From Anaerolineaceae bacterium (GTDB lineage: Bacteria; Chloroflexota; Anaerolineae; Anaerolineales; Anaerolineaceae), in NCBI GenBank assembly GCA_016841525.1, contig JAENYZ010000001.1:248001-312000 (forward strand): a stretch of 64,000 nucleotides of DNA. The letters run 5' to 3'. Positions 1 through 64,000 of the stretch are shown here, in pieces. Under the pieces are notes generated by a model. The model was not told where the DNA came from. It ran no database searches and saw only the letters and a list, made by a program, of their open reading frames with translations. Position numbers and translations under genes: made by a program. The stretch's first letter is position 1. Every line of letters begins with the position of its first letter.

Positions 1-79
1 ACCTTAGCTACTGAGCTCAGCTTTGAATAGATCCTGACGAATAAATATATATGATAATTACCAGTAAAAGGATAGATTT

Positions 80-1357
80 TTGAAGAAATTCACACAATAC
101 TTCTTGGTCTTGTTTTTCTTAATATTGCTTTTTGTGCCTGTTTCCTGGCTGACAAATATCGGCGCTTCCCCCGAGGAATCGGTGGTCGAGGCAAGGACCC
201 TGATCGCCTTAGAACCTGCGTCCAATCCGAACCTTGGTCGTGCCCTTGATTTCATTGAACAGGGAAACTATCGCGATGCTGCTGAAATTCTGATCAACCT
301 TTACACCAGTGCTTCTTTTGTCAACAAATTTGAACGTGCAACAAGCGATCAATTCCCCTTCCGAATGCCAATTATCCAGTTTTCAAAAGCCCTTGATAGA
401 GGGATCATAAAAATTGCTTACGGCTTCCTCAAAGACTCAGCCATACCGGCGGATATGACTTCGGATATTTATTATGATAAAACAAATAACCAGCTGGTAT
501 TTTCACCAAATCTTTTTGATGATGTTACAAAGGAGGCAATTGACAAACGCATCATTAATTACGAAGAGATCATTCAATCACATCCCGATAAAAATTTTTA
601 TCTGTATTACCATCAAACCCTTGAAAATTCCGAGTTCCATCCTTTAAGCGCCAGCTTTGCTTATGCAGATAAGAGTCAATCCATCGGCTATTTCGAAGAG
701 AACTTACCTGAGAATTTGGTTTTGAAGAAGTTTATGCTTGAAGGAATGGAAGATCATCTAGAAAATTATTATCGGACAGATCACCATTGGAATGTGTATG
801 GCATTTTAAAAGCCTATGGGGATATCCATGACATGCTCGCTTCTAATTACCCCGGCATTTCACCGATGCTTGAGTACAAAGACATCCTTAAATTCCCGGA
901 TATTGAATTTTTAGGATTGATGGCGCGCCGAACTTTTTATCCTATCAAAGGTGATGATTTTGCTGTGGAAATTGTGGACTTTCCAGCCTATGAGATGAAA
1001 GTCAACGACCAGCTCATCGAACAGAACCAGAGGCAAGCCTATTTCGAGGGAAATTATTCAAACGTGCCTTACACCAACCACTACAATGAGTTTTACGGCT
1101 ATGTCACCAATTACACAGAATACACCTTTGAAAACGACTCAAACCGCAATTTGTTATTCATTGGTTCATCGTACAGATATGCATTGGACCCACTGGTTGC
1201 ATCGCATTATAAAAAGACATACTGTATCGATTTGCGTTATTTCACAGATTTCTCTTTTTCAGAATTTTTGGCTGAGCATGACGTGGATGATATACTAATA
1301 ATTGGTGATAACGATGTCGCCTTTGAAGATCTTGAATATTGGAAGATTAACCCTTAA
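80..1357 (+). CDS. DHHW/SGNH-like membrane-anchored protein, putative polysaccharide O-acylation factor
   Basis: The protein has an N-terminal hydrophobic segment (residues 7-25) that should anchor it with the bulk outside the membrane. It carries a D-H-H-W motif at residues 234-237, the signature of the DHHW/AlgX-AlgJ type SGNH-like family that takes part in O-acetylation of exported polysaccharides. A GSSY near residue 363 may be the nucleophile block, though this order is unusual. The start is TTG at 80 with only a weak purine stretch before it. The next gene, an AMP-forming ligase, starts 14 bases downstream and an acyl carrier protein follows, so the three probably form the tail of an acylation operon. 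In such operons an MBOAT acyltransferase is usually adjacent; it would lie upstream of the window, where nothing more than ten open codons (to base 30) is visible. The family assignment rests mainly on DHHW. Confidence 0.72.
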   Translation: MKKFTQYFLVLFFLILLFVPVSWLTNIGASPEESVVEARTLIALEPASNPNLGRALDFIEQGNYRDAAEILINLYTSASFVNKFERATSDQFPFRMPIIQFSKALDRGIIKIAYGFLKDSAIPADMTSDIYYDKTNNQLVFSPNLFDDVTKEAIDKRIINYEEIIQSHPDKNFYLYYHQTLENSEFHPLSASFAYADKSQSIGYFEENLPENLVLKKFMLEGMEDHLENYYRTDHHWNVYGILKAYGDIHDMLASNYPGISPMLEYKDILKFPDIEFLGLMARRTFYPIKGDDFAVEIVDFPAYEMKVNDQLIEQNQRQAYFEGNYSNVPYTNHYNEFYGYVTNYTEYTFENDSNRNLLFIGSSYRYALDPLVASHYKKTYCIDLRYFTDFSFSEFLAEHDVDDILIIGDNDVAFEDLEYWKINP

Positions 1358-1371
1358 AAAAGGACCTGACC

Positions 1372-2979
1372 ATGATCGTAAAAAACATAGCGTACGCCTG
1401 CCTCACACAGCATTGTGAAAATGGGTATGAAGAAAAAGAAATAATTAACTGGATCCATAATGACCTCTCAGAAACCAGGTTCACTTATGGTGAATTTGAA
1501 CGTGAATCTAACCAGATTGCCAATATTTTGAAGGATTTAGGCATCCATGCGCAAGAAGTTGTCAGTATTTTCCTCCCAAGAAGTCCAAAATTAATCACAA
1601 GCTTCTTTGGTATCCAAAAATTGCAGGCAATGTCCTGTATTCTATTCTCAACTTTAGGTGAGGATGCCTTACTTGACAGGTTGGGGAACAGCCAGGCAAA
1701 AGTCATCATTACAAAAAACAGCCTTGTCAGAAAGATACTGGCAATTAAAGATCAATTGCCTGAATTAGAAAAAATACTTGTCGTTGATAAAGAGGAACAT
1801 CGTGACGATTTTATCTTCAGCCTGCCAGCATTGCTGAAAGATGCTGATCCAGAATTTGACTATCCGTATCAAGTAGATGCAGAAACACCGGCTTTCTTGC
1901 AGTACACCTCGGGGTCAACGGGCAAGCCCAAAGGCGCCTTGCATGTTCACGGGGCAATCCTGGATATTATTCAATCCTTTCAAGAAATTTTATTGCCTGA
2001 ATCTGATGATCTGTATTGGTGCACAGCAGATCCCGCTTGGATTACCGGTTTATCATACGGCATCATCGCACCACTGAGCACAATGACAGACAGCATACAA
2101 TTCGGTGGGACCTACAATGCTGACAATTGGTTGAAAATTCTTAAAGACAAACAGGTAAACATCTGGTACACCGCGCCAACAGCGCTCAGGATGTTGATGC
2201 AAGAAGATGATGAAAAATTTGACGAGATTCGATCCAACTGCTTAAAGCGGATTTACAGCGTTGGTGAGCCATTAAACCCTGAAATTTATCATTGGGGAAA
2301 AAAGGTGTTTGATACCGAAGTGTATGATAACTGGTTCCAATCTGAAACAGGTAGCATCATGATTGCAAACCGCCCAGAACTGGCGGTAAAACCCGGTTCA
2401 ATGGGCAAACCCAGGTCCGGTATTGAGGTCTTCATCTTGGATGATGATATGCAAGAACGTCCAGTTGGCTTACAGGGTCACCTGACCTTGAAGAAGGGCT
2501 GGCGGTCCATGTTCAGAACTTATTTCCACAAAGAAGATGCGTATGCGGATAAATTCCGTGGTGAATTTTATATTACTGGCGATCTTGCCTACCGGGATGA
2601 GGAGGGGTATTTCTGGTACGTGAGCCGTTCTGATGATGTTATAAACACCGCTGGCCACCTGGTAGGCCCATTTGAGGTCGAAAGCGCACTGCTGGAAATT
2701 GAGGAAATCGCAGACGCTGCGGTCATTGGTGCTGACGATCCGCTCTTGCACAAAAAAATTGTTGCCTACATCGTCCTGCCAGAAGATGTAAAATGGGATC
2801 GCTCCCTCGAGTTGAAATGCCGAATTTATATATCCAACAAGGTATCAACGGTGGCAATCCCTTCTGAATTCATTATTACTGACAAAATACCAAAAAATCA
2901 AAGTGGGAAAATTCTTCGGCGCGTACTCAAAGCCTATTACGAAGGCGAAGACCCCGGTGATATTTCTACAATGGAGTAA
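1372..2979 (+). CDS. AMP-forming acyl-CoA synthetase / acyl-ACP ligase
   Basis: This is a member of the ANL adenylating superfamily. The phosphate-binding loop TSGSTGKPKG is at residues 179-188. The C-terminal NQSGKILRR places the catalytic lysine near K513, and the hinge region YITGDLA is present. Length (535) matches acetyl- and medium-chain acyl-CoA synthetases. It sits between a DHHW protein and an acyl carrier protein, with 5 bases to the latter. It may therefore load an acyl group onto that carrier, as DltA does for DltC, rather than make free acyl-CoA. The sequence resembles acetyl/acyl-CoA synthetases more than amino acid adenylation domains, so acetate or a short acyl acid is a more likely substrate than alanine. 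Substrate is not decidable from sequence here. Confidence 0.85.
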   Translation: MIVKNIAYACLTQHCENGYEEKEIINWIHNDLSETRFTYGEFERESNQIANILKDLGIHAQEVVSIFLPRSPKLITSFFGIQKLQAMSCILFSTLGEDALLDRLGNSQAKVIITKNSLVRKILAIKDQLPELEKILVVDKEEHRDDFIFSLPALLKDADPEFDYPYQVDAETPAFLQYTSGSTGKPKGALHVHGAILDIIQSFQEILLPESDDLYWCTADPAWITGLSYGIIAPLSTMTDSIQFGGTYNADNWLKILKDKQVNIWYTAPTALRMLMQEDDEKFDEIRSNCLKRIYSVGEPLNPEIYHWGKKVFDTEVYDNWFQSETGSIMIANRPELAVKPGSMGKPRSGIEVFILDDDMQERPVGLQGHLTLKKGWRSMFRTYFHKEDAYADKFRGEFYITGDLAYRDEEGYFWYVSRSDDVINTAGHLVGPFEVESALLEIEEIADAAVIGADDPLLHKKIVAYIVLPEDVKWDRSLELKCRIYISNKVSTVAIPSEFIITDKIPKNQSGKILRRVLKAYYEGEDPGDISTME

Positions 2980-2984
2980 ACAAA

Positions 2985-3221
2985 ATGGCGATTACAGAAA
3001 AATTGACACAGGTTTTTAGGGAAGTCTTTGATGACAATACTTTGGTCCTGACAGATGAAATGACTGCCGACGATGTGGATGCCTGGGATTCTCTCTCGCA
3101 TGTAAACCTGATGATTGCAATTGAGATTGCTTTCGGGATTGAATTCAAACAAAACGAGATTCAAAGTTTTGCAAATGTTGGAGAATTACGTCAGAGCATT
3201 GAAGAAAAGCTGGGAAAATAA
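2985..3221 (+). CDS. Acyl carrier protein
   Basis: This 78-residue protein has the phosphopantetheine attachment motif D-S-L at residues 35-37 (Ser36) in a helix-rich acidic context typical of carrier proteins. It lies 5 bases after the acyl ligase and is likely cotranscribed with it and the DHHW protein. A stand-alone carrier in this position is expected to shuttle an activated acyl group to a membrane acyltransferase, by analogy with DltC, rather than serve fatty acid synthesis, since no fab genes are near. The context is inference; the carrier protein call is firm. Confidence 0.88.
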   Translation: MAITEKLTQVFREVFDDNTLVLTDEMTADDVDAWDSLSHVNLMIAIEIAFGIEFKQNEIQSFANVGELRQSIEEKLGK

Positions 3222-3296
3222 AGGATAGAACACGAAATTCTACCGCCCTCTAAATTTCCAAGTGTTTTTGCCGATTTCTCGACCGATAATCGGAAC

Positions 3297-4454
3297 TTAG
3301 CGTACGCCGCTCAGTGTATCTTTCCAGGCATGATATGCTTTTGATTCTTGAACTTCAACATCCTCAAATGCAAGCATCTGCCCAGGTTCAACCTTATGCT
3401 TAATAACAACATCATAAATCAACCCAATCGGAATGTGATTGGGGGCATCCGCAATAGGAATTGCTTCTCCACGAACGTGGAAATTCCGGTCTTCACGCTT
3501 GATGACCGTCCCAGGTTTTAACACATGTTTCGCGATTGTGCACACACTTGCCTTCGGTTTCAATCCATTGTTCAACAAAACCCCCTTTCCTTGCAGCACC
3601 TGTCGAATCGTCACTGGGATCTCCAGGTAGATCAGGTGAAAACTTTGAAGCATCGTGTAAAACGGTCCTTCCCCCAATTTCAGATACTCAAATGTTGGTG
3701 CTTCAACTGAATCATATTCAACGGTGATAAACACTCCCGCAGGAAACCTCCGTTTTGCTTTTTGACTGCACAGCAAGTAATCACTGATGGGCTGCCCGAT
3801 TTCTTTTGCGCGTAGGGCAAGTTTTTGCGCACCTTCAGAGATGTCCATACTTTCGTATCCATACAATCCCTGCTTGCCAATAACGGCACCCAAACCATTT
3901 GCGACAAAAACCTGTTCAATCTGGATCTTTGTCCCATCCGTTGCACCAGTCACCTGTTCCACAGAAATGCCCTGCTTCTCTGCCCAATATGCCATTTCAT
4001 CAGGTGTCGGGGTCAGATTCAGAAAACCTTTTAAATTCCCGTAAACAAGGGGTTTAAAACCAACTTCAAGGAGCTTTCTATTCAATGCCGCAAGTGCACC
4101 AGGTTGATCCCCCTCCGCCTCTGTGATCAAGCCTTTCTCAGCCAGGTAGGTGCCGGTTGTAACATGGAGCTCGGCATCCATGGTGACTACAGGAAGCCCA
4201 GCATCCATCACCTGGCAGAGCACTTCTGTTACATAAACCGGGTTGCCATTGCATTCCACAACCAAATCGCTGTGTTCAATCAAATCCTGGACCGAATGGG
4301 TGTGAACGCCTCCATCAGGAAAGTCCGTCAAATCCCTTTGTGTTAGGATGCGGGAAACTTCCATGTCAGGCAACCTGTCTATAGTTCGCTGCAGTCCGCT
4401 GCCAATGAACCCTGTGCCAATTATTCCGATTTTGTAAATTTCTTTTGATTTCAT
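3297..4454 (-). CDS. NAD(P)-dependent Rossmann oxidoreductase with C-terminal SAF domain
   Basis: A glycine-rich nucleotide-binding motif GIIGTGFIGSG lies at the N-terminus, followed by a dehydrogenase-like middle part. The C-terminal 90 residues, rich in P-G-x-V-I and P-I-G-L patterns, look like an SAF (antifreeze/CpaB/flagellar-basal) domain. This Rossmann-SAF arrangement is known in uncharacterised homoserine-dehydrogenase-like proteins found in sugar biosynthesis loci. I prefer ATG at 4454 because it places the glycine motif at about residue 10; a TTG at 4520 would add 22 residues, and neither has a clear ribosome binding site. It follows the amidotransferase gene closely and is probably cotranscribed. 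Reaction and substrate are unknown. Confidence 0.75.
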   Translation of the reverse strand: MKSKEIYKIGIIGTGFIGSGLQRTIDRLPDMEVSRILTQRDLTDFPDGGVHTHSVQDLIEHSDLVVECNGNPVYVTEVLCQVMDAGLPVVTMDAELHVTTGTYLAEKGLITEAEGDQPGALAALNRKLLEVGFKPLVYGNLKGFLNLTPTPDEMAYWAEKQGISVEQVTGATDGTKIQIEQVFVANGLGAVIGKQGLYGYESMDISEGAQKLALRAKEIGQPISDYLLCSQKAKRRFPAGVFITVEYDSVEAPTFEYLKLGEGPFYTMLQSFHLIYLEIPVTIRQVLQGKGVLLNNGLKPKASVCTIAKHVLKPGTVIKREDRNFHVRGEAIPIADAPNHIPIGLIYDVVIKHKVEPGQMLAFEDVEVQESKAYHAWKDTLSGVR

Positions 4455-4535
4455 GCTTGCCGCTGTTCGAATACTTTGTTGATTTGAGTTCTCATATACT
4501 TTCCAATAGTTCAAACCCAAATTAAATATACCATT

Positions 4536-5717
4536 CTAATACAGGCGAGGTGCATTATTGATTGTACGAACAGTCTCTTCAAAATCAACTCCGACCTGGT
4601 CGCAATACCATTGAATAGCATTGAACCGTGGAAGGTTTTCCCTCTTAAGAAGGCGCAGTGCTTGCTCCCTTGTAATTCGACCTTCACGGATTTGATTGCT
4701 TCGAAAAGTGTCATTGATGGTTAAACCAGACATCATATAGTACATATAATCAGACAGTGGCACCGTTCCATCATCAATTCGCCAGGTGCTAGGTGTTTCA
4801 TCTGATGTTTCCCAGCCGTATTCTTCGATCAGGGTTTTGTTAACCACTTCTTCATCCCAACGAAGGTAATCAAATAGACGTAGATAATTATGCGGAATGA
4901 CATAAAAAGAAAGATAGCCGCCAATTGTATCAATCAATGACCTGTTGATGTAAGAGGGATTATCGACATACTTCCTGAGATAGCTGAAAATCATATTCAA
5001 TTTGTCTGCTGCCGAATTATCTGAGCTTTCAAAATGTGGTTTAATACCCGAAAATCCAGCTTTGAAATATGTATGTTCAAAGGGGGTTGCACATAAGACA
5101 ATCAGGTCTCGCCCAAGTTTCTTGCCAACCTGGTTCGCGTGGTAGAAAAATTGTTGGCCGACGCTGGTTAATAATGGGATTGTTCCCAAATCGGGCTTTT
5201 TCAGCCAAGCCAGAAGGTTCGCTTTGATGTTCGCTTTCTTTCGGTCAAGGTCAGCTTTAATCACAATTTGCTCAACGCCAAGTGTTTCACACATCCGTTT
5301 CTGGTTTCTGTGTGCCATATCGGTGGCAACACCCCAATCATACGTAAAGGCAACAGCATCGAGTCCCAAAACCTTTTTAACAAGATGCAAACCATAACTG
5401 CTGTCACGCCCGCCGCTAAAGGACACCACACATTTAACATTGCCATCAGAGTCTCTATTGTTGTCAAGTAAGGCTTGCAGGGCATCCATCCCTAAAAGAT
5501 TTTTCTTTTCATAATGATGACAAAAATTACAGACACCATCTTCATCAAATTCAACAAATGGAAATGTTTCGGGTAGTACACATCTCGTACATCGCTGCAG
5601 TTGGTCCACCTTTTCTTTTGCTTTCATAAATTCATCAACAAGCACCTGGTTGTGAAAATTTTCGTAGCTTATAGATGCAGGAATTTGTCGATTTCCACTC
5701 AATTCTTCAATTGTCAT
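4536..5717 (-). CDS. N-acetyl sugar amidotransferase (WbpG/PseA-type PP-loop enzyme)
   Basis: The PP-loop ATP pyrophosphatase signature SFSGGRDSS is at residues 99-107. It is preceded by two cysteine pairs (C43/C46 and C63/C66) in the C-x-x-C arrangement typical of the WbpG/PseA family, which probably bind zinc. Family members convert an acetamido group on a nucleotide sugar to an acetamidino group using ammonia supplied by HisH/HisF-like partners. Length (393) is usual. No HisH or HisF homolog is encoded in the window, so the ammonia donor is unclear. The nearby operon apparently makes UDP-ManNAc3NAcA, which is the substrate class of WbpG in Pseudomonas O5, so a modification of that sugar is plausible. 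The gene starts at ATG 5717 and heads a two-gene unit with the Rossmann-SAF gene. Confidence 0.82.
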   Translation of the reverse strand: MTIEELSGNRQIPASISYENFHNQVLVDEFMKAKEKVDQLQRCTRCVLPETFPFVEFDEDGVCNFCHHYEKKNLLGMDALQALLDNNRDSDGNVKCVVSFSGGRDSSYGLHLVKKVLGLDAVAFTYDWGVATDMAHRNQKRMCETLGVEQIVIKADLDRKKANIKANLLAWLKKPDLGTIPLLTSVGQQFFYHANQVGKKLGRDLIVLCATPFEHTYFKAGFSGIKPHFESSDNSAADKLNMIFSYLRKYVDNPSYINRSLIDTIGGYLSFYVIPHNYLRLFDYLRWDEEVVNKTLIEEYGWETSDETPSTWRIDDGTVPLSDYMYYMMSGLTINDTFRSNQIREGRITREQALRLLKRENLPRFNAIQWYCDQVGVDFEETVRTINNAPRLY

Positions 5718-5976
5718 TGGGTTACTCCACTCTCTATTAATAAACCTAAGTAATACTTGTATAAAAAGATCTAGATAAATTTCTGTAAATCCAGAGCATT
5801 GATTTTACTTGATTTTGACTCTCATGGCATCCTGATTTTATCTTTGCTCTCCTCAGATTCACACGGCAATTGATTAAAGCCATTATAATGAATAAAGCAA
5901 AATATGAGCAGAAGAACCCGATCATTGCAATGTTTGAATCTCAAAACTTTTGCTGTTTTTGCTTAGAACTGTAAAT

Positions 5977-6004
5977 TTGACTTAGAATATTGAATGCGTA
6001 TAAT
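5977..6004 (+). promoter_or_regulatory. Sigma-70-type promoter before the C-methyltransferase gene
   Basis: TTGACT (5977-5982) and TATAAT (5999-6004) are separated by 16 bases. The ATG at 6016 begins only 12 bases after the -10 box and no ribosome binding site lies between, so the transcript would be leaderless or nearly so. The rest of the 298-base divergent gap (5718-6015) is AT-rich with no other feature seen. Confidence 0.6.
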
Positions 6005-6015
6005 AATTACCTATT

Positions 6016-7221
6016 ATGAAAATTACTCATTGTCCGATTAGCGGCAGCTCAAGAGGGGTCACCTACCTCGATCTTGGAAAAGTCCCCCTGGTTAACAATC
6101 TATGCGATACACGGGAAGAATCCCTTGAAGTTGAGCGATTCCCGCTTGCAATCCAATTATTCCCTGAGAGCAAACTAACATGCTTAACCGATGTTGTCGA
6201 CAAAGATAAATTATTTCAAAATTATCTTTATCGGTCCAATGTCAATAAACCATATTTACAACATTGTTCTCAAATGTTTGATTATTTGACTGGGTATGTT
6301 GATTTGAAACCAGGGGACATTGTTGTCGATATTGGCGGCAACGATGGTTCATTGCTTTTAGAGTTTCGAAAGAAAAATACGGATCTGAAATTGATCAACG
6401 TTGACGCGAGCCAGAGTTTTAAGGAAATCAACATTGAAGCTGGCATTGCGTATTTCAATGAGTACTTTGGTGAAGATACCGTTTTGCCTCAGAAAGCAAA
6501 ATTGATCACCTCAACCAATGTCTTTCAGCATACCCAACCCATACGTTCTTTTGTGAAAGGCATTTACAACAACCTGGAAAACAACGGCATTTGGAGTCTT
6601 GAATTCCCTTACATCCTTACAACCCTGCTCAACGATAATTACGACCAGATTTACCATGAACATGTATATTATTTTAACCTTCAGAACATTATGGACCTGG
6701 CTAACCAGGAAGGCTTGAAAGTAATCAATGTGTCCTACCATGATATGCACGCCGGCACACTGAGGGTATTGATGACAAAAAAATCGTCTCACAGAAACCA
6801 GGACATCACCATCCCATCTTTCTTAAATTTGGAGAAAACGATCACTGAAGAATCATGCGTTCGCTGGGGAAAGCGAACCCATGAAAAGATCGATGAATTC
6901 AAAAATTACATCAAGGATCTGGTTTCACAAAAGAAGCGCATAGCTGGATTTGGCGCGGCAGCGAAAGGCTGTGTGTTTTTAAACTCAGTTGGGATCGACG
7001 ACTCAATGATTGAATTTATTATTGACGACACCCCTTTCAAGCAGGGAAAATATGTCCCTGGCACGGGCATCAAGGTCGTGTCAAGGGAAGCACTCAAGGA
7101 AAACAAAATCGATTACATTCTCATCCTTGCCCATAATTTCAAAGATTACATTATTGATTCACTGAAAGGGCAATATGATGGCGAATTCATTGTCATGTTC
7201 CCGGACATCAAGAAGTACTGA
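6016..7221 (+). CDS. SAM-dependent sugar C-methyltransferase (NovU/TylCIII-like)
   Basis: Three parts fit the sugar C-methyltransferase family: an N-terminal segment of about 80 residues that normally binds zinc, a central SAM-binding domain with VDIGGNDGS at about residues 104-112, and a C-terminal domain beginning near FGAAAKG. These enzymes methylate a carbon of dTDP- or GDP-keto-deoxysugars. The N-terminal zinc cysteines are incomplete (the first C-x-x-C reads C-P-I-S), so metal binding may be weakened or lost. Expression probably starts at the promoter just upstream with a near-leaderless message. A second methyltransferase gene follows after 41 bases. No keto-deoxysugar synthesis genes are in the window, so the acceptor sugar is unknown. 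Confidence 0.82.
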   Translation: MKITHCPISGSSRGVTYLDLGKVPLVNNLCDTREESLEVERFPLAIQLFPESKLTCLTDVVDKDKLFQNYLYRSNVNKPYLQHCSQMFDYLTGYVDLKPGDIVVDIGGNDGSLLLEFRKKNTDLKLINVDASQSFKEINIEAGIAYFNEYFGEDTVLPQKAKLITSTNVFQHTQPIRSFVKGIYNNLENNGIWSLEFPYILTTLLNDNYDQIYHEHVYYFNLQNIMDLANQEGLKVINVSYHDMHAGTLRVLMTKKSSHRNQDITIPSFLNLEKTITEESCVRWGKRTHEKIDEFKNYIKDLVSQKKRIAGFGAAAKGCVFLNSVGIDDSMIEFIIDDTPFKQGKYVPGTGIKVVSREALKENKIDYILILAHNFKDYIIDSLKGQYDGEFIVMFPDIKKY

Positions 7222-7262
7222 GGATTTTCAAAAACTTTGCAAAGCGCCTAAAGGATAAAGAT

Positions 7263-7955
7263 ATGCAATTTGAATATGAATATGGGACAGATTCTCTTGG
7301 CAAACGGAATTGGCATGAAGAAGATGATCCCTGGAAAGCACAAAATATTTATAAAATTTTAGACAAAAACAAGATCCAGCCCAATAACATTTGCGAAATT
7401 GGTTATGGCGCTGGCGGTCTGCTTGTAAGTTTAGCAAATTATTATGACAAAAACGTTGATTTTTATGGGTACGAAACCTCGGAACAAGCATTTGAAATTG
7501 CCAAATTAAGAGAACAAGAAAATATTCATTATTATCTCAAAGATTTACTCAAAACCGATGCCCATTACGACGTTGTGATGGCGATCAATGTGTTCACGCA
7601 TGTCAGGGATTACCTGGGTTTCTTAAGTCGACTTCGATCAAAGGGAGAATACAAAGTCTTCCATATTCCACTGCAAATTACTTTTTATTCCGTGTTAAGA
7701 AGCCGTTATTTTGCAAATAAAGAGTACATGCGCAGCAGTCTGCATCACTTTAACAAAGACACGGCTCTTGGTACATTGCAAGGCACGGGCTATGAAATCA
7801 TTGATTATATATTTACTTCCCGCTCACTGGACCTGTCTGATCCTGAAGGAAAAGATAAGCTTTGGAAATTCCCCAGGAAAATCATGCATGCAATCAACCC
7901 CAATCTTGCGGCGAAATTGCTAGGTGGTTTCTCACTGATGATTTTAGCCAGGTAG
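7263..7955 (+). CDS. Class I SAM-dependent methyltransferase
   Basis: The SAM-binding motif I reads EIGYGAGG at residues 45-52, followed by an acidic residue at the end of strand 2 (Y-G-Y-E at about 70). Size (230) matches small stand-alone methyltransferases. The ATG at 7263 has a good ribosome binding site (AAAGGAT, 7 bases upstream). It lies 41 bases after the sugar C-methyltransferase and upstream of a flippase, so it probably methylates a polysaccharide precursor or glycan end, but the acceptor cannot be read from the sequence. Confidence 0.75.
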   Translation: MQFEYEYGTDSLGKRNWHEEDDPWKAQNIYKILDKNKIQPNNICEIGYGAGGLLVSLANYYDKNVDFYGYETSEQAFEIAKLREQENIHYYLKDLLKTDAHYDVVMAINVFTHVRDYLGFLSRLRSKGEYKVFHIPLQITFYSVLRSRYFANKEYMRSSLHHFNKDTALGTLQGTGYEIIDYIFTSRSLDLSDPEGKDKLWKFPRKIMHAINPNLAAKLLGGFSLMILAR

Positions 7956-8122
7956 TTAGAACTAGCCGCTGTTTGGAATAAGCGATTTGGGGGAAAATTT
8001 AGAAAAATTCTTTTTATTCAGACAGCGATTATTTTTGATAGATTAAAGTTGATGGAAAATTTCTTAGTGCAGAAAAAATTAGAGTTTTATCTTACTGCTG
8101 CGATTATCAATTGGATTATTGA

Positions 8123-9595
8123 ATGTCAGAACTAAAGCAAAAAACAATCAACGGCATGGTCTGGTCGGTTTCAGAACGTATCAGCCTCCAGGTGATGCAT
8201 ATGCTCGTCTCAATCATTCTTGCCCGTTTGCTTGGCCCATCGGAATTCGGGCTTTTGGGCATGCTGGCGATTTTCACGAGTATTGCCCAATCGGTTTTAG
8301 ACAGCGGTTTTGGCAGCGCATTGATCCAAAAGAAAGATGCAACCCAAACAGATTCCTCCTCAATCTTCTACTTCAATTTATTGATTGGCATCTTTCTAGC
8401 AAGCATCTTTTTCTTTTCCGCCCCATTAATTGCTGACTTCTATCAACAGCCCATCCTCAAGCCGATCACACGTGTTCTCTCGCTGAACATGATCATCAAT
8501 GCCTTCAGCCTCGTTCAGTTTTCCATCTTGAGAAAGAAAATGGAATTTAAAAACCATTTCATCGTCAGCATGATCGCCGTCCTTTTCTCAGGGGTTGCTG
8601 GCATTATTGCTGCTTATAATGGACTGGGAGTCTGGAGCCTTGTTATTCAAACTTTGTCCCACAGCTTGGCCCAGGCAATCGCCTTGTGGATCCTGAGTAA
8701 ATGGCGTCCTATCGGGCATTTTTCATTCGAATCTCTCAAGACAATGTTCTCTTTTGGATCACGGCTTCTCGTGGCAGGGATTATTGAGACAGTCTTCAAG
8801 AACTTATACCAAACCTTTATTGGCAAAGTCTATTCTCCAAGTGACGTCGGTTATTATTCCAGGGCTTCCACTATGGAGTCTGCTGCCTCTGTTGCGACAA
8901 GTATGGCACTCGGCACAGTGGTTTTTGCTGCTTTCTCTCCCTATCAGGATGATGATACAACCTTAAGAAAAGTGCATAGTAAAACCATCAAAATGTCAAT
9001 GTTTGTTCTGATGCCGGTCATGATCGGCTTGATCGCAATTGCCGAACCCTTGTTCCTTTTCCTTCTGACCGAAAAATGGGCGGACAGCATTCCTTATTTC
9101 CAGCTGCTTTGTGTGATCGGCCTGCTCTTCCCAATCGTGGTGCAGAACTACAATTTGCTTCGCATCAAAGGGCGGACGGATTTGCATCTGCGCTTAGAAA
9201 TTTTTAAATACGTCATCACGGTGATTGCTATCGCATTAACCTACAAACACGGCATTATCGCTTTAATTTACGGACAAATTACAGTCGCTGTCATATCTCA
9301 TTTCGTCGTCAGTTATTTCGTTGGCAGATTGGTTGATTACACCTTGTTTGACCAATTAAAAGCTTTATTCCCCCAGGGGATCATTTCCCTGATCATGGGC
9401 GGCAGTATCTATTTTGTTGGTAATTTATTGAACACCGACAGTAATCTACTCATTTTCTCAACTCAAATTGTTCTAGGGGTGGTCATTTATTTCCTGTTGA
9501 ATAGACTCATCAAAGCCCCGGAACTAGAAGAATTCCTGTCCATCATTAGGAATTTCACCAAAACACTATTATCAAAACTGAAAGGCAAACGATGA
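8123..9595 (+). CDS. Polysaccharide flippase, Wzx/MOP family (WzxC-like)
   Basis: The 490-residue protein is almost entirely hydrophobic with about 12-14 membrane segments. It starts with the W-S-x-x-E-R and L-x-R-L-L-G-P-x-E-F-G-L pattern typical of polysaccharide exporters of the MOP superfamily (WzxC/TuaB branch). It would move lipid-linked oligosaccharide units across the cytoplasmic membrane. No Wzy polymerase or Wzz chain-length protein was seen in the window. The gene overlaps the following glycosyltransferase by ATGA (9592-9595), indicating translational coupling. No ribosome binding site is obvious before ATG 8123. Confidence 0.87.
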   Translation: MSELKQKTINGMVWSVSERISLQVMHMLVSIILARLLGPSEFGLLGMLAIFTSIAQSVLDSGFGSALIQKKDATQTDSSSIFYFNLLIGIFLASIFFFSAPLIADFYQQPILKPITRVLSLNMIINAFSLVQFSILRKKMEFKNHFIVSMIAVLFSGVAGIIAAYNGLGVWSLVIQTLSHSLAQAIALWILSKWRPIGHFSFESLKTMFSFGSRLLVAGIIETVFKNLYQTFIGKVYSPSDVGYYSRASTMESAASVATSMALGTVVFAAFSPYQDDDTTLRKVHSKTIKMSMFVLMPVMIGLIAIAEPLFLFLLTEKWADSIPYFQLLCVIGLLFPIVVQNYNLLRIKGRTDLHLRLEIFKYVITVIAIALTYKHGIIALIYGQITVAVISHFVVSYFVGRLVDYTLFDQLKALFPQGIISLIMGGSIYFVGNLLNTDSNLLIFSTQIVLGVVIYFLLNRLIKAPELEEFLSIIRNFTKTLLSKLKGKR

Positions 9596-10563
9596 GTAAT
9601 CCTTTGGTCACTGTCAGTTTGGTTGCCTTCAATCAAGCTGCTTTCATCCGTGAAGCAATTAAGAGCTGTTTGATTCAAAAGACGCAGTTTGACTACGAGA
9701 TTATCATCCATGATGATGCATCTGGGGATAATACAGCTGAAATCATTTTGGAATATGCAAAAAAATACCCTGAAATCATCCGCCCAATTATTCAGACGGA
9801 AAACCAATTTTCAAAGGGGACAGAAATCAATGCAAAAATCACCATTCCCCAAGCAAAAGGCAAATACATCGCCTTTTTAGAAGCTGATGATTATTGGATT
9901 GATCCGGGAAAATTGCAATACCAGGTTGACTTCATGGAATCGCACCCGGAAGTCTCAATGTGTTTTACAGCAACCAAAACCGTGGACGCCGCCAATCCCG
10001 AGGAATACTCGATCAGGCGCTATAAAAATACCGACAGCCCTGTCAGCGCAGAAAATGTGATCTTGATCGGCGGCCATTTGCTGGATATGGGCTCGGCGGT
10101 TGCGAAAAAATCAGTTTTTGACGAGGTCCCTGATTGGTATTATTTTTCACAGATGTGGGACAATACCGTTCCGCTGTTATCAACACTGCATGGGGAAATT
10201 TATTATCTGAACAAAGTCACTTCTGCATATCGCGTAAACACACCTGGCTCCTATATGCAAAAAAATGTTAAAGTCCTGGAAAAAAGAAAATCCCATATTC
10301 TCAAAACACTGAAATTATTAGAGGGATACAACCAGGCAACAGAGAATAAGTACGAAAAATTAATTCGTCGCAAGACAAATTTGATCAGCGTTGGTGCACT
10401 CTTGTTAATGGAACAGGATTTGCCGTTATTCAAAAAATACTATTCGCAATTGACCCCTTTGTTAAAACTTGAGTACAAAATATTTCATTTTATCGGGCGC
10501 TACGGGCTGTGGAAAAAATATCGTCAATTTTTGAGCATGTTCCGAAAGATCAAGTACGTATAA
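9592..10563 (+). CDS. Family 2 glycosyltransferase
   Basis: The GT-A fold is visible in the N-terminal half: VSLVAFNQ at residues 7-14, then IIHDDASGDNT at about 38-48, and the metal-binding region EADDYW near residue 98. The 323-residue length fits a soluble or peripheral GT2 enzyme that adds one sugar to a lipid-linked precursor in the cytoplasm. It is translationally coupled to the flippase gene. Donor and acceptor are unknown. Confidence 0.85.
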   Translation: MSNPLVTVSLVAFNQAAFIREAIKSCLIQKTQFDYEIIIHDDASGDNTAEIILEYAKKYPEIIRPIIQTENQFSKGTEINAKITIPQAKGKYIAFLEADDYWIDPGKLQYQVDFMESHPEVSMCFTATKTVDAANPEEYSIRRYKNTDSPVSAENVILIGGHLLDMGSAVAKKSVFDEVPDWYYFSQMWDNTVPLLSTLHGEIYYLNKVTSAYRVNTPGSYMQKNVKVLEKRKSHILKTLKLLEGYNQATENKYEKLIRRKTNLISVGALLLMEQDLPLFKKYYSQLTPLLKLEYKIFHFIGRYGLWKKYRQFLSMFRKIKYV

Positions 10564-10594
10564 ATCCTAAAATTCATCAAGGATCTTAAACGCT

Positions 10595-11152
10595 TTAACG
10601 CACTTCTCCCCAAAAGTATTGGGTCAATTCCTTTCTCAAATCTTCACGATTGGTTGCATTAATCGGGATCATTCGCGCTTCATATTTTTTTATATAATCT
10701 TCCAGACTGGAGATCATTCTTGCCGGCACACCCGCCACCACTGAATTCGACGGCACATCTTTTACGACCACGGATCCAGCGCCAATAATACTGTTTGGCC
10801 CAATGCTCACACCTGGCAGAATGATGCTGTTGACCCCGATAAAGCAGTTATCCTGAACACGGATTGCGCCAAAACGGTTGCCAAATGGCGATGAATCCGG
10901 GATTGACTCCCGAAACAAACGGCTTGATGCATCGTGCGTGAGAAAGAACACACCATAGGTGATCGTCACCTTGTTCCCAATCTCAATCAACCAGGGTTCT
11001 GAGCCGTAGTTATGCGGATGATTTAATATCTGGCAATGTTCACCAATCCTCACGCCCATCGATCGCAAATATTTAACCTTGTTTCCCCGATAAACCAGGT
11101 AATACTTAATCTGTTCAATAATCTTATTAAGAATATTTTTTATCATCATCAC
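10595..11152 (-). CDS. Left-handed beta-helix acyltransferase (hexapeptide repeat)
   Basis: The second half carries hexapeptide repeats (I-x-V-x-D-N-C-F-I-G, then I-L-P-G-V-S-I-G and I-G-A-G-S-V-V) ending in V-A-G-V-P-A-R, as in CatB/WbbJ/maltose-acetyltransferase type O-acetyltransferases. A catalytic-type histidine is present in T-H-D-A-S. It is the last gene of the minus-strand operon and overlaps the upstream glycosyltransferase by 4 bases. It probably acetylates a sugar of the repeat unit. Confidence 0.83.
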   Translation of the reverse strand: MMMIKNILNKIIEQIKYYLVYRGNKVKYLRSMGVRIGEHCQILNHPHNYGSEPWLIEIGNKVTITYGVFFLTHDASSRLFRESIPDSSPFGNRFGAIRVQDNCFIGVNSIILPGVSIGPNSIIGAGSVVVKDVPSNSVVAGVPARMISSLEDYIKKYEARMIPINATNREDLRKELTQYFWGEVR

Positions 11153-12291
11153 CCTGAATCCTGATTCTCTAAAGCCTGATAAATTTCAACATAGGCATTG
11201 ATCATTTTTTCCATATTGAATTTCTCAATAAGTATGGCTTTTCCCACCCGCCCCATCTCTTGAGCCCGTACTGCATCTGCCAGGAGATAATTAACATGCT
11301 TTCCTATTTCTTCCGGGGATCCTGGCTTGATCACAAAACCGCTTTCACCGTCCTTCACGACTTCCCTGTTGCCGCCATTATCCGAAACCACAACAGGTTT
11401 AGATAATGCCATGTATTCCAGCAGCGCATTTGCTGTCCCTTCGCCGTGAACCGTTTCATTAGTTGACAGAATGCCAATCCGTGATTTTGCAATATAAGGC
11501 TCCGGGTGCAGGGTATCAGTAATATATTCTACATGCGATTCCACGCCAATTTCCGAGGCGTAAGCCTTGACTGCATCTAATGTGCCTGCATTATGACCCA
11601 CAAGCAGCAGACGGGCATCAGGAAATGATGTTAGAATGACGGGCATAGCTGCCACCAGGCTGATGTGATCCTTCTTATTACTGAAATTTGCAACCATGCA
11701 TAAATTTTTATGTTTTTCAGGTGGGTACTCTTCCAGTCCTTCGAAACGGCTCATGTCCACGCCATTATATATCACTCGTGATCGAGGGTCAGCTGCAAGA
11801 CCAAAAGCTTGCAATCCGGATTGCGAATTAGCCACGATGGCATCCGCTTTTTGAGCACTCCACTTTGTGAGACGATTAGAAAAATCCAAGCGAGAAGGCG
11901 ATAATCGAATGCCCCCATGCAGTATTGGTACACGACAAAATTTTGCCACCATCAAACCAACCAGATCCCAAATGCCGCTCCCCCAGGTATGAATGACTTG
12001 AATATTCTCACGTCTACCAAGCCTGACCAACTTGATTACAGGGCTCAACAGATCAAACTCAAACATCCGACTGACATTGATAAGGCTGTTGGCAAATTGG
12101 CTTGCTTCAGATTCTCGCAATCCATTTGGGTTCATTACAGCAACAATCGTCGAAATATGCTTTCTTTCTTTTAGACCTTTTAATAAGGCGATCAGCTGTC
12201 TTTCTTTGCCGCCTGCATCTAAATTACCAATCAGCATCAATACTCTAATCTGATCGTTTCTATTTGCATTTTGTTTCTTGGGCGATCCCAT
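11149..12291 (-). CDS. Family 4 glycosyltransferase
   Basis: A GT-B enzyme. The N-terminal GNLDAGGKERQ is the usual acceptor-domain glycine loop. The C-terminal donor domain carries EGTANALLEYMA followed by KPVVVSDNGGN, the E-x7-E pattern of GT4 retaining enzymes. The length of 380 is typical. It lies 48 bases after the next upstream GT4 gene and overlaps the acyltransferase gene downstream by 4 bases. Donor and acceptor are unknown. Confidence 0.87.
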   Translation of the reverse strand: MGSPKKQNANRNDQIRVLMLIGNLDAGGKERQLIALLKGLKERKHISTIVAVMNPNGLRESEASQFANSLINVSRMFEFDLLSPVIKLVRLGRRENIQVIHTWGSGIWDLVGLMVAKFCRVPILHGGIRLSPSRLDFSNRLTKWSAQKADAIVANSQSGLQAFGLAADPRSRVIYNGVDMSRFEGLEEYPPEKHKNLCMVANFSNKKDHISLVAAMPVILTSFPDARLLLVGHNAGTLDAVKAYASEIGVESHVEYITDTLHPEPYIAKSRIGILSTNETVHGEGTANALLEYMALSKPVVVSDNGGNREVVKDGESGFVIKPGSPEEIGKHVNYLLADAVRAQEMGRVGKAILIEKFNMEKMINAYVEIYQALENQDSG

Positions 12292-12339
12292 ACGATTATT
12301 ATTCCCAGTCAGATATTTATTGATTTAACTTTGCACTTT

Positions 12340-13407
12340 TCATGCCTTGATTTCTAAAAGAATTTCATGCCAGGATCTTTTCACATTCTCCAGGGAATAC
12401 TCAGCTATAAACTTTTCTCGAGTCTCAAGTGCACCTTGAACTAAATCTCCATAAAGTGCCTGGTTCGTTATTAGTTCAGAGAGCGCCTCCACATATGAAT
12501 CCAGGCTGATTTTGTCGATTAACAACGCATTGTAACCATCAACGGCAATATCGCTGATATCGCCAATATTGGGCATGACAACAGGCAGTCCGCAGCTTAA
12601 TGCCTCAATCATTGCTACCGGTAAACCCTCAAAAGCGGATGCCATGATGAAAACTCGCGATTGGTTCAAGAAAGTCGGAATATCCTCGTATTTTTGATTA
12701 CCAGCAAAATGCACACTTTCGGTAATCACATATTCAGCGACTTTATTCAGCAGATTGGATCTTTCAGGTCCATCACCGACAATAAGTAATTTGATATCAG
12801 GATTTTGCTGTTGGAGGGCATGGAAAGCATCAACAATCAGGTGAACCTGCTTGTTTTGGTCTAACCGTCCAACATAAACAAAATCAAAAATCTTCTGAAC
12901 CTGATCAGGCTGAAACAAATCAAAATCAATCGCATTCACTGCCTTAGAAATGAAAAATTTCTCATCAGGCAAACCAAGATATGAAAGATCTTTTTTTGAT
13001 GACTTGCCCCTGACACCAATCCGCTCAGCCTGCGCAAGCAAGCCTTGATAAAATTTTGATTTGTTAACTAGAGGCCGATCTGTCCCGATCAGTTCCTGAA
13101 TGACTGGAATTTTTAAAAGGCGCCCGATGATAGCAGCATAGACGCCGTGGGGAACAAAATAGATAGCATAAATGCGGTCCGGTTTTTCTTTTACACAAAC
13201 AGCGAATAAAGCAATAAAACGGTACACCTCTGTCAGGAATAAAGACCAGCTGAGTAATTTAGGTGGTGAATAGGACTCAACTTTCGCCATAGCTACCGGT
13301 GAACGCCTGACAAGAAAGATTTTTTCTACAGTTTCCAATGCCGCCAGGGGAAGCAAGCTTGCCCTGACCTTGTCTTCACTCATCCCGCAAATTGTGACTA
13401 TTTTCAT
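12340..13407 (-). CDS. Family 4 glycosyltransferase
   Basis: A GT-B fold protein of 355 residues. The donor-binding half contains FVYVGRLDQNK and FEGLPVAMIEALSCGLPVV, the E-x7-E motif of GT4. It sits 14 bases downstream of the DUF354 gene, in the middle of the ten-gene operon. It would transfer a sugar from a nucleotide donor to the growing lipid-linked glycan; specificity cannot be assigned. Confidence 0.86.
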   Translation of the reverse strand: MKIVTICGMSEDKVRASLLPLAALETVEKIFLVRRSPVAMAKVESYSPPKLLSWSLFLTEVYRFIALFAVCVKEKPDRIYAIYFVPHGVYAAIIGRLLKIPVIQELIGTDRPLVNKSKFYQGLLAQAERIGVRGKSSKKDLSYLGLPDEKFFISKAVNAIDFDLFQPDQVQKIFDFVYVGRLDQNKQVHLIVDAFHALQQQNPDIKLLIVGDGPERSNLLNKVAEYVITESVHFAGNQKYEDIPTFLNQSRVFIMASAFEGLPVAMIEALSCGLPVVMPNIGDISDIAVDGYNALLIDKISLDSYVEALSELITNQALYGDLVQGALETREKFIAEYSLENVKRSWHEILLEIKA

Positions 13408-13421
13408 CCGCTCTCACCAAA

Positions 13422-14477
13422 TCAATCGAGATTTTCTATAAGATCCACCATCCAGCGGGTTAAATCAATTTTCTTTTCCAGCAAACGATTCCTCTTCATC
13501 TGGAATTTTTTCCTTAATTCACCATCCTCCAGCCAAGTGTTGAGCAAGGCGAAGATTTCTTCTTCCTGTTTTGGAAAAAACGCGAAGGTTAATTGATATT
13601 CATTCTGCAAATCCTGCAAGATGGAACATCGGTCAGCAAAAGAATTAATGCGGATCGATGGCACACCAAGCACTGCTGCCTCTACGGTCATAGATTGACT
13701 GTCGCCAATAAAAACATCAGCAAAAGCCAGCACATGGTGCATGTTCGCAGGATCAATTTGAATGCGATATGGCTCAAACTCGGGGAGCAGCGCCCCCTCA
13801 CTGGTGATAAACACTTTGCCATATCGTGTTAATAATTTTATCAATTTTCGCTGCAAGGCGAGCCCCATGCCAAACTCCCCCTGGTCATGTGCTGCTTTCA
13901 GGTTGACAAAACGCAGCAAGAAGTATCTTTCACCAGGACCCACACCTAATTGATCAAAAATTTTTCGATCAGGTGCGAATTGGCTGGGATGTAAATAGGC
14001 TAATTTTTGAATGCCTTCATAGGTAATATGTTTCTTGCCATGATTTTCGTTCAATACTTTTGGTGTGACAATTCTATGCGCCATTGGGTAAGAAAGCCTG
14101 ACAAAAGATTTAGCAACGCTGGCATCGTCTTCATTGAATACAATGGATTTTGCGCCAATAAACGGGGCAACATGTGCAATTGAAACAGAGGTGCCAACTA
14201 ATATCTTGCTCCGATGCCGAAGGGCGGCTGTTAACACACCAAAATCATGCTCCAGCATCTCGTAAGCAAGCCCCAGCGTGCCCTTACGGGCTTTTGAGAC
14301 CACATCATAGGTAAAGCCATAGGAATCCAATAAATCAAGCGTTACGTCCTTCTCACGGGTTGTAATGGCGACCTCATGGCCATGAGACTGCCAAATCTTT
14401 ATCGCATTTCGAAATAAATGGACGTGCGCAGGATGCCCGATATCAACAAGAATGCGCTTGTGTTCTGAAGCAATCAA
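13422..14477 (-). CDS. DUF354 family GT-B-like protein
   Basis: The N-terminus RILVDIGHPAHVHLFRN is the hallmark of the DUF354 family, which has a predicted GT-B fold related to UDP-GlcNAc 2-epimerases and MurG-like transferases and is common in archaeal and bacterial glycan loci. The gene begins with TTG at 14477, supported by GGAG about ten bases upstream; no internal methionine would preserve the conserved start of the fold. It lies between the 2-epimerase and two GT4 genes, so a glycosyltransferase role is likely but not demonstrated. Confidence 0.8.
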   Translation of the reverse strand: MIASEHKRILVDIGHPAHVHLFRNAIKIWQSHGHEVAITTREKDVTLDLLDSYGFTYDVVSKARKGTLGLAYEMLEHDFGVLTAALRHRSKILVGTSVSIAHVAPFIGAKSIVFNEDDASVAKSFVRLSYPMAHRIVTPKVLNENHGKKHITYEGIQKLAYLHPSQFAPDRKIFDQLGVGPGERYFLLRFVNLKAAHDQGEFGMGLALQRKLIKLLTRYGKVFITSEGALLPEFEPYRIQIDPANMHHVLAFADVFIGDSQSMTVEAAVLGVPSIRINSFADRCSILQDLQNEYQLTFAFFPKQEEEIFALLNTWLEDGELRKKFQMKRNRLLEKKIDLTRWMVDLIENLD

Positions 14478-14576
14478 TTAAAAACCACTCCGTTTAATCA
14501 CGCCAATGAGCATAATATTAATTATTTTAGAGTAAATTTCACAATGATATTACCATCAATGAGGTTTCTTAGTTAA

Positions 14577-15674
14577 TTAGCAGGCAGGATATTGAACCAG
14601 ACAATCAATAATTTTTCGCGCTGCTTTTCCATCGCCGTAAAATTCAGGATGATTTTCAGGAACCTTAAAATGCAAGACTTTTTCCAATATTGTTTCTTTA
14701 TTCCCACCAGCTAAAACATTCCACCCTGATTGCACGGTTTCAACCCACTCGGTCTCATCGCGCAAGGTTACACATGGGACATGCAGCCAATAAGCCTCTT
14801 TTTGAATGCCGCCAGAATCCGTCAGGATCTTCCTGGCAGAGGCTTCAAGCCGAACCATGTCGAGATACCCCAGTGGATCAATCAGTTCAATGTTTGGTGC
14901 AGATAAATAACCTTGAAAGCGATAATTTTCAACTGCCTGTTTTGTTCTGGGATGGATCGGGAAGACGACCTTTTTATCCAAAGATGTCAATGCATCCAGG
15001 ATATTTTCCAGCCGTAATGGATCATCCGTGTTTTCAGCGCGATGTACTGTCGCCAAATAATATTGACCAGGTTCTAGGCCTAGAATCTCAAGAATACCCG
15101 ATTGCTTTTCTGCTTTTTCTGCAGCGTATGAAAGTGAGTTCGCCATGACATCGCCGACAATAACAACCTTTTCAGTGATGCCTTCATTGGCTAAATTTTC
15201 AACGGCAACATTGCTTGGGCAAAAAAGGAAATCAGAGATGTGATCTGTAAGAACCCTGTTGATCTCTTCTGGCATCAAGCGATTGTAACTTCGCAACCCA
15301 GCTTCGATATGCGCAACTTTAATATGCAATTTTGCCGCAGCTAACGCACCTGCCAAAGTTGAATTTGTATCGCCATAAACAATCACCCAATCTGGCTGTG
15401 TATCAATTAACACAGCTTCAATTTTTGCCAGCATTTCACCCGTCTGGACACCGTGAGTACCGGAGCCAACCCCCAGATTGTATTGGGGGGTGGGAATATC
15501 AAGTTCATCAAAGAAAACTTTTGAAAGATTCTCATCGTAATGCTGACCTGTATGCAAAATGATTTCATCAGCTTCATCCCGCAGCAGCCGGCTAACCGCC
15601 GCCGCTTTAATAAATTGCGGGCGTGCACCAATGATTGTCAAAATCTTCAATTTCTTTTCCGATGAATTTTTCAT
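14577..15674 (-). CDS. wecB: Non-hydrolysing UDP-GlcNAc-type 2-epimerase (WecB/WbpI)
   Basis: The start ILTIIGARPQFIKAAAVSR, the loop GDTNST (101-106), HIEAGLRS (122-129) and the acidic PEE (135-137) identify the UDP-GlcNAc 2-epimerase family. The 365-residue length is normal. WecB makes UDP-ManNAc; the paralogous WbpI epimerises UDP-GlcNAc3NAcA to UDP-ManNAc3NAcA. The two cannot be told apart by eye. The operon also encodes dehydrogenase, oxidoreductase, aminotransferase and acetyltransferase of the WbpA/B/E/D type, so the WbpI role is favoured. The short WecB-WecC route to UDP-ManNAcA is the alternative. Confidence 0.9.
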   Translation of the reverse strand: MKNSSEKKLKILTIIGARPQFIKAAAVSRLLRDEADEIILHTGQHYDENLSKVFFDELDIPTPQYNLGVGSGTHGVQTGEMLAKIEAVLIDTQPDWVIVYGDTNSTLAGALAAAKLHIKVAHIEAGLRSYNRLMPEEINRVLTDHISDFLFCPSNVAVENLANEGITEKVVIVGDVMANSLSYAAEKAEKQSGILEILGLEPGQYYLATVHRAENTDDPLRLENILDALTSLDKKVVFPIHPRTKQAVENYRFQGYLSAPNIELIDPLGYLDMVRLEASARKILTDSGGIQKEAYWLHVPCVTLRDETEWVETVQSGWNVLAGGNKETILEKVLHFKVPENHPEFYGDGKAARKIIDCLVQYPAC

Positions 15675-15708
15675 GAGTCTCAGGCTTAAATCATTTCTTG
15701 ATATGCTG

Positions 15709-16659
15709 CTACTTCAGATACTTATTTGAATCCATATCAAACCACATCGCAAAAAATAGGGATTGCATTCCAGTGATGATCAAAAAAATAGCGACGATGG
15801 TGCTGGTTGCAGCGACTGGACCTGTTGTAATCCGGACAATGAATAAATACAGACCCAGCAGCCACCCAATTATAGAAAATGCAAATCCTGAAAAATAGAA
15901 GAAAATTAATGGGTGAAAGTCTCGAATGACGTATTTTTGGATCATACGATAGAAAAACAAGCGTGAAAGAAGCCAGGTAAATTTTGGGATTACCAGCAAA
16001 GGTTTAATGCCCGATTTCTCACCAATCCCGTAAATGGGCTGAATTTCAACATCGCGAACTCTAAAATTATAAATATTCAATTTCACAAGCATATCATTTG
16101 GCATGCCATAACGCTTGTAAATCCCTCCCAAATCAAGCGTCGAGAGCACTTTGTGATTTGCCACAGTGAAACCGGTCTGAGAATCCGCCACATGCCAGTA
16201 CCCGGAAGCAATTTTTGTTAATAAAGACAGCGCTGCGTTGCCCATATATCGCGCTTTAGGGATCTTATGCCAGGCTTCACCAGTAAATAGCCGGTTCCCT
16301 TTAGTGTAGTCTGCCTCATCATTGACAATCGGGTCCAACAATGCAGGAAGATCTGATGGGTCCATCTGTGCATCCCCTGCCATGACAGCCGTCGCATCAA
16401 TTTGATGATCCCGACACCACTTGTATCCTTCAGCGATTGCGCCGCCGACACCAACATTCTTTTCCATACATATCAGTACAATTCGGCTGTCAGGGGCGTC
16501 GACATAAGCATTGACAACATCAACGGTCTTATCCTTGCTCAGGTCATCCACGATCACAACATAATCAACGTAATCCGGCGTTGTTTCGATCACCTTTCCG
16601 ATCAATTTTTCTTCATTGTAAGCTGGAACAACGACTGCAACAGATTTGCCTTTATACAT
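15709..16659 (-). CDS. Polyprenyl-phosphate glycosyltransferase (DPM1-like GT2) with two C-terminal membrane segments
   Basis: The N-terminal GT-A domain shows VVVPAYNEE, VDDLSKDKT and the metal site GDAQMDPSD, as in dolichyl/undecaprenyl-phosphate mannose or glucose synthases. Two hydrophobic segments at about residues 235-262 and 275-300 should anchor it in the membrane. Such enzymes move one sugar from a nucleotide donor to undecaprenyl phosphate for later transfer outside, or act directly in glycan assembly. It lies between the 6-dehydrogenase and the 2-epimerase genes, 27-34 bases from each. Confidence 0.85.
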   Translation of the reverse strand: MYKGKSVAVVVPAYNEEKLIGKVIETTPDYVDYVVIVDDLSKDKTVDVVNAYVDAPDSRIVLICMEKNVGVGGAIAEGYKWCRDHQIDATAVMAGDAQMDPSDLPALLDPIVNDEADYTKGNRLFTGEAWHKIPKARYMGNAALSLLTKIASGYWHVADSQTGFTVANHKVLSTLDLGGIYKRYGMPNDMLVKLNIYNFRVRDVEIQPIYGIGEKSGIKPLLVIPKFTWLLSRLFFYRMIQKYVIRDFHPLIFFYFSGFAFSIIGWLLGLYLFIVRITTGPVAATSTIVAIFLIITGMQSLFFAMWFDMDSNKYLK

Positions 16660-16686
16660 CTTCCACCTTATTTATCTTTCTAAACT

Positions 16687-18012
16687 TTATTTGCCGTAAC
16701 CAATACCGTAATAATCCAGACCTGCATTTTTTGCTTTGAGCGGATCAACCACACGTCGTCCATCAATCATAATTGGCAAATGCATCTTCTGCTTGACTTC
16801 AAGCAAATCCAATTTCTTGTACGCTTCGTGTGCAACCATAATAATGACGGCATCGCAATTTTCAATACAATCGAGGATATTTTGCTGATAAGGAGAAACA
16901 TAAGGATCCTGAACCACGACATCAATGCTTTCAGCATTTAGCAAATTAAGCAGCGCATCACTGGGACTATTGCGAGTGTCATCACTCTCTTCAAGGTAAG
17001 CGTAACCCAGGATTGCAATTTTTGCGTCTGTTAATGGTTTCTGATGTGCTTCGAGTGCGCTCTTCAAAATCTTTACTATCCCGGCAGGCATTGAATCATT
17101 CACAGACCTGGCAGCCGGGATGAGCTTCAAGTCTGCTTGCCCCTTTGCGCCATATGCCAGCAGCCATGGATCCTTGGGGATACAGTGACCTCCGACACCA
17201 GCCCCGGCAAACAAAACGTTCCGCCCCGGTGATTTATTCACCAATTCTCTAACTTTGAGAAAATCAGCCCCAACAGATTGGCAAATCAATGCTAACTCAT
17301 TTGCAAAAGCAATATTTACATCTCTATACGCATTTTCTGCCGTTTTTGTTATTTCAGCAGTGATCAGATCCGCCGTATCTAAATCCGATTGGACAATATG
17401 CGAATAAAACTTCTTCATCGTCTCAGCGACTTCCGGCGTATCGCCGCCGCAAACCCTGCTCATATTCCTCAGGTTTGCCAGTAATTTCCCTGGCATAACC
17501 CGCTCTGGACAGGCACCCAGGAAAAAGTCCTCACCAGACTTCTTTCCACTTGATGCTTCAATCAAAGGACGTACAAGAGTTTCCATCGTTCCAGGTGCAA
17601 TGGTTGATTCAACAATCACCAGGACGCCATCTTTCATGACCTGACCCAGGCTTTGACAGGCTGATCGCAAAGCCACATACTGCGGGATGTGATCATCGTC
17701 GATCGGTGTTTCAACATCAATCAGCACAATATCCGCGTCCGCCAATGCTCCATAACTTGTTGTCGCTTCAAAATTGCCAAGGTGAAAAACAAGCTTCAAC
17801 AAGTCAGCTAAACCTGGTTCCTTGCCTTCGATCGGTGAAATCCCCTGGTTTATTAAATCAATGCGGTCTTGTTTGATGTCGACACCGGTCACTTTAAAGC
17901 CGGCGTCAGCAAGCATACAGGCAACCGGCAGGCCAACATAACCAAGCCCAATCACGGCTACCTTTGCCTGTTTATTTTGAATTTTTTCATTGAGTGATTG
18001 CAAAAATCTCAT
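16687..18012 (-). CDS. wbpA: UDP-N-acetyl-hexosamine 6-dehydrogenase (WbpA/WecC family)
   Basis: An NAD-dependent nucleotide-sugar dehydrogenase oxidising C6 of UDP-GlcNAc or UDP-ManNAc to the uronate. The NAD loop GLGYVG is at 22-27. The catalytic cysteine is C277 in GGHCIPKDPW, and CPERVMPGK at 168-176 is the WecC/WbpA-type signature. The 441-residue length is usual. It begins one base after the stop of the sugar oxidoreductase gene. Because the 3-amino sugar genes are adjacent, oxidation of UDP-GlcNAc as the first step of the UDP-ManNAc3NAcA pathway is the best reading; oxidation of UDP-ManNAc is the alternative. Confidence 0.87.
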   Translation of the reverse strand: MRFLQSLNEKIQNKQAKVAVIGLGYVGLPVACMLADAGFKVTGVDIKQDRIDLINQGISPIEGKEPGLADLLKLVFHLGNFEATTSYGALADADIVLIDVETPIDDDHIPQYVALRSACQSLGQVMKDGVLVIVESTIAPGTMETLVRPLIEASSGKKSGEDFFLGACPERVMPGKLLANLRNMSRVCGGDTPEVAETMKKFYSHIVQSDLDTADLITAEITKTAENAYRDVNIAFANELALICQSVGADFLKVRELVNKSPGRNVLFAGAGVGGHCIPKDPWLLAYGAKGQADLKLIPAARSVNDSMPAGIVKILKSALEAHQKPLTDAKIAILGYAYLEESDDTRNSPSDALLNLLNAESIDVVVQDPYVSPYQQNILDCIENCDAVIIMVAHEAYKKLDLLEVKQKMHLPIMIDGRRVVDPLKAKNAGLDYYGIGYGK

Positions 18013-18013
18013 A

Positions 18014-19021
18014 TTAATTCACTTCTGTGCTGATGATACGATGGTCAGTGCCGGATTTAACAATTGTCTTTGCCAGCTCAAGCGCTCGTAAGCCATCCTC
18101 GCCAGAAACCGCAACAGGTTTGTCATTCTCAACTGCGTCGAGGAATGCCTCTTGCTCTGAGCGCAAGGGTTCTTTTTTGGCTATGATATGTCGTACCATC
18201 TGACCTTCTCTAACACCGCGTAAGACTCGCAGGTTATCCCACTCACTTCCAGATGAAACCGGGTTTTCAAAGAAAAACAAATCCTGGGTAAGGTAATCAC
18301 ATCGATACAAACCACGCTCACCTGTGACAATAAATTCCCTAATCTTGGTGGGGGTTAGCCAGTTAATCACCAAAGTCCCGATGATCCCATCCGAAAAACG
18401 CACCAAACCCGTTAACAAATCCTCGTATTTGCTGTGAATGTGCTTCTCAGTCTCGGCATAGACACGTATGACTTCCTTTTGGGATACAAAACGCATCACA
18501 TCCAGGTCGTGTACAGCGAGGTCCACGACCACACCCACATCAGCAATGCGCGCCGGGAAAGGCCCCTGACGGTGGGCGTCCATCTGGAAAATACGACCAA
18601 GTTTGCCCTGGCTGACGTGCTCTTTCAAAGTAATGATAGCCGGATTGAATCGTTCAATATGACCGATCATCAACTTGACATTTTTCTTTTTGGCAGCGTC
18701 GATAATTGATTGGCCTTCTTCAATCGTGAATGCGATGGGCTTTTCGATGAGCAGCGGAATCCCTCGATCAATAATTTCAAGGGCAATATCACGGTGATAA
18801 ATCGTTGGTACTGCCAGAGTGACTGCATCGGGCTTTGCTTCATCCAGAAGGACCTTGTAATCGTAATAAGCTTTTGTCCCATACTTATTCGCTATTGAAT
18901 CGGCTGTGTCCTTGTCAAAATCAGCCACACCAACCAGGTCAGCGTTAGGCAATTCCCAGTAAATCCGGGCATGGTTCTTCCCCATGGACCCAACACCGAT
19001 AACAGCTGTTTTTAATGTCAT
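18014..19021 (-). CDS. wbpB: Gfo/Idh/MocA sugar 3-oxidoreductase (WbpB-like)
   Basis: The N-terminal Rossmann motif AVIGVGSMGKNHAR and the catalytic-region LIEKPIA (about residues 92-98) define the Gfo/Idh/MocA family. The length of 335 fits. It overlaps the upstream aminotransferase gene by ATGA and touches the dehydrogenase gene downstream, the same neighbourhood as wbpB. WbpB oxidises C3 of UDP-GlcNAcA so that the aminotransferase can add the 3-amino group. The specific role comes from the operon context. Confidence 0.83.
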   Translation of the reverse strand: MTLKTAVIGVGSMGKNHARIYWELPNADLVGVADFDKDTADSIANKYGTKAYYDYKVLLDEAKPDAVTLAVPTIYHRDIALEIIDRGIPLLIEKPIAFTIEEGQSIIDAAKKKNVKLMIGHIERFNPAIITLKEHVSQGKLGRIFQMDAHRQGPFPARIADVGVVVDLAVHDLDVMRFVSQKEVIRVYAETEKHIHSKYEDLLTGLVRFSDGIIGTLVINWLTPTKIREFIVTGERGLYRCDYLTQDLFFFENPVSSGSEWDNLRVLRGVREGQMVRHIIAKKEPLRSEQEAFLDAVENDKPVAVSGEDGLRALELAKTIVKSGTDHRIISTEVN

Positions 19022-20088
19022 AGTTTATTGACCTCAGTAACAATCTTTTCTAAATCTTCCTGGCTGACCTGCGGATGGATCGGGAGAGAAATGACTTCTT
19101 TTGCCAATCGCTCTGCTACCGGCAGGTGAAAATCGCCAACAATTTCACGCATGTATCCCTGCTGATGAACAGGTACTGGGTAAAAAATTCCAGTGCCAAT
19201 TCCAGCCGCATTGAGTTGTTTCACAGCAGCATCACGATCCCTGCCGCCATCCACCCGAACAGTGTATTGATGCCAAACATGTTCATAACCAGGTCTGACC
19301 TCGGGTGTAACGACGGAAGTAATATGCTCATTCAGGTATTTTGCGTTATTCTGCCGGATCGCCATGAACGCTTCCAAACGCTGCATTTGCGCAAGACCAA
19401 TTGCAGCGTGCAGGTCGCTCATGCGATAGTTGTATCCCAGCATATCATGATAATAACGCACCTTCATCCCATGGCTGCGAATTAAGCGGCATTTTTCTGC
19501 AATTTCATCATCGTCCGTGGTGATCATACCTCCTTCACCGGACATCACGTTTTTCGTGGCGTAGAGAGAAAATGTCCCGGTGCCAAAACTTCCTGCGACT
19601 TTTCCATTGAATTTTGCACCAACCGCCTGGCAGGCATCTTCGATGACCACCAAATTATGACGTTCTGCAATGTCCATGATCGCATCCATGTCGCATACAT
19701 AGCCGTAGAGGTGAATTGGCAAGATCGCTTTTGTTTTCGGTGTTATCGCATCTTCAATTTGCGCAGGATCGATATTGAAGGTTTTGGGGTCAATATCAAC
19801 AAAAACAGGCCTTGCACCTGTAAACAGGACGCTGTTTGCAGAGGCAATAAAGGTGAAGGGTGAAGTGATCACTTCATCCCCAGGACCTATGTCGTGCGCC
19901 AGGAGTGCTGCATGCAGTGCAGTCGTCCCGGAGGTGGTTGCAATTGCGTGTTTGACATTGCATAATGCCGCAAATGCCTCTTCCAGTGCGGCCACTTTTG
20001 GACCCTGTGCCAGCATTCCGGAATCAAGCACTTCCATAACCAGTTTCTTCTCTTCATCCCCAATATAGGGTTTTGCAATTGAGATCAT
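19018..20088 (-). CDS. wbpE: PLP-dependent DegT/DnrJ sugar aminotransferase (WbpE-like)
   Basis: A DegT/DnrJ/EryC1/StrS aminotransferase of 356 residues. It has ATTSGTTALHAAL for cofactor phosphate binding, EDACQA for the PLP ring, and SLYATKN, whose lysine forms the Schiff base. The start ISIAKPYIGDEE is typical of 3-aminotransferases acting on UDP-sugars. It overlaps the oxidoreductase by 4 bases and follows the acetyltransferase gene by 29 bases. The predicted step is glutamate-dependent amination at C3 of UDP-3-keto-GlcNAcA. Confidence 0.86.
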   Translation of the reverse strand: MISIAKPYIGDEEKKLVMEVLDSGMLAQGPKVAALEEAFAALCNVKHAIATTSGTTALHAALLAHDIGPGDEVITSPFTFIASANSVLFTGARPVFVDIDPKTFNIDPAQIEDAITPKTKAILPIHLYGYVCDMDAIMDIAERHNLVVIEDACQAVGAKFNGKVAGSFGTGTFSLYATKNVMSGEGGMITTDDDEIAEKCRLIRSHGMKVRYYHDMLGYNYRMSDLHAAIGLAQMQRLEAFMAIRQNNAKYLNEHITSVVTPEVRPGYEHVWHQYTVRVDGGRDRDAAVKQLNAAGIGTGIFYPVPVHQQGYMREIVGDFHLPVAERLAKEVISLPIHPQVSQEDLEKIVTEVNKL

Positions 20089-20117
20089 TGAATTTTGCTC
20101 CTGTTCAAATTGAATAA

Positions 20118-20756
20118 TTATGACAATTTTCGAAATTCAGCATACGGAATTGTAATTTCCGTTTTACATTTTGGGCAAATCATGTGGACATTTTCAATGG
20201 GACGCCCTTTATCAACGGTTTCCTGAGATTCTTCAGATATACCCAGCTTTTCACCGCAAGGACAGACAAAACCGATCAGACGGGCTGGATTCCCCACAAC
20301 CAGACCGTAATCAGGCACATCCTTGGTAACAACTGCACCAGCCCCAACCATTGCCCATTTGCCCAAAACAGTCCCGCAAATGATGGTCGCATGGGCACCA
20401 ATGGATGCCCCTTTTTTGACAAGCGTTTCACTGACTTCCCAATCATCCCCGCCCTTCAATGAGCCATCCGGGTTGATTGACCGCGGCCGCTTGTCGTTTG
20501 TAAACACACAATGGGGACCGCAGAAGACCCCATCCTCGAGCCTGACACCATGATAAACGGAAATCCCATTCTGGATTTTTACATTGCTGCCAATCTTTAC
20601 ACCGGTATCAATGTAAACACCCTTGCTTAAAATGCAGTTCGATCCAATTTCAGCATTCTCTCGAACCTGGCAATGCTGCCAAATTTTTGTACCCGACCCA
20701 ATTTTTGCATCAGGTGACACATCTGAAGTGGGATGAACATAGAAGCCTCCAGCCAT
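20118..20756 (-). CDS. wbpD: Nucleotide-sugar N-acetyltransferase (WbpD-like) with C-terminal zinc ribbon
   Basis: Hexapeptide repeats run through the first 160 residues (I-G-S-G-T-K-I, then V-K-I-G-S-N-V, ending V-V-G-N-P-A-R), the left-handed beta-helix of WbpD-type enzymes that acetylate UDP-GlcNAc3NA. The last 50 residues add C-P-C-G and C-P-K-C pairs, a likely zinc ribbon that is not part of the minimal WbpD. It is the first gene of the operon; ATG 20756 has GAGGTG about six bases upstream. The 230-base gap to the divergent gene at 20987 must hold its promoter, but no box pair is convincing. Confidence 0.84.
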   Translation of the reverse strand: MAGGFYVHPTSDVSPDAKIGSGTKIWQHCQVRENAEIGSNCILSKGVYIDTGVKIGSNVKIQNGISVYHGVRLEDGVFCGPHCVFTNDKRPRSINPDGSLKGGDDWEVSETLVKKGASIGAHATIICGTVLGKWAMVGAGAVVTKDVPDYGLVVGNPARLIGFVCPCGEKLGISEESQETVDKGRPIENVHMICPKCKTEITIPYAEFRKLS

Positions 20757-20986
20757 AAAAACACCTCGTTATTAAATGGATGATCCTGAATTAAAACTAT
20801 GGATTATTTTACCAGACATTGCAGATATCAATTAGTCATCCTCAAAAATTACTCATGGTTGAAGGGCAATACTAATTTCCTGGATTAAGTTCATTCGATT
20901 GGGGAAAAAGCAGCTTGTGGTAAAATCGAAAAGAAATCAAGTGTGCCAATATTTATCAAAAATCACTTTGCACTGCTCGGCCTTTA

Positions 20987-22768
20987 ATGAATTCAAAATT
21001 TCTTTTCAAACTGCGTTCCACATTCCTTTCACCAAATTCCAAATTGGAACTCTGGCTTCGAACACAATACCATCAATTTAATAAAACGCGAGCAGCCTTC
21101 AAAATAAACAATTGGCTTGCAAAAAACTCATTTATTCGCTGGCGAAAAGCCCAGGAAGAAAATCCTGTGCCAGATATCAAGGATATGAATTATCAGCCCA
21201 AAGTCACTTTTCTTGTATCCTACTTTGATGGCAAAAAATCGGACCTTCTCGAAACCCTGAATTCTATCCAAAATCTTGTGGGGGACAAATGGGAAGTAGC
21301 TGTTATAACTGATCGTGACAAGGATGTGCCTGAGTTTTCAGAAAATCTCAAATCGGATGCCAGCATCAGTTTCTCAGCTCTGAATAAACTAAACTTTGAT
21401 CATGCAATCAATGGTGAATTTGTCGTCTTCTGTAAGGCAGGCGATCAATTCAAAAAAAGTTTGCTGCATTATTTTTATGCTTCACTATCTGAAGATGACA
21501 CAGCCGATTGGATTTACTACGATTGTGAATTTCATAGTAACAAAACCAGCGTTACTCACCCTATGTTCAAGCCGCCCTCCCTTTCACCATCAATGCTGCT
21601 TTCAGTCAATTATCTTTCCCGGGGGTTCGTAAGAGCATCCTTTGTTAAAGAAAGCTTCGAGAAATATCAAAACAAACACCGTCCCGTGGCTATCGAATAC
21701 GCCCTCGCATTACAGCTACACGAAACCAATAGAAAAGTAAGGCATGTTCCAAAACTTTTAATCATCCAAATGGATTTTTCCACCCCTGAAACACCTGAAA
21801 TCAGTACGATAATAGGCAGTCATTTATCCGATCTGGGTTTAGAAAACGTTTCCGTCCAGTCAAACACTTATGGCACGCGATTTACCTGGCAGAACAATAA
21901 TTCATCGGTGGCTGTTATCATTCCGACCAAGAACAATCGAAATTTGTTAGAGCCATGGATAGATTCCCTGCTCAACAAAACAAGTTACACAAACTTTAAA
22001 ATCCACCTGGTTGATAACAACTCCGACGAAATTGAGACCCTCAATTATTACGATCAAATTGAATCAAACCCAAAAGTTCAAATCCATCCTTACCACAAGG
22101 AATTTAATTACTCTGAGGCAAATAACCTGGGCGCAGCAAGATCGGACTCAGACCTGCTGTTGTTTTTGAACGATGATATGGCGGTTACCGACCCTCAATG
22201 GCTAACAGAACTTGTCCAATGGGCAGAACGTCCTGAGATTGGACTTATTGGGACCAAGCTAATCCGCACAAATCGCACCATCCAGCACGCGGGGATTATC
22301 ATGGGGCTCAACGGCTTTGCAGGGCACATCTATCTTAACGCACCAGAACATTATCATGGGCTTTTTGGATCCGTGGACTGGTACCGGGATTACCTTGCTG
22401 TAACAGGCGCCTGTCAAATGATGCGGTGGGACATTTTCAATGACATTGGCGGCTTCGATGAAGGATTTAAACTAGCCTTTGGGGACATTGACATCTGCCT
22501 TCGAATTCACGAAAAAGGCTACCGCATTGTGTATACCCCCTTCGCAAGCCTTTTCCATTACGAAGGACAATCAAGAGGTTATGCGACACCGCCTGAAGAC
22601 ATCATCAGAAGTTACCAGAAAATGGAAACGGCCTTATCAAAGCCTGATCCATATTTTTCACCAAATTTAACCCTTACTCGCATCCCAAAATGTACTGTGA
22701 AAAATAATTTGGGTAATAGCATAGATGCACAATTCAAAACACGAAGGAAGTTCTATTCAAAACAATAA
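20987..22768 (+). CDS. Tandem-domain family 2 glycosyltransferase, first domain degenerate
   Basis: The second half (about residues 305-540) is a complete GT2 domain: VAVIIPTKNN, the metal-binding LNDD at 394-397, GGFDEGF and the E-K-G-Y-R motif. The first half (about 65-270) also has the layout of a GT2 domain (VTFLVSYFDG, GEFVVFCKAGD, then L-S-P-S-M-L-L-S-V-N-Y). There the D-x-D region is replaced by K-A-G-D, so it is probably inactive. This two-domain layout occurs in O-antigen and rhamnan glycosyltransferases. It is transcribed away from the diacetamido-sugar operon. Specificity is unknown. Confidence 0.84.
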   Translation: MNSKFLFKLRSTFLSPNSKLELWLRTQYHQFNKTRAAFKINNWLAKNSFIRWRKAQEENPVPDIKDMNYQPKVTFLVSYFDGKKSDLLETLNSIQNLVGDKWEVAVITDRDKDVPEFSENLKSDASISFSALNKLNFDHAINGEFVVFCKAGDQFKKSLLHYFYASLSEDDTADWIYYDCEFHSNKTSVTHPMFKPPSLSPSMLLSVNYLSRGFVRASFVKESFEKYQNKHRPVAIEYALALQLHETNRKVRHVPKLLIIQMDFSTPETPEISTIIGSHLSDLGLENVSVQSNTYGTRFTWQNNNSSVAVIIPTKNNRNLLEPWIDSLLNKTSYTNFKIHLVDNNSDEIETLNYYDQIESNPKVQIHPYHKEFNYSEANNLGAARSDSDLLLFLNDDMAVTDPQWLTELVQWAERPEIGLIGTKLIRTNRTIQHAGIIMGLNGFAGHIYLNAPEHYHGLFGSVDWYRDYLAVTGACQMMRWDIFNDIGGFDEGFKLAFGDIDICLRIHEKGYRIVYTPFASLFHYEGQSRGYATPPEDIIRSYQKMETALSKPDPYFSPNLTLTRIPKCTVKNNLGNSIDAQFKTRRKFYSKQ

Positions 22769-22877
22769 TCGTTTTCTATTTGTTGTTTCTTCTCATGGTA
22801 AAAGCCCCAGAATCACAAGGTGAATGAAAACAATTTTGCAATTCGAATAGCCAATTATGACAATATTGGTTAAACTT

Positions 22878-22931
22878 GGTAATATTACCTGTGCAAATAT
22901 TTTCCATCCTGACTGATAAAATGGATGGAAA
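22878..22931. repeat. Palindrome and hairpin in the leader of the DUF4956 operon
   Basis: GGTAATATTACC (22878-22889) is a perfect 12-base palindrome. Just after it TTTCCATCC (22901-22909) and GGATGGAAA (22923-22931) can pair into a 9-bp stem with a 13-base loop, without a T-run, so not a typical terminator. They lie 80-135 bases before the DUF4956 gene and could be an operator and a leader hairpin. The rest of the gap 22769-23012 shows nothing. Confidence 0.4.
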
Positions 22932-23012
22932 TTAACTGGCAAAAATATCCTTATCAATTGATCGAATTAATTTCAATGAAAAAAATTCATAAACGCAGTC
23001 ACGAGGAATCTT

Positions 23013-23711
23013 ATGTGGGATGAAATAATCAATATCATTCAAAGAGCTTTTACGAGTATGGCATTAACCAGTGAAGATATCTTTAACATCATCTTCTCGT
23101 TAATCGTGTCCATCATCATTGGGCTTGTTATCTCGCAAACCTATAAACTCACGCATCGCGGTGTAAATTATGAGAGCACGTTTATGACATCCCTGGTGAT
23201 GCTTGCGCCGATCGTTGCCGTCGTGATGTTTTTTATTCAGGGCAACCTGGTCTTGTCTTTGGGTTTGGTGGGGTCGTTATCGATCATCCGGTTCCGCACA
23301 CCCATCAAAGACACAAGGGACATGGTTTACCTTTTCTGGGTAATTGCTGTTGGCCTCGGTGCAGGCACCTATCATTGGGGAATTGTGATCATCTCTTCCC
23401 TGGCTATTCTGGCTTTGATCATCATTTTATATTTCTTGAATTACGGTCAATCGCAAAATCATGACTATATTCTAATCATCAGCGGTGGAAACCAGCTTGA
23501 ACAAGAAGCGATCAAGACAGTGCTGAATCAATATACAACCAATCCCAAAATGCGGTCTCAAACTAGCAACAAAGACAGCTGGGAAGTTGTTTACGAACTA
23601 CACCTGGTGAAAATCGACCCGGTTGTTGATAATTTATTAAAAGATTTAAACAACATCGAATCGATCAGCAATGTTTCACTGCTGGCACCTCAGTTGGCAT
23701 TACCTGCTTAA
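23013..23711 (+). CDS. DUF4956 membrane protein
   Basis: The first 150 residues form about four membrane segments, with the conserved G-S-L-S-I-I-R-F-R-T-P-I-K block at about residues 89-101 that marks the DUF4956 family. The C-terminal 80 residues are soluble and presumably cytoplasmic. It starts an operon with a VTC-domain gene (17 bases on) and a CotH gene (1 base further). I recall DUF4956 genes next to VTC and CotH genes in other bacteria; function is not established. A role in making or exporting a phosphorylated or polyphosphate-linked surface product is a guess. Confidence 0.85.
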   Translation: MWDEIINIIQRAFTSMALTSEDIFNIIFSLIVSIIIGLVISQTYKLTHRGVNYESTFMTSLVMLAPIVAVVMFFIQGNLVLSLGLVGSLSIIRFRTPIKDTRDMVYLFWVIAVGLGAGTYHWGIVIISSLAILALIIILYFLNYGQSQNHDYILIISGGNQLEQEAIKTVLNQYTTNPKMRSQTSNKDSWEVVYELHLVKIDPVVDNLLKDLNNIESISNVSLLAPQLALPA

Positions 23712-23728
23712 CATCATATTCCTGAGCC

Positions 23729-24472
23729 ATGAATATTGACGAGCGCTTCATTGAAACATCCCGTTTTGAACGGAAATATCGCTGCCCGATTAATCAATAT
23801 TTTTCCGTAAAAAGCGCCCTTTATCCCTATCTAAAAAAAGACCTGTTCACAGATAAATCGCCGGACAAGAAGTATTTGGTGAGAAGCTTGTATTACGACA
23901 CCTACGATTACAGGCTATTTATGGAAAAAGTCAACGGCAACAGCGACCGGATCAAATTTCGGATTCGAACCTATGGCAATGACGCTGTTGAGTCACCAGA
24001 CATTCGTGTTGAGATGAAGGTCAGGCAAGCCAACCTGACAACCAAATATGGCGCTTACATCACCTGGGAAGATTGTGACTCCTTTCTACATCATCGCCAA
24101 TGGGACAATCGTAACGACCCGGTGCTGGTGGAATTTGAACGCCAAAGCCATTTGCTAAACCTGTTCCCGAAAACCCTAGTTGAATACCAGAGAGAGGGCT
24201 ACCACACCATTGATGGGAATGATATCAGGATTACATTCGATCACAGAATAAAGAGCGCCTCCACAAATCAGCTCTTTCCGGAGCACATCTTTTGGCACAT
24301 CCACCACGACCAGATGGTTGTAATGGAGATCAAACACCAGAGCAGCATCCCTGCATGGTTGAACAAGGTCATCAAGGATTACGGATTGCGTCTAGTCGCC
24401 AACAGTAAGTTTGTTTACGGTGTTCAAGCAAGCCAACCGGATTTGATCCATCCAGCATGGAGTCATCGGTAA
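23729..24472 (+). CDS. VTC-domain protein, polyphosphate polymerase-like
   Basis: The protein starts RFERKYRC at residues 12-19 and continues with alternating basic and acidic strand motifs (IKFRIRTYG, VEMKVRQ, LVEFER, VMEIKHQ). These are the tunnel-fold residues of the VTC/CYTH superfamily that bind polyphosphate and a metal. In yeast, VTC4 makes polyphosphate from ATP; bacterial members are largely uncharacterised. Length (247) equals a single catalytic domain. It sits between DUF4956 and CotH genes, with the next ATG overlapping its last bases closely (24472/24474), so the three are almost certainly coexpressed. Confidence 0.85.
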   Translation: MNIDERFIETSRFERKYRCPINQYFSVKSALYPYLKKDLFTDKSPDKKYLVRSLYYDTYDYRLFMEKVNGNSDRIKFRIRTYGNDAVESPDIRVEMKVRQANLTTKYGAYITWEDCDSFLHHRQWDNRNDPVLVEFERQSHLLNLFPKTLVEYQREGYHTIDGNDIRITFDHRIKSASTNQLFPEHIFWHIHHDQMVVMEIKHQSSIPAWLNKVIKDYGLRLVANSKFVYGVQASQPDLIHPAWSHR

Positions 24473-24473
24473 A

Positions 24474-27281
24474 ATGACCATCACAAGGAGAGTTATCTTA
24501 TTCTTTGCCCTGGGCATGGTATTAATTGGCTTATTCATTGCGGCAACTTTTCTTGATGAACCAGTCACTTTTGCTGACCCGAATTTCGAATTTGCTGTCA
24601 GAGAAAAATTGAACTACTTTTCCAAACCGATTTACAAAAGTCAGTTATTAAGTTTTGTCCAACTGGATTTGGGCACAAAAGACATTCGGGATATTTCCGG
24701 CATTGAACATTTTAGAAATCTTGAGGTCCTCAACCTTCGAGAGAATAAGATAAGTGATGTACGTCCCCTGGGATCTCTTAAGAAATTACAAAGCCTCGAT
24801 CTAGGCTACAACCACCTGGTCGATCTTGAAACTGCTAACTTTGATCAACTAACCAATCTCAATCTGACAGCCCTAAACCTTGACCACAACACCCTCGAAT
24901 TGGAGGATAAGTCTGAAATCCGCCTCTCAGATTTGAGTGTGCTTGTAGACTTTAAAAGCCTGGAGACCTTGAGCCTGGTTGATAACCACGTCACAGATCT
25001 GATCCCCCTTACAAATTTATCAAATCTCAAAACCCTGAACCTCACAGAAAACCACATTGTAGATTTAGAAGGGCTTGAGACGCTTTCAAAGCTTGAGAAA
25101 TTAAATCTCAGGCAGAATTACTTGCAGGATATTTCCGGGATAAGAGATTTAACAGGATTAAGGTACCTGAACTTGCATTCCAATCCCGAAACAAATGATA
25201 TTTCGCCAATCAGCGGGCTTGTTAACCTTGAAACATTAATCCTCAGAAATGTGCCTATTGGCGATCAAATAGACTCCCTGGAAGCCCTGACCAATCTACA
25301 AAGATTGAACCTGAGAAATTGCGGCATCAGGGATATCTCCGTGCTCGTCCAGTTAATGTCACAGGGTGCCCTGCAGGACGACCCCGAAAATAATGTCAAA
25401 GCCTATCTGGATATCCTGGAGAACAAGATCCCCAACGATCCTCAAAAATTAAGTGAACTCAATCCTTATTGGGAAAACATCAACACCAAATACCCGCTTT
25501 ATATCAATACCTCAGTGCTCGCAGCGCCTGAATTTTCTCATGATTCTGGTTTCTATGAGGAAGCTTTTTACCTGAAACTGGAAAGCAATCTGCCAAACGC
25601 GTCAATTTATTACACCCTTGACGGCACGGTGCCATCCAGGGAATCTCATAAATATACAGGGCCGATTTTGATCAATAGCAGAACCTTTGACAGCATAGAA
25701 ACAACCAGTGCTGATGTTGTTCGGGCAAGGATCATCACGGATGATGGTCTTGAAACCAGCCTGGTCATCACCAGGTCATACCTGGTCGGACCATCAAGCA
25801 GTGAGGCATTCACATTGCCAACCATATCCCTGGTGACAGACCCTGACAACCTTTATGACCCTGAAATTGGCATTGCTACAACGGGCAATTACCGACGGCG
25901 AGGGAAAAAATGGGAGCGTCCCCTCCATATCGATTATTTCAAAACCAATGACGATCTGAGCTACACATCAGAGGTCCTGTTCAGACTTCACGGGCAAACA
26001 TCGAGGAATTTGTCTCAAAAGTCATTCAGGCTCTATGGTGAGAATAATTATGACCAGTTCGAGACCATGGACAATGAATTCTTCCCAGGTCTGATAGGAA
26101 CCGGCACGGGGATACCAATTGATCAATTTAAAACGTTGATCTTGCGAAATTCTGGCAACGATTGGAATTTGGCATTTTTCCGGGATGCCCTGATGCACAG
26201 GCTGGTTGACCACACCAGCATGGATACCCAGGCTTATCAACCCGTAAACGTTTTCTTGAATGGAAATTATTGGGGGATATTGAACGTTCGTGAGCGAATG
26301 GATGAATACTACATTGAAAATCATTATGGCATTGACCCTGACAGCGTGCTGATTTACGAGGTCAGTAAGTACGAAGACTTTTACAGCCAAAACCCTGCCG
26401 AAAATGAATTTTTAGGTCTGCTGGAATTCATAAAAGGACTGGATGATCTTAATGAAGATTTCTATGAATCCCTCGAAGAACAAATAGACATTGAGAATTT
26501 CATTGAGAACCAGATTATGTACATGTATGCCGCCAATGATGATTGGTTGGAAAACAACGTCAAATTCTGGAAGACGAAGACAGATAATCCGGATCCTGAT
26601 ACCCCCTATGGACAGGATGGGCGTTGGCGCTGGATGATCATCGATTTTGATTCAGCGTTCATAAAATATGAAAAGAACATGACGGAGTTCATCTCATTGG
26701 AAAGAGATTACACGCTAATTCTGAATACCTTGATGAAGAACCCCGATTACCAAATTGCATTTATCAACAAGTATGCTGATCTGCTAAACACGACCTTTTT
26801 ACCCGAGCGAGTCGGCTCTGAAATTGACAGCATAGCGTCAGCCCTTGAAGGGGATATCGAGAAACACATCCTTCGTTGGTCCAGCATGAACAATTCTATT
26901 GATCAATGGCATGCCAATATCGATGTGATGCGGGAATTTGCAATAAAAAGGCCGGATATTGTTCGAAGTCACATCCTTGAGACCTTCGACCTCGACGGAA
27001 CATCCGTAATCGACTTAATAAGCAATCCCGAACAGGGCTATGTCCGCATCAACTCAATTGATATTGTCAATATGACGCCGGGTATAGAAGAGCCGTCATC
27101 ATGGTCAGGAATTTATTTCAACGAGATACCAATAAGCCTGGCTGCGATTCCACAACCAGGCTATGAATTTTCACATTGGGTTGGCGTTGACCCAAGCATT
27201 GCAGAGGATGAAACAATCAGCATTCTCCTGGAAAACGACCTTGAAATCACCGCCGTTTTCGAGGAATCTGAACCAGATTAA
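24474..27281 (+). CDS. Secreted LRR-CotH kinase-domain protein
   Basis: The order is: an N-terminal signal/anchor segment (about residues 7-25); leucine-rich repeats of internalin type (about 60-285, repeated L-x-x-L-x-L-x-x-N-x-I/L-x-D); a chitobiase-C-like strand domain containing YYTLDGTVPS (about 377-435); a CotH domain (about 440-800) with RLHGQTSR, LRNSGNDWN and the acidic WMIIDFDSAF; and a C-terminal InlB-like repeat with FSHWVG. CotH proteins are atypical kinases that phosphorylate secreted proteins. The gene is the last of the DUF4956-VTC-CotH unit and converges on the next gene with a 4-base stop-to-stop overlap. Its likely place is the cell surface; its substrate is unknown. Confidence 0.85.
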   Translation: MTITRRVILFFALGMVLIGLFIAATFLDEPVTFADPNFEFAVREKLNYFSKPIYKSQLLSFVQLDLGTKDIRDISGIEHFRNLEVLNLRENKISDVRPLGSLKKLQSLDLGYNHLVDLETANFDQLTNLNLTALNLDHNTLELEDKSEIRLSDLSVLVDFKSLETLSLVDNHVTDLIPLTNLSNLKTLNLTENHIVDLEGLETLSKLEKLNLRQNYLQDISGIRDLTGLRYLNLHSNPETNDISPISGLVNLETLILRNVPIGDQIDSLEALTNLQRLNLRNCGIRDISVLVQLMSQGALQDDPENNVKAYLDILENKIPNDPQKLSELNPYWENINTKYPLYINTSVLAAPEFSHDSGFYEEAFYLKLESNLPNASIYYTLDGTVPSRESHKYTGPILINSRTFDSIETTSADVVRARIITDDGLETSLVITRSYLVGPSSSEAFTLPTISLVTDPDNLYDPEIGIATTGNYRRRGKKWERPLHIDYFKTNDDLSYTSEVLFRLHGQTSRNLSQKSFRLYGENNYDQFETMDNEFFPGLIGTGTGIPIDQFKTLILRNSGNDWNLAFFRDALMHRLVDHTSMDTQAYQPVNVFLNGNYWGILNVRERMDEYYIENHYGIDPDSVLIYEVSKYEDFYSQNPAENEFLGLLEFIKGLDDLNEDFYESLEEQIDIENFIENQIMYMYAANDDWLENNVKFWKTKTDNPDPDTPYGQDGRWRWMIIDFDSAFIKYEKNMTEFISLERDYTLILNTLMKNPDYQIAFINKYADLLNTTFLPERVGSEIDSIASALEGDIEKHILRWSSMNNSIDQWHANIDVMREFAIKRPDIVRSHILETFDLDGTSVIDLISNPEQGYVRINSIDIVNMTPGIEEPSSWSGIYFNEIPISLAAIPQPGYEFSHWVGVDPSIAEDETISILLENDLEITAVFEESEPD

Positions 27282-28174
27282 CTTAACTTCGTCTTAAGCT
27301 CTGTCCCTGCAAGTTTCTCAATCACACCCAGCACAGCAGAATTGTCCAGTTCAGCCATCCCCATCTCTAACATGGCATTATAAAGCTGCGTATGAACAGC
27401 AGCAGATGGGAGCGGAATGCCGTATTCCCGTGCAGTATCCATAATAATACCGAGGTCCTTCGCCTGCATATATGCCTTAAAACCAGGACCGCGATTCCCA
27501 CTGAACAACCGCTGTGGTTTGTTATCCAACGTCCAGCACCCTGCAGCACCGCCCCTGATCGCCTGCACGACCTTCTCAGGGTCTGCACCGGCTTTTTGAG
27601 CCAGCACCAAGAGCTCCCCCATGGCAACCATTTGTGCAGCAACCATGATCTGGTTGGCGGCTTTAGCAATTTGACCGTCTCCTGCGCCGCCCACATGTGT
27701 GATGGTCTTGCCCATTGCCTTCAGGACAGGCATGACTTTTTCCAGGGCTTCTTCAGCGCCGCCCACCATAATTGTCAGCGTACCCTGTTGTGCACCCACA
27801 TCCCCACCGCTGACAGGTGCATCCAGCATCAAAACGCCTTTCGCAACCAGTTTCTCGCCAACCTTCCTGGCAGTCGCAGGTTTGATTGTGGAGTTATCAA
27901 CATAGATCAAACCTTCGTGCGCGCCTTCGATAATGCCGTCTTTCCCTAAAGCGACCAATTCAACATCAGGTGAATCAGGGAGATTGGTAAAGACAACATC
28001 CACCTGCGAAGCAATATCTGCTGGTGAATGCCCTTCAATCGCCCCTTCGCCGACCAGTTCATTAACACTCTCACGGCTGCGGTTATGGACAACGACATCG
28101 TATCCCGCTTTCATGATATTCCGAGCCATGGACTTCCCCATAATACCTAAACCAATATAGCCAACTTTCAACAT
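27278..28174 (-). CDS. Beta-hydroxyacid dehydrogenase (2-hydroxy-3-oxopropionate reductase family)
   Basis: The NAD(P) motif GYIGLGIMGKSMARN is at the very N-terminus, DAPVSGGDVGA near residue 118 is the substrate-binding signature, and the catalytic lysine lies in K-A-A-N-Q at about residue 171. At 298 residues it matches tartronate semialdehyde reductase (GarR) and 3-hydroxyisobutyrate dehydrogenases, which cannot be separated by eye. No glycolate or valine pathway genes are nearby. Its stop overlaps the CotH stop on the other strand. Confidence 0.85.
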   Translation of the reverse strand: MLKVGYIGLGIMGKSMARNIMKAGYDVVVHNRSRESVNELVGEGAIEGHSPADIASQVDVVFTNLPDSPDVELVALGKDGIIEGAHEGLIYVDNSTIKPATARKVGEKLVAKGVLMLDAPVSGGDVGAQQGTLTIMVGGAEEALEKVMPVLKAMGKTITHVGGAGDGQIAKAANQIMVAAQMVAMGELLVLAQKAGADPEKVVQAIRGGAAGCWTLDNKPQRLFSGNRGPGFKAYMQAKDLGIIMDTAREYGIPLPSAAVHTQLYNAMLEMGMAELDNSAVLGVIEKLAGTELKTKLS

Positions 28175-28400
28175 ATAAGTTTCATCCCTTCATTTGTGGT
28201 TTGAATAATAAGATCGACATGATCAAAATTTTAGCATCTCTCACAATCCATGGTCAACAGATCACTTGAAGGCTAAAAAAAGATCGCTAAATTATAGCAT
28301 GCTTTAATCTTGCACATTTTTCCAGCGATGGAGCGGTGGTTAATAAATAGAAACTGGCAGCAGCAAATTTGCGATTTTCAACTTTTTTCTCATGATTAAA

Positions 28401-28430
28401 TAAAAAGGAGCTGTGCTCAGTCACAGCTCC
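28401..28430 (-). terminator. Rho-independent terminator of the OsmC gene
   Basis: GGAGCTGTG (28407-28415) and CACAGCTCC (28422-28430) form a perfect 9-bp stem with a 6-base loop. On the minus strand it is followed by a T-run (A-run at 28402-28406). It begins 24 bases after the OsmC stop. Confidence 0.88.
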
Positions 28431-28454
28431 GGAAGTCAATTCGGAAAAATTTAC

Positions 28455-28898
28455 TTAGACAAACATGGGATCTGATGCAATAACCATTGTGTCGTTTGAC
28501 ATATTATCGCTGACAGGACATCGCGACTTGATGAATGCCATAAATTTCTGGACATCCTCTTCTGATGAACTGGTTTTTATATGCGGGACTACGCGAACTT
28601 CATGAAATCCATTTCGCACACCAGGCTTTCCCTTCAGAAAGCCGTCCGGGTCCAGATCGCCTTCAAGTTCGACCCAAAATTCTTGCAAATCGATATTGTG
28701 TTGTTTGGCAAAAGCAGCAGCAACAATGGTTAAACACGAGCCTAAAGCGGCTAATTGTGCTTCAACCGGGTTCATGCCGGTATCTGAACCGCCAAGGTTC
28801 GTCGGCTCATCCATGCGAATTGAAAAATCTCGCACTTTTGTATCCACTTTTAATCCCTCTACCCACTTACTGCTTGCTTTGAATGTTGCGACAGGCAT
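28455..28898 (-). CDS. OsmC family protein
   Basis: A 147-residue protein with the two conserved cysteines of the OsmC/Ohr fold: one in LGSCLTIV (about residue 54) and one in K-S-R-C-P-V-S-D near residue 130. OsmC/Ohr proteins reduce organic hydroperoxides with thiol cofactors; this short form is closer to the YhfA/OsmC-general branch than to Ohr. It is a single-gene unit closed by a strong terminator. The upstream gap to the tRNA gene (28899-29096) is AT-rich. Confidence 0.85.
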   Translation of the reverse strand: MPVATFKASSKWVEGLKVDTKVRDFSIRMDEPTNLGGSDTGMNPVEAQLAALGSCLTIVAAAFAKQHNIDLQEFWVELEGDLDPDGFLKGKPGVRNGFHEVRVVPHIKTSSSEEDVQKFMAFIKSRCPVSDNMSNDTMVIASDPMFV

Positions 28899-29052
28899 TT
28901 TTACTCCTTTATACTGATAAAATTTTTGGTTGTGAAGAATTTCACATATAGAAATTTACCTTTTATTATCTATATTGTCAAAAATATCATAGTTAAGGCT
29001 TTATTAAGAAAAATTAAATGCGAATATTAACGATCACGCCTTTAAAATCAAT

Positions 29053-29080
29053 TTGCAAAACCACCCATTCGGGGTAAAAT
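29053..29080 (+). promoter_or_regulatory. Promoter of the first tRNA-Gly gene
   Basis: TTGCAA (29053-29058) and TAAAAT (29075-29080) are spaced by 16 bases. The tRNA 5' end is 17 bases after the -10 box, leaving a short leader for RNase P removal. Confidence 0.6.
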
Positions 29081-29096
29081 ATATGCCTGTAAGACT

Positions 29097-29168
29097 GCGG
29101 GCGTAGCCAAGTGGTAAGGCAGTAGCTTCCCAAGCTACCATTCGCGAGTTCGAATCTCGTCGCCCGCT
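29097..29168 (+). tRNA. tRNA-Gly (anticodon CCC), copy 1
   Basis: A complete cloverleaf of 72 bases. The acceptor stem GCGGGCG/CGCCCGC has discriminator U. The D arm is GCC/GGC. The anticodon stem is GTAGC/GCTAC with loop TTCCCAA, giving anticodon CCC, and the T arm is GCGAG-TTCGAAT-CTCGT. CCA is not encoded. It is identical to the copy at 32633-32704. Its 3' side is followed by a terminator and a broken recombinase gene, so it is the likely chromosomal attachment site. Confidence 0.96.
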
Positions 29169-29201
29169 TTGAAAAGGCAAAATCACGGCAATTTTACCCG
29201 T

Positions 29202-29237
29202 AAAACCACCTACTCTACTGCAGAAAGGTGGTTTTTT
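29202..29237 (+). terminator. Terminator after tRNA-Gly copy 1
   Basis: AAAACCACCT (29202-29211) pairs with AGGTGGTTTT (29226-29235) and runs into a T-tract. The same hairpin with small changes recurs at 34455-34490 after the tRNA relic. Confidence 0.8.
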
Positions 29238-29238
29238 C

Positions 29239-29659
29239 ATGTCTCAGAAAGCCGATTTACAGCAAAGATGGGCAGTAGCTTCGTATCAATTGCAGGACGC
29301 ATATACGGACTTTGTCCTATCCAGACAAGTGATGTTATGTAGCCCTAGACTATCAGGTTTTATCATTTCACAGCCGGCAGGTTTGTAAAGTACTTGGAGG
29401 ATAGTGGTGTTATCGAACCCGAAGGAGTCTCTGCAAGATATATCCGTGCTTATCTAGCTTCATTAGCAGCTCAGAATTTAAGTGATTCATTATCAATAGT
29501 CATGCTAGGGCAATTAACACATTAGTCAAATTCTGGCACAAAGAAAAATACATCACTGAAGTACCAACTTTCAATATGCCAACAATCGCTAAGAAACGCT
29601 TACCCGTTCTGACAGCTAAACAAGTCAAACAAGCAATAGATTTAGCAAAAAGAATATGA
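29239..29659 (+). pseudogene. Tyrosine recombinase (integrase) remnant, N-terminal core-binding part, two frameshifts
   Basis: Starting at ATG 29239 the frame reads as the beginning of an integrase (TDFVLSRQVMLC). It shifts near 29360 into a frame reading HFTAGRFVKYLED, then RYIRAYLASLAAQ. It shifts again near 29505 into ARAINTLVKFWH and AKKRLPVLTAKQVKQAI, ending at TGA 29657-29659. Joined, this is a clean SAM-like N-terminal domain plus the linker to the catalytic domain of a phage-type integrase. The R-H-R-Y catalytic domain is gone. It reads away from the tRNA, as integrases of tRNA-targeting elements usually do. A related 5' end lies at 34492. Confidence 0.85.
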
Positions 29660-29753
29660 CGTAAAAAATACACCCTAATCAAAGACAAAAAAACCATATA
29701 TGGTTCAAGCCCACACTTGGTTTTCGTTCTGGATAGCTTTTCTGATTGATATT

Positions 29754-30422
29754 CTATTTACATATTAACGGCAGAAAGACATCGAATATCGTTAGGATTT
29801 CAATTGTCACTAATTCATAATCCTCCTGTCCAGGCAATGTGGATGCATCTGGTGCTGGACTTGGCTATGCAGTATTAGTGTCGTAATCATCATATGTAAT
29901 TTGTAGTCCTAATATACTTCCCCCTGTAAGGCAGAAATCATCGGTGTCACCACTGCATAAAGGGAAGGCGAGTTCAAAATGGTTGTAACTGCCTTGTCTG
30001 GCAAGGTTACCATTACCGTCTTGCTGAGCATCTTCAAGACTACTACCTGAAGTGTTAACAAAGTGTGCATCACGATATGGCGTGACAGCATCTATTGTGA
30101 CTCTATTCTCGCCTACCTCAAACAGTGTGTCACTATTATTATCATCAAAATCAATTTCTAGTGTATCTCCAAGTAACCCATACCAGTCTCCAAGGGTTAA
30201 TTCATCGTCATCGATTATAAAACCCAAGTAGAGATTTTCCCTGTCCTGTAACACATATAGTGTGCCGGTCAAACCTGTGTCAGAGCCGAACATAACTTGA
30301 GTATAAGTATCAGCGGCAGCCCATTCATTGGTTTCAACATTGCCATCGATTATTGGCGTCCCATAGCCGGGATGGAACAAATAGGAGGATGTTGCAGAGA
30401 CCAAAGAAAGCTGATGTGGAAA
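29754..30422 (-). pseudogene. Disrupted gene for a secreted CBM9-like domain protein with C-terminal FLPLI tail
   Basis: Between 30404 and 29868 an open frame codes for about 179 residues with a carbohydrate-binding family 9-like pattern (PIIDGNVETNEW, LYLGFIIDDDEL, LEIDFDDN, NHFELAFPL). A TAG at 29865-29867 stops it, but the same frame continues for 36 more codons through a P/S-rich spacer to V-F-L-P-L-I-C-K and a TAG at 29754-29756. That is the tail seen on other secreted proteins here. Upstream a TAA at 30423-30425 cuts off the signal peptide. The gene is therefore broken at both ends by nonsense changes. The original product would be a secreted sugar-binding protein. Confidence 0.68.
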
Positions 30423-31014
30423 TTATGAATTTTGCAGCATTCCTATAATAAATTTATACAATAATTCAATTCTAATATCAAATATTTATCACATAAAGCA
30501 TGCTAAACTTTGATAAATACAGAAATTCCGTAAACTAAATTTATTTGTCACCGCCCCATATAATCATCTTTTCATATTCTATTATCATATAATACAAACT
30601 GTGAGGAAGTGTAAAGGTTTTCGATAATAAAGTGATAAGGGTAATGACCAGACTGATAATTACAAATATTTTCTGTCACCCTAATCCAACCTTACTAATG
30701 TATATAAATTAGTCTATCTTATAGCTTTGCATAATTTAAGGGGCTGGGCCACCTTTATTTGGATAAGTCAATGCGCAAAATTACACTGCAATTGGACTTT
30801 CAGCAAAACACTGCAAAGAATCTCATCGTTATTCATCAATCCTATTAAACTCATTAACAGCCGTAAAGACCAGACCAATCAAAATCAATAAAACACTCAA
30901 ACACAGAAAACACACTTTAATCAATGTGGAGAATGCGGCAAGCCAGGGAACAGCAATGGGCCGGGAAGGAGAGAAGGTAAACAAAGTTACAATAATGTAA
31001 TGCTACATTTTAAC
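30423..31014. other. AT-rich stretch without a gene
   Basis: No convincing coding sequence. It holds one half of the palindrome described at 31910-31950 (22 identical bases at 30600-30621). Short open frames here lack ribosome binding sites. Confidence 0.6.
30600..30621 (+). repeat. 22-bp direct repeat, copy 1
   Basis: TGTGAGGAAGTGTAAAGGTT plus two T is repeated exactly at 31934-31955. The 7-base AATACAA also precedes both copies. The two copies bracket the zinc-protease-like membrane gene. Confidence 0.75.
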
Positions 31015-31848
31015 TCAAATTGGATTAATCAAAGTGAGTACGAATGCCAAGCTCATCCCTAGCCCAAATGAAAGCCAGACTGCTCGTGATGATGGTATTA
31101 CTGGTTCCGTATTGGTAAATCTAGATAAGAATTTTAGGATTGGTTTAAAGGGAAGCGCTGTGAATACAGCCAGGATAACACCAAGGATAAGCAAGCTCGT
31201 AGGTCCAGTGCTTTCTACACCATGAAAGACCTGATAGAAAAGCCGGATTAGCAGGTAAAGAGGCCAGGTAAAGAGATTCAAGACCAAGACCTTCCAAAAT
31301 GGTTCGCTAATACCTGTTCCTGCCAGAGGAACCAGCAAATTCATCAGAATAATTCCCAGCACCAGAGATACAAAACCTATCAGCTTTATAATGGATGGGG
31401 AAATACCGATTTGGAGCATCCAACCATAATCAAATATATGACCAGGATAATTTAGCATTGAATCGAGAACTCCAAGGAAGTTTCCGATAAGGACTACCGG
31501 TGCTGACATCAACAGGGGTAACAACACAGGTCTCCTTTTACGCCACAATAGTAAGGTAATCGCAATAGAAATCGGCAATCCAAATATTGGCCCGCCCATT
31601 CCTTGTAAAAACCTGCCGGTCGGACCCATCGTCAATGAGCTGGGACATCTGGACTCCCAACTGCCTGTACCAAACGGATTGATGTAGAGCTCCTCAATTT
31701 TGCAGCCAAAGAGCATTCCCCCAAATGCATGACCAGCTTCATGGATAACATAAGAGTTTAGAATAAAGGCGAGCATGAAAGCCCCAAAGAATAATAGCAA
31801 TGAGCGGGCAAATTGAGTTCCGGTAAGATTTTGAGAGGCGGTATTCAT
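31015..31848 (-). CDS. M50-like membrane zinc protease homolog
   Basis: A multi-pass membrane protein of 277 residues with about seven hydrophobic segments. HEAGH at residues 36-40 sits at the end of the first segment, followed by G-G-M-L-F-G, which resembles the active site of site-2-type (M50) proteases. The second part of an M50 active site (N-P-x-P-D-G or similar) is not clear, so it may be inactive or a distant family. The ATG at 31848 has GGAG seven bases upstream; a TTG at 31899 would lengthen it by 17 residues but has no such site. It is intact inside an otherwise decayed island. Confidence 0.68.
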   Translation of the reverse strand: MNTASQNLTGTQFARSLLLFFGAFMLAFILNSYVIHEAGHAFGGMLFGCKIEELYINPFGTGSWESRCPSSLTMGPTGRFLQGMGGPIFGLPISIAITLLLWRKRRPVLLPLLMSAPVVLIGNFLGVLDSMLNYPGHIFDYGWMLQIGISPSIIKLIGFVSLVLGIILMNLLVPLAGTGISEPFWKVLVLNLFTWPLYLLIRLFYQVFHGVESTGPTSLLILGVILAVFTALPFKPILKFLSRFTNTEPVIPSSRAVWLSFGLGMSLAFVLTLINPI

Positions 31849-31909
31849 TGCTTTCTCCACACTCTTATTATTGCAGAAATTGACTGCTAAAAATATCAAA
31901 ACGTTATAG

Positions 31910-31950
31910 CTTTACACTCCCTCAATACAAGATTGTGAGGAAGTGTAAAG
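31910..31950. promoter_or_regulatory. 15-bp inverted repeat upstream of the membrane protease gene
   Basis: CTTTACACTCCCTCA (31910-31924) and TGAGGAAGTGTAAAG (31936-31950) are inverted with 14 of 15 matches around an 11-base centre. It lies 62 bases before the start of the minus-strand protease gene and contains TTTACA, so it may be an operator over the promoter. Its right arm extended to 22 bases is repeated at 30600-30621. It could instead be the end of a small lost mobile element. Confidence 0.5.
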
Positions 31951-32028
31951 GTTTTGTTCAGCTATACAACCTCAAAAAGTCAATGAGCTTGACTAAGCAA
32001 CCATTTTTATTACGTTTCTCAGGAAGTT

Positions 32029-32208
32029 TTATTTCTTTTCCACGATTAGGAAATACTTCACAACGGAAGTCGCACCCATCGCAAGGAATTTTGGAGTTGT
32101 TATAGGAGTGACTGCTAGGATTTCTCCCTCCAGCCGATTTAAAAAGTTCTCCAACTTTTCCTGAGCTGTTTTTTCGTCAACTTCAATGCGATGAACCAGG
32201 TATTTCAT
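32029..32208 (-). CDS. Small hypothetical protein, 59 residues
   Basis: The frame starts at ATG 32208 with AGGAGG ending four bases upstream and ends at TAA 32029-32031. The product begins MKYLVHRIEVDE, has a short charged helix (T-A-Q-E-K-L-E-N-F-L) and ends V-V-K-Y-F-L-I-V-E-K-K. No signal peptide or membrane segment. Strong ribosome binding site, intact frame and balanced composition make it likely real. I do not recognise a family. It is transcribed in the same direction as the protease gene, 180 bases before it. Confidence 0.65.
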   Translation of the reverse strand: MKYLVHRIEVDEKTAQEKLENFLNRLEGEILAVTPITTPKFLAMGATSVVKYFLIVEKK

Positions 32209-32509
32209 GATGCCTCCTATTGAGATTTTCGAGATTGATTATTCTCCAATACCCATAAATACTTTTAGTCGTCTTGTAGAGTTATTATATACTATAATAA
32301 TTAGATATTGTTACAAAATGACAACAATCTGATGCGAACTTAGTTAAGTATTTATTCACTGTATTTTGCTATAAGTGAGGTACTGTCAGTTTTTATGTAT
32401 AATTAATAAGACAGGCTGATAAGTGCAGTAACACCTAGCAGCCCTGACAAAACCTCTGAATAGAACAGCGGTTCAGCTAAAGAAATTATAACATTCTCGT
32501 AAGCAAGAA

Positions 32510-32543
32510 ACGCTCTCTGTCATTGAATAGAGAGCGTATTTTT
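32510..32543 (+). terminator. Terminator-like hairpin, possibly ending a small RNA
   Basis: ACGCTCTCT (32510-32518) pairs with AGAGAGCGT (32529-32537), followed by ATTTTTG. No plus-strand gene precedes it. A TATAAT box at 32398-32403 lies about 105 bases upstream, so a short non-coding transcript is possible. The rest of 32209-32632 shows no gene. Confidence 0.55.
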
Positions 32544-32563
32544 GAACATTAACTCAAATTAAT

Positions 32564-32579
32564 TAAGGCAGTAGCTTCC
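32564..32579 (+). repeat. 16-base fragment of the tRNA-Gly gene
   Basis: TAAGGCAGTAGCTTCC is identical to the D-arm/anticodon-arm part of both tRNA-Gly copies and lies 54 bases before copy 2. It may be a leftover attachment core. Confidence 0.55.
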
Positions 32580-32632
32580 GTGAGTTTTATGGAAATTTCT
32601 CATGGTAAATAGCCAATTTTCTCCGTTTTCAT

Positions 32633-32704
32633 GCGGGCGTAGCCAAGTGGTAAGGCAGTAGCTTCCCAAGCTACCATTCGCGAGTTCGAATCTCGTCGCC
32701 CGCT
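32633..32704 (+). tRNA. tRNA-Gly (anticodon CCC), copy 2
   Basis: Base-for-base identical to the tRNA at 29097-29168, including discriminator and lack of CCA. The sequences before the two copies are unrelated, while both are followed by a terminator and an integrase 5' end. This fits an element that carries a tRNA copy and integrated next to the first. Confidence 0.96.
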
Positions 32705-32734
32705 TTATTAACAAAGCAAGCTTCCTATGCCCTT

Positions 32735-32767
32735 AAAACGCCCCTTAGAGCGAAGGAGGCGTTTTTT
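32735..32767 (+). terminator. Terminator after tRNA-Gly copy 2
   Basis: AAAACGCCCCTT (32735-32746) pairs with AAGG-A-GGCGTTTT (32753-32765) with one bulged A, followed by a T-run. Same position relative to the tRNA as at 29202, but a different stem sequence. Confidence 0.75.
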
Positions 32768-32768
32768 G

Positions 32769-32910
32769 ATGCAAAACCTTAGTAAGAAATGCCCAAAAAG
32801 GATATTAGCTTCGAATCATTTCAATGAGCTGCTTTTGGACTGTTTATTAGCCCGTCAGGCAATGATGTGCACCAAAAGAACCATTGATTGGTATAAGAGC
32901 GGGTTTGGAG
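32769..32910 (+). pseudogene. Second integrase remnant, 5' end only
   Basis: From ATG 32769 the frame contains LLLDCLLARQAMMCTKRTIDWY, which lines up with the integrase N-terminal pattern T-D-F-x-L-S-R-Q-A-M-x-C-T-x-x-T-L of the remnant at 29239. The similarity ends near YKSGFGA. The remaining frame runs into the 3' end of the minus-strand secreted protein gene and is not integrase-like. Confidence 0.6.
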
Positions 32911-32918
32911 CAAGTTGT

Positions 32919-33575
32919 CTAGGGACTGACTCCATTGAGGATCAGCGGCAAGGCGCTGATGGAAGGGCTATATTGGTAACGGACGCGCACGCCGCAGATC
33001 TCTAGAAGATCGTTTGAACTTTCTTGAAAGTCCAGGCGTAGCGATAGAGCTTCTGCAGAGTTGTCTACACTATGCAAAAAAGGATCACTGTCCAGGTAGC
33101 CTTGGCCCGGGGTTCCCGCAGTTTGCAGGTCGACGAGTTTCTCATTCGTACCGTCTCCGGGGAAGGCATACAGCTGCAATTCGGCGTTGTAGATCGAATT
33201 GCTGTCCCTGAAGTACAGTCGCACCTGGGAAATCTCTGCCCCCTGGGGCAGTACCAGGCTATGTTCCATGTATGATGCACCGCCGGTCCGGTAGACGCAA
33301 CCACCGCCACCGTAGTTGTAAGTCATGTCGTCATCATACGGCACAAAGGTGTTGGCCGAAAGGAATAGAAAGTAGGATATTGCATCGGTGGCGTCTGGAT
33401 TGGGGACAAGCTCGACCTGTGCACCCTCCGTGCTCGTGTCGATGGTGTCAATAACCGGCTCGCCATCATCTGTAGCATCCTGAGCGACGACGACCAGCGT
33501 CAAGGCGATGCCCAATATGGCAGTTAGCCCCAGGCCATAGGCGACACTACGTGGGGATAAACGTATGTTAAACAT
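32919..33575 (-). CDS. Secreted hypothetical protein, 218 residues
   Basis: ATG 33575 has AAAGGAG seven bases upstream. Residues 1-34 are a typical signal peptide (basic start, hydrophobic core GLTAILGIALTLVVV, A-Q). The mature part is beta-rich with a Tyr/Gly-rich loop (DDMTYNYGGGG) and a jelly-roll-like stretch (ISQVRLYFRDSN, LRLDFQES), ending V-R-V-R-Y-Q-Y then A-L-P-L-I-L-N-G. This end is a variant of the F-L-P-L-I tail. The frame stays open for 60 codons upstream, but those codons belong to an unrelated fragment. Function unknown. Confidence 0.7.
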   Translation of the reverse strand: MFNIRLSPRSVAYGLGLTAILGIALTLVVVAQDATDDGEPVIDTIDTSTEGAQVELVPNPDATDAISYFLFLSANTFVPYDDDMTYNYGGGGCVYRTGGASYMEHSLVLPQGAEISQVRLYFRDSNSIYNAELQLYAFPGDGTNEKLVDLQTAGTPGQGYLDSDPFLHSVDNSAEALSLRLDFQESSNDLLEICGVRVRYQYSPSISALPLILNGVSP

Positions 33576-33596
33576 GTTTAGCTCCTTTGGTATAGA

Positions 33597-33755
33597 ATTT
33601 TGAAGAATCAGCTTTTGTTTCTCAAATTTTATTCTTAAGTATTGGTCGGAATTACCAAGAATCAAAACTGTTATTGCAATCCCAATCATTTCGCTATGAA
33701 TATTCTCATAGAAATTGTGCCACACTGAATTATACCGAATCAGGCCATTTTTCAT
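33597..33755 (-). pseudogene. Fragment of a small membrane protein gene
   Basis: Residues read from 33755 include H-S-E-M-I-G-I-A-I-T-V-L-I-L and E-K-Q-K-L-I-L-Q. This is the pattern of a widespread membrane protein N-terminus (a membrane helix followed by E-x-Q-K-x-x-L-I-L-Q). The fragment ends before the ribosome binding site of the secreted protein gene and a TGA closes it upstream. Only about 53 residues remain. Confidence 0.45.
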
Positions 33756-33924
33756 TAATGGATTTAATCAATTCTCTTATGTATGGCTATAATACGATTT
33801 CATCGAGATTCAGATTTATAAGCGTTTTGCTGTCGGATAATCTTTTTATTGTCAATAATAAACAATTTTCTAAATAAACCAGCTTATCGTCCTTATCTAT
33901 TTGTGGGCTTAGTGTAATTATAAA

Positions 33925-34137
33925 TTAATCATTTTCCTCGGGAATTGTTATTTTCCTTGGGTTCCATTTACTTTTTGGGATTGGAATCATTTCAAGGTGT
34001 AGCACTTTGCTATATATCGGAAACAATCTGTTTATATATAAAAAAATATCTCTATTTTCTTCTGGTTTATAATTTACTAACAAATTTTCAAAAGTTTCCT
34101 GGTCAACATCTATGATTATCTCAGGAATTGCTGCCAC
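33925..34137 (-). CDS. Small hypothetical protein, 70 residues
   Basis: GTG 34137 is preceded by AAAGGAGGGG five bases upstream, a very strong ribosome binding site. The product is soluble (start MAAIPEIIIDVDQ) and has a helix with aromatic residues (DIFLYINRLFPIYSKVLHLE) and a charged end. No membrane segment, no recognised family. It stands alone between decayed elements. Confidence 0.62.
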   Translation of the reverse strand: MAAIPEIIIDVDQETFENLLVNYKPEENRDIFLYINRLFPIYSKVLHLEMIPIPKSKWNPRKITIPEEND

Positions 34138-34356
34138 CTTCCCCTCCTTTCTTTATTTGAAAAAACGTTTGATGAAACACCTCAATGATGTATAATATGT
34201 GTTGAATTGTAAAAGTTTTTAAAATTTTCAATACTAAGCCAAATTATATATCAAGGATATTAGCATAGAAAAATTTCTTGTCCAAAAGAATTTTTAATAG
34301 CGTTTTAGGGGTAATCAAAGCGATTTATTGAAACAAGTAAGCAATATGGTAGATTT

Positions 34357-34421
34357 GGCTTCCCAAGCTACCATTCGCGGATTCGAATACCCACAGGGGG
34401 TAGAATCTCTCGTCGGCCGCT
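34357..34421 (+). pseudogene. Degenerate 3' half of tRNA-Gly
   Basis: From the anticodon loop onward the sequence matches the tRNA-Gly genes (CTTCCCAAGCTACCATTCGCG, T-loop TTCGAAT). It has point changes and an 18-base insertion between GAAT repeats that splits the T arm. The 5' half is replaced by unrelated sequence. It cannot fold as a functional tRNA. The following terminator and integrase start show that it is a third attachment junction. Confidence 0.8.
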
Positions 34422-34454
34422 TTATTAAGGCAAAATCAGGGCAAATTTACCCGT

Positions 34455-34490
34455 AAAACCACCTAAACTACTACAGAAAGGTGGTTTTTT
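34455..34490 (+). terminator. Terminator after the tRNA relic
   Basis: AAAACCACCT (34455-34464) pairs with AGGTGGTTTT (34479-34488), followed by T. Nearly the same hairpin and flanks as at 29202-29237. Confidence 0.75.
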
Positions 34491-34491
34491 C

Positions 34492-34640
34492 ATGTCTTGC
34501 AATACTGATTTACAATAAAGATGGGCAGTAGCTTCGTATGAATTGCAGGATGCGTATACAGACTTTTTCTAATCCAGGCAAGCGATGTTATGCAAACAAA
34601 AGACGAAACTTCGCTATCATTTCATAATCAAAGGCAGAAA
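34492..34640 (+). pseudogene. Third integrase remnant with in-frame stops
   Basis: From ATG 34492 the reading RWAVASYELQDAYTDF and SRQAMLC follows the remnant at 29239 almost codon for codon, but TAA and another stop interrupt it. Similarity fades near K-L-R-Y-H-F. About 170 bases from the tRNA end onward are clearly related to 29169-29345. The end runs under the small secreted protein gene on the other strand. Confidence 0.75.
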
Positions 34641-34850
34641 TATTATTTCAGATTTCTCTTCACTCAATAATAGTAAAGAGAGATTGGCAGAAACTGCAGA
34701 TATTTGGTTGGTGGTTGCCCGGTTTTCATCTTGCTTAAACCACCCTGCGTCAACTGAAATTGTTCCAGCAAGAAATGATAAAGCCATTACAAATACCAGC
34801 ACCAGGGTTAATAAAACATGCCTGAAATTTATCTTGTTTGCTTTGTTCAT
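34617..34850 (-). CDS. Small secreted or anchored protein with FLPLI tail, 77 residues
   Basis: ATG 34850 overlaps the stop of the upstream gene (ATGA) and has GGGGAG five bases upstream. The N-terminus is a membrane/signal segment (residues 12-31, LLTLVLVFVMALSFLAG). The product ends I-I-F-L-P-L-I-M-K, the same tail as the 1382-residue protein at 36042 and the broken gene at 29754. The 3' end overlaps the integrase remnant on the other strand. No known family. Confidence 0.6.
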   Translation of the reverse strand: MNKANKINFRHVLLTLVLVFVMALSFLAGTISVDAGWFKQDENRATTNQISAVSANLSLLLLSEEKSEIIFLPLIMK

Positions 34851-35263
34851 TTGCTCCCCGAAAGAGCCTCTAATTTGCGGCAATCTCCAGTATTACAACC
34901 AGGCGGGTTGCTGGATGACAATGTTTCATAAAACACCCAAACACTCCTGTTCATTGACATATTGGTCAGACCAATTGCCATCACACGGTTTATAAAGGAC
35001 TGATTTTCGGGAGTGTTGGCGACAGCAAAATAAGCAATACCATTTTCAGGATTAGCGCATCTTATATGCGCCCGATTATCAAATATTGCCACCTGGTTGA
35101 TATCGCAATTGAAACTTGTCATATATCGCGTTTCATCCCCTATAATGTCTTGAGCCTGGACCTTTGATTGTCTATTGAATAACCGACCTGCCAAAAAACT
35201 GGCAAACAGTAGTAAAACAACAGCCACGGCATATACAACTTTTTTAATAATTTCATTAGACAT
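34847..35263 (-). CDS. Small membrane-anchored or secreted hypothetical protein, 138 residues
   Basis: ATG 35263 has AAAGGAG seven bases upstream. Residues 9-26 are a hydrophobic segment (VVYAVAVVLLLFASFLAG) followed by an extracytoplasmic part with four cysteines (C53, C69, and the pair in PGCNTGDC near the end), likely disulfides. It is translationally coupled to the following small secreted protein; both share the F-L-A-G end of the membrane segment, so they may be paralogs that diverged. Function unknown. Confidence 0.65.
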   Translation of the reverse strand: MSNEIIKKVVYAVAVVLLLFASFLAGRLFNRQSKVQAQDIIGDETRYMTSFNCDINQVAIFDNRAHIRCANPENGIAYFAVANTPENQSFINRVMAIGLTNMSMNRSVWVFYETLSSSNPPGCNTGDCRKLEALSGSK

Positions 35264-35753
35264 GAAGAACTCCTTTGAATAGGGAATCTAATACTTTTCC
35301 ATCGAAGAGAATTAAATATATATTAGCAGAAACTCCAATCTTATTTCAATATTTTGGCCCCTAATGATAAAGATTTATCCATGCTTTAAATTTGTCCATA
35401 TGTAAAACACACCCAAAAAATGAAAAGCTTTATCCATCCCTAGAAAAAGCGCATTAAAATGCTAATTTCACGCTAGTCAAGCTGTATACCTTGACATTCT
35501 AGATAAGCTACAAAGAGATCTTCATTAATTTTGATCTTTTATATGTGTTGCTCTTAACCTCTTAAAAATTTTTCAATCATCACTTCATTCAACCCTATGT
35601 ATTTCCAATATATCCTTGAAACCAACCAATTACCAAGCTTTCATTTGCAATCCCGAATCAAGTCGCCTGTTTTTCTCTAATGAAACATCGAGTTCAAATA
35701 TACATTTGCCCACCTCTGCTTTGCTTCGGGTGACCCGCTTTACTCAAGAAAAT

Positions 35754-35772
35754 AATCTCTCGCCGCCCGTTT
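35754..35772 (+). repeat. Possible tRNA-Gly 3'-end relic
   Basis: AATCTCTCGCCGCCCGTTT resembles the tRNA 3' strand (AATCTCGTCGCCCGCTTT) and even more the relic at 34405-34423. It may mark the right attachment site of the island. Short match, so uncertain. Confidence 0.35.
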
Positions 35773-35920
35773 CTTCTATCTCGTAAATAACAATTAAAAA
35801 CTAAAGGTTAAAAATCCCAACATCCTTTGAGGACAATCCTGACCACTGTCCAAATTTTCCAATACCCATTCATCTGCTTTTTTCGAAATTCAGGAAAAAA
35901 TTACATAAGAATTGAGTTTC

Positions 35921-35950
35921 TTGATGTATAATAAATTAAATTAATATAAT
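35921..35950 (+). promoter_or_regulatory. Candidate promoter of the large secreted protein gene
   Basis: TTGATG (35921-35926) and TATAAT (35945-35950) are 18 bases apart; another TATAAT follows the first box directly. It is about 90 bases before ATG 36042. The gene also has GGAAGGGAG before its start. Confidence 0.4.
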
Positions 35951-36041
35951 TCCCCAAAACACAATAAGAACATCGCATCCTTCACCAATCAACACAGGAG
36001 CAATATACAACTAAAAAAGACCTTCAGAAAGGAAGGGAGCC

Positions 36042-39000
36042 ATGAAACGTTATTATATTCTGGTTTTGTTAGCTTTTATTCTGCTCGTCCCCCTGGTGTC
36101 GTCCGAAGCTGAGCGTGCCTACCCCACCTTGCCCGGCTCAATCTCCTCCCCGAGCTTCGGATATGTAGTTCACTATGATGACACAGATCCACTTTCAGCG
36201 GATTACATGCCAGCTGCCCAGGCACAATTTATGGTGGACACGGGCAACAACGATGATACGCCATCAGTTGGAAATCCGAATGGCCTTCATGTCGGCTATA
36301 CTGATGTCGGCTTTAAAGCGCCGGACTTTCTCAGTTCAACCCGGAATTTATATACCTATGCCTGCACCAACTGTGACAGCGGCTGCGCGCCAGCTGACGC
36401 AATCCTAATGCCAGCATCTATGTACGACACATCGGGTGAGCAGTGCATCCGATCAGTACTCGGTCACGAGCTTTTCCACCATGTCCAATTTGCTTATATC
36501 ACGTTCAACAAATGGCCAAATTGGGTCCACCCCCTGGAAGGCACCGCGCGCATGTTTCAGGATAAATTTTACAACGACCTGGATGCCTGGAATGGGGCAG
36601 GATGCTGCTGTGGGTATGTCGGTGAGATAAACGGTTACCTGGCTAATCCTAATCGAACTATTTGGGACCTGAGTTACCCTTCGGTGCTGTGGTGGACCTA
36701 TCTCACAGAACAGCTTGGCACCCTGAACGCTGAACCCAATGCCGGGGCTGATTTTGTCGTTGAGCTGTGGGAACGGGCCGAGGCAAACAACAGCCCGGTG
36801 GATGTCGTCAAAGCAGTGCGCGAAGCCATCGCTGCCTTTACCAGCAGGAGCATGGAATCCATGTTCCAGGATTTCACCATCACAAACTATACCAAGCAAT
36901 TGGACCTTTCCCTGCTGCCATCCCCCGCTCGATATCGGTACCGTGATGAAAGCGACGGCAATGGTTTGATTTTCAACTCTGTTGCCTGGACCTGGGGTGG
37001 ATTAGCGCCGCATACTGCATCATCGGATGTTAAACGCTGGGGCGCTCGTTATTTTGAGGCAGATGTATCAAGCTGCGGCGACGGCGTGGTCGGTTTTCAT
37101 TCAGAAGGCGACCAGGCTGGTTACGCCCTGATCCCAATCAAAGGCACGGACAAAGTCCAATCGATCAACAAAGCCACTGTTGCAAATTATTCACGCGCAC
37201 TGCTGCAGACAAGCGCTTCCCCTTTTAAAAAATTGGGGGTTGTGGTGACCGGCGGCAACACGGATGCTGATTTCACCTACACCTTTGACTGCGGCCAGGT
37301 GGATATGTATATCCGGGAACCTAAACATCCAGATCCGATCGCCTATGTCGGTGCGTATAACGAACCTGAGCGTTTCCTGGTCAAAGTGCGCGTCCAGGGT
37401 CCCGCTTCCTTAGGAACACCCTCTGTAGAAGGATTGGATAGTGATGATTTTACAGTATTCGTCGGCAATCACAGTGACCCGGCTAATGAAGCTGAGGTGA
37501 TCAACGGCGCATATGTCCAGGGAGAGTATTGGCTTGTGGTGCAAGCGCCAGAAAAGGAGAGCCCTGAACCAGATACCTATAACCTGACCGTCAAACTCGG
37601 TAACATCGCCATTGCATCCAATGAAGCTGCCGTCGTCTATGCGACTAAAAGTGTTGATCAAATGCTGGTCATCGATAAGTCAGGCAGCATGGACTATCCA
37701 ACGGGCTACTCGAAAATTGATGCGGCTAAGGAAGCTGGCAAGCTGTTTGTCGATTCCGCACGCCGCAGCGATTACACCGGCGTGGTCAGTTTTAGCGGTG
37801 ACATGAGTGAACCAAATGATGATGCAACTCTTGAATACAAGCTGCAGCCGGTCACAGAGGACAGCCGGCTGGAAGCCAAGGAGGCGATCCAGCTTATTGA
37901 AACTGAAAACATGACCTCCATCGGGGATGGCATGTACCTGGCTTACGATGAAATTGTTAACTCAGGTAACGGCCGACCAGCGCCACCAACAGAACGCTGG
38001 ATTATCCTGTTGAGCGACGGGATGGAAAATGAAGCGGCTTACTGGGATAACGTAAAGAACTATGTCCATGATAACAATATCAAAGTTAACGCCATAGCCC
38101 TGGGACCCATGAGCGATCAACCTTTAATGCAGTCGATTGCAGCCTATACTGGCGGACGCTACTACTACGTGGATCTCCCCCCAGCCACAACAAGCACTGC
38201 AGAATTCGAGGGTAGAGCCATAAGTGAAGTGCTAATGGAACTCGGCGATGCCTATGCCTTATCCGCCGAACGCATCCAAACCCATGAGCGCCTGTGGGAA
38301 AACCAGGGTTGGTTATCTGCCGGTGAAGTTGTTGAGCTTTATGTTGATGTGCGTGAAGAAAGCGTCGAAGACCCCCTATTCACTTTATCCTGGAGCGGCG
38401 GTGTGATGGGTGATTACAACATTTATGACCCGGATGGCACTTCTATTGGCAATCTTCCAGATGTCGAAATCAACCGGGATGAATACCACGCCACCTTCCG
38501 ACTGCCCAGACTGGCACCGGGCACCTGGACGATCTATTTACGTGCGTATAACGAGCTGGGATACAGGGCGACGCTGTCCGGCATCAACCGTTATGGCGCT
38601 CAGCTGCAGCTGTTTTTCGGGGCATACGGTATGACCTATGAATTAGACACCAACCAGTTTTTGCTCAATCAACCCGTGCCGATCATTGCCAGCCTGACTG
38701 ATATGAAAGGTTCAGTTTTGGAAGCGCAGGTCAGGGCAAGCATTGAACATCCTGACGAATCAAATATGTCCATATCTCTTTACGATGACGGCAACCATGG
38801 TGACGGCTTCCCAGCCGATGGCATCTACGGGGGCTTATACTACCGCACGACTGTAGGAAGCAAAACCAGTCAAACTGACGAGAAATATGAAAAGCGGGGG
38901 AGTTACATTGTCACCCTGCTGGCAGAAGGCAAAGACAATATTGGGGGCGAATTCCAGAGGGTTGCAAGAGGGTCTTTCAGTGTGATCGAACCGCTGGAAC

Positions 39001-40190
39001 CAACTTTTGAATTTGAGGATACGGATGAGGACGGTCTGATCAATCTCTATGAAAATCTATATCCCTGCATGGCTTATGACGCTAAAGACAGCCATCTGGA
39101 CCCGGATTTCGATGATTTGGCCAGCCTGGATGAGTTCAACTTGGGAACCAACCCCTGCAATCCAGATACGGATAACGGGGGCGAAAATGACCAGTCAGAA
39201 ATCAAACGAAATGCAAATCCGCTGGATGGATCCGACGATTTACTGCCGCAACCGATCGATGTCGGTGTGATCAGCCAGGTATCCCATGACCTGGGCGATC
39301 CCGGGTTGAAACCTTACGCCAACCTGATCCGCTACCCCGCCAGCCTGGCATATCAGCGAATCCTGCTCTTCCGCCGAACCAGTTTGAGTGATCCTTATAT
39401 CCTTATCGATGAATTCGACGCACAGGCTGAGGGAGGCTTATATTACGATGAAGGGTTAACTGCTGGCATCCGCTATTATTACCGCCTTATTGGGGTCAAT
39501 GGAGAAACGATGAGCGCACCCAGTGGGGAATTCAGCGGTATACCCCGTGCAAACCCCATCCCACCTGTAGGCGGTATCGTCATTAACAACCACGCGATGT
39601 TTGTAACATCCATCTACGTCAGGCTCCACCTGCCCCTGGACCTCCCTTATACCATAACAGGGGAGGGGCTTGAAGAAAACCGAGCAGGTATCGAAATGCT
39701 CATCGGTAATGACCCGTTGTTTACAGAAAGAGGATGGCAGCCTTACGACCCTGATCCCGAATGGACGCTCAGCCCTGACGGGGAAGGGAATGCTGACGTG
39801 TATGTCAAATTCAGAGATGAAGAAGGTAGTGAATCGGAAACCTACCATGCAAATGTAATTGTCCTTTCACCTGATGAGCTGGGCGGGATCCAGCTGCGTG
39901 TTTTGCTTCAAGATTATCTTGCGAGAGATGCCAGAGCGACACTGATTACGCAAGCTGGTGTCGTGGTGATACCTGAGGGTGAAACCGGTCTGCCGCCCGC
40001 CTACACTGATGCCGAAGGCAATGCCATCCTGGAGAACCTGCCCCCGGGTTTATACAAGTTAATTGTTCAATTCCATGGATATATACCGCTGATTATTGAA
40101 GACATCGAGGTGATAGGCGGCGAGATCAACTGGTTGGGCGAAGTAATTCTGGTCCCCTGGCAAACCTTTTTGCCGATAATTATAAAATAG
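36042..40190 (+). CDS. Large secreted zincin-vWA protein (CLCA-like) with FLPIIIK tail
   Basis: The 1382-residue product has a signal peptide (residues 1-22) and a metallopeptidase-like domain with HELFHH at 142-147. E167 in H-P-L-E-G-T-A-R is the likely third zinc ligand. About 100 residues further on the domain ends and beta-rich parts follow. A von Willebrand A domain begins near 540 with the MIDAS motif D545-x-S-x-S. Next comes an Ig-like/macroglobulin-type region (about 750-960), a thrombospondin type-3-like calcium segment (EDTDEDGL, then D-P-D-F-D-D, about 985-1060), fibronectin-like parts and a carboxypeptidase-regulatory-like domain before the last 15 residues. It ends W-Q-T-F-L-P-I-I-I-K. 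The order zincin then vWA recalls CLCA proteins. Single-gene unit with its own terminator. Confidence 0.82.
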   Translation: MKRYYILVLLAFILLVPLVSSEAERAYPTLPGSISSPSFGYVVHYDDTDPLSADYMPAAQAQFMVDTGNNDDTPSVGNPNGLHVGYTDVGFKAPDFLSSTRNLYTYACTNCDSGCAPADAILMPASMYDTSGEQCIRSVLGHELFHHVQFAYITFNKWPNWVHPLEGTARMFQDKFYNDLDAWNGAGCCCGYVGEINGYLANPNRTIWDLSYPSVLWWTYLTEQLGTLNAEPNAGADFVVELWERAEANNSPVDVVKAVREAIAAFTSRSMESMFQDFTITNYTKQLDLSLLPSPARYRYRDESDGNGLIFNSVAWTWGGLAPHTASSDVKRWGARYFEADVSSCGDGVVGFHSEGDQAGYALIPIKGTDKVQSINKATVANYSRALLQTSASPFKKLGVVVTGGNTDADFTYTFDCGQVDMYIREPKHPDPIAYVGAYNEPERFLVKVRVQGPASLGTPSVEGLDSDDFTVFVGNHSDPANEAEVINGAYVQGEYWLVVQAPEKESPEPDTYNLTVKLGNIAIASNEAAVVYATKSVDQMLVIDKSGSMDYPTGYSKIDAAKEAGKLFVDSARRSDYTGVVSFSGDMSEPNDDATLEYKLQPVTEDSRLEAKEAIQLIETENMTSIGDGMYLAYDEIVNSGNGRPAPPTERWIILLSDGMENEAAYWDNVKNYVHDNNIKVNAIALGPMSDQPLMQSIAAYTGGRYYYVDLPPATTSTAEFEGRAISEVLMELGDAYALSAERIQTHERLWENQGWLSAGEVVELYVDVREESVEDPLFTLSWSGGVMGDYNIYDPDGTSIGNLPDVEINRDEYHATFRLPRLAPGTWTIYLRAYNELGYRATLSGINRYGAQLQLFFGAYGMTYELDTNQFLLNQPVPIIASLTDMKGSVLEAQVRASIEHPDESNMSISLYDDGNHGDGFPADGIYGGLYYRTTVGSKTSQTDEKYEKRGSYIVTLLAEGKDNIGGEFQRVARGSFSVIEPLEPTFEFEDTDEDGLINLYENLYPCMAYDAKDSHLDPDFDDLASLDEFNLGTNPCNPDTDNGGENDQSEIKRNANPLDGSDDLLPQPIDVGVISQVSHDLGDPGLKPYANLIRYPASLAYQRILLFRRTSLSDPYILIDEFDAQAEGGLYYDEGLTAGIRYYYRLIGVNGETMSAPSGEFSGIPRANPIPPVGGIVINNHAMFVTSIYVRLHLPLDLPYTITGEGLEENRAGIEMLIGNDPLFTERGWQPYDPDPEWTLSPDGEGNADVYVKFRDEEGSESETYHANVIVLSPDELGGIQLRVLLQDYLARDARATLITQAGVVVIPEGETGLPPAYTDAEGNAILENLPPGLYKLIVQFHGYIPLIIEDIEVIGGEINWLGEVILVPWQTFLPIIIK

Positions 40191-40225
40191 TCCAGTTGAC
40201 TTGATATTCCTTGGACCAATAGATC

Positions 40226-40262
40226 AACACCGGATCAATGCTACATTGATCCGGTGTTTTTT
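40226..40262 (+). terminator. Terminator of the large secreted protein gene
   Basis: AACACCGGATCAATG (40226-40240) and CATTGATCCGGTGTT (40244-40258) make a perfect 15-bp stem with a 3-base loop, then a T-run. Confidence 0.93.
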
Positions 40263-40405
40263 CTGGAAAATATTTCATTGAAATAGGAGAAGACCGGGCG
40301 TTCTGAAAAGCAAATTTATAATGTCCAGATTAAACCCTTGAGTAAATGGAGAGGTCTTATGATCAAGAAAAAAAATGTTGACTAATCGCCGCTAATGCGT
40401 ATTAA

Positions 40406-43186
40406 CTATTCACCCTTATCCTCCAGCGCCTTCTTAATTCTATCCTGGGTTGCCGGCAGGGCTCGCACCCACACACCCGCCGCATCATGGATCGCATTGA
40501 TCACCGCCGGTGCGGTTGGTGAAAGCGCCAATTCGCCCATGCCCTTGGCACCAAAGGGCCCCTTCGGGTGTGGATCAGTAATCGGAATCGCCACAATTTC
40601 AGGAATGTCCCTGAAGCGCAGCAGCCCTAAATCCCTTAGCTGTCTTGTCTTTGGCACGCCCTCTTCGATAATAAAATTTTCGCTCAATGCATACCCCAGC
40701 CCTTGAACAACCGCCCCTTCGATTTGCCCGATCACATTTTTATAAATAATGGGCTCACCTGAGTCATGCGCTGCAATAATCTTATGCACTTTTACTACGC
40801 CGGTTTCCAGGTTCACCGCCAGGATCGCGGCTTGCACCCCAAAGTCATAGGCGAAGTGCAGCGGCGCTTCCGGCACACCAGGGTAAGCTGGGATTTCCTC
40901 AAAGGGTGCCTGGGTCTTTGGCGCTTCATAATCTGCCTTATTTACAAACTCGCTTGCACCGGATGCCAGAATTTTCAGGAGGATGATCTCGCCGCCTGTC
41001 TCTTTATTAATAAAACGACCGTCCCGAATTTCAATCAAATCTTCCGAAATCCCAAACTCATCTGAAACGGTTTCCCAGAGCATCGCTCGCAAACCCTCAG
41101 CAGCTAATTTTGCTGCGTTTCCCGTCACGAAAGTGGCTCGGGAGGCTGTTGTGATGCCCCCGTGCGGATCTTCACGGGTATCCCCCGTGTGAACGCGAAT
41201 ATCCTTCAAAGGAACCCCTAACACCCGGGATGAAATCGTCGCCACAACCTGGTTCGAGCCCTGCCCCATATCCGTGCCGCCGTGTCGAACTAAAAAACTG
41301 CCGTCTTTTTCAAGGCTCACCTGCGCGCTGGATCGGTCTGGGACGCTGATACCAAGCCCGACGTTCTTATACGCACAGGCAATTCCCACACCCAGTTTTT
41401 CTTTCTCGCCGACTTGCGGCATCTCTGTTTTCGCCAATGTCTCCTTCACAGCATTCAAGCACTGAATCATGCCGGCACCGACATCCTCCGTCAGCACATC
41501 GCCAGTGATGGTCGCCTTGCCGTAATCAAGTGCATTCATCAGCCTTGTTTCAATGGGATCCAATCCCAATGTGTCAATCATGTGCTGAATGTGTGTTTCT
41601 GCTGCAAAGGCAACCTGCGGGCTGCCGTAACCTCGAAACGCACCAGCCGGGTTGTTGTTGGTGTGAACAGCGTAGGTGTTTACTTCAACATTGGGCACCT
41701 CGTATGGACCGCAGGCAAATGCCATCATGCGGAACAGCACCGTCTCCCCTGCTGAGGCATAGGCACCGGTATCGCCGTAAACCTTCACATCTGCTGCCAC
41801 GAGTTTCCCGTCCCTGGTCATGCCCATTTTGTAATAAAGTTCTGCTGCATGGCGCTTATAACTGACGAAAATCGATTCTTCACGGCTCCAATGCACCTTA
41901 ACCGGTCTGCCTGTGTGATATGCCGCTAAAGCAGCATGGATCTGACCGGCGATGTCTTCCTTGCCGCCAAACCCACCGCCCAAATAGACATGGGCAACCT
42001 GCACCCTCTCCTCATCCATACCCAGCACACGGGCGAGCTGTTCCCTGTCCTCAACAGGGCCCTGGCTCCCCACATAAACCTTGACCGTGCCATCCGCCTC
42101 CAAAAGGCCAATGCTCGTCTCGGGTTCCATATAAGCATGTTCTACAAGGGGGACGCTGTAACGCTGCTCGTAGATCAAATCGGCTTCTGCAAAGCCCTTT
42201 TCTGGGTCTCCTTTGCGAACGTGAAAATGCTTCAATACGTTGGGCATGTCTGGGTAAGTATCCTTCAGCCTGGGATGCAACACTGGCGCGTCGCCTTTTA
42301 ATGCGTCCTCGATTGTGGCAACAACCGGTAATGGTTCAATTTCCACTTTTACAGCCTCAACCGCCGCCTGCACCTGTTCTTCGGATTCGCCAATCACCAG
42401 GGCTAAAGTATCACCAACATACCGGACCACATCATCGCAAAAAACCTGTTGATCCAGCAGGACCAGACCATATATATTCTCGCCGGGGATATCCTTGCTG
42501 GTTAAGACCTTCACGATCCCGGGCATTTTTTCAGCTTTACTGATATCAATTTTCTTAACTTTCCCATGGGGTATGTTTGCCCGAACTGCTTTTGCAACCA
42601 GCATCCCTTCAAACCGCAAATCATCGGTGTAGATTTTCTGACCGGTTAATTTTTCGATGGTCATATATTCATTGGCTGTGTCTTCTTCCGTCCATGTGCT
42701 TGCTACCTCTCCCCTCAAAATTGCGGCAGCGCGTTTGATCGATTGATTCATTCGGTACAGACCTGCACAGCGGCATAAGGTGCCGGAAATGGCACGCTCA
42801 ATTGCTTCATCCGAAGGATTCAGTGTCTCATCCAGTAAAGCTTTTGCCGACAAAATTGCCCCGGATGCACAAAAACCGCATTGAAAAATACCATCCTCAA
42901 TCACGGTCTGGATCAAGGGATGCGGGATGCCGTCACGGATAGCCAGGTTCTCAATGGTTTCGATGACAGCACCATCCAGCCTTGACATCTTTCCAACGCA
43001 GGAGATTCTAGCTTTGCCATTGATGATCACCTTGCATAAACCACAGGTGCCTTTGCTGTCACAACCTTGTTTTGTCCCCGTCAGACGAAGTCCTTCCCGC
43101 AGGAATTTTACCAAAGGCCAATCAAAATACTTTTGGTCTACTCGGACATCTTTACCGTTAACAACAATATTAATTTCTTTTTCCAT
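40406..43186 (-). CDS. Fused 2Fe-2S / molybdopterin hydroxylase (xanthine oxidase family, aldehyde oxidoreductase type)
   Basis: The N-terminal 155 residues hold two 2Fe-2S sites: C42/C48/C51/C63 and C103/C106/C138/C140. The rest is the molybdopterin-binding subunit with GGGFGGKED, GAFRGYGSPQ and, near the end, GAKGMGE with the base-catalyst glutamate E885. No FAD domain is present. This single-chain layout matches aldehyde oxidoreductase (Mop) and selenium-dependent xanthine dehydrogenase. The first cluster has C-x5-C instead of the common C-x4-C, which I associate with the latter branch. Purines, aldehydes or N-heterocycles are possible substrates. No Mo cofactor, transporter or maturation genes lie in the window. 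The DUF4230 gene upstream on the same strand ends 93 bases before it. Confidence 0.87.
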   Translation of the reverse strand: MEKEINIVVNGKDVRVDQKYFDWPLVKFLREGLRLTGTKQGCDSKGTCGLCKVIINGKARISCVGKMSRLDGAVIETIENLAIRDGIPHPLIQTVIEDGIFQCGFCASGAILSAKALLDETLNPSDEAIERAISGTLCRCAGLYRMNQSIKRAAAILRGEVASTWTEEDTANEYMTIEKLTGQKIYTDDLRFEGMLVAKAVRANIPHGKVKKIDISKAEKMPGIVKVLTSKDIPGENIYGLVLLDQQVFCDDVVRYVGDTLALVIGESEEQVQAAVEAVKVEIEPLPVVATIEDALKGDAPVLHPRLKDTYPDMPNVLKHFHVRKGDPEKGFAEADLIYEQRYSVPLVEHAYMEPETSIGLLEADGTVKVYVGSQGPVEDREQLARVLGMDEERVQVAHVYLGGGFGGKEDIAGQIHAALAAYHTGRPVKVHWSREESIFVSYKRHAAELYYKMGMTRDGKLVAADVKVYGDTGAYASAGETVLFRMMAFACGPYEVPNVEVNTYAVHTNNNPAGAFRGYGSPQVAFAAETHIQHMIDTLGLDPIETRLMNALDYGKATITGDVLTEDVGAGMIQCLNAVKETLAKTEMPQVGEKEKLGVGIACAYKNVGLGISVPDRSSAQVSLEKDGSFLVRHGGTDMGQGSNQVVATISSRVLGVPLKDIRVHTGDTREDPHGGITTASRATFVTGNAAKLAAEGLRAMLWETVSDEFGISEDLIEIRDGRFINKETGGEIILLKILASGASEFVNKADYEAPKTQAPFEEIPAYPGVPEAPLHFAYDFGVQAAILAVNLETGVVKVHKIIAAHDSGEPIIYKNVIGQIEGAVVQGLGYALSENFIIEEGVPKTRQLRDLGLLRFRDIPEIVAIPITDPHPKGPFGAKGMGELALSPTAPAVINAIHDAAGVWVRALPATQDRIKKALEDKGE

Positions 43187-43279
43187 TGGTGGTTCCTTGT
43201 AAAAATGGTGACAAACTACTTATAAATAATGCATGGCACTTTAAACCCAGTTTAGTAATAAGTTAACATCAAGCTCTAG

Positions 43280-43951
43280 TCATTCAAATACAACTTGCTG
43301 ATACCCAAGGGTATTAAACAGCCGCTCCATGTAAACCTCTGCGTTTTGTTGTGCTTGTGCTAAAATGCCGTCCTCAATAGCAGCCTTCAGGATCTCCGCC
43401 TCAGCTACCTGGCGTGCATTTGTCTCTAAATCCTGGTCGCTTTTCCGCAAGATGCCGGTAGTGCGGTCGTAAACGAAGGAGTCATCATTATTGAGTGTTG
43501 CCACAAACACTTCCGCATCGGGAAGCGCAGCATACAGGACCCCATCTTCTAAACGCATATCTTCTGTGCCAATTTTAGAAAGATCAACCCCAGCAATAAC
43601 ATACCCTCGTGCAACAAACAACAAACGATCACCAAATAGCGGTCCAAAAACGCCCTGGTTGATCTCAGCAGTGATCACTTTTTCGATTGAATATTGGATG
43701 GTTTCCAGCCGTGCCAGGGATTGAACTTCCCGAATAATCGTTACTGGATCCGGGATAATCGTTGGCGTGGGATTGAGTAATTTTGAAACCTGAGTGCTGA
43801 TCGAGCTGTTTAAATTTTGAATGGGCGAAACCGCTGCATTTATAGTTTGGTTGATCGTGAATGCAAAAAACAGGATCGAACCGATAACCGTTATTAATAA
43901 AATGATCAATAAAATTTTTATTAAACTGATCGATGATTTTTCTTTTTCCAT
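43280..43951 (-). CDS. DUF4230 domain membrane-anchored protein
   Basis: A single membrane segment (about residues 10-32) is followed by a soluble domain with the DUF4230 pattern (V-x-x-L-A-R-L-E-T-I-Q-Y, then A-R-G-Y-V-I-A-G-V-D-L, then V-Y-D-R-T-T-G). The C-terminal helix ends with a short conserved strand. DUF4230 proteins are widespread and uncharacterised. The flanking genes give no functional hint. Confidence 0.8.
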   Translation of the reverse strand: MEKEKSSISLIKILLIILLITVIGSILFFAFTINQTINAAVSPIQNLNSSISTQVSKLLNPTPTIIPDPVTIIREVQSLARLETIQYSIEKVITAEINQGVFGPLFGDRLLFVARGYVIAGVDLSKIGTEDMRLEDGVLYAALPDAEVFVATLNNDDSFVYDRTTGILRKSDQDLETNARQVAEAEILKAAIEDGILAQAQQNAEVYMERLFNTLGYQQVVFE

Positions 43952-43998
43952 CTTATTTCTCCTTCACTACGAATAAAACCCATAGGATGAATATCAGT

Positions 43999-45132
43999 TT
44001 AGATATCCCGCTGATAAACCCGGTGGTTTTTATAGAATTTAACACCCAGATTTTTCAGATCCTTGCGCATTTGTTCAGCCGTTTCAGCTACCTGGGTCAA
44101 TTCTGCGTGAATAAACTGATCGGTCGTATGCATTGATTTTTCAAGTTCAGCATACATGATGGCATTCCCGCCCAAGCCCTGGTATTCCGGCAAAATACCG
44201 ACACCATTAAATGAAATCCAATTCGTCTTTTTAATTTCCATCAGCAGCCTTAATATCGCGAAAGGCCCTAACTTCCCCTTGTTTTTCTGCATGGCGGCGG
44301 ACACATCTGGAAACGGGAATACAAACCCGACAACTTCGTCATTTTTGGTGATGATTTTCATCAGGTCCGGGTCGACGATGGTCATGACATTCTTCACAAC
44401 AAAATCGATCTCATTTTGAGAGAGCGGATAATATTCCCAATTGTCAACAAAAGCCTTATTATATGCTTGTCCAATCCGCCCCGCCCATTTGACCAATTCA
44501 CGTTTATTCTCAAAATCCACAACTGTAAATGAGCCGCGCTTTTTTGCAATTCCGGCAGCCTTCCGAACCTTAGGTGGAAGCTGAAAGTTTTGAGGCTGAA
44601 TATAACTCGAGACAAAATCCACAATTTTGGTGAATCCCAGGTTTTCAACCAGGTCACGATAATAAGGGTAGTTGTAATTCATCATATTCATCATCTGGCG
44701 GTGTTCAAAGCCCTCAATTTGTATGCCGTAGCCATCCAGTGGACCAAAACCTTTCGGTCCAACCAACTTATTCAAATCCCTTTCCCGTGCCCAATTGATG
44801 ACCGTATCAAAAAGCGCGTTGGCAACTTCCTGGTCATTGATGCACTCAAAAAGGTAAAACTCGGCATCCTTCTTGTTATGGTACTTATTGAAAGGTTTGT
44901 TCTCAAGCGCAGCAATCCTGCCCACAACCTCGCCTTCTCTCTCTGCAATAAAAAATTCTGCTTCTGAGTGCTCGTAATAAGGATGTTTCTCGGGGTTTAA
45001 CATGGTTCGCACATCGGAAATAAAAGGCGGCACCCATTGGGGATGACCCTCATATAAATCGAAGGGGAACTGGACAAAACGGTCGATCTCTGATTTTGAA
45101 TTTAAGTTAATTTTCTTTACTGTAATCATCAT
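43999..45132 (-). CDS. GNAT-superfamily N-acetyltransferase-like protein, 377 residues
   Basis: The N-terminal half starts with R-F-V-Q-F-P-F-D-L-Y-E-G-H-P-Q-W-V-P-P, the conserved beginning of a family of double-size GNAT-like proteins. EVVGRIAALEN and, in the C-terminal half, GVGILPEYQGLGGNAIMYAELE form the acetyl-CoA pyrophosphate-binding motif (Q/R-G-x-G-x-A variant). Its substrate is unknown. Two adjacent ATG codons (45132 and 45129) follow GAGAGG; the second is better spaced. The gene is convergent with nothing and lies divergently from the DUF255 gene at 45327. Confidence 0.78.
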   Translation of the reverse strand: MMITVKKINLNSKSEIDRFVQFPFDLYEGHPQWVPPFISDVRTMLNPEKHPYYEHSEAEFFIAEREGEVVGRIAALENKPFNKYHNKKDAEFYLFECINDQEVANALFDTVINWARERDLNKLVGPKGFGPLDGYGIQIEGFEHRQMMNMMNYNYPYYRDLVENLGFTKIVDFVSSYIQPQNFQLPPKVRKAAGIAKKRGSFTVVDFENKRELVKWAGRIGQAYNKAFVDNWEYYPLSQNEIDFVVKNVMTIVDPDLMKIITKNDEVVGFVFPFPDVSAAMQKNKGKLGPFAILRLLMEIKKTNWISFNGVGILPEYQGLGGNAIMYAELEKSMHTTDQFIHAELTQVAETAEQMRKDLKNLGVKFYKNHRVYQRDI

Positions 45133-45326
45133 GTCCTCTCAAATAAATCGATAATATCACTTAGATTAACCTTTAGGCATCCAATTGGTTGCGATAAGGC
45201 AGCACCCAGGCGTATCATATAATTAAAAAATCCAATAAAATTATAATGCAGATTACCATTAAAGCTCTTTACAATAGCAACAAATAAAGTTCTTTTTGCC
45301 CAGGACCATATTCAAGAGAAAAATTT

Positions 45327-47387
45327 ATGTCAAATAGATTGAAAAATGCATTCTCCCCTTACCTCCGTCAGCACCAGGACAATCCTGTAGATTGGTACAC
45401 CTGGGGTGAAGAAGCGTTAACAAAAGCAAAAACTGAAAATAAGCCTATCTTTCTGAGCATTGGGTATGCTGCATGCCATTGGTGTCATGTCATGGCACAT
45501 GAATCCTTTGAAGACCCACTCACTGCTTCGATTCTCAACGAGCATTTCATCAGCATCAAAGTGGATCGCGAAGAACGCCCCGACTTGGATGATATTTATA
45601 TGCGCGCTGTCGTCGCTTTGACAGGTCAGGGGGGATGGCCGATGAGCGTGTTTTTAACCCCGGGACTCAAACCATTTTACGGCGGCACATACTTTCCTCC
45701 TATGCCCTCATATGGAAGGCCTTCATTCACACAGGTATTAAAGTCTGTGATTGATGTATGGCATAACAATCCTCAGGCAGTGCAAAAAAATGCGCAGGTG
45801 CTAACTAACGCAGTCCAATCCCAATTTCAGGTACCTGACGATTCTGACCAAAAGATTAACCTGGATTCGATCATAAAGGTTCTTAATCAAAATTATGACT
45901 GGCAAAAGGGCGGATGGGGAAACGCACCTAAATTCCCTCAAGCCATGCTCATCCAATTCTTGATACAACGGGCAATGAAAGGGGACCATCTTGCTGAAAA
46001 AATGGCAGCCCATGTGCTTGACCACATGTCTCAGGGCGGCATGTATGACATTGTTGGCGGCGGCTTTCATCGTTACAGCACGGATGCCATCTGGTTGATC
46101 CCCCATTTCGAAAAGATGCTGTATGACAATGCTTTACTTGCCCAGGTTTATTTACACGCCTTTGCATTAACCAGGGACCCGGTTTACAAACACATTGTCA
46201 CAAACACTTTAGATTTTATCCTGCGGGAATTGGCGCACCCTGATGGCGGTTTTTATGCCAGTCTGGATGCTGATACCGTTGATGGAGAAGGTCGATACTA
46301 CGCCTGGCGAATGGATGCCCTTAAGGATAGCTTATCTCGAGACCAGTTTACATTGCTGCAAAACACAATGGAATTGCCTGGAGAAGGAAACTTTGAAGAT
46401 GGTTTATTGATCCTTCGATACAAAGACAACCTGCATGTGCTGGCAGAAAAACTGGATATGACGATAGAGAACCTGCTTGAAGAATTATCTAAATATTTCC
46501 TAATTCTGAGAGAGACCAGAAATAGTCTCACCCCACCCACAAAGGATGATAAGATCATAACCTCCTGGAATGCCATGGTGATCCAGGCCTTTGCAGAAGC
46601 AGGTTTGCTTTTTGAGCAAGAAAGGTATCTGACTGCGGCAAAGGATGCGCTAAATTTCCTGCTTACCAATCTTCAAGACGAAAGTGGAAGCTTAATGCGG
46701 TCATGGAGCCAGGGGAAAGCAAACAATCCTGGCACCCTTGCAGATTACGCCGGCCTGGTTTTAGCATTGCGTTCAGTTTATGAGATTGATTTCTCGCCAT
46801 CCATTTTTACAGAGATAAGGGAAGTTTTCAAGATCATGCGCTCTGAATTCAAAGGAGAGGGGCATCTTTACTATGATACACATGCAAACCTTTCTGATTT
46901 GCTCCTCCGCCCAACTAATCTGCAAGATAATGCTGTTCCCTCAGGCAATGCCCTTGCCGCGCACACCCACTGGCTTATGGCGCAATATGACCACAATATA
47001 GAATACGAAGAACAATTCGCCGTCATGGTCAATAGGGTCTATCCCCAAGCCGGTGAATACCCCTTTGGTTTTGGCTATTGGTTAGAAATGGCTGAACTCA
47101 TGGGACATCCCGCTCAGCAGATTGCCCTGGTCAGCAGCGGGGGCGTGGAAACAATTGAGCCCTTCCTCAGGATTCATCGAAAGGAATACCGACCTGACTG
47201 CGTGATTGCAGCAAGGTATGCCAGCATGAGTGAAACCAAAGAACTCCCAAGCCTACTGGAGGACCGCACCAGGATTGAAGATCTCCCAACAGCCTATGTG
47301 TGTTTGGGGCATACCTGTCAACAACCCACCAATGATGTTAATTGCTTCAAGCAGCAGCTAGACAGTAAAAATCGTCCATTTCCATGA
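45327..47387 (+). CDS. Thioredoxin-domain protein of the DUF255/YyaL family
   Basis: The N-terminal 160 residues form a thioredoxin-like DUF255 domain starting [12 protein letters not shown] with C50-H-W-C53 as redox pair and VDREERPD after it. An alpha/alpha toroid of N-acylglucosamine-2-epimerase type fills the rest ([26 protein letters not shown]). The 686-residue length equals bacterial YyaL and the eukaryotic SPATA20. Function of the family is not settled. It is transcribed alone upstream of efp. Confidence 0.9.
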
Positions 47388-47428
47388 TAATTTATACTGC
47401 AAATTGCCCACCGGAGGAGACAAACAAC

Positions 47429-47457
47429 TTGTAAAGCTTTCGTGAGTGCGCTATAAT
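47429..47457 (+). promoter_or_regulatory. Promoter of efp
   Basis: TTGTAA (47429-47434) and TATAAT (47452-47457) with the ideal 17-base spacer, 43 bases before ATG 47501. Confidence 0.72.
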
Positions 47458-47500
47458 CCTTTTGCTATTTTTATTTGAAGACTAAAGGAAGAACAAACAC

Positions 47501-48058
47501 ATGATCGATGTAAATGAATTACGCAAAGGTGTAACCTTTGAACAAGATGGCAGTCTTTATAAGGTTGTGGATTATGCCCACAACAAACCAGGCCGAGGGC
47601 AGGCGACGATTCGCATTAAAGCCAAGGATCTGCGCAAAGGCACGAACCTTGATATGACCTTCAACTCGGGCAATCGCGTGCAGGATGTGCGGCTGGATTA
47701 TCACAACGCCCAGTTCTTATATGCGGACGACCGGTTTTTCTATTTTATGGACAATCAAACCTACGAGCAATATCCAGTAAATAAGGAGATCGTTGGTGAC
47801 CAGGCTGAATTCTTAAAACCCAACATGGATGTAAAGCTCATGTTTTACGGCACGGAAGCCCTCGATGTCGAATTGCCCACCTCCGTAGACCTTCTGATCA
47901 CAAGAGCTGAACCCTCCGTTCGCGGCGATACTGCCACGGGTGTGACCAAAAAGGTCATTACAGAAACAGGCTTAGAGGTTCAGGTGCCCTCCTTTGTGGA
48001 ACAAGGGGATATAATCCGCGTCGACACACGCAACGGCGAATACGTTACTCGCGTCTAA
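47501..48058 (+). CDS. efp: Translation elongation factor P
   Basis: Three beta-barrel domains over 185 residues. The KOW-like first domain contains H-N-K-P-G-R-G-Q-A, and the C-terminal barrel ends with GDIIRVDTRNGEYVTRV, the EF-P signature. EF-P relieves ribosome stalling at proline runs. The tip residue that is modified in other bacteria is R32 here, not the lysine used by EpmA-type EF-P. No EarP or EpmA gene is in the window. ATG 47501 is preceded by a purine-rich AAAGGAAGAA. Confidence 0.96.
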   Translation: MIDVNELRKGVTFEQDGSLYKVVDYAHNKPGRGQATIRIKAKDLRKGTNLDMTFNSGNRVQDVRLDYHNAQFLYADDRFFYFMDNQTYEQYPVNKEIVGDQAEFLKPNMDVKLMFYGTEALDVELPTSVDLLITRAEPSVRGDTATGVTKKVITETGLEVQVPSFVEQGDIIRVDTRNGEYVTRV

Positions 48059-48120
48059 ACTGGCAATTTCACCACTCGGGATCTACTAACCAGGGGATCC
48101 GATTGTAAGTGAGGCAGTTC

Positions 48121-48453
48121 ATGAGAGTCCCAACAACAGGCAAAGAATGTCCCTACTTCTATGGTGACTATCATCGCGGCCGACACCATGAAGAATGCCG
48201 CTTAATTGTTGATTCGAACCCGCCCTGGGAAATCAAGCACTGCAAGACCTGCCCGGTTCCGGACATTGTCAAGGCAAACACCTGCCCCCATATGATCCTC
48301 TCTGGTGAAATAAAATCGGGCTTTTTAGGCATTGGTCAGAAAGTAAAAATTTCTGCATACTGTACGAAAAGCCACCAGGTCGTTGATAATCCCTACGTCG
48401 GCTGCAGTGAATGCCATCCAATCTTAAACCAGTTTACAGAATTACCGGAATAA
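48121..48453 (+). CDS. Cysteine-rich hypothetical protein, 110 residues
   Basis: The ATG at 48121 has GTGAGG seven bases upstream; a GTG at 48109 would add four residues and is less well supported. The product has nine cysteines, grouped C-P-Y-F, H-E-E-C, H-C-K-T-C, T-C-P-H and G-C-S-E-C, and several histidines, which suggests one or two zinc sites. No signal peptide. It lies between efp and ftsH, 63 bases after the first. I do not recognise the family. Confidence 0.72.
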   Translation: MRVPTTGKECPYFYGDYHRGRHHEECRLIVDSNPPWEIKHCKTCPVPDIVKANTCPHMILSGEIKSGFLGIGQKVKISAYCTKSHQVVDNPYVGCSECHPILNQFTELPE

Positions 48454-48544
48454 GCAAGCTGATCTGCCATCAAAACACCTCATTTGCCCAATTCTATAAT
48501 TTTTATTAATTATTATACAAAATACTGGTAAACCCCTATTCCGG

Positions 48545-48559
48545 TTGGTATAATACCAA
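48545..48559. promoter_or_regulatory. Dyad symmetric operator candidate over the ftsH -10 box
   Basis: TTGGTAT-A-ATACCAA is a perfect 15-base dyad that contains the TATAAT -10 hexamer (48549-48554). The -35 region (TGGTAA at 48526) is poor. A protein bound here would cover the promoter; ftsH ATG-equivalent GTG follows at 48602. Confidence 0.5.
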
Positions 48560-48601
48560 AGTCATTATTTAAGATAGAAAAATTTTTATCTGGAGGACTA
48601 A

Positions 48602-50464
48602 GTGAAATCAGGAAACCAATCGTTTATCATCTACATAATGCTTTTTATAGCAATTATTGCGATGGTATTCTTTACTGTAAATCAACAAGCTGCAGGCACG
48701 GATGAAATCCCTATCAACCAGGTTGCTACCGATCTGAAAGCTGGCAAAATCGACTCAATTATTGAGGATGACAGCTTCTTAGAGATCACCTATAAAAACA
48801 GCGATACCATTAAGACGTCTACAAAAGATCCAAATTCGCCGTTAATTGAGCAATTGGTTGAACTCGGTGTCCAGCCAGAAGATCTTTCTGCAGATAAAGT
48901 ATCCATTGACATCAAATTGCCCAGCCCGGTTTTGGGAATCGTTTCAATTGCCAGCTACATCCTACCGTTCCTGCTTTTGATTGGCATGTTCTGGTTCATT
49001 TTCAGGCAGGCGCAGGGAAGCAATAACGCAGCCATGTCTTTTGGAAAATCCAAAGCTCGCATGTTTTCCGGTGATCACCCAACGGTGACATTTGAGGACG
49101 TGGCAGGCGTTGATGAAGCAAAGGAAGAACTGCAAGAAGTTGTAGAATTTTTGCGTGAACCTCAAAAATTCATAGCACTTGGCGCTCGCATCCCCAAAGG
49201 TGTTCTGCTTGTCGGTGCACCCGGTACAGGAAAAACCCTCATGGCAAAAGCGGTATCCGGCGAAGCGGGGGTACCTTTCTTTTCGATTTCCGGTTCTGAG
49301 TTCGTTGAAATGTTTGTCGGTGTCGGTGCCAGCCGTGTTCGCGATCTTTTTGAACAGGCAAAACGTCATTCACCCGCCATTGTCTTCGTCGATGAAATTG
49401 ATGCTGTCGGTCGGCATCGCGGTGCAGGTTTGGGCGGCAGCCATGATGAACGTGAGCAAACCCTGAACCAGCTGCTGGTCGAAATGGACGGCTTTGACAC
49501 AGACACCAATGTGATCATAATTGCAGCGACAAACCGCCCCGACATCCTCGACCCCGCCCTTCTCCGCCCAGGTCGTTTTGACCGGCGGGTTGTTCTGGAT
49601 CGTCCCGATATCAAAGGCAGAGAGCAAATTCTCAAAGTCCATGTCAAAGGAAAACCCGTATCTCCTGATGTTGATCTATATGATATTGCCCGGTCAACCC
49701 CCGGTTTTGTTGGCGCAGATATTGAAAACCTTGTCAACGAAGCAGCCATCCTGGCAGCACGCCGTGACAAGAAAATCATTGAACACCCTGAATTTATGGA
49801 AGCCATCGAACGCGTCATTGCCGGTCCTGAGCGAAAAAGCCGCTTGATTAATGAGGACGAGAAAAAGATCATCGCCTACCACGAAGCAGGTCACGCCGTG
49901 GTTCTCAACGCACTCCCCGAAGCGGACACGGTGCAAAAGGTTTCAATCATATCCCGTGGGGACGCCGGCGGTTACACAATGGCTTTCCCTGAAGAAGATC
50001 GCGTGCTGAAATCACGCCGTCAGATCATGAGCGATATGATTGGCCTCCTGGGTGGGCGCGCTGCTGAGGAAGTCGTTTTCAATGACATCACCTCAGGTGC
50101 CTCGAACGACCTTGAACGTGTCACAAAGCTGGCACGGACGATGGTCATGCGTTTGGGCATGAGCGAAGAATTAGGCCAGATGGTCTATGGGAAAAAAGAG
50201 GAGCTGGTCTTCCTTGGTCGTGAGATTTCAGAACAACGAGACTACTCAGAACATATTGCTGAGAAAATTGACACAGCGATTCAAAATATTGTTCAGGATG
50301 CTTACAAGCGAGCAAAGGACATCTTGCTCCAGTATCGGGAAGAATTGGATAAAATTGCTAAGAAACTCCTGGAAGTTGAAACTCTGGACGCAGATGCTTT
50401 CTATGAAATCTTCCCAACGCCCGTTGAGAAAAATGGCGGCATTCCAGAAATTATCAGCCTCTAA
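48602..50464 (+). CDS. ftsH: ATP-dependent zinc metalloprotease FtsH
   Basis: Two membrane segments (about residues 9-25 and 119-139) enclose a periplasmic-side domain. The AAA module has Walker A GAPGTGKT at 205-212, Walker [14 protein letters not shown] and the second-region-of-homology arginines in RPGRFDRR. The protease part has HEAGH at 427-431 and the third ligand aspartate in ASNDLERVT. It degrades misfolded membrane proteins and some soluble regulators. GTG 48602 is preceded by GGAGG. The length of 620 is normal. A bidirectional terminator follows. Confidence 0.97.
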
Positions 50465-50480
50465 AAAAATTAAGATTACA

Positions 50481-50516
50481 AAAATGGCTGCGAAAAAAAT
50501 CGCAGCCATTTTTTTA
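50481..50516. terminator. Bidirectional terminator between ftsH and the acyl-CoA ligase gene
   Basis: AAAATGGCTGCGA (50481-50493) and TCGCAGCCATTTT (50500-50512) form a 13-bp stem with an A6 loop, flanked by T-runs in both directions. It lies between two convergent genes. Confidence 0.9.
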
Positions 50517-52133
50517 TGTCATTGACCGGTAATGTTCGGCAACAAGCTCCCGCCTGAGGACCTTCCCTACCCTTGTTCGGGGCAGACTTTCTCGAAATTC
50601 AAAGTACCTGGGAATCTTATACCTTGTCAGGAAACGATCGCAAAATGAAACAAGTTCCTCCGCAGTCGCACTTTGCCCTTCATGTAAGACCACCCAGGCT
50701 TTTGGAACTTCTGACCCATCTGTCTCCGTAATCCCGGCAACGGCTGCCTCACGAATTTTCGGATGCTGAAACAAGACCGCTTCTATTTCGTTAGGCCAAA
50801 CCTGGAATCCCCCAACTTTAATCACATCCTTCTTGCGGTCAACGATGTAAAAATAACCATCCGCATCCATGCGCACAACATCCCCTGTGCGCAACCAGCC
50901 GCTAACGAGTGCATATGTTGTCTCTTCAGGGCGCTGATGGTATCCTGCCATCACCTGCGGACCCTTGACCCATAACTCCCCTGCTTCACCAATCTCGCAT
51001 TCTCTTTCCCCTGTTTCAATATCGACGATCCTACAGTCAACATTCGGTAGAGGCAGTCCAATAGAGCCATCCCGGTTCTCTCCTAAAACCGGGTTGCAGT
51101 GCGTCGCGGTAGGTGCTTCAGACAAGCCATATCCTTCAACCAGATGGCCATGCGTCAGAGCTTCAAATTCTTGTTTAACCTTCAAAGGTAAAGTGGCAGA
51201 ACCTGAAATGCAGGCTTTTATCGAAGAAAGGTCATATTTACCTTCGAGTACAGGTGGATAATGGTTTATTGCGGCATAAAGATTGGGGACTCCCGGGAAA
51301 ACCGTTGCATGGTGTTCTTCAGCTGCCTTCAGCAAGACGTCCAAATCTCTTGCATCAGGGATCAATACCATCCTTGCGCCCATCTTAATTGCCAGGTTCA
51401 TACCTAAAACCATGCCGTAAACGTGGTAAATGGGGATCGCAACCAGGACAGTTTCCTTTCCGGGTTCTGTATTGACCAACCATTGATTAAACTGGTAAAC
51501 ATTTGCCACAAGGTTGCGATGTAAACCAATTGCACATTTCGGTGTCCCGGTAGTTCCACCCGAGTACTGAAATATGGCAGGGTCGTCAGGGCTCACCTGA
51601 ACATCAATTGGACCCGCGCCCGCATAAGCTTTAATTAATTGTTCCCAAGCAATGTCATCTGCAGACAGCCCGGGCAATCTCGAACCAACAACAACCAATT
51701 TTTCAATTTGCGTATTTCTTTGTATGCTCTTAATTTCTCCATAGACAGTTTCCGGAAGCACTAAAAACTTGATCTCCGATTCGGCGGATAATCGATCGAT
51801 TTCTGGAATTCGATAAGCCGGGTTTAGTGCCATGACAACACCCCCAGCCTTCAATATCCCATAATAGGCAATCACAAAAGAAGTCGAATTTGGCAGTGAA
51901 ATCCCAACCCGGTCTCCTTTTTGCAGACCTTTATCCAGCAAATAACTGGCAAACCTATTCGAAAAATCATCGATCTGCCGATAGGAAAAAGCTTCAGAAT
52001 CGCAGATAGTGCAGGTGGAATCGCCAAATTTGAGGACTGCTTCATGGTAGAGATCAACCAGGGAAATCCTCGGAATGGAAATTTCTCTTGGCACGCCTTC
52101 ATCGTAATGCGCAAACCAGGGCTTATTCTTCAT
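50514..52133 (-). CDS. Long-chain fatty acid-CoA ligase type AMP-binding protein
   Basis: ANL superfamily member. QYSGGTTGTPK at about residues 190-200 is the phosphate loop, GYGLSEAP lies near 333, GWLRTGDV near 417, and the C-terminal R-T-R-V-G-K-V-L-R-R-E-L holds the catalytic lysine. At 539 residues it is of FadD/4-coumarate ligase type. It probably activates a fatty or aromatic acid. It overlaps miaA by 11 bases and is downstream of it on the same strand, so part of its transcription comes from the yraN-miaA unit. Confidence 0.87.
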   Translation of the reverse strand: MKNKPWFAHYDEGVPREISIPRISLVDLYHEAVLKFGDSTCTICDSEAFSYRQIDDFSNRFASYLLDKGLQKGDRVGISLPNSTSFVIAYYGILKAGGVVMALNPAYRIPEIDRLSAESEIKFLVLPETVYGEIKSIQRNTQIEKLVVVGSRLPGLSADDIAWEQLIKAYAGAGPIDVQVSPDDPAIFQYSGGTTGTPKCAIGLHRNLVANVYQFNQWLVNTEPGKETVLVAIPIYHVYGMVLGMNLAIKMGARMVLIPDARDLDVLLKAAEEHHATVFPGVPNLYAAINHYPPVLEGKYDLSSIKACISGSATLPLKVKQEFEALTHGHLVEGYGLSEAPTATHCNPVLGENRDGSIGLPLPNVDCRIVDIETGERECEIGEAGELWVKGPQVMAGYHQRPEETTYALVSGWLRTGDVVRMDADGYFYIVDRKKDVIKVGGFQVWPNEIEAVLFQHPKIREAAVAGITETDGSEVPKAWVVLHEGQSATAEELVSFCDRFLTRYKIPRYFEFRESLPRTRVGKVLRRELVAEHYRSMT

Positions 52134-53061
52134 TGTTTAATCTTCTCCTGATAAAGCTTTCCATCTTCACTGCTAAGTCTGGCGATGCATCAAACCATTG
52201 GATGCGTGGATCGTCAGGCTTAAACCAGTTTGTTTGCCGCCTGACAAAGTTTCGTGTATTCCGTTTAATCAAAGTAACGGCGTCCTCATAACTGATTTCC
52301 CTTACTAAATATTGGATGATCTCTCCATAACCGATAGCTGACATTGTGGATAAATTTGGTGAATACCCGGCGTCGAGCAATCCTTGCACTTCTTCCACCA
52401 AGCCGTCGTTTAACATGATTTCAATACGCTGATCAACCCGTTCATAGAGCTCCTCACGAGAACGCTCAATCCCTAAAATGATGGGTTGATATGTGCATTC
52501 TTGTTTGCGCCGCAAGTCAGAAAACCGCTGGCCTGTCTTAAAGATCACTTCCAAAGCACGCACAGTCCTGCGTTGATTGCGGTAATCAATTTTTTGTGCA
52601 GCTTCAGGGTCGAGTAATCTCAAGCCTTCGTAAATACCCTCAGCGCCTATCCTGTCTGCCCAGGCGTTTAAAGCTTCTCTTAAAGCATAATCTGGCCGCA
52701 GGGGCGGAATATGCCATCCTTCGATAATTGAACGAATATATTGCCCGGTGCCCCCAACCAAAAAAGGCATTTTATCCCTGGCATGAATGTCGTTTATGAT
52801 CCGGTATGCCTCACGCTGATAGATTGCCAGACTCCATCGTTCATTGGGATTTGCCACATCAATCAAATGGTGTGGAACGCCTGCTTGCTCATCTTTGCTT
52901 GGTTTTGCTGTACCAATGTCCATCCCCCGATATAGCAAACGCGAATCCGCGGAAACGATTTCACCGTTTAATCTTTTAGCAAGATCAACAGAAACACTTG
53001 TCTTTCCAACGGCTGTTGGTCCAACAATAACAATCAGGGGTTTTTTCTTGTGTTCAGTCAT
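52123..53061 (-). CDS. miaA: tRNA dimethylallyltransferase
   Basis: The P-loop GPTAVGKTSVS is at 14-24, DSRLLYRGMDIGTAKP at about 40-54 is the tRNA/dimethylallyl motif, and VGGTGQYIRS lies near 104. The 312-residue length fits. MiaA adds the isopentenyl group to A37 of tRNAs reading UNN codons. It overlaps yraN (ATGA) upstream and the acyl-CoA ligase downstream. Confidence 0.95.
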   Translation of the reverse strand: MTEHKKKPLIVIVGPTAVGKTSVSVDLAKRLNGEIVSADSRLLYRGMDIGTAKPSKDEQAGVPHHLIDVANPNERWSLAIYQREAYRIINDIHARDKMPFLVGGTGQYIRSIIEGWHIPPLRPDYALREALNAWADRIGAEGIYEGLRLLDPEAAQKIDYRNQRRTVRALEVIFKTGQRFSDLRRKQECTYQPIILGIERSREELYERVDQRIEIMLNDGLVEEVQGLLDAGYSPNLSTMSAIGYGEIIQYLVREISYEDAVTLIKRNTRNFVRRQTNWFKPDDPRIQWFDASPDLAVKMESFIRRRLNNEE

Positions 53062-53420
53062 AAATTAATGTTTATGAAATGCCGAATATCTCGAATTTTT
53101 CCATTTTTCTGCATAAGAATGCTGACAGCATCCATACGCCAATCATCCGGTGATTCCGGGTGGGCTTGCAGCCACAACAGCCCTGCGTTTTGAAGATGCT
53201 CCAACTTTAAGCTCGTAATGCTCTCTTCAGGGGCGCCAAAGCTTGCCGAGGTTCTGGTTTTTACTTCCACAAAGACGATCATCCCGTTTTCAAACATAAC
53301 AAGGTCCAATTCGCCATATCGGGTATGAAAATTTCGGTCTAATAGTATATAGCCTTTATCAATCAGGTAATCTGCTGCAATTTTCTCACCCTTATTTCCG
53401 ATTTCTTGCCGATAGGTCAT
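53058..53420 (-). CDS. YraN family protein (UPF0102, endonuclease-like fold)
   Basis: The 120-residue protein has G-E-x-x-A-A-x-Y-L at the start and GELDLVMFENGMIVFVEVKTR near the middle. The latter is a D-x(n)-E-x-K core of the restriction-endonuclease-like fold characteristic of UPF0102/YraN. Function is not settled. It is the first gene of the yraN-miaA-ligase unit. Confidence 0.9.
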   Translation of the reverse strand: MTYRQEIGNKGEKIAADYLIDKGYILLDRNFHTRYGELDLVMFENGMIVFVEVKTRTSASFGAPEESITSLKLEHLQNAGLLWLQAHPESPDDWRMDAVSILMQKNGKIRDIRHFININL

Positions 53421-53538
53421 AAGACACCTTTATGTCGAATGGATTAATCCTACAATAAAGACCCTGCAGCGTCAAGAAAAGCTGAAGATCATTCATCATT
53501 AATAACAAATATCGGTTAAAATCGTTTAAGAGGAGATT

Positions 53539-54723
53539 ATGCCAATATTAGAAATCATCACAATCGGTACCGAACTATTACTGGGTGAAATCACAGACAC
53601 CAATTCAACCTACATCGCTCGAACACTGAGAGATCATGGAATAGACATATTTAGAATAATCACAATCGGTGACAACCCCACCAGGATCGCATCGACAATC
53701 AGTGAGTCCCTGACTCGGGCAGATATTATCATCACAACAGGAGGGCTTGGTCCTACCGTTGATGACCCCACTCGCCTTGCAGTTGCAAAAGCTACAGACC
53801 GTGAACTGGTATTTGATCCCAAGCTTTGGGAAGAAATCCTGAACCATTTCACAGTCTACGGGAGGCAACCAACAGACAACAACCGCCGCCAGGCATTCAT
53901 TCCAGAAGGCGCAATTGAAGTTCACAATCCAGTAGGCACTGCCCCGTGCTTCATTGTTGAGGTCGGGAATTCCTGCGTCATTTCTTTGCCTGGCGTTCCC
54001 CGTGAGATGGAATTCATTTTACATGAATCGATCATCCCCTATTTGAGCCAGAAATACGTTCTAAAGAATCAAATCATTAAAGCGACTGTTATGCACGCAG
54101 CCTCCATCGGTGAATCAATGATCGACGAGATCATTGATGATCTTGAACAAATGTCAAACCCCACAGTAGGTTTGCTTGCCCACCCAGGTCAGGTGGATAT
54201 CAGGGTCACCGCTAAAGCAGAATCTTTAGATGAAGCTAAAAGATTAAGCGACCCCATCACCCAGGAACTGAAAGCCCGATTAGGCGAAAACATTTACGGA
54301 CAGGACGAGGAAACCTTAGCATTCGTCATAAGCCAAATCACTAATCAACATGGTATCAAAATCGGGGTATTAGAATACGGACTTGACGGAAAATTCACTG
54401 AACAGTTGAAATTAGGACAGCCTGACCAGCTTCATGCAAGTATATTGAATGAAAAACCCGAAAACATAATCGATTTTGAAAGAACCTTAGACGATTTCAA
54501 AGAGGATGCTGGCTGTGATGTTTGGTTGGGGATTGCAGTCAATCTAAACGAAGCCAACACAGCGCACTTGTATTTTCAAAATTCAAGACAAAAAGTATCC
54601 AAAACTCGCAAATATGGCGGTCCAAAAGAATATATCCCCTTATGGGCACAAAATATTGGTTTAGATTTTTTACGACGGCAGTTGATTACAAGTATCAAAA
54701 ATGAAGAGATAGGAGAAAAATGA
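53539..54723 (+). CDS. cinA: CinA-like protein with degenerate C-terminal domain
   Basis: The N-terminal MoaB/COG1058 domain is complete: IGTELLLGEITDTN, then ITTGGLGPTVDDPT and L-P-G-V-P-R-E-M. The middle K-H domain is present. The C-terminal domain, which in active CinA deamidates nicotinamide mononucleotide through an A-E-S-C-T-G-G serine, reads instead L-E-Y-G-L-D-G and is shortened. So deamidase activity is doubtful while the ADP-ribose pyrophosphatase part may remain. The gene overlaps the fusion protein gene by ATGA. ATG 53539 has GAGGAG upstream. Confidence 0.88.
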   Translation: MPILEIITIGTELLLGEITDTNSTYIARTLRDHGIDIFRIITIGDNPTRIASTISESLTRADIIITTGGLGPTVDDPTRLAVAKATDRELVFDPKLWEEILNHFTVYGRQPTDNNRRQAFIPEGAIEVHNPVGTAPCFIVEVGNSCVISLPGVPREMEFILHESIIPYLSQKYVLKNQIIKATVMHAASIGESMIDEIIDDLEQMSNPTVGLLAHPGQVDIRVTAKAESLDEAKRLSDPITQELKARLGENIYGQDEETLAFVISQITNQHGIKIGVLEYGLDGKFTEQLKLGQPDQLHASILNEKPENIIDFERTLDDFKEDAGCDVWLGIAVNLNEANTAHLYFQNSRQKVSKTRKYGGPKEYIPLWAQNIGLDFLRRQLITSIKNEEIGEK

Positions 54724-56708
54724 AACAAGCTGATTGGATTTTCCATAACGCTATTGTGCTCACCATGGACAAGGATTTCAATATCTATGACCCTGGTGCG
54801 GTTGTTGTAGAAGGTGACAGCATTGTTGCTGTCGGCCATGAGGAAAAAATACTAAAAGAATTCCAGTCCGACGATCTTGTCGATTGCAAACAAAAAATCC
54901 TGATGCCCGGGTTAATCAATGCTCACACGCATGTCCCCATGACCCTTCTTCGAGGACTGGCTGACGATCTGCGCCTTGATGTATGGTTAATGGGCTACAT
55001 GATGCCCGTTGAGCGTGAATTTGTCTCGCCGGAATTCGTTCGTTTGGGTACAAAATTAGCCTGTGCCGAGTGCATTCGCTCCGGTGTAACAACATTTGTG
55101 GACATGTATTATTATGAGTCTGATGTGGCAAAAGCCACTGCAGAGGCAGGCTTAAGAGCCATTTGTTCACAATCTGTCCTTAAATTCCCTTCTCCTGATG
55201 CCACATACTACGAAGAAGCATTGGCTGATGCTGAGGAATTTATCAAAACCTGGAAAGATCATCCCCTGATCGTTCCTTCAATCGCACCGCATGCGCCATA
55301 CACTTGCACTGATGAAATTTATCGTGCGAGTACGGAACTTGCCGTTAAATACGACGTTCCGCTGCACACCCACATAGCAGAAACAGCCGGTGAAGTTGAG
55401 GATATCCGAGAGGAATTTGGCATGCCTGTTGTGCCATATGTAAGAAAGCGCGGCATTTTTGATGCAAAAGTAATAGCTGCACACTGTGTGCACATCGATG
55501 AAGGTGAAATGCGAGAACTGAAAAAACACAAGGCTGGCGTGGCGCATAATCCTTCATCCAACCTGAAATTGGCTTCAGGTTTTGCAAATGTCACCAGAAT
55601 GCTCGAGTTGGGGGTGAACGTCGGGATTGGCACTGATGGCCCAGCTTCTAATAATGATTTGGATATGGTTGAGGAAATGCGGTTAGCTTCGATGATTGCA
55701 AAAGCCTCCTCTGGTGATCCAACTGCCTTGCCCGCCAGGCAAACGCTGGCAATGGCAACCAGTATGGGTGCAAAAGCCGTACACATGAACCACATTACAG
55801 GCTCTCTTGTCCCCGGCAAGCGTGCAGATATGATCCTTATCGACATCAATAAATTGCATAATTCGCCAAAATTTGAACGTGACCAGGAAGGACTTTACGC
55901 ACAGGTTATTTATGCATCAAAATCAACAGATATCAGCGATATGATGGTCAATGGAAAGTGGTTAATGCGAGATCATGTTTTGCTAACCCTTGACGAAGCG
56001 CAGTTAATGAACGAAGCGCAAGATTATGCCAAGAAAATCGATGCATTCTTGATTGAACGTGAGCAATCTGTTCTGTCCAAACTGGTTGCCATCGGCGGCG
56101 CAATGCAAGAAGAGAGCTTTGAAGTTCAGGCAAAAGTCCGCATTACAGATCCAGATAAAATCATTGAAGCCTTGGATCAGGATGGCGTTGATATCATCTA
56201 TACCCGCCATTACCATGAATATGACACCTATTTCTACTTCGATAAAAAGAAACAAGGGCTTTTACGTTACAGGGAGGATGAGTTCATCGGCAAAAAAGGT
56301 GAAGTCACCAATGTGCGCGGGCGCTTAACCCTTGTTGGTGTGACTCGTGAAGCTTCCTTTGAACGAGATGTGATGCTCTCACGCAGTCGGTATTATGCGC
56401 CTGCGACCCATTCTCTACGCTTTTATCGGGAATATTTCGAGCCAGCCAGCGAAATTGACATCGAAAAGGATCGAAAACGGTTCAAAATTCAATATAAAGG
56501 TGTTGATTTCTACATCAACATTGATACGCTCATCAATCCTGATTTGGGTCATTTCCTTGAGGTAAAAAGCCGGACCTGGAGCCGTGAAGATGCAGAGCTG
56601 AAATCCAGTTTAATTGCGGAATTGATCGAGTATCTTGGTGCGTCCTCTGACATGGCAGAAACACATGACTATATCGAAATCGTCAAAAAATACTTAAAAA
56701 ACAAATAG
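54720..56708 (+). CDS. Amidohydrolase-CYTH domain fusion protein
   Basis: Residues 1-450 form an amidohydrolase of the S-adenosylhomocysteine/guanine deaminase (MtaD/SsnA/TrzN) type. The metal ligands are H69-x-H71, H218 in HTHIAE, H255 in AAHCVHID and D306 in GTDGPASNND. A linker follows, and residues about 466-662 form a CYTH domain. There the usual E-x-E-x-K reads E468-V-Q-A-K472, R516/R518 are in LLRYRED, and E614-V-K616 is in FLEVKSR. CYTH domains bind triphosphate groups (adenylate cyclase class IV, thiamine triphosphatase, polyphosphatase). Loss of one E weakens metal binding. A nucleoside-type deaminase joined to a triphosphate-binding fold is unusual. It is cotranscribed with cinA and glgA. 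Confidence 0.86.
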   Translation: MKQADWIFHNAIVLTMDKDFNIYDPGAVVVEGDSIVAVGHEEKILKEFQSDDLVDCKQKILMPGLINAHTHVPMTLLRGLADDLRLDVWLMGYMMPVEREFVSPEFVRLGTKLACAECIRSGVTTFVDMYYYESDVAKATAEAGLRAICSQSVLKFPSPDATYYEEALADAEEFIKTWKDHPLIVPSIAPHAPYTCTDEIYRASTELAVKYDVPLHTHIAETAGEVEDIREEFGMPVVPYVRKRGIFDAKVIAAHCVHIDEGEMRELKKHKAGVAHNPSSNLKLASGFANVTRMLELGVNVGIGTDGPASNNDLDMVEEMRLASMIAKASSGDPTALPARQTLAMATSMGAKAVHMNHITGSLVPGKRADMILIDINKLHNSPKFERDQEGLYAQVIYASKSTDISDMMVNGKWLMRDHVLLTLDEAQLMNEAQDYAKKIDAFLIEREQSVLSKLVAIGGAMQEESFEVQAKVRITDPDKIIEALDQDGVDIIYTRHYHEYDTYFYFDKKKQGLLRYREDEFIGKKGEVTNVRGRLTLVGVTREASFERDVMLSRSRYYAPATHSLRFYREYFEPASEIDIEKDRKRFKIQYKGVDFYINIDTLINPDLGHFLEVKSRTWSREDAELKSSLIAELIEYLGASSDMAETHDYIEIVKKYLKNK

Positions 56709-56723
56709 AAGGTGAGAAATAAA

Positions 56724-58184
56724 ATGACCCTCAATGTTCTTTTTCTAACAGTTGAAGCAGAACCCTTTGTCAAAGTTGGGGGTTTAGGAGATGTTGCTGG
56801 TGCATTGCCAGATGCGATTCGCAATCTCTCAAAAACCCTGCCAAAATCAAAAAACGTGGATATCAGGGTTGTTTTGCCTTTTCATTTTGCTGTCAAACAG
56901 AAAGGTTTTAAACCAGAACTCCTGGGTGAATTTGGGGTCAATAGTTCAGAGGGTCTGGTTAACTGCCAGGTTTACTATTACGATAAAGATGGATTGCCAG
57001 TCTATTTATTAGATGGCGATCCGATTGACGAAAAATCACCGGTATACTCACTGGAACCCATTCACGACGGCTATAAATTTGTATTTTTCTCCCTCGCTTG
57101 TTTGGGTTTAGCCAAATTCCTTGACTTTAGAGTCGATATACTCCAGGCTAACGACTGGCATACTGCCACAGCGATTTATGCATTAAAAACAAGAAAAATC
57201 CCCTCACCGCATCTTTCCAGGACAAAAACCATTTTGTCCCTCCACAATTTGCCGTTTATGGGTTTTGGCGTTCAAAAAGCCCTTTCCGATTACGGACTCC
57301 CACCATCAGAAGATACTGGTCTTCCAGAATGGGCAAGGCACGCTCCCCTTCCCCTTGGGCTTCTACATGCAGATAGAATTATTGCCGTTTCTCCGCATTA
57401 TGCTGAAGAGATTCTCACGCCAGAATTCGGATGCGGCCTGGAAAACTTCTTGAAGACCAGGGAATCTGCAATTCAAGGCATTGTCAATGGGCTGGACCTT
57501 GATTTATGGGATCCAGAAACAGATAAAGTCATTGCACAAAATTTCTCGATTAACGATTTATCCAAACGATCGATCAACAAAGTAGATTTACTACAAGAAT
57601 TTAACCTTTTACAAAATGAAAATATCCCGTTGTTAACATTAATCAGCCGTATGGATGCACAAAAAGGTATTGATATCGCTTTGAAAGGATTGAAATATTT
57701 AAAAGATTCACCCTGGCAGGCGATCATTCTTGGGACAGGAAATCCAACCATTGAGCAAATGGCGGTTGATTTAGAAAATGAATTTCCCAAGAGGGTTCGT
57801 TCAATTATCGATTTTGACGGGAAATTAGCGCATCGGCTATACGCAGGCGCAGATATTTTTATGATGCCCTCACGGTACGAACCCTGCGGACTTTCGCAAA
57901 TGATTTCAATGCGTTACGGCTGCGTGCCCGTTGCCAGGGCAACAGGCGGGTTGGTGGATACAATCACACCTGTTTCTCACAAAGTGGATGGCGGTACAGG
58001 CTTCTTGTTTGATAAACCATACCCCTCTGTCTTTGCCACCACCATGAAGCGTGCGATTCGCCTTTATCAAAAGCCCACATTGTGGAAAAAAATTCAGCAC
58101 AATGGGATGAAAATTGATTTCTCATGGGAAAATTCAGCCCAAAAGTATATCGATACCTATTACAGTTTGGTTAATAATAAATAA
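56724..58184 (+). CDS. glgA: Glycogen/starch synthase (GT5)
   Basis: From ATG 56724 the ADP-glucose-binding K-x-G-G-L motif is at residues 17-21 (KVGGLGDV). Near the C-terminus R-Y-E-P-C-G-L-S-Q-M is the donor-binding block and T-G-G-L-V-D-T-I follows. The 486-residue length fits. GAAGGTGAG lies upstream of this ATG; a GTG at 56712 would add four residues. It follows the fusion gene by 15 bases and precedes malQ by 18, so the genes are cotranscribed. It elongates alpha-1,4-glucan from ADP-glucose; glgC and glgB are not in the window. Confidence 0.95.
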   Translation: MTLNVLFLTVEAEPFVKVGGLGDVAGALPDAIRNLSKTLPKSKNVDIRVVLPFHFAVKQKGFKPELLGEFGVNSSEGLVNCQVYYYDKDGLPVYLLDGDPIDEKSPVYSLEPIHDGYKFVFFSLACLGLAKFLDFRVDILQANDWHTATAIYALKTRKIPSPHLSRTKTILSLHNLPFMGFGVQKALSDYGLPPSEDTGLPEWARHAPLPLGLLHADRIIAVSPHYAEEILTPEFGCGLENFLKTRESAIQGIVNGLDLDLWDPETDKVIAQNFSINDLSKRSINKVDLLQEFNLLQNENIPLLTLISRMDAQKGIDIALKGLKYLKDSPWQAIILGTGNPTIEQMAVDLENEFPKRVRSIIDFDGKLAHRLYAGADIFMMPSRYEPCGLSQMISMRYGCVPVARATGGLVDTITPVSHKVDGGTGFLFDKPYPSVFATTMKRAIRLYQKPTLWKKIQHNGMKIDFSWENSAQKYIDTYYSLVNNK

Positions 58185-58202
58185 TTTTGTAAGGAGCTGC
58201 TT

Positions 58203-59762
58203 ATGAAACAAGAACGAGCATCAGGTATCCTTCTTCACCCGACCAGTCTGCCAGGTCCTGATGGTATTGGAGATTTAGGTCCCGAAGCCTACCGTTGGAT
58301 CGATTTCCTTGCTCGAACGGGTACCCAATTCTGGCAGGTTTTGCCCTTGGGACCCACTGGCTATGGCGATTCCCCCTATCAGTGCTTTTCTGCTTTTGCT
58401 GGCAATCCTTACATTATCAGTGCTGCTCGATTGCTGGACCAGGGGCTTCTAACGAAATCCGATCTTGTTGATAGACCTGATTTTCCTGTTGAAAAAGTGG
58501 ATTATGGTCCCGTCATTGAATGGAAAATCAAACTCCTCAAAAGGTCTTATAAACAGTTCAGGTCAATTAAGCAAAAAAAATACCTGGAGGCTTTTTCAAG
58601 TTTTAAAGAATCTCAAAAGGAGTGGTTAGAACCCTTTGCAACCTTCATGGCCATCAAAGCTGAACACGGGTATGCCTCATGGAGCGAATGGCCAGAATCC
58701 CTTCGGAAAAGAGACCCTGAAATATTACAAAACTTTGTCGCTAAACATCAAGAGGACATTGAATTCCAGAATTACCTGCAATTTATTTTCAATGAACAAT
58801 GGCAAAGCTTGCGCTCTTATGCCAAAAAGAAAGGCATTCGCATTATCGGCGATATTCCAATCTTTGTTGCTTATGATAGTGCCGATGTGTGGGCTAATAA
58901 GGACCTTTTTTACCTGGATCGAGAAGGATTACCGACCATTGTTGCTGGCGTTCCACCAGATTATTTCTCAAAAACAGGTCAGTTGTGGGGGAACCCGCTG
59001 TACAAGTGGGACGTTCACAAAAAGAACAATTACCAATGGTGGCTTAAGCGAATGGCGTCAGTACTGAACCAGGTTGACATCATCAGGCTTGACCATTTTC
59101 GTGGGTTTGAAGCCTATTGGGAAATCCCATTTGGCAATGAGACCGCCGAAGAGGGAAGATGGGTCAATGGCCCCGGGCACGATTTCTTAAGTGCGATCAA
59201 AACCCAATTAGGAGAACTTCCCGTTATCGCAGAGGACCTTGGTGTTATCACAACCAAGGTCAGACAAATGCGGGATGATTTTAATCTGCCTGGAATGAAA
59301 ATTTTGCAATTTGCTTTTGCTTCCGATCCGGATGATGATTTCCTCCCCCATAATTACCCTTTCAATTGTGTTGCCTACACCGGTACACATGATAATGATA
59401 CAAGCTTAGGTTGGTACACGACTGCGCCGGAAAGAGAAAAGGATTTTTGCCGGCGTTACCTGGCTCGGTCAGGCAATGATATATCATGGTCAATGATCCG
59501 CACATTGTGGCGATCGACCGCCGGATGGGTCCTTGCACCCATGCAGGATTTTCTAAGCCTGGGCAACTGGGCACGCATGAATTATCCCGGGACTGCATCA
59601 GGAAATTGGGATTGGCGAATGCACCCCGATGCCATTAATGAAAGTCTTGTAAACCGGCTGCACGAAACGAACTATCTATATGGACGCTTACCTGAAGAAG
59701 AAAAGGAAGGCATTCGAAAGAAACTTGAAGAACAAACTTCAGGACAGGTCATGCCCCATTAA
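58203..59762 (+). CDS. malQ: 4-alpha-glucanotransferase (amylomaltase, GH77)
   Basis: The start ASGILLHPTSLPGPDGIGDLG, IRLDHFRGFEAYW with the nucleophile aspartate at about residue 298, AEDLG with the acid/base glutamate near 343, and YTGTHDNDT identify GH77. The 519-residue length is that of the short bacterial form. It rearranges maltodextrins and feeds or trims glycogen chains. ATG 58203 has AAGGAG seven bases upstream. Its stop overlaps the convergent transporter gene by 14 bases. Confidence 0.96.
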   Translation: MKQERASGILLHPTSLPGPDGIGDLGPEAYRWIDFLARTGTQFWQVLPLGPTGYGDSPYQCFSAFAGNPYIISAARLLDQGLLTKSDLVDRPDFPVEKVDYGPVIEWKIKLLKRSYKQFRSIKQKKYLEAFSSFKESQKEWLEPFATFMAIKAEHGYASWSEWPESLRKRDPEILQNFVAKHQEDIEFQNYLQFIFNEQWQSLRSYAKKKGIRIIGDIPIFVAYDSADVWANKDLFYLDREGLPTIVAGVPPDYFSKTGQLWGNPLYKWDVHKKNNYQWWLKRMASVLNQVDIIRLDHFRGFEAYWEIPFGNETAEEGRWVNGPGHDFLSAIKTQLGELPVIAEDLGVITTKVRQMRDDFNLPGMKILQFAFASDPDDDFLPHNYPFNCVAYTGTHDNDTSLGWYTTAPEREKDFCRRYLARSGNDISWSMIRTLWRSTAGWVLAPMQDFLSLGNWARMNYPGTASGNWDWRMHPDAINESLVNRLHETNYLYGRLPEEEKEGIRKKLEEQTSGQVMPH

Positions 59763-60693
59763 TTTTTTTATCACGCCAAAATGAGGCGATGACAATCCCA
59801 GCCAAAATTAAAACAGCCCCAATTCCCTCAAGGAATGTGGGGCTTTCTTTAAGAAAAATCAAGGCTAAAATCACTGTTCCAATCGGTTCGCCCAGAAGAG
59901 TCAGGGAAACGTAAGCTGCCGATATGTATTTAAGTGCTAAATTTAGCAGTGAATGTCCCATCAACTGTGGGACGATACCCAGGGCTGCCAGCCAAAAATA
60001 CGTTTGACGCGAATAAGAGAAAACAGGTTCCTTTCGGAGGAAAACAATCACGATAAGGACAAGAGCAGCAATCCCATACACCAATCCAGCATAGGACAGC
60101 GTCGTGAGGTTTTTTCGCAATTGGCGTCCCATTAATATGTATCCTGCCGCCATCCAAGCGCCGGTTAAGGCCAAAAGGTTCCCCAACATAGAACCTTCCC
60201 TGGAAAGCTGTCCACTACATGTTAAGATGCCTCCCTGAAATTGACAGGTGTTTGCCAAACCAACAACAATGCTTCCAGCCATTGATACCACCAAGCCTGC
60301 AATGACCGATTTTCTAATGGGTTCTTTCAGAACAATGGGGGATAAAAGCGCAACCCAAAGTGGGGTTGTGGTGACCAATACAATTGAACTTGCTATGGAT
60401 GTTAAGCGAAGCGAGCTGATCCATGTCGTAAAATGTAAAGCCAGGAATACTCCTGATAATATTGCCTTGCCAAACTCCTTTCGTGAAAGTAGTGCCCATT
60501 CACCCCTATGTTTGATCAAAATAATTGGCACAAGAATTAAGCTTGCCACGATTAATCGCGAAGCAGCAATCACGATTGCAGAGGCCTCATCCTGGGCAAA
60601 TCTTATAAAAATCGATGCTGTGGAAACACATAAAATTCCCAGGGTGGTTGCAAGAACCGGATGGATTTGCTTTTGAAGATTCTGGTCGCTCAT
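59749..60693 (-). CDS. EamA/DMT family transporter
   Basis: About ten membrane segments with two EamA halves (each with the pattern S-I-x-F-I-x-x-L, then L-L-x-E-P-I). The conserved SLLGEPIG and ALIFLKESPT close the second half. At 314 residues it is a standard drug/metabolite exporter; the substrate is unknown. It shares 14 bases with the 3' end of malQ on the opposite strand. Confidence 0.9.
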   Translation of the reverse strand: MSDQNLQKQIHPVLATTLGILCVSTASIFIRFAQDEASAIVIAASRLIVASLILVPIILIKHRGEWALLSRKEFGKAILSGVFLALHFTTWISSLRLTSIASSIVLVTTTPLWVALLSPIVLKEPIRKSVIAGLVVSMAGSIVVGLANTCQFQGGILTCSGQLSREGSMLGNLLALTGAWMAAGYILMGRQLRKNLTTLSYAGLVYGIAALVLIVIVFLRKEPVFSYSRQTYFWLAALGIVPQLMGHSLLNLALKYISAAYVSLTLLGEPIGTVILALIFLKESPTFLEGIGAVLILAGIVIASFWRDKKINGA

Positions 60694-60722
60694 AGAGATA
60701 TATTGTAATGTAAACCATCAAC

Positions 60723-60751
60723 TTGACAAAGCCCAAATGGACGACTAAAAT
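60723..60751 (+). promoter_or_regulatory. Promoter of the ferredoxin gene
   Basis: TTGACA (60723-60728) and TAAAAT (60746-60751) with a 17-base spacer, 27 bases before ATG 60778, which has TTGGAGG upstream. Confidence 0.8.
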
Positions 60752-60777
60752 CTCGTAAATAACGAATTGGAGGAATC

Positions 60778-61194
60778 ATGACTCACATCATCACAAGTTT
60801 ATGCGTACGTGAAGGCAGCTGTGTGACCGTTTGTCCGGTTGAGTGTATTGTGCCAGGGAAACCACAAGAAGAGTGGCCCTGGTTTTATATCGATCCGAAC
60901 ACTTGCATCGACTGCGGCGCTTGCATCCCCGAGTGTCCATTTCATGCAATATTCCCGGAAGATGAGGTTCCTCAAGCCTACTTAGCAATGGGAGGCGAAG
61001 TCCAGGTCATGCCTTTAGGTACGCCAGGCTTCGAAGACGATTTCGATGGTCACAATTACCTGGGAAACCCGGTTTACATTGAATCAACACGCATTTTAGA
61101 ACCAGATGAAGAGGTTGATTTGACAAAGGACATTCAATCCAATTATGACTATTTCTCAGAAGGTCTGGGTTACACTGCTCTGATGGAAGATTAA
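60778..61194 (+). CDS. Ferredoxin with two Fe-S clusters and C-terminal extension
   Basis: Cysteines C9, C15, C19 and C23, then C43, C46, C49 and C53, form two ferredoxin half-motifs (C-V-T-V-C-P-V-E-C and C-I-D-C-G-A-C-I-P-E-C-P). This is the layout of 7Fe/8Fe bacterial ferredoxins. The protein continues for 80 acidic residues ending L-M-E-D, longer than plain ferredoxins; this tail is common in ferredoxins of this lineage but without known function. It is an electron carrier for anaerobic redox enzymes. Strong promoter and a downstream hairpin make it a single-gene unit. Confidence 0.9.
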   Translation: MTHIITSLCVREGSCVTVCPVECIVPGKPQEEWPWFYIDPNTCIDCGACIPECPFHAIFPEDEVPQAYLAMGGEVQVMPLGTPGFEDDFDGHNYLGNPVYIESTRILEPDEEVDLTKDIQSNYDYFSEGLGYTALMED

Positions 61195-61200
61195 AAGATA

Positions 61201-61235
61201 AAGAGGCTGTTCAAGAAGACGGCCTCTTTCTTATT
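61201..61235 (+). terminator. Terminator-like hairpin after the ferredoxin gene
   Basis: AAGAGGC (61201-61207) pairs with GCCTCTT (61222-61228) and is followed by TCTTATTT. The T-run is interrupted. Confidence 0.6.
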
Positions 61236-61302
61236 TAATTACCATCACGTTTATTACTATGCTGAATTATGAATTCCGAAAGATAACCATTGACTTTCGG
61301 AG

Positions 61303-61330
61303 AGCGGATTTTCATCCGCTTTTTTTATTT
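61303..61330 (+). terminator. Strong hairpin with T-run downstream of the ferredoxin gene
   Basis: AGCGGAT (61303-61309) and ATCCGCT (61314-61320) with a 4-base loop, followed by a long T-rich run. A second hairpin, CCGAAAG/CTTTCGG (61276-61300), precedes it. The two may be a backup terminator, or end a short transcript. Confidence 0.65.
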
Positions 61331-61427
61331 TTATCTGAAGATGATTTGCAAACCAACACCAATATTGTTCATGACTCAAGTTCTGCAGGCTAAAGCATGC
61401 GCTCAAAAAGTATTTCCAATTTCTTGA

Positions 61428-62180
61428 TCAATCAAAAATAATCGATTCTGCGGCCGCCATTGCTGCGCCCACAATGCCTGCCTGGTTTCTCAAGACAGCA
61501 GGGATCACCTCTACCTCAATACTCTTAAGGTATTTCCCATAGTTCTCAAATTTCTTGCTGACACCGCCTCCGAGGATGATAACGTCAGGATTAAGTAGAA
61601 AATCATATGTTTTTAAAACCTTATCCAAACGTTTTCCCCATTTTTTCCAGGAGAGATTCTTTTCAGTCCTTACCCCATCACCGGCTATCCTTTCAGCATC
61701 TTTACCGCGGATTTTGAGGTGACCAAGCTCTGAATTTGGCCAAAGCTCACGCTTTACAAACAAGGCTGATCCAATACCAGTACCGATGGTCAGGAATAAA
61801 ACAAACTCATCCTCATACTTCTTACCGCTTCCAAATCGCATCTCCGCCAGACCTGCGGCATCCGCATCATTCAGGACGGTCGTTTTGCTTCCAGTAGCGT
61901 CCTTGATCAATTTCGCTAGGTTTTGTCCAATCCAATCCTTGCTGACATTTGCAGCTGTTCCAATCACACCACGCCGAACAACGCCTGGAAATCCTGCGCC
62001 GATTTTACCTTCCCAATTAAAATGATCAACAATTTGTTTGATGACTTCAATTACCTGCTCAGGTTTACCAGGAGAAGGCGTCGGAATTCGATAACGTTCT
62101 ATTAAAAATTCGCCAGTTTTCACATCAACCGGTGCCCCTTTGATTCCTGAACCACCAATATCAATTCCTAAAACTGTCAT
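61428..62180 (-). CDS. ppgK: ROK-family polyphosphate glucokinase
   Basis: The ATP/polyphosphate-binding loop [11 protein letters not shown] is at residues 5-15, the sugar-binding [10 protein letters not shown] near 108, and GTGIGSA near 135. ELGHLKIRG holds the glutamate/histidine pair of the PPGK branch. At 250 residues it is shorter than ordinary ROK kinases, as expected for polyphosphate glucokinases. It phosphorylates glucose using polyphosphate (often also ATP). It lies 23 bases downstream of mltG on the same strand. malQ is the only window gene that releases glucose. Confidence 0.85.
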
Positions 62181-62203
62181 CTCAGCTCCTTTTATAAATC
62201 AAA

Positions 62204-63337
62204 TTAATCACAGGCATTATTGAGGTGTTCCTCAAAAGTAATCGAAAAATTATGCCGACCTGACCCATCACAGGCTGCCCTGAAATATAAATAGGGCGTT
62301 TCAGCCGGAAAAGCAACAGCTCGAAGTGAGCCTAAATCAGGGTTACAAATGGGTGTCGGCGGCAAGCCGTAAACGAGATAAGTGTTATAAGGGGATTCAA
62401 CCCCAAGATCAGCGCTTGACAGCGGGGATTTCCACCACGTGGACCACGCCTCACTAAAACCCAGCGCGTATTGCACCGTCGGATCTGTTTCCAATCGCAT
62501 ACCCTGTGCCAGGCGGTTATAAAAAACCGAAGCAATCAGCGGTTTCTCATCATCTACTACTGCCTCTTTCTCAACAATGGAGGCTAAGGTCATTGCCTCA
62601 TAAATCGAAACGCCCTGTCTTTCGAAACCATTCAGGAGATCTTCATCCATATTGGCGCTAAATTCACTCAAAATTTCGCTTAACACATAGGCTATGCCTT
62701 CTTCACGAGGAATCATGTAGGTACCTGGGAATAAAAAACCTTCTAAAGTCGGCGAATTATCAATGGGCAAAAAAGAAAAATATACCGACGAAGGTGCATA
62801 GGACTCTGAAATAAATTCCTCTTGGGAAATGGCCAAACCACTACCCGCCACGTTTACTGCAACCTCTTCGATCCGCCAGCCTGGCAAAATGCTGACAACC
62901 ACCTCAGTAGGGGTCGCATCCATCAAAGTTGAAGCGATTTGGATGGAGGACATGGATGGAGTAAGCACAAATTGACCTGATTGCAACTGCCGATCCAAAC
63001 CAGTGTAAATGAGATAAGTTCGAAGCAATTCCGCATCCTCAATTAATCCGGATTGCTCCAATCGTATGCAAATCATCGAGACAGACTCGCCCTGGGCAAT
63101 TGTAAAAGGCTGGTCAACCGCTGAGCTGTTTTTAGGATTGGTCAGTGCTTCTCGATGAAGAAATAACTCGATCGGGTAAAGAATTCTCTGGGTAAGGGAG
63201 AGATTTTTCGTCGGTTTCCCAAATTCACTGGTTATCACCTGGTTAATACTAAAAATGCCAACAATCAACACGGCTAAAATTAACAGGAAAAGCAAAATAA
63301 ATAGCGGTAAAATTCGAACTTTTCTCTTTTTAACCAT
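62204..63337 (-). CDS. mltG: Endolytic murein transglycosylase
   Basis: A YceG/MltG protein of 377 residues. One membrane segment (about 10-30) is followed by a LysM-like domain, then the catalytic domain with [10 protein letters not shown], the active-site glutamate E256 in [19 protein letters not shown] and PYNTY-x-x-x-GLPPTPI-x-NP. It cleaves nascent peptidoglycan at the membrane. It overlaps ruvX by 8 bases, the usual neighbour. Confidence 0.95.
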
Positions 63338-63773
63338 GGGTGTCCTCTATATTTTTTACAATGTCTTCGTTGTGAATTAAGAAATCCTGCAGCAGAATAC
63401 TTGCCGCAAGATCATCAAGATGCCCTGATCGTTTTTTCCGAGAAACTCCCATCGCAATCCTTGAATTTATCGCATCCCGTGTTGTACCGCTTTCATCCCA
63501 CATTTTGACAGGTAAATCACAATGATCACGAATAACATCTGCCAAACGTTGAGATTTCCTGGCGCTGTGGCCAACCTCTCCCTGAGAATCGAGTGCCCAT
63601 CCAACCACAATCATCGCTGCACCTTGTTCAATTGCCGCTTCAATAATTTTCTGTGCGTCCTTTTCCCGCGCTTGATGCTTAATGACACACAAGGGCCTTG
63701 AAATCGTCCCCGTTGGGTCGCTGATTGCCAGACCGATGCGCTTGTCTCCAGGATCGACGCCGAGCACTCTCAT
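63330..63773 (-). CDS. ruvX: Putative Holliday junction resolvase / pre-16S rRNA nuclease (YqgF)
   Basis: The RNase H-like core is visible: VLGVDPGDKRIGLAISDP at the N-terminus with D7, E-x-G-A-A-M-I-V-V-G near residue 50 and DDLAASILLQDFL at the C-terminus. The 147-residue length is normal. In bacteria the enzyme trims pre-16S rRNA. The gene starts at ATG 63773 and overlaps mltG. Confidence 0.93.
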   Translation of the reverse strand: MRVLGVDPGDKRIGLAISDPTGTISRPLCVIKHQAREKDAQKIIEAAIEQGAAMIVVGWALDSQGEVGHSARKSQRLADVIRDHCDLPVKMWDESGTTRDAINSRIAMGVSRKKRSGHLDDLAASILLQDFLIHNEDIVKNIEDTHG

Positions 63774-63861
63774 TGATTATCCATCTCCGCATTACCTTGT
63801 GGGTAGCTTAACGCTTTCAAAAATAATATCACTCCAAAATTATACCAATAAGAATGCACAA

Positions 63862-63893
63862 ACAAAAAAATTCCCGGGATTTACCCGGGAATT
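63862..63893 (-). terminator. Terminator of the gene at the right edge
   Basis: AATTCCCGGG (63869-63878) and CCCGGGAATT (63884-63893) form a 10-bp stem with a 5-base loop. On the minus strand it is followed by a T-run (A-run at 63864-63870). It ends the minus-strand gene that enters from the right and separates it from ruvX. Confidence 0.85.
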
Positions 63894-63916
63894 CAATTTT
63901 AATCTGATATTGATGG

Positions 63917-64000
63917 TTAAACCTCAATCATATCCTCTGGACCTAAATGGATGCGAATAGCACGCCGATCACGAGCCAGCAAGGCTTCCAAATCACCAAG
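63917..64000 (-). CDS. Partial CDS, C-terminal 27 residues, runs off the right edge
   Basis: An open frame ends at TAA 63917-63919. The visible end reads ...ALLARDRRAIRIHLGPEDMIEV. It is open to the window edge and is followed by a strong terminator in the right orientation, so it is very likely a real gene end. I do not recognise the protein from this fragment. Confidence 0.6.
   Translation of the reverse strand, partial: LGDLEALLARDRRAIRIHLGPEDMIEV

What the first reader, a model, noticed from the sequence alone, without database searches (positions are those of the whole stretch)
54720..56708. Amidohydrolase fused to a CYTH triphosphate-binding domain
A metal-dependent deaminase-type domain with all ligands intact is followed by a CYTH domain with a changed E-x-E-x-K (E-V-Q-A-K). 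CYTH enzymes act on triphosphates or cyclise ATP; deaminases of this family act on nucleosides and heterocycles. The fusion may couple removal of a nucleotide or triphosphate with base deamination, or use CYTH as a sensor for polyphosphate or ppp-nucleotides. It is embedded between cinA (ADP-ribose/NMN chemistry) and glycogen synthase.
Basis: partly seen in the sequence, partly recalled or inferred. Interest (0 to 1): 0.72.

Follow-up and report, generated by a model that had tools for sequence, protein, structure and literature searches.

The report
Nucleoside deaminase fused to triphosphate-binding tunnel
A bacterial enzyme that probably strips an amino group from adenosine-like molecules is joined to a barrel-shaped domain that normally cuts triphosphates but here has lost part of its cutting site, so it may work as a sensor that controls the enzyme.

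Summary
The ORF at 54720-56708 (+) is one 662-residue protein: an MTA/SAH-type amidohydrolase (1-440), a helical linker, and a CYTH/TTM domain (about 462-662). It is no sequencing error. The C-terminal domain occurs in 182 of 298 genomes drawn from the class, in families of the phylum outside that class, and rarely in two other phyla (2 of 195 and 3 of 396 genomes). No solo copy was seen. All 36 fused deaminases sampled fall on one side of a branch (SH-aLRT 100). The domain's AF2 model has the tunnel fold (best PDB match Z 19.2).
By homology this keeps one metal-1 glutamate and most phosphate-binding basic residues but loses two of three metal-2 (catalytic) ligands. I favour a deaminase carrying a triphosphate-binding, hydrolysis-poor tunnel domain as regulatory sensor. 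That step is inferred; no activity was measured. The cinA/glycogen-synthase context is local. Nucleoside phosphorylases lie beside or near the gene in seven of 48 loci. Eight literature searches showed no description of this architecture.

The parts
54720..56708 (+). Whole gene, 662 aa, deaminase-TTM fusion
   Evidence: homologues of similar length
54720..56039 (+). Amidohydrolase domain, residues 1-440, MTA/SAH deaminase-like
   Evidence: Pfam Amidohydro_1 4.7e-73; nearest solved structure 4f0r, labelled 5-methylthioadenosine/S-adenosylhomocysteine deaminase, E 3.7e-91
54924..54932 (+). H69-T-H71 metal motif; further active-site residues H191, H218, E221, H255, D306
   Evidence: 75 of 75 rows at each, H69 74 of 75 plus one X; roles recalled from the amidohydrolase superfamily
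54978..54998 (+). Loop residues 87-93 (D87, V88 75 of 75; G92, Y93 74 of 75 in fused forms), mostly different in 19 solo deaminases (Y93 kept in 6 of 19)
   Evidence: it overlaps the low-confidence loop of the full-length AF2 model (83-93)
56040..56102 (+). Linker residues 441-461 with R447 (73/75), E448 (74/75), K454 (75/75)
   Evidence: helices 426-448 and 451-459 in the model
56103..56705 (+). CYTH/TTM tunnel domain, residues 462-662
   Evidence: AF2 pLDDT 87.1; PDB 2een Z 19.2, 7ns9 Z 18.0; hhalign to canonical CYTH E 8e-7
56121..56135 (+). E468-V-Q470-A-K472: altered ExExK hallmark
   Evidence: E, Q, K each 75 of 75; aligned with EREIK of the canonical CYTH profile
56223..56231 (+). D502-T-Y504: DxY motif, retained
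   Evidence: D and Y 75 of 75; DxY role from PMC8233210 section 8; the correspondence is by motif, not by a structural alignment seen residue by residue
56265..56273 (+). R516-Y-R518: RxR triphosphate-binding pair, retained
   Evidence: 75 of 75 each; motif role from PMC8233210 section 10; aligned with RIR
56466..56480 (+). K583-D-R585-K-R587: basic strand
   Evidence: 75 of 75 each; K583/R585 aligned with EKYR of canonical CYTH
56559..56579 (+). E614-V-K616-S-R618-T619-W620: C-terminal ExE changed to ExK, followed by RTW
   Evidence: E614, K616, T619, W620 75 of 75, R618 74 of 75; aligned with EIE
53539..54723 (+). cinA-like neighbour, overlaps the fusion gene start by 4 bases
   Evidence: the upstream adjacency was found in L032, L033, L034, L042, L047
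56712..58184 (+). Glycogen/starch synthase neighbour
   Evidence: the adjacency was found in L032, L033, L034, L036, L042

Best explanation
An enzyme of Anaerolineae and related Chloroflexota, usually one copy per genome. The N-terminal half deaminates an adenosine-type nucleoside (5'-methylthioadenosine, 5'-deoxyadenosine or adenosine; S-adenosylhomocysteine less likely) to the inosine form, which a nucleoside phosphorylase then splits. The C-terminal TTM domain binds a triphosphate-type anion (ATP or another NTP, tripolyphosphate or polyphosphate) with one metal at site 1, and hydrolyses it poorly or not at all because the catalytic metal-2 site has become Glu/Gln/Lys. Binding is transmitted through the conserved linker helices, and perhaps the fusion-specific loop 87-93, to set deaminase activity according to nucleotide or phosphate status. 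SHOWN by computation: the fusion, its conservation, one origin not contradicted by the tree, the tunnel fold (predicted), the retained phosphate-binding residues, and the altered metal-2 residues. INFERRED: deaminase substrate, ligand, lack of hydrolysis, and coupling.
For: No solo tunnel domain was seen; short frames lie at contig ends where checked. The 36 fused deaminases lie on one side of a branch, SH-aLRT 100. Fold. E468, Q470, K472, D502, Y504, R516, R518, K583, R585, R587, E614 and K616 are each 75 of 75, so the tunnel is under strong selection and not decaying. Control: seven canonical CYTH proteins of the class keep Glu at both changed positions, but they were picked with a filter that favours E-x-E; in an unfiltered look at all 26 non-fused CYTH loci held, read by eye show the second Glu of the first motif and 23 a C-terminal E-x-E, none of those read shows Gln or E-x-K there, and three at each motif could not be read. 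In SaTTM, E7 and E135 hold metal 1 and E5, E7 and E137 are the ligands of the two-calcium state (PMC8233210 section 7); in ygiF the second metal is held by Glu-4, Glu-6 and Glu-162 (PMC4641920). These map to E468, Q470, E614 and K616 (alignment). [quoted passage not shown] Linker residues are conserved, and four of eleven fusion-specific deaminase positions cluster at 87-93. A PYNP-type or PNP_UDP_1 phosphorylase lies beside or near the gene in 7 of 48 loci. The window's genome encodes an MTA phosphorylase and two purine nucleoside phosphorylases above cut-off; SAH hydrolase is present in 57 of 60 class genomes, this one included, which makes SAH the less needed substrate.
Against: No ligand, activity or coupling was tested. 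Q470 also replaces one of the two metal-1 ligands of SaTTM, so even metal-1 binding could be altered. Plant TTM1/2 lack ExExK and ExE yet are reported to prefer pyrophosphate as substrate (PMC8233210), so hydrolysis cannot be ruled out from motifs. The lysine K69 of SaTTM has no obvious counterpart. Interdomain geometry is untested (no error estimate available; full-length pTM 0.72). The genome's MTA phosphorylase means MTA need not pass through deamination. The gene context is mostly variable, and 41 of 48 loci showed no nucleoside phosphorylase in the limited look taken. No NCBIfam equivalog cut-off was met by the deaminase part (25 of 64 matches shown).
Confidence: 0.42

Rival explanations
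1. Bifunctional enzyme: the tunnel domain is still a phosphohydrolase, using one metal or with Lys616 doing the work of metal 2, on PPPi, PPi or a nucleotide, and the deaminase acts on the nucleoside released.
For: Phosphate-binding residues are retained. TTM1/2-type proteins lack the hallmark motifs yet are reported to prefer PPi (PMC8233210). Fusion of successive steps is common (general knowledge).
Against: Metal-2 ligands are replaced in 75 of 75. Mutations of Glu-2, Glu-4 and Glu-169 to Asp or Ala strongly reduce AtTTM3 activity (PMC4641920).
Confidence: 0.25
2. Docking: the tunnel holds the phosphate tail of the deaminase's own substrate, such as ATP, a triphosphorylated adenosine derivative or polyphosphate-bound material, so the enzyme deaminates a nucleotide rather than a free nucleoside.
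For: Both domains would act on one molecule. The deaminase has a fusion-specific loop at 87-93.
Against: The nearest solved relative is labelled a nucleoside-level deaminase, and the ribose-binding Glu (E98, role recalled) is 75 of 75. Neighbours in 7 of 48 loci are nucleoside phosphorylases. In TTMs the triphosphate lies inside the tunnel, away from a second active site (inference).
Confidence: 0.12
3. The tunnel domain is only an oligomerisation or stability module whose ligand is incidental.
For: Divergence of the domain is higher than that of the deaminase (mean pairwise identity 0.48 against 0.58). SaTTM forms a dimer (section heading).
Against: The charged residues of the tunnel are invariant, which a purely structural module would not need.
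Confidence: 0.12
4. The tunnel domain is a class IV adenylate cyclase, as NCBIfam's weak cyaB match suggests.
For: TIGR00318 cyaB matches 11 of 16 members at E up to 1 (best 1.7e-5).
Against: The window protein is below the curated cut-off. The HF motif expected six and five residues before the first Glu is absent: no H among the six commonest residues at 462, no F among those at 463. The first Arg of RxR is kept in 75 of 75, where cyclases have a small residue. The second C-terminal residue is Lys rather than Ala.
Confidence: 0.03
5. Assembly or frame error joining two genes.
For: None.
Against: Same architecture in 75 full-length rows from many assemblies.
Confidence: 0.005

Closest known systems
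MTA/SAH deaminase of the amidohydrolase superfamily (PDB 4f0r; TM0936, PDB 1p1m/2plm)
   Same: Sequence homology over the whole domain, active-site residues, and a Glu at 98
   Different: C-terminal tunnel domain; loop 87-93 signature; Gln (64) or Glu (11 of 75) at the position of TM0936 Arg136 (position read by eye, counts; role of Arg136 and Arg148 in SAH binding recalled); no NCBIfam equivalog cut-off met among the 25 of 64 matches shown
SaTTM and archaeal CYTH proteins (7ns9, 2een)
   Same: Predicted tunnel fold (Z 18-19), DxY, RxR, KxR and the first Glu of both acidic motifs
   Different: ExQxK for ExExK, ExK for ExE, extra conserved R587, R618 and RTW; fused to a deaminase
Vtc4/VTC polyphosphate polymerase domain (PF09359)
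   Same: Vtc4p is described as lacking the metal-2 site; four VTC proteins of this class carry a C-terminal E-x-K (4 of 4 aligned, but picked with that motif as a filter), as does the window's own
   Different: No profile-profile match (E 0.08 over 10 columns); the first-strand motif differs; the resemblance is an analogy only
Known CYTH fusions (CHAD, HD hydrolase, exopolyphosphatase, nucleotidyl kinase)
   Same: CYTH joined to a domain of nucleotide or phosphate metabolism (list in PMC8233210, passage)
   Different: None of the listed partners is an amidohydrolase or deaminase

Membership tests
CYTH/TTM superfamily (fold level) | Eight-stranded tunnel fold | tested here: met
   AF2 domain model; PDB 2een Z 19.2 over 170 residues, 7ns9 Z 18.0 over 169
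CYTH/TTM superfamily (fold level) | Sequence homology to canonical CYTH | tested here: met
   hhalign prob 91.6, E 8e-7; 7 of 16 relatives hit PF01928 at E up to 1; nine fused frames pass its cut-off; the window protein itself does not match
CYTH hydrolase (catalytic TTM) | ExExK hallmark | tested here: not met
   ExQxK in 75 of 75
CYTH hydrolase (catalytic TTM) | Second Glu of the C-terminal ExE (metal 2) | tested here: not met
   Lys in 75 of 75
CYTH hydrolase (catalytic TTM) | Triphosphatase activity | not testable with these tools
   needs protein
Class IV adenylate cyclase | HF motif before ExExK, small residue for the first Arg of RxR, Ala for the second Glu of ExE | tested here: not met
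   M462/Q463 variable without H/F among the six commonest, R516 75 of 75, K616 75 of 75 against the rules in PMC8233210 section 10
Thiamine triphosphatase | W/YxRxR | tested here: not met
   Residue 514 is R in 58 and W in 2 of 75 rows, L in the window protein
MTA/SAH-type deaminase (amidohydrolase superfamily) | HxH, His and Asp ligands with catalytic Glu and His (roles recalled) | tested here: met
MTA/SAH-type deaminase (amidohydrolase superfamily) | Curated NCBIfam equivalog score | tested here: not met
   Best match NF006549 452.1 bits against a cut-off of 540; none of the 25 of 64 matches shown reaches its cut-off
MTA/SAH-type deaminase (amidohydrolase superfamily) | Deaminates MTA, SAH, 5'-deoxyadenosine or adenosine | not testable with these tools
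   needs assay
VTC polyphosphate polymerase | Sequence homology to PF09359 | tested here: not met
   PF09359 not among the families matched, no hhalign match to four VTC proteins

The most novel reading that the evidence does not exclude
A TTM/CYTH domain has been recast as a dedicated sensor. Its catalytic metal site was exchanged for Gln and Lys in an ancestor of this clade, and it has since been held invariant as a triphosphate or polyphosphate switch that gates an adenosine-nucleoside deaminase. This would link salvage of SAM by-products to the cell's energy or phosphate state in much of a bacterial class and beyond.
Probability: 0.33. Interest if true: 0.68.

Novelty: new variant of a known kind. 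Interest (0 to 1): 0.52.

Why it matters
CYTH domains are usually read as enzymes, and the weak database match here would name this one an adenylate cyclase. A widespread family in which the catalytic metal site is invariantly replaced while the phosphate-binding tunnel is kept would give a natural case of a TTM used as a binding module in a metabolic enzyme. It would also suggest that deamination of adenosine-type nucleosides is controlled by a triphosphate in Chloroflexota. Both points can be tested with one recombinant protein.

Tried and rejected
Sequencing error: rejected. Separate split genes co-occurring: sought with the tunnel domain alone and the deaminase alone. No solo tunnel domain was seen. 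Short frames: G423 runs to its contig end, and by their coordinates so do G004, G021 and G109 and G225 (538 codons); G086 (621 codons) was not followed up, though the tunnel domain matches in that genome. In the class draw, hits at 44% identity or less lie mostly in frames of 430-550 codons (two of 591 and 652 not examined); in other phyla solo deaminases reach 47%.

VTC relationship: suggested by the shared E-x-K, rejected at sequence level. Adenylate cyclase and thiamine triphosphatase: rejected by motif. Mobile or viral origin: no plasmid match and no viral match. Gene context as a guide to function: cinA upstream and glgA downstream are confined to close relatives (a cinA homologue also lies about 1.3 kb downstream in L082); CoaE follows the gene in six loci (L049, L150, L152, L155, L157, L158; identified by Pfam in L152, the others by blastp to it); it gave no mechanism. 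A cytidine-deaminase motif scan of neighbours found none. Direct phmmer or hmmsearch of the domain against PDB sequences found nothing meaningful. Absence of other folds from the structure list is not used as evidence.

Literature: searches returned no paper; 18 one, unrelated by title; others (30 of 53 listed; 6 of 6; 15 of 797; 10 of 20; 12 of 20; none with all three terms) were seen as listings. None of the titles seen describes this fusion. PMC8233210 was read in its outline with abstract, sections 7, 8 and 10, and passages; PMC4641920 in its outline, section 17 part 1 of 3, and passages; PMC6302742 in passages. Subscription papers are not held, so absence from print is not shown.
Full report
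WHAT IS THERE. The window holds one open frame at 54720-56708 (+), 662 codons. Residues 60-415 are Amidohydro_1 (E 4.7e-73). The nearest solved relative is 4f0r, labelled 5-methylthioadenosine/S-adenosylhomocysteine deaminase (E 3.7e-91). It turns out right. Among 16 sequences cut to the C-terminal part, 7 match PF01928 at E up to 1 (best 2.1e-7) and 11 match cyaB at E up to 1 (best 1.7e-5). A profile of the family aligns with canonical CYTH proteins of the same class at E 8e-7. An AF2 model of the domain (mean pLDDT 87.1) matches the tunnel proteins 2een (Z 19.2, 2.3 A over 170 residues) and SaTTM 7ns9 (Z 18.0, 2.2 A over 169). The full-length model has lower confidence (pLDDT 84.4, pTM 0.72), and no interdomain error estimate was available.

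IT IS NOT AN ARTEFACT. The C-terminal domain was found at E up to 0.001 in 182 of 298 genomes drawn from the class (122 of 190 good-quality ones); record titles of the loci point to Anaerolineae. In a phylum-wide draw 62 of 301 genomes had it, including families outside the class; the one short frame there (347 codons, G423) runs to its contig end. Elsewhere it is rare: 2 of 195 genomes in the phylum of G565 and 3 of 396 in the phylum of G568. Those five also carry the amidohydrolase part; the three are 60-62% identical to the window protein, so transfer or misplaced contigs are both possible. Searching 120 class genomes with the deaminase half alone, hits of 47% identity or more lie in frames of 655 codons or longer, apart from G004, G021 and G109 at contig ends and G086 at 621 codons; hits at 44% or less lie mostly in frames of 430-550 codons. 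In other phyla solo deaminases reach 47% identity. A tree of 53 deaminase domains puts all 36 fused ones on one side of a branch with SH-aLRT support 100, and the 17 solo ones on the other (quick method). One fusion event followed by descent and occasional transfer is the simplest reading (inference).

THE TUNNEL SITE. I aligned 75 full-length fusion proteins from the loci; fused loci fetched later were not added. The rows are not all independent: L031 and L078 are the same gene of G228, L002 is the window gene and L032 is 97% identical to it. Partial rows (L036, L047, L048, L149, L160) were left out. Invariant in 75 of 75 are E468, Q470, K472, D502, Y504, R516, R518, E519, T537, R567, F568, E571, Y572, K583, R585, R587, D602, E614, K616, T619, W620, D624 and A625. 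The alignment places Q470 on the second Glu of ExExK and K616 on the second Glu of the C-terminal ExE. As a control, seven canonical CYTH proteins from the same class keep Glu at both places; these were picked with a filter that favours E-x-E, so I looked at all 26 non-fused CYTH loci held without that filter (read by eye): 23 show the second Glu of the first motif and 23 a C-terminal E-x-E, none of those read shows Gln or E-x-K, and three at each motif could not be read.

In SaTTM, E7 and E135 hold metal 1, and E5, E7 and E137 bind the two calcium ions of the inhibited complex, with E137 assigned to metal 2 (PMC8233210 sections 7 and 10). In ygiF the second metal is held by Glu-4, Glu-6 and Glu-162 (PMC4641920). 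Transferred to this family, metal 1 keeps E614 but has Gln for E7, while metal 2 keeps only E468. The retained DxY, RxR and KxR residues are those named as placing the triphosphate. [quoted passage not shown] A preserved, strongly selected phosphate tunnel with an exchanged catalytic metal site is the main reason I prefer a binding role. Against it, plant TTM1/2 lack both motifs and are still reported to prefer pyrophosphate as substrate.

COUPLING. Linker residues R447 (73/75), E448 (74/75) and K454 (75/75) are conserved. Of eleven deaminase positions conserved in fused forms but mostly different in 19 solo ones, four cluster at 87-93 (D87, V88, G92, Y93). That loop overlaps the least certain stretch of the full-length model (83-93). 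Mean pairwise identity is 0.58 for the deaminase and 0.48 for the tunnel part, with rank correlation 0.75. These facts fit domain communication but do not prove it.

SUBSTRATE. The active-site residues are intact. At the place of TM0936 Arg136, which I recall as binding the SAH carboxylate, the family has Gln (64) or Glu (11) (position read by eye, counts). SAH hydrolase is present in 57 of 60 class genomes including this one, so SAH is less likely the main substrate. This genome also encodes an MTA phosphorylase over its cut-off and two purine nucleoside phosphorylases over theirs, so MTA, 5'-deoxyadenosine and adenosine all remain possible. Of 48 loci examined, some too short to show both neighbours, a PYNP-type nucleoside phosphorylase lies next to or near the gene in L037, L038, L040, L069, L074 and L075 (78 to 1,095 bases away), and a PNP_UDP_1-family protein lies 89 bases downstream in L076. 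The PNP family was looked for only among close same-strand downstream genes, so its count is a lower bound. PMC6302742 (passages) describes MTA and 5'-deoxyadenosine deamination followed by phosphorolysis in other organisms.

Right: the fusion, the tunnel domain, the altered motif and the sensor idea. Less supported: removal of a triphosphate as the coupled step. Not supported: functional meaning of the cinA/glycogen-synthase setting, which is limited to close relatives, and NMN chemistry, since only MoCF_biosynth and CinA_KH were detected in the neighbour.

STANDING. It is a new, widespread architecture of known parts. None of the titles seen in eight searches of open-licence full text describes it (four of the listings were partial), and the partner list in PMC8233210 has no amidohydrolase. 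Some members pass Pfam's CYTH cut-off (nine fused frames), so automated architecture tables may already list it. I classify it as a new variant of a known kind.

Noticed in passing
window 23013-27281: A VTC-domain protein (23729-24472; PF09359 hit in window coordinates 23762-24430) sits between a small membrane protein (23013-23711) and a large leucine-rich-repeat protein (24474-27281); the last two were named by eye only.
   Followed up: no
window 53539-54723: The CinA-like neighbour has MoCF_biosynth and CinA_KH domains but no Pfam hit over residues 255-394, where the NMN deamidase domain would be expected.
   Followed up: partly
L001:1303-1944 (G000 contig C9): The window's genome has a separate canonical CYTH protein (EREIK, EIE motifs) whose frame overlaps the start of an ORF that looks Nudix-like by eye.
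   Followed up: partly
L049, L150, L152, L155, L157, L158: In six loci of the fusion family a CoaE-like gene (dephospho-CoA kinase by Pfam in L152, the others by similarity to it) follows the fusion gene with gaps from -58 to 21 bases.
   Followed up: partly
L045 and L046: Fusion genes in assemblies titled Deltaproteobacteria and Bdellovibrio branch first among the fused rows as drawn; only 2 of 195 genomes of that phylum carry the domain, which suggests transfer.
   Followed up: partly
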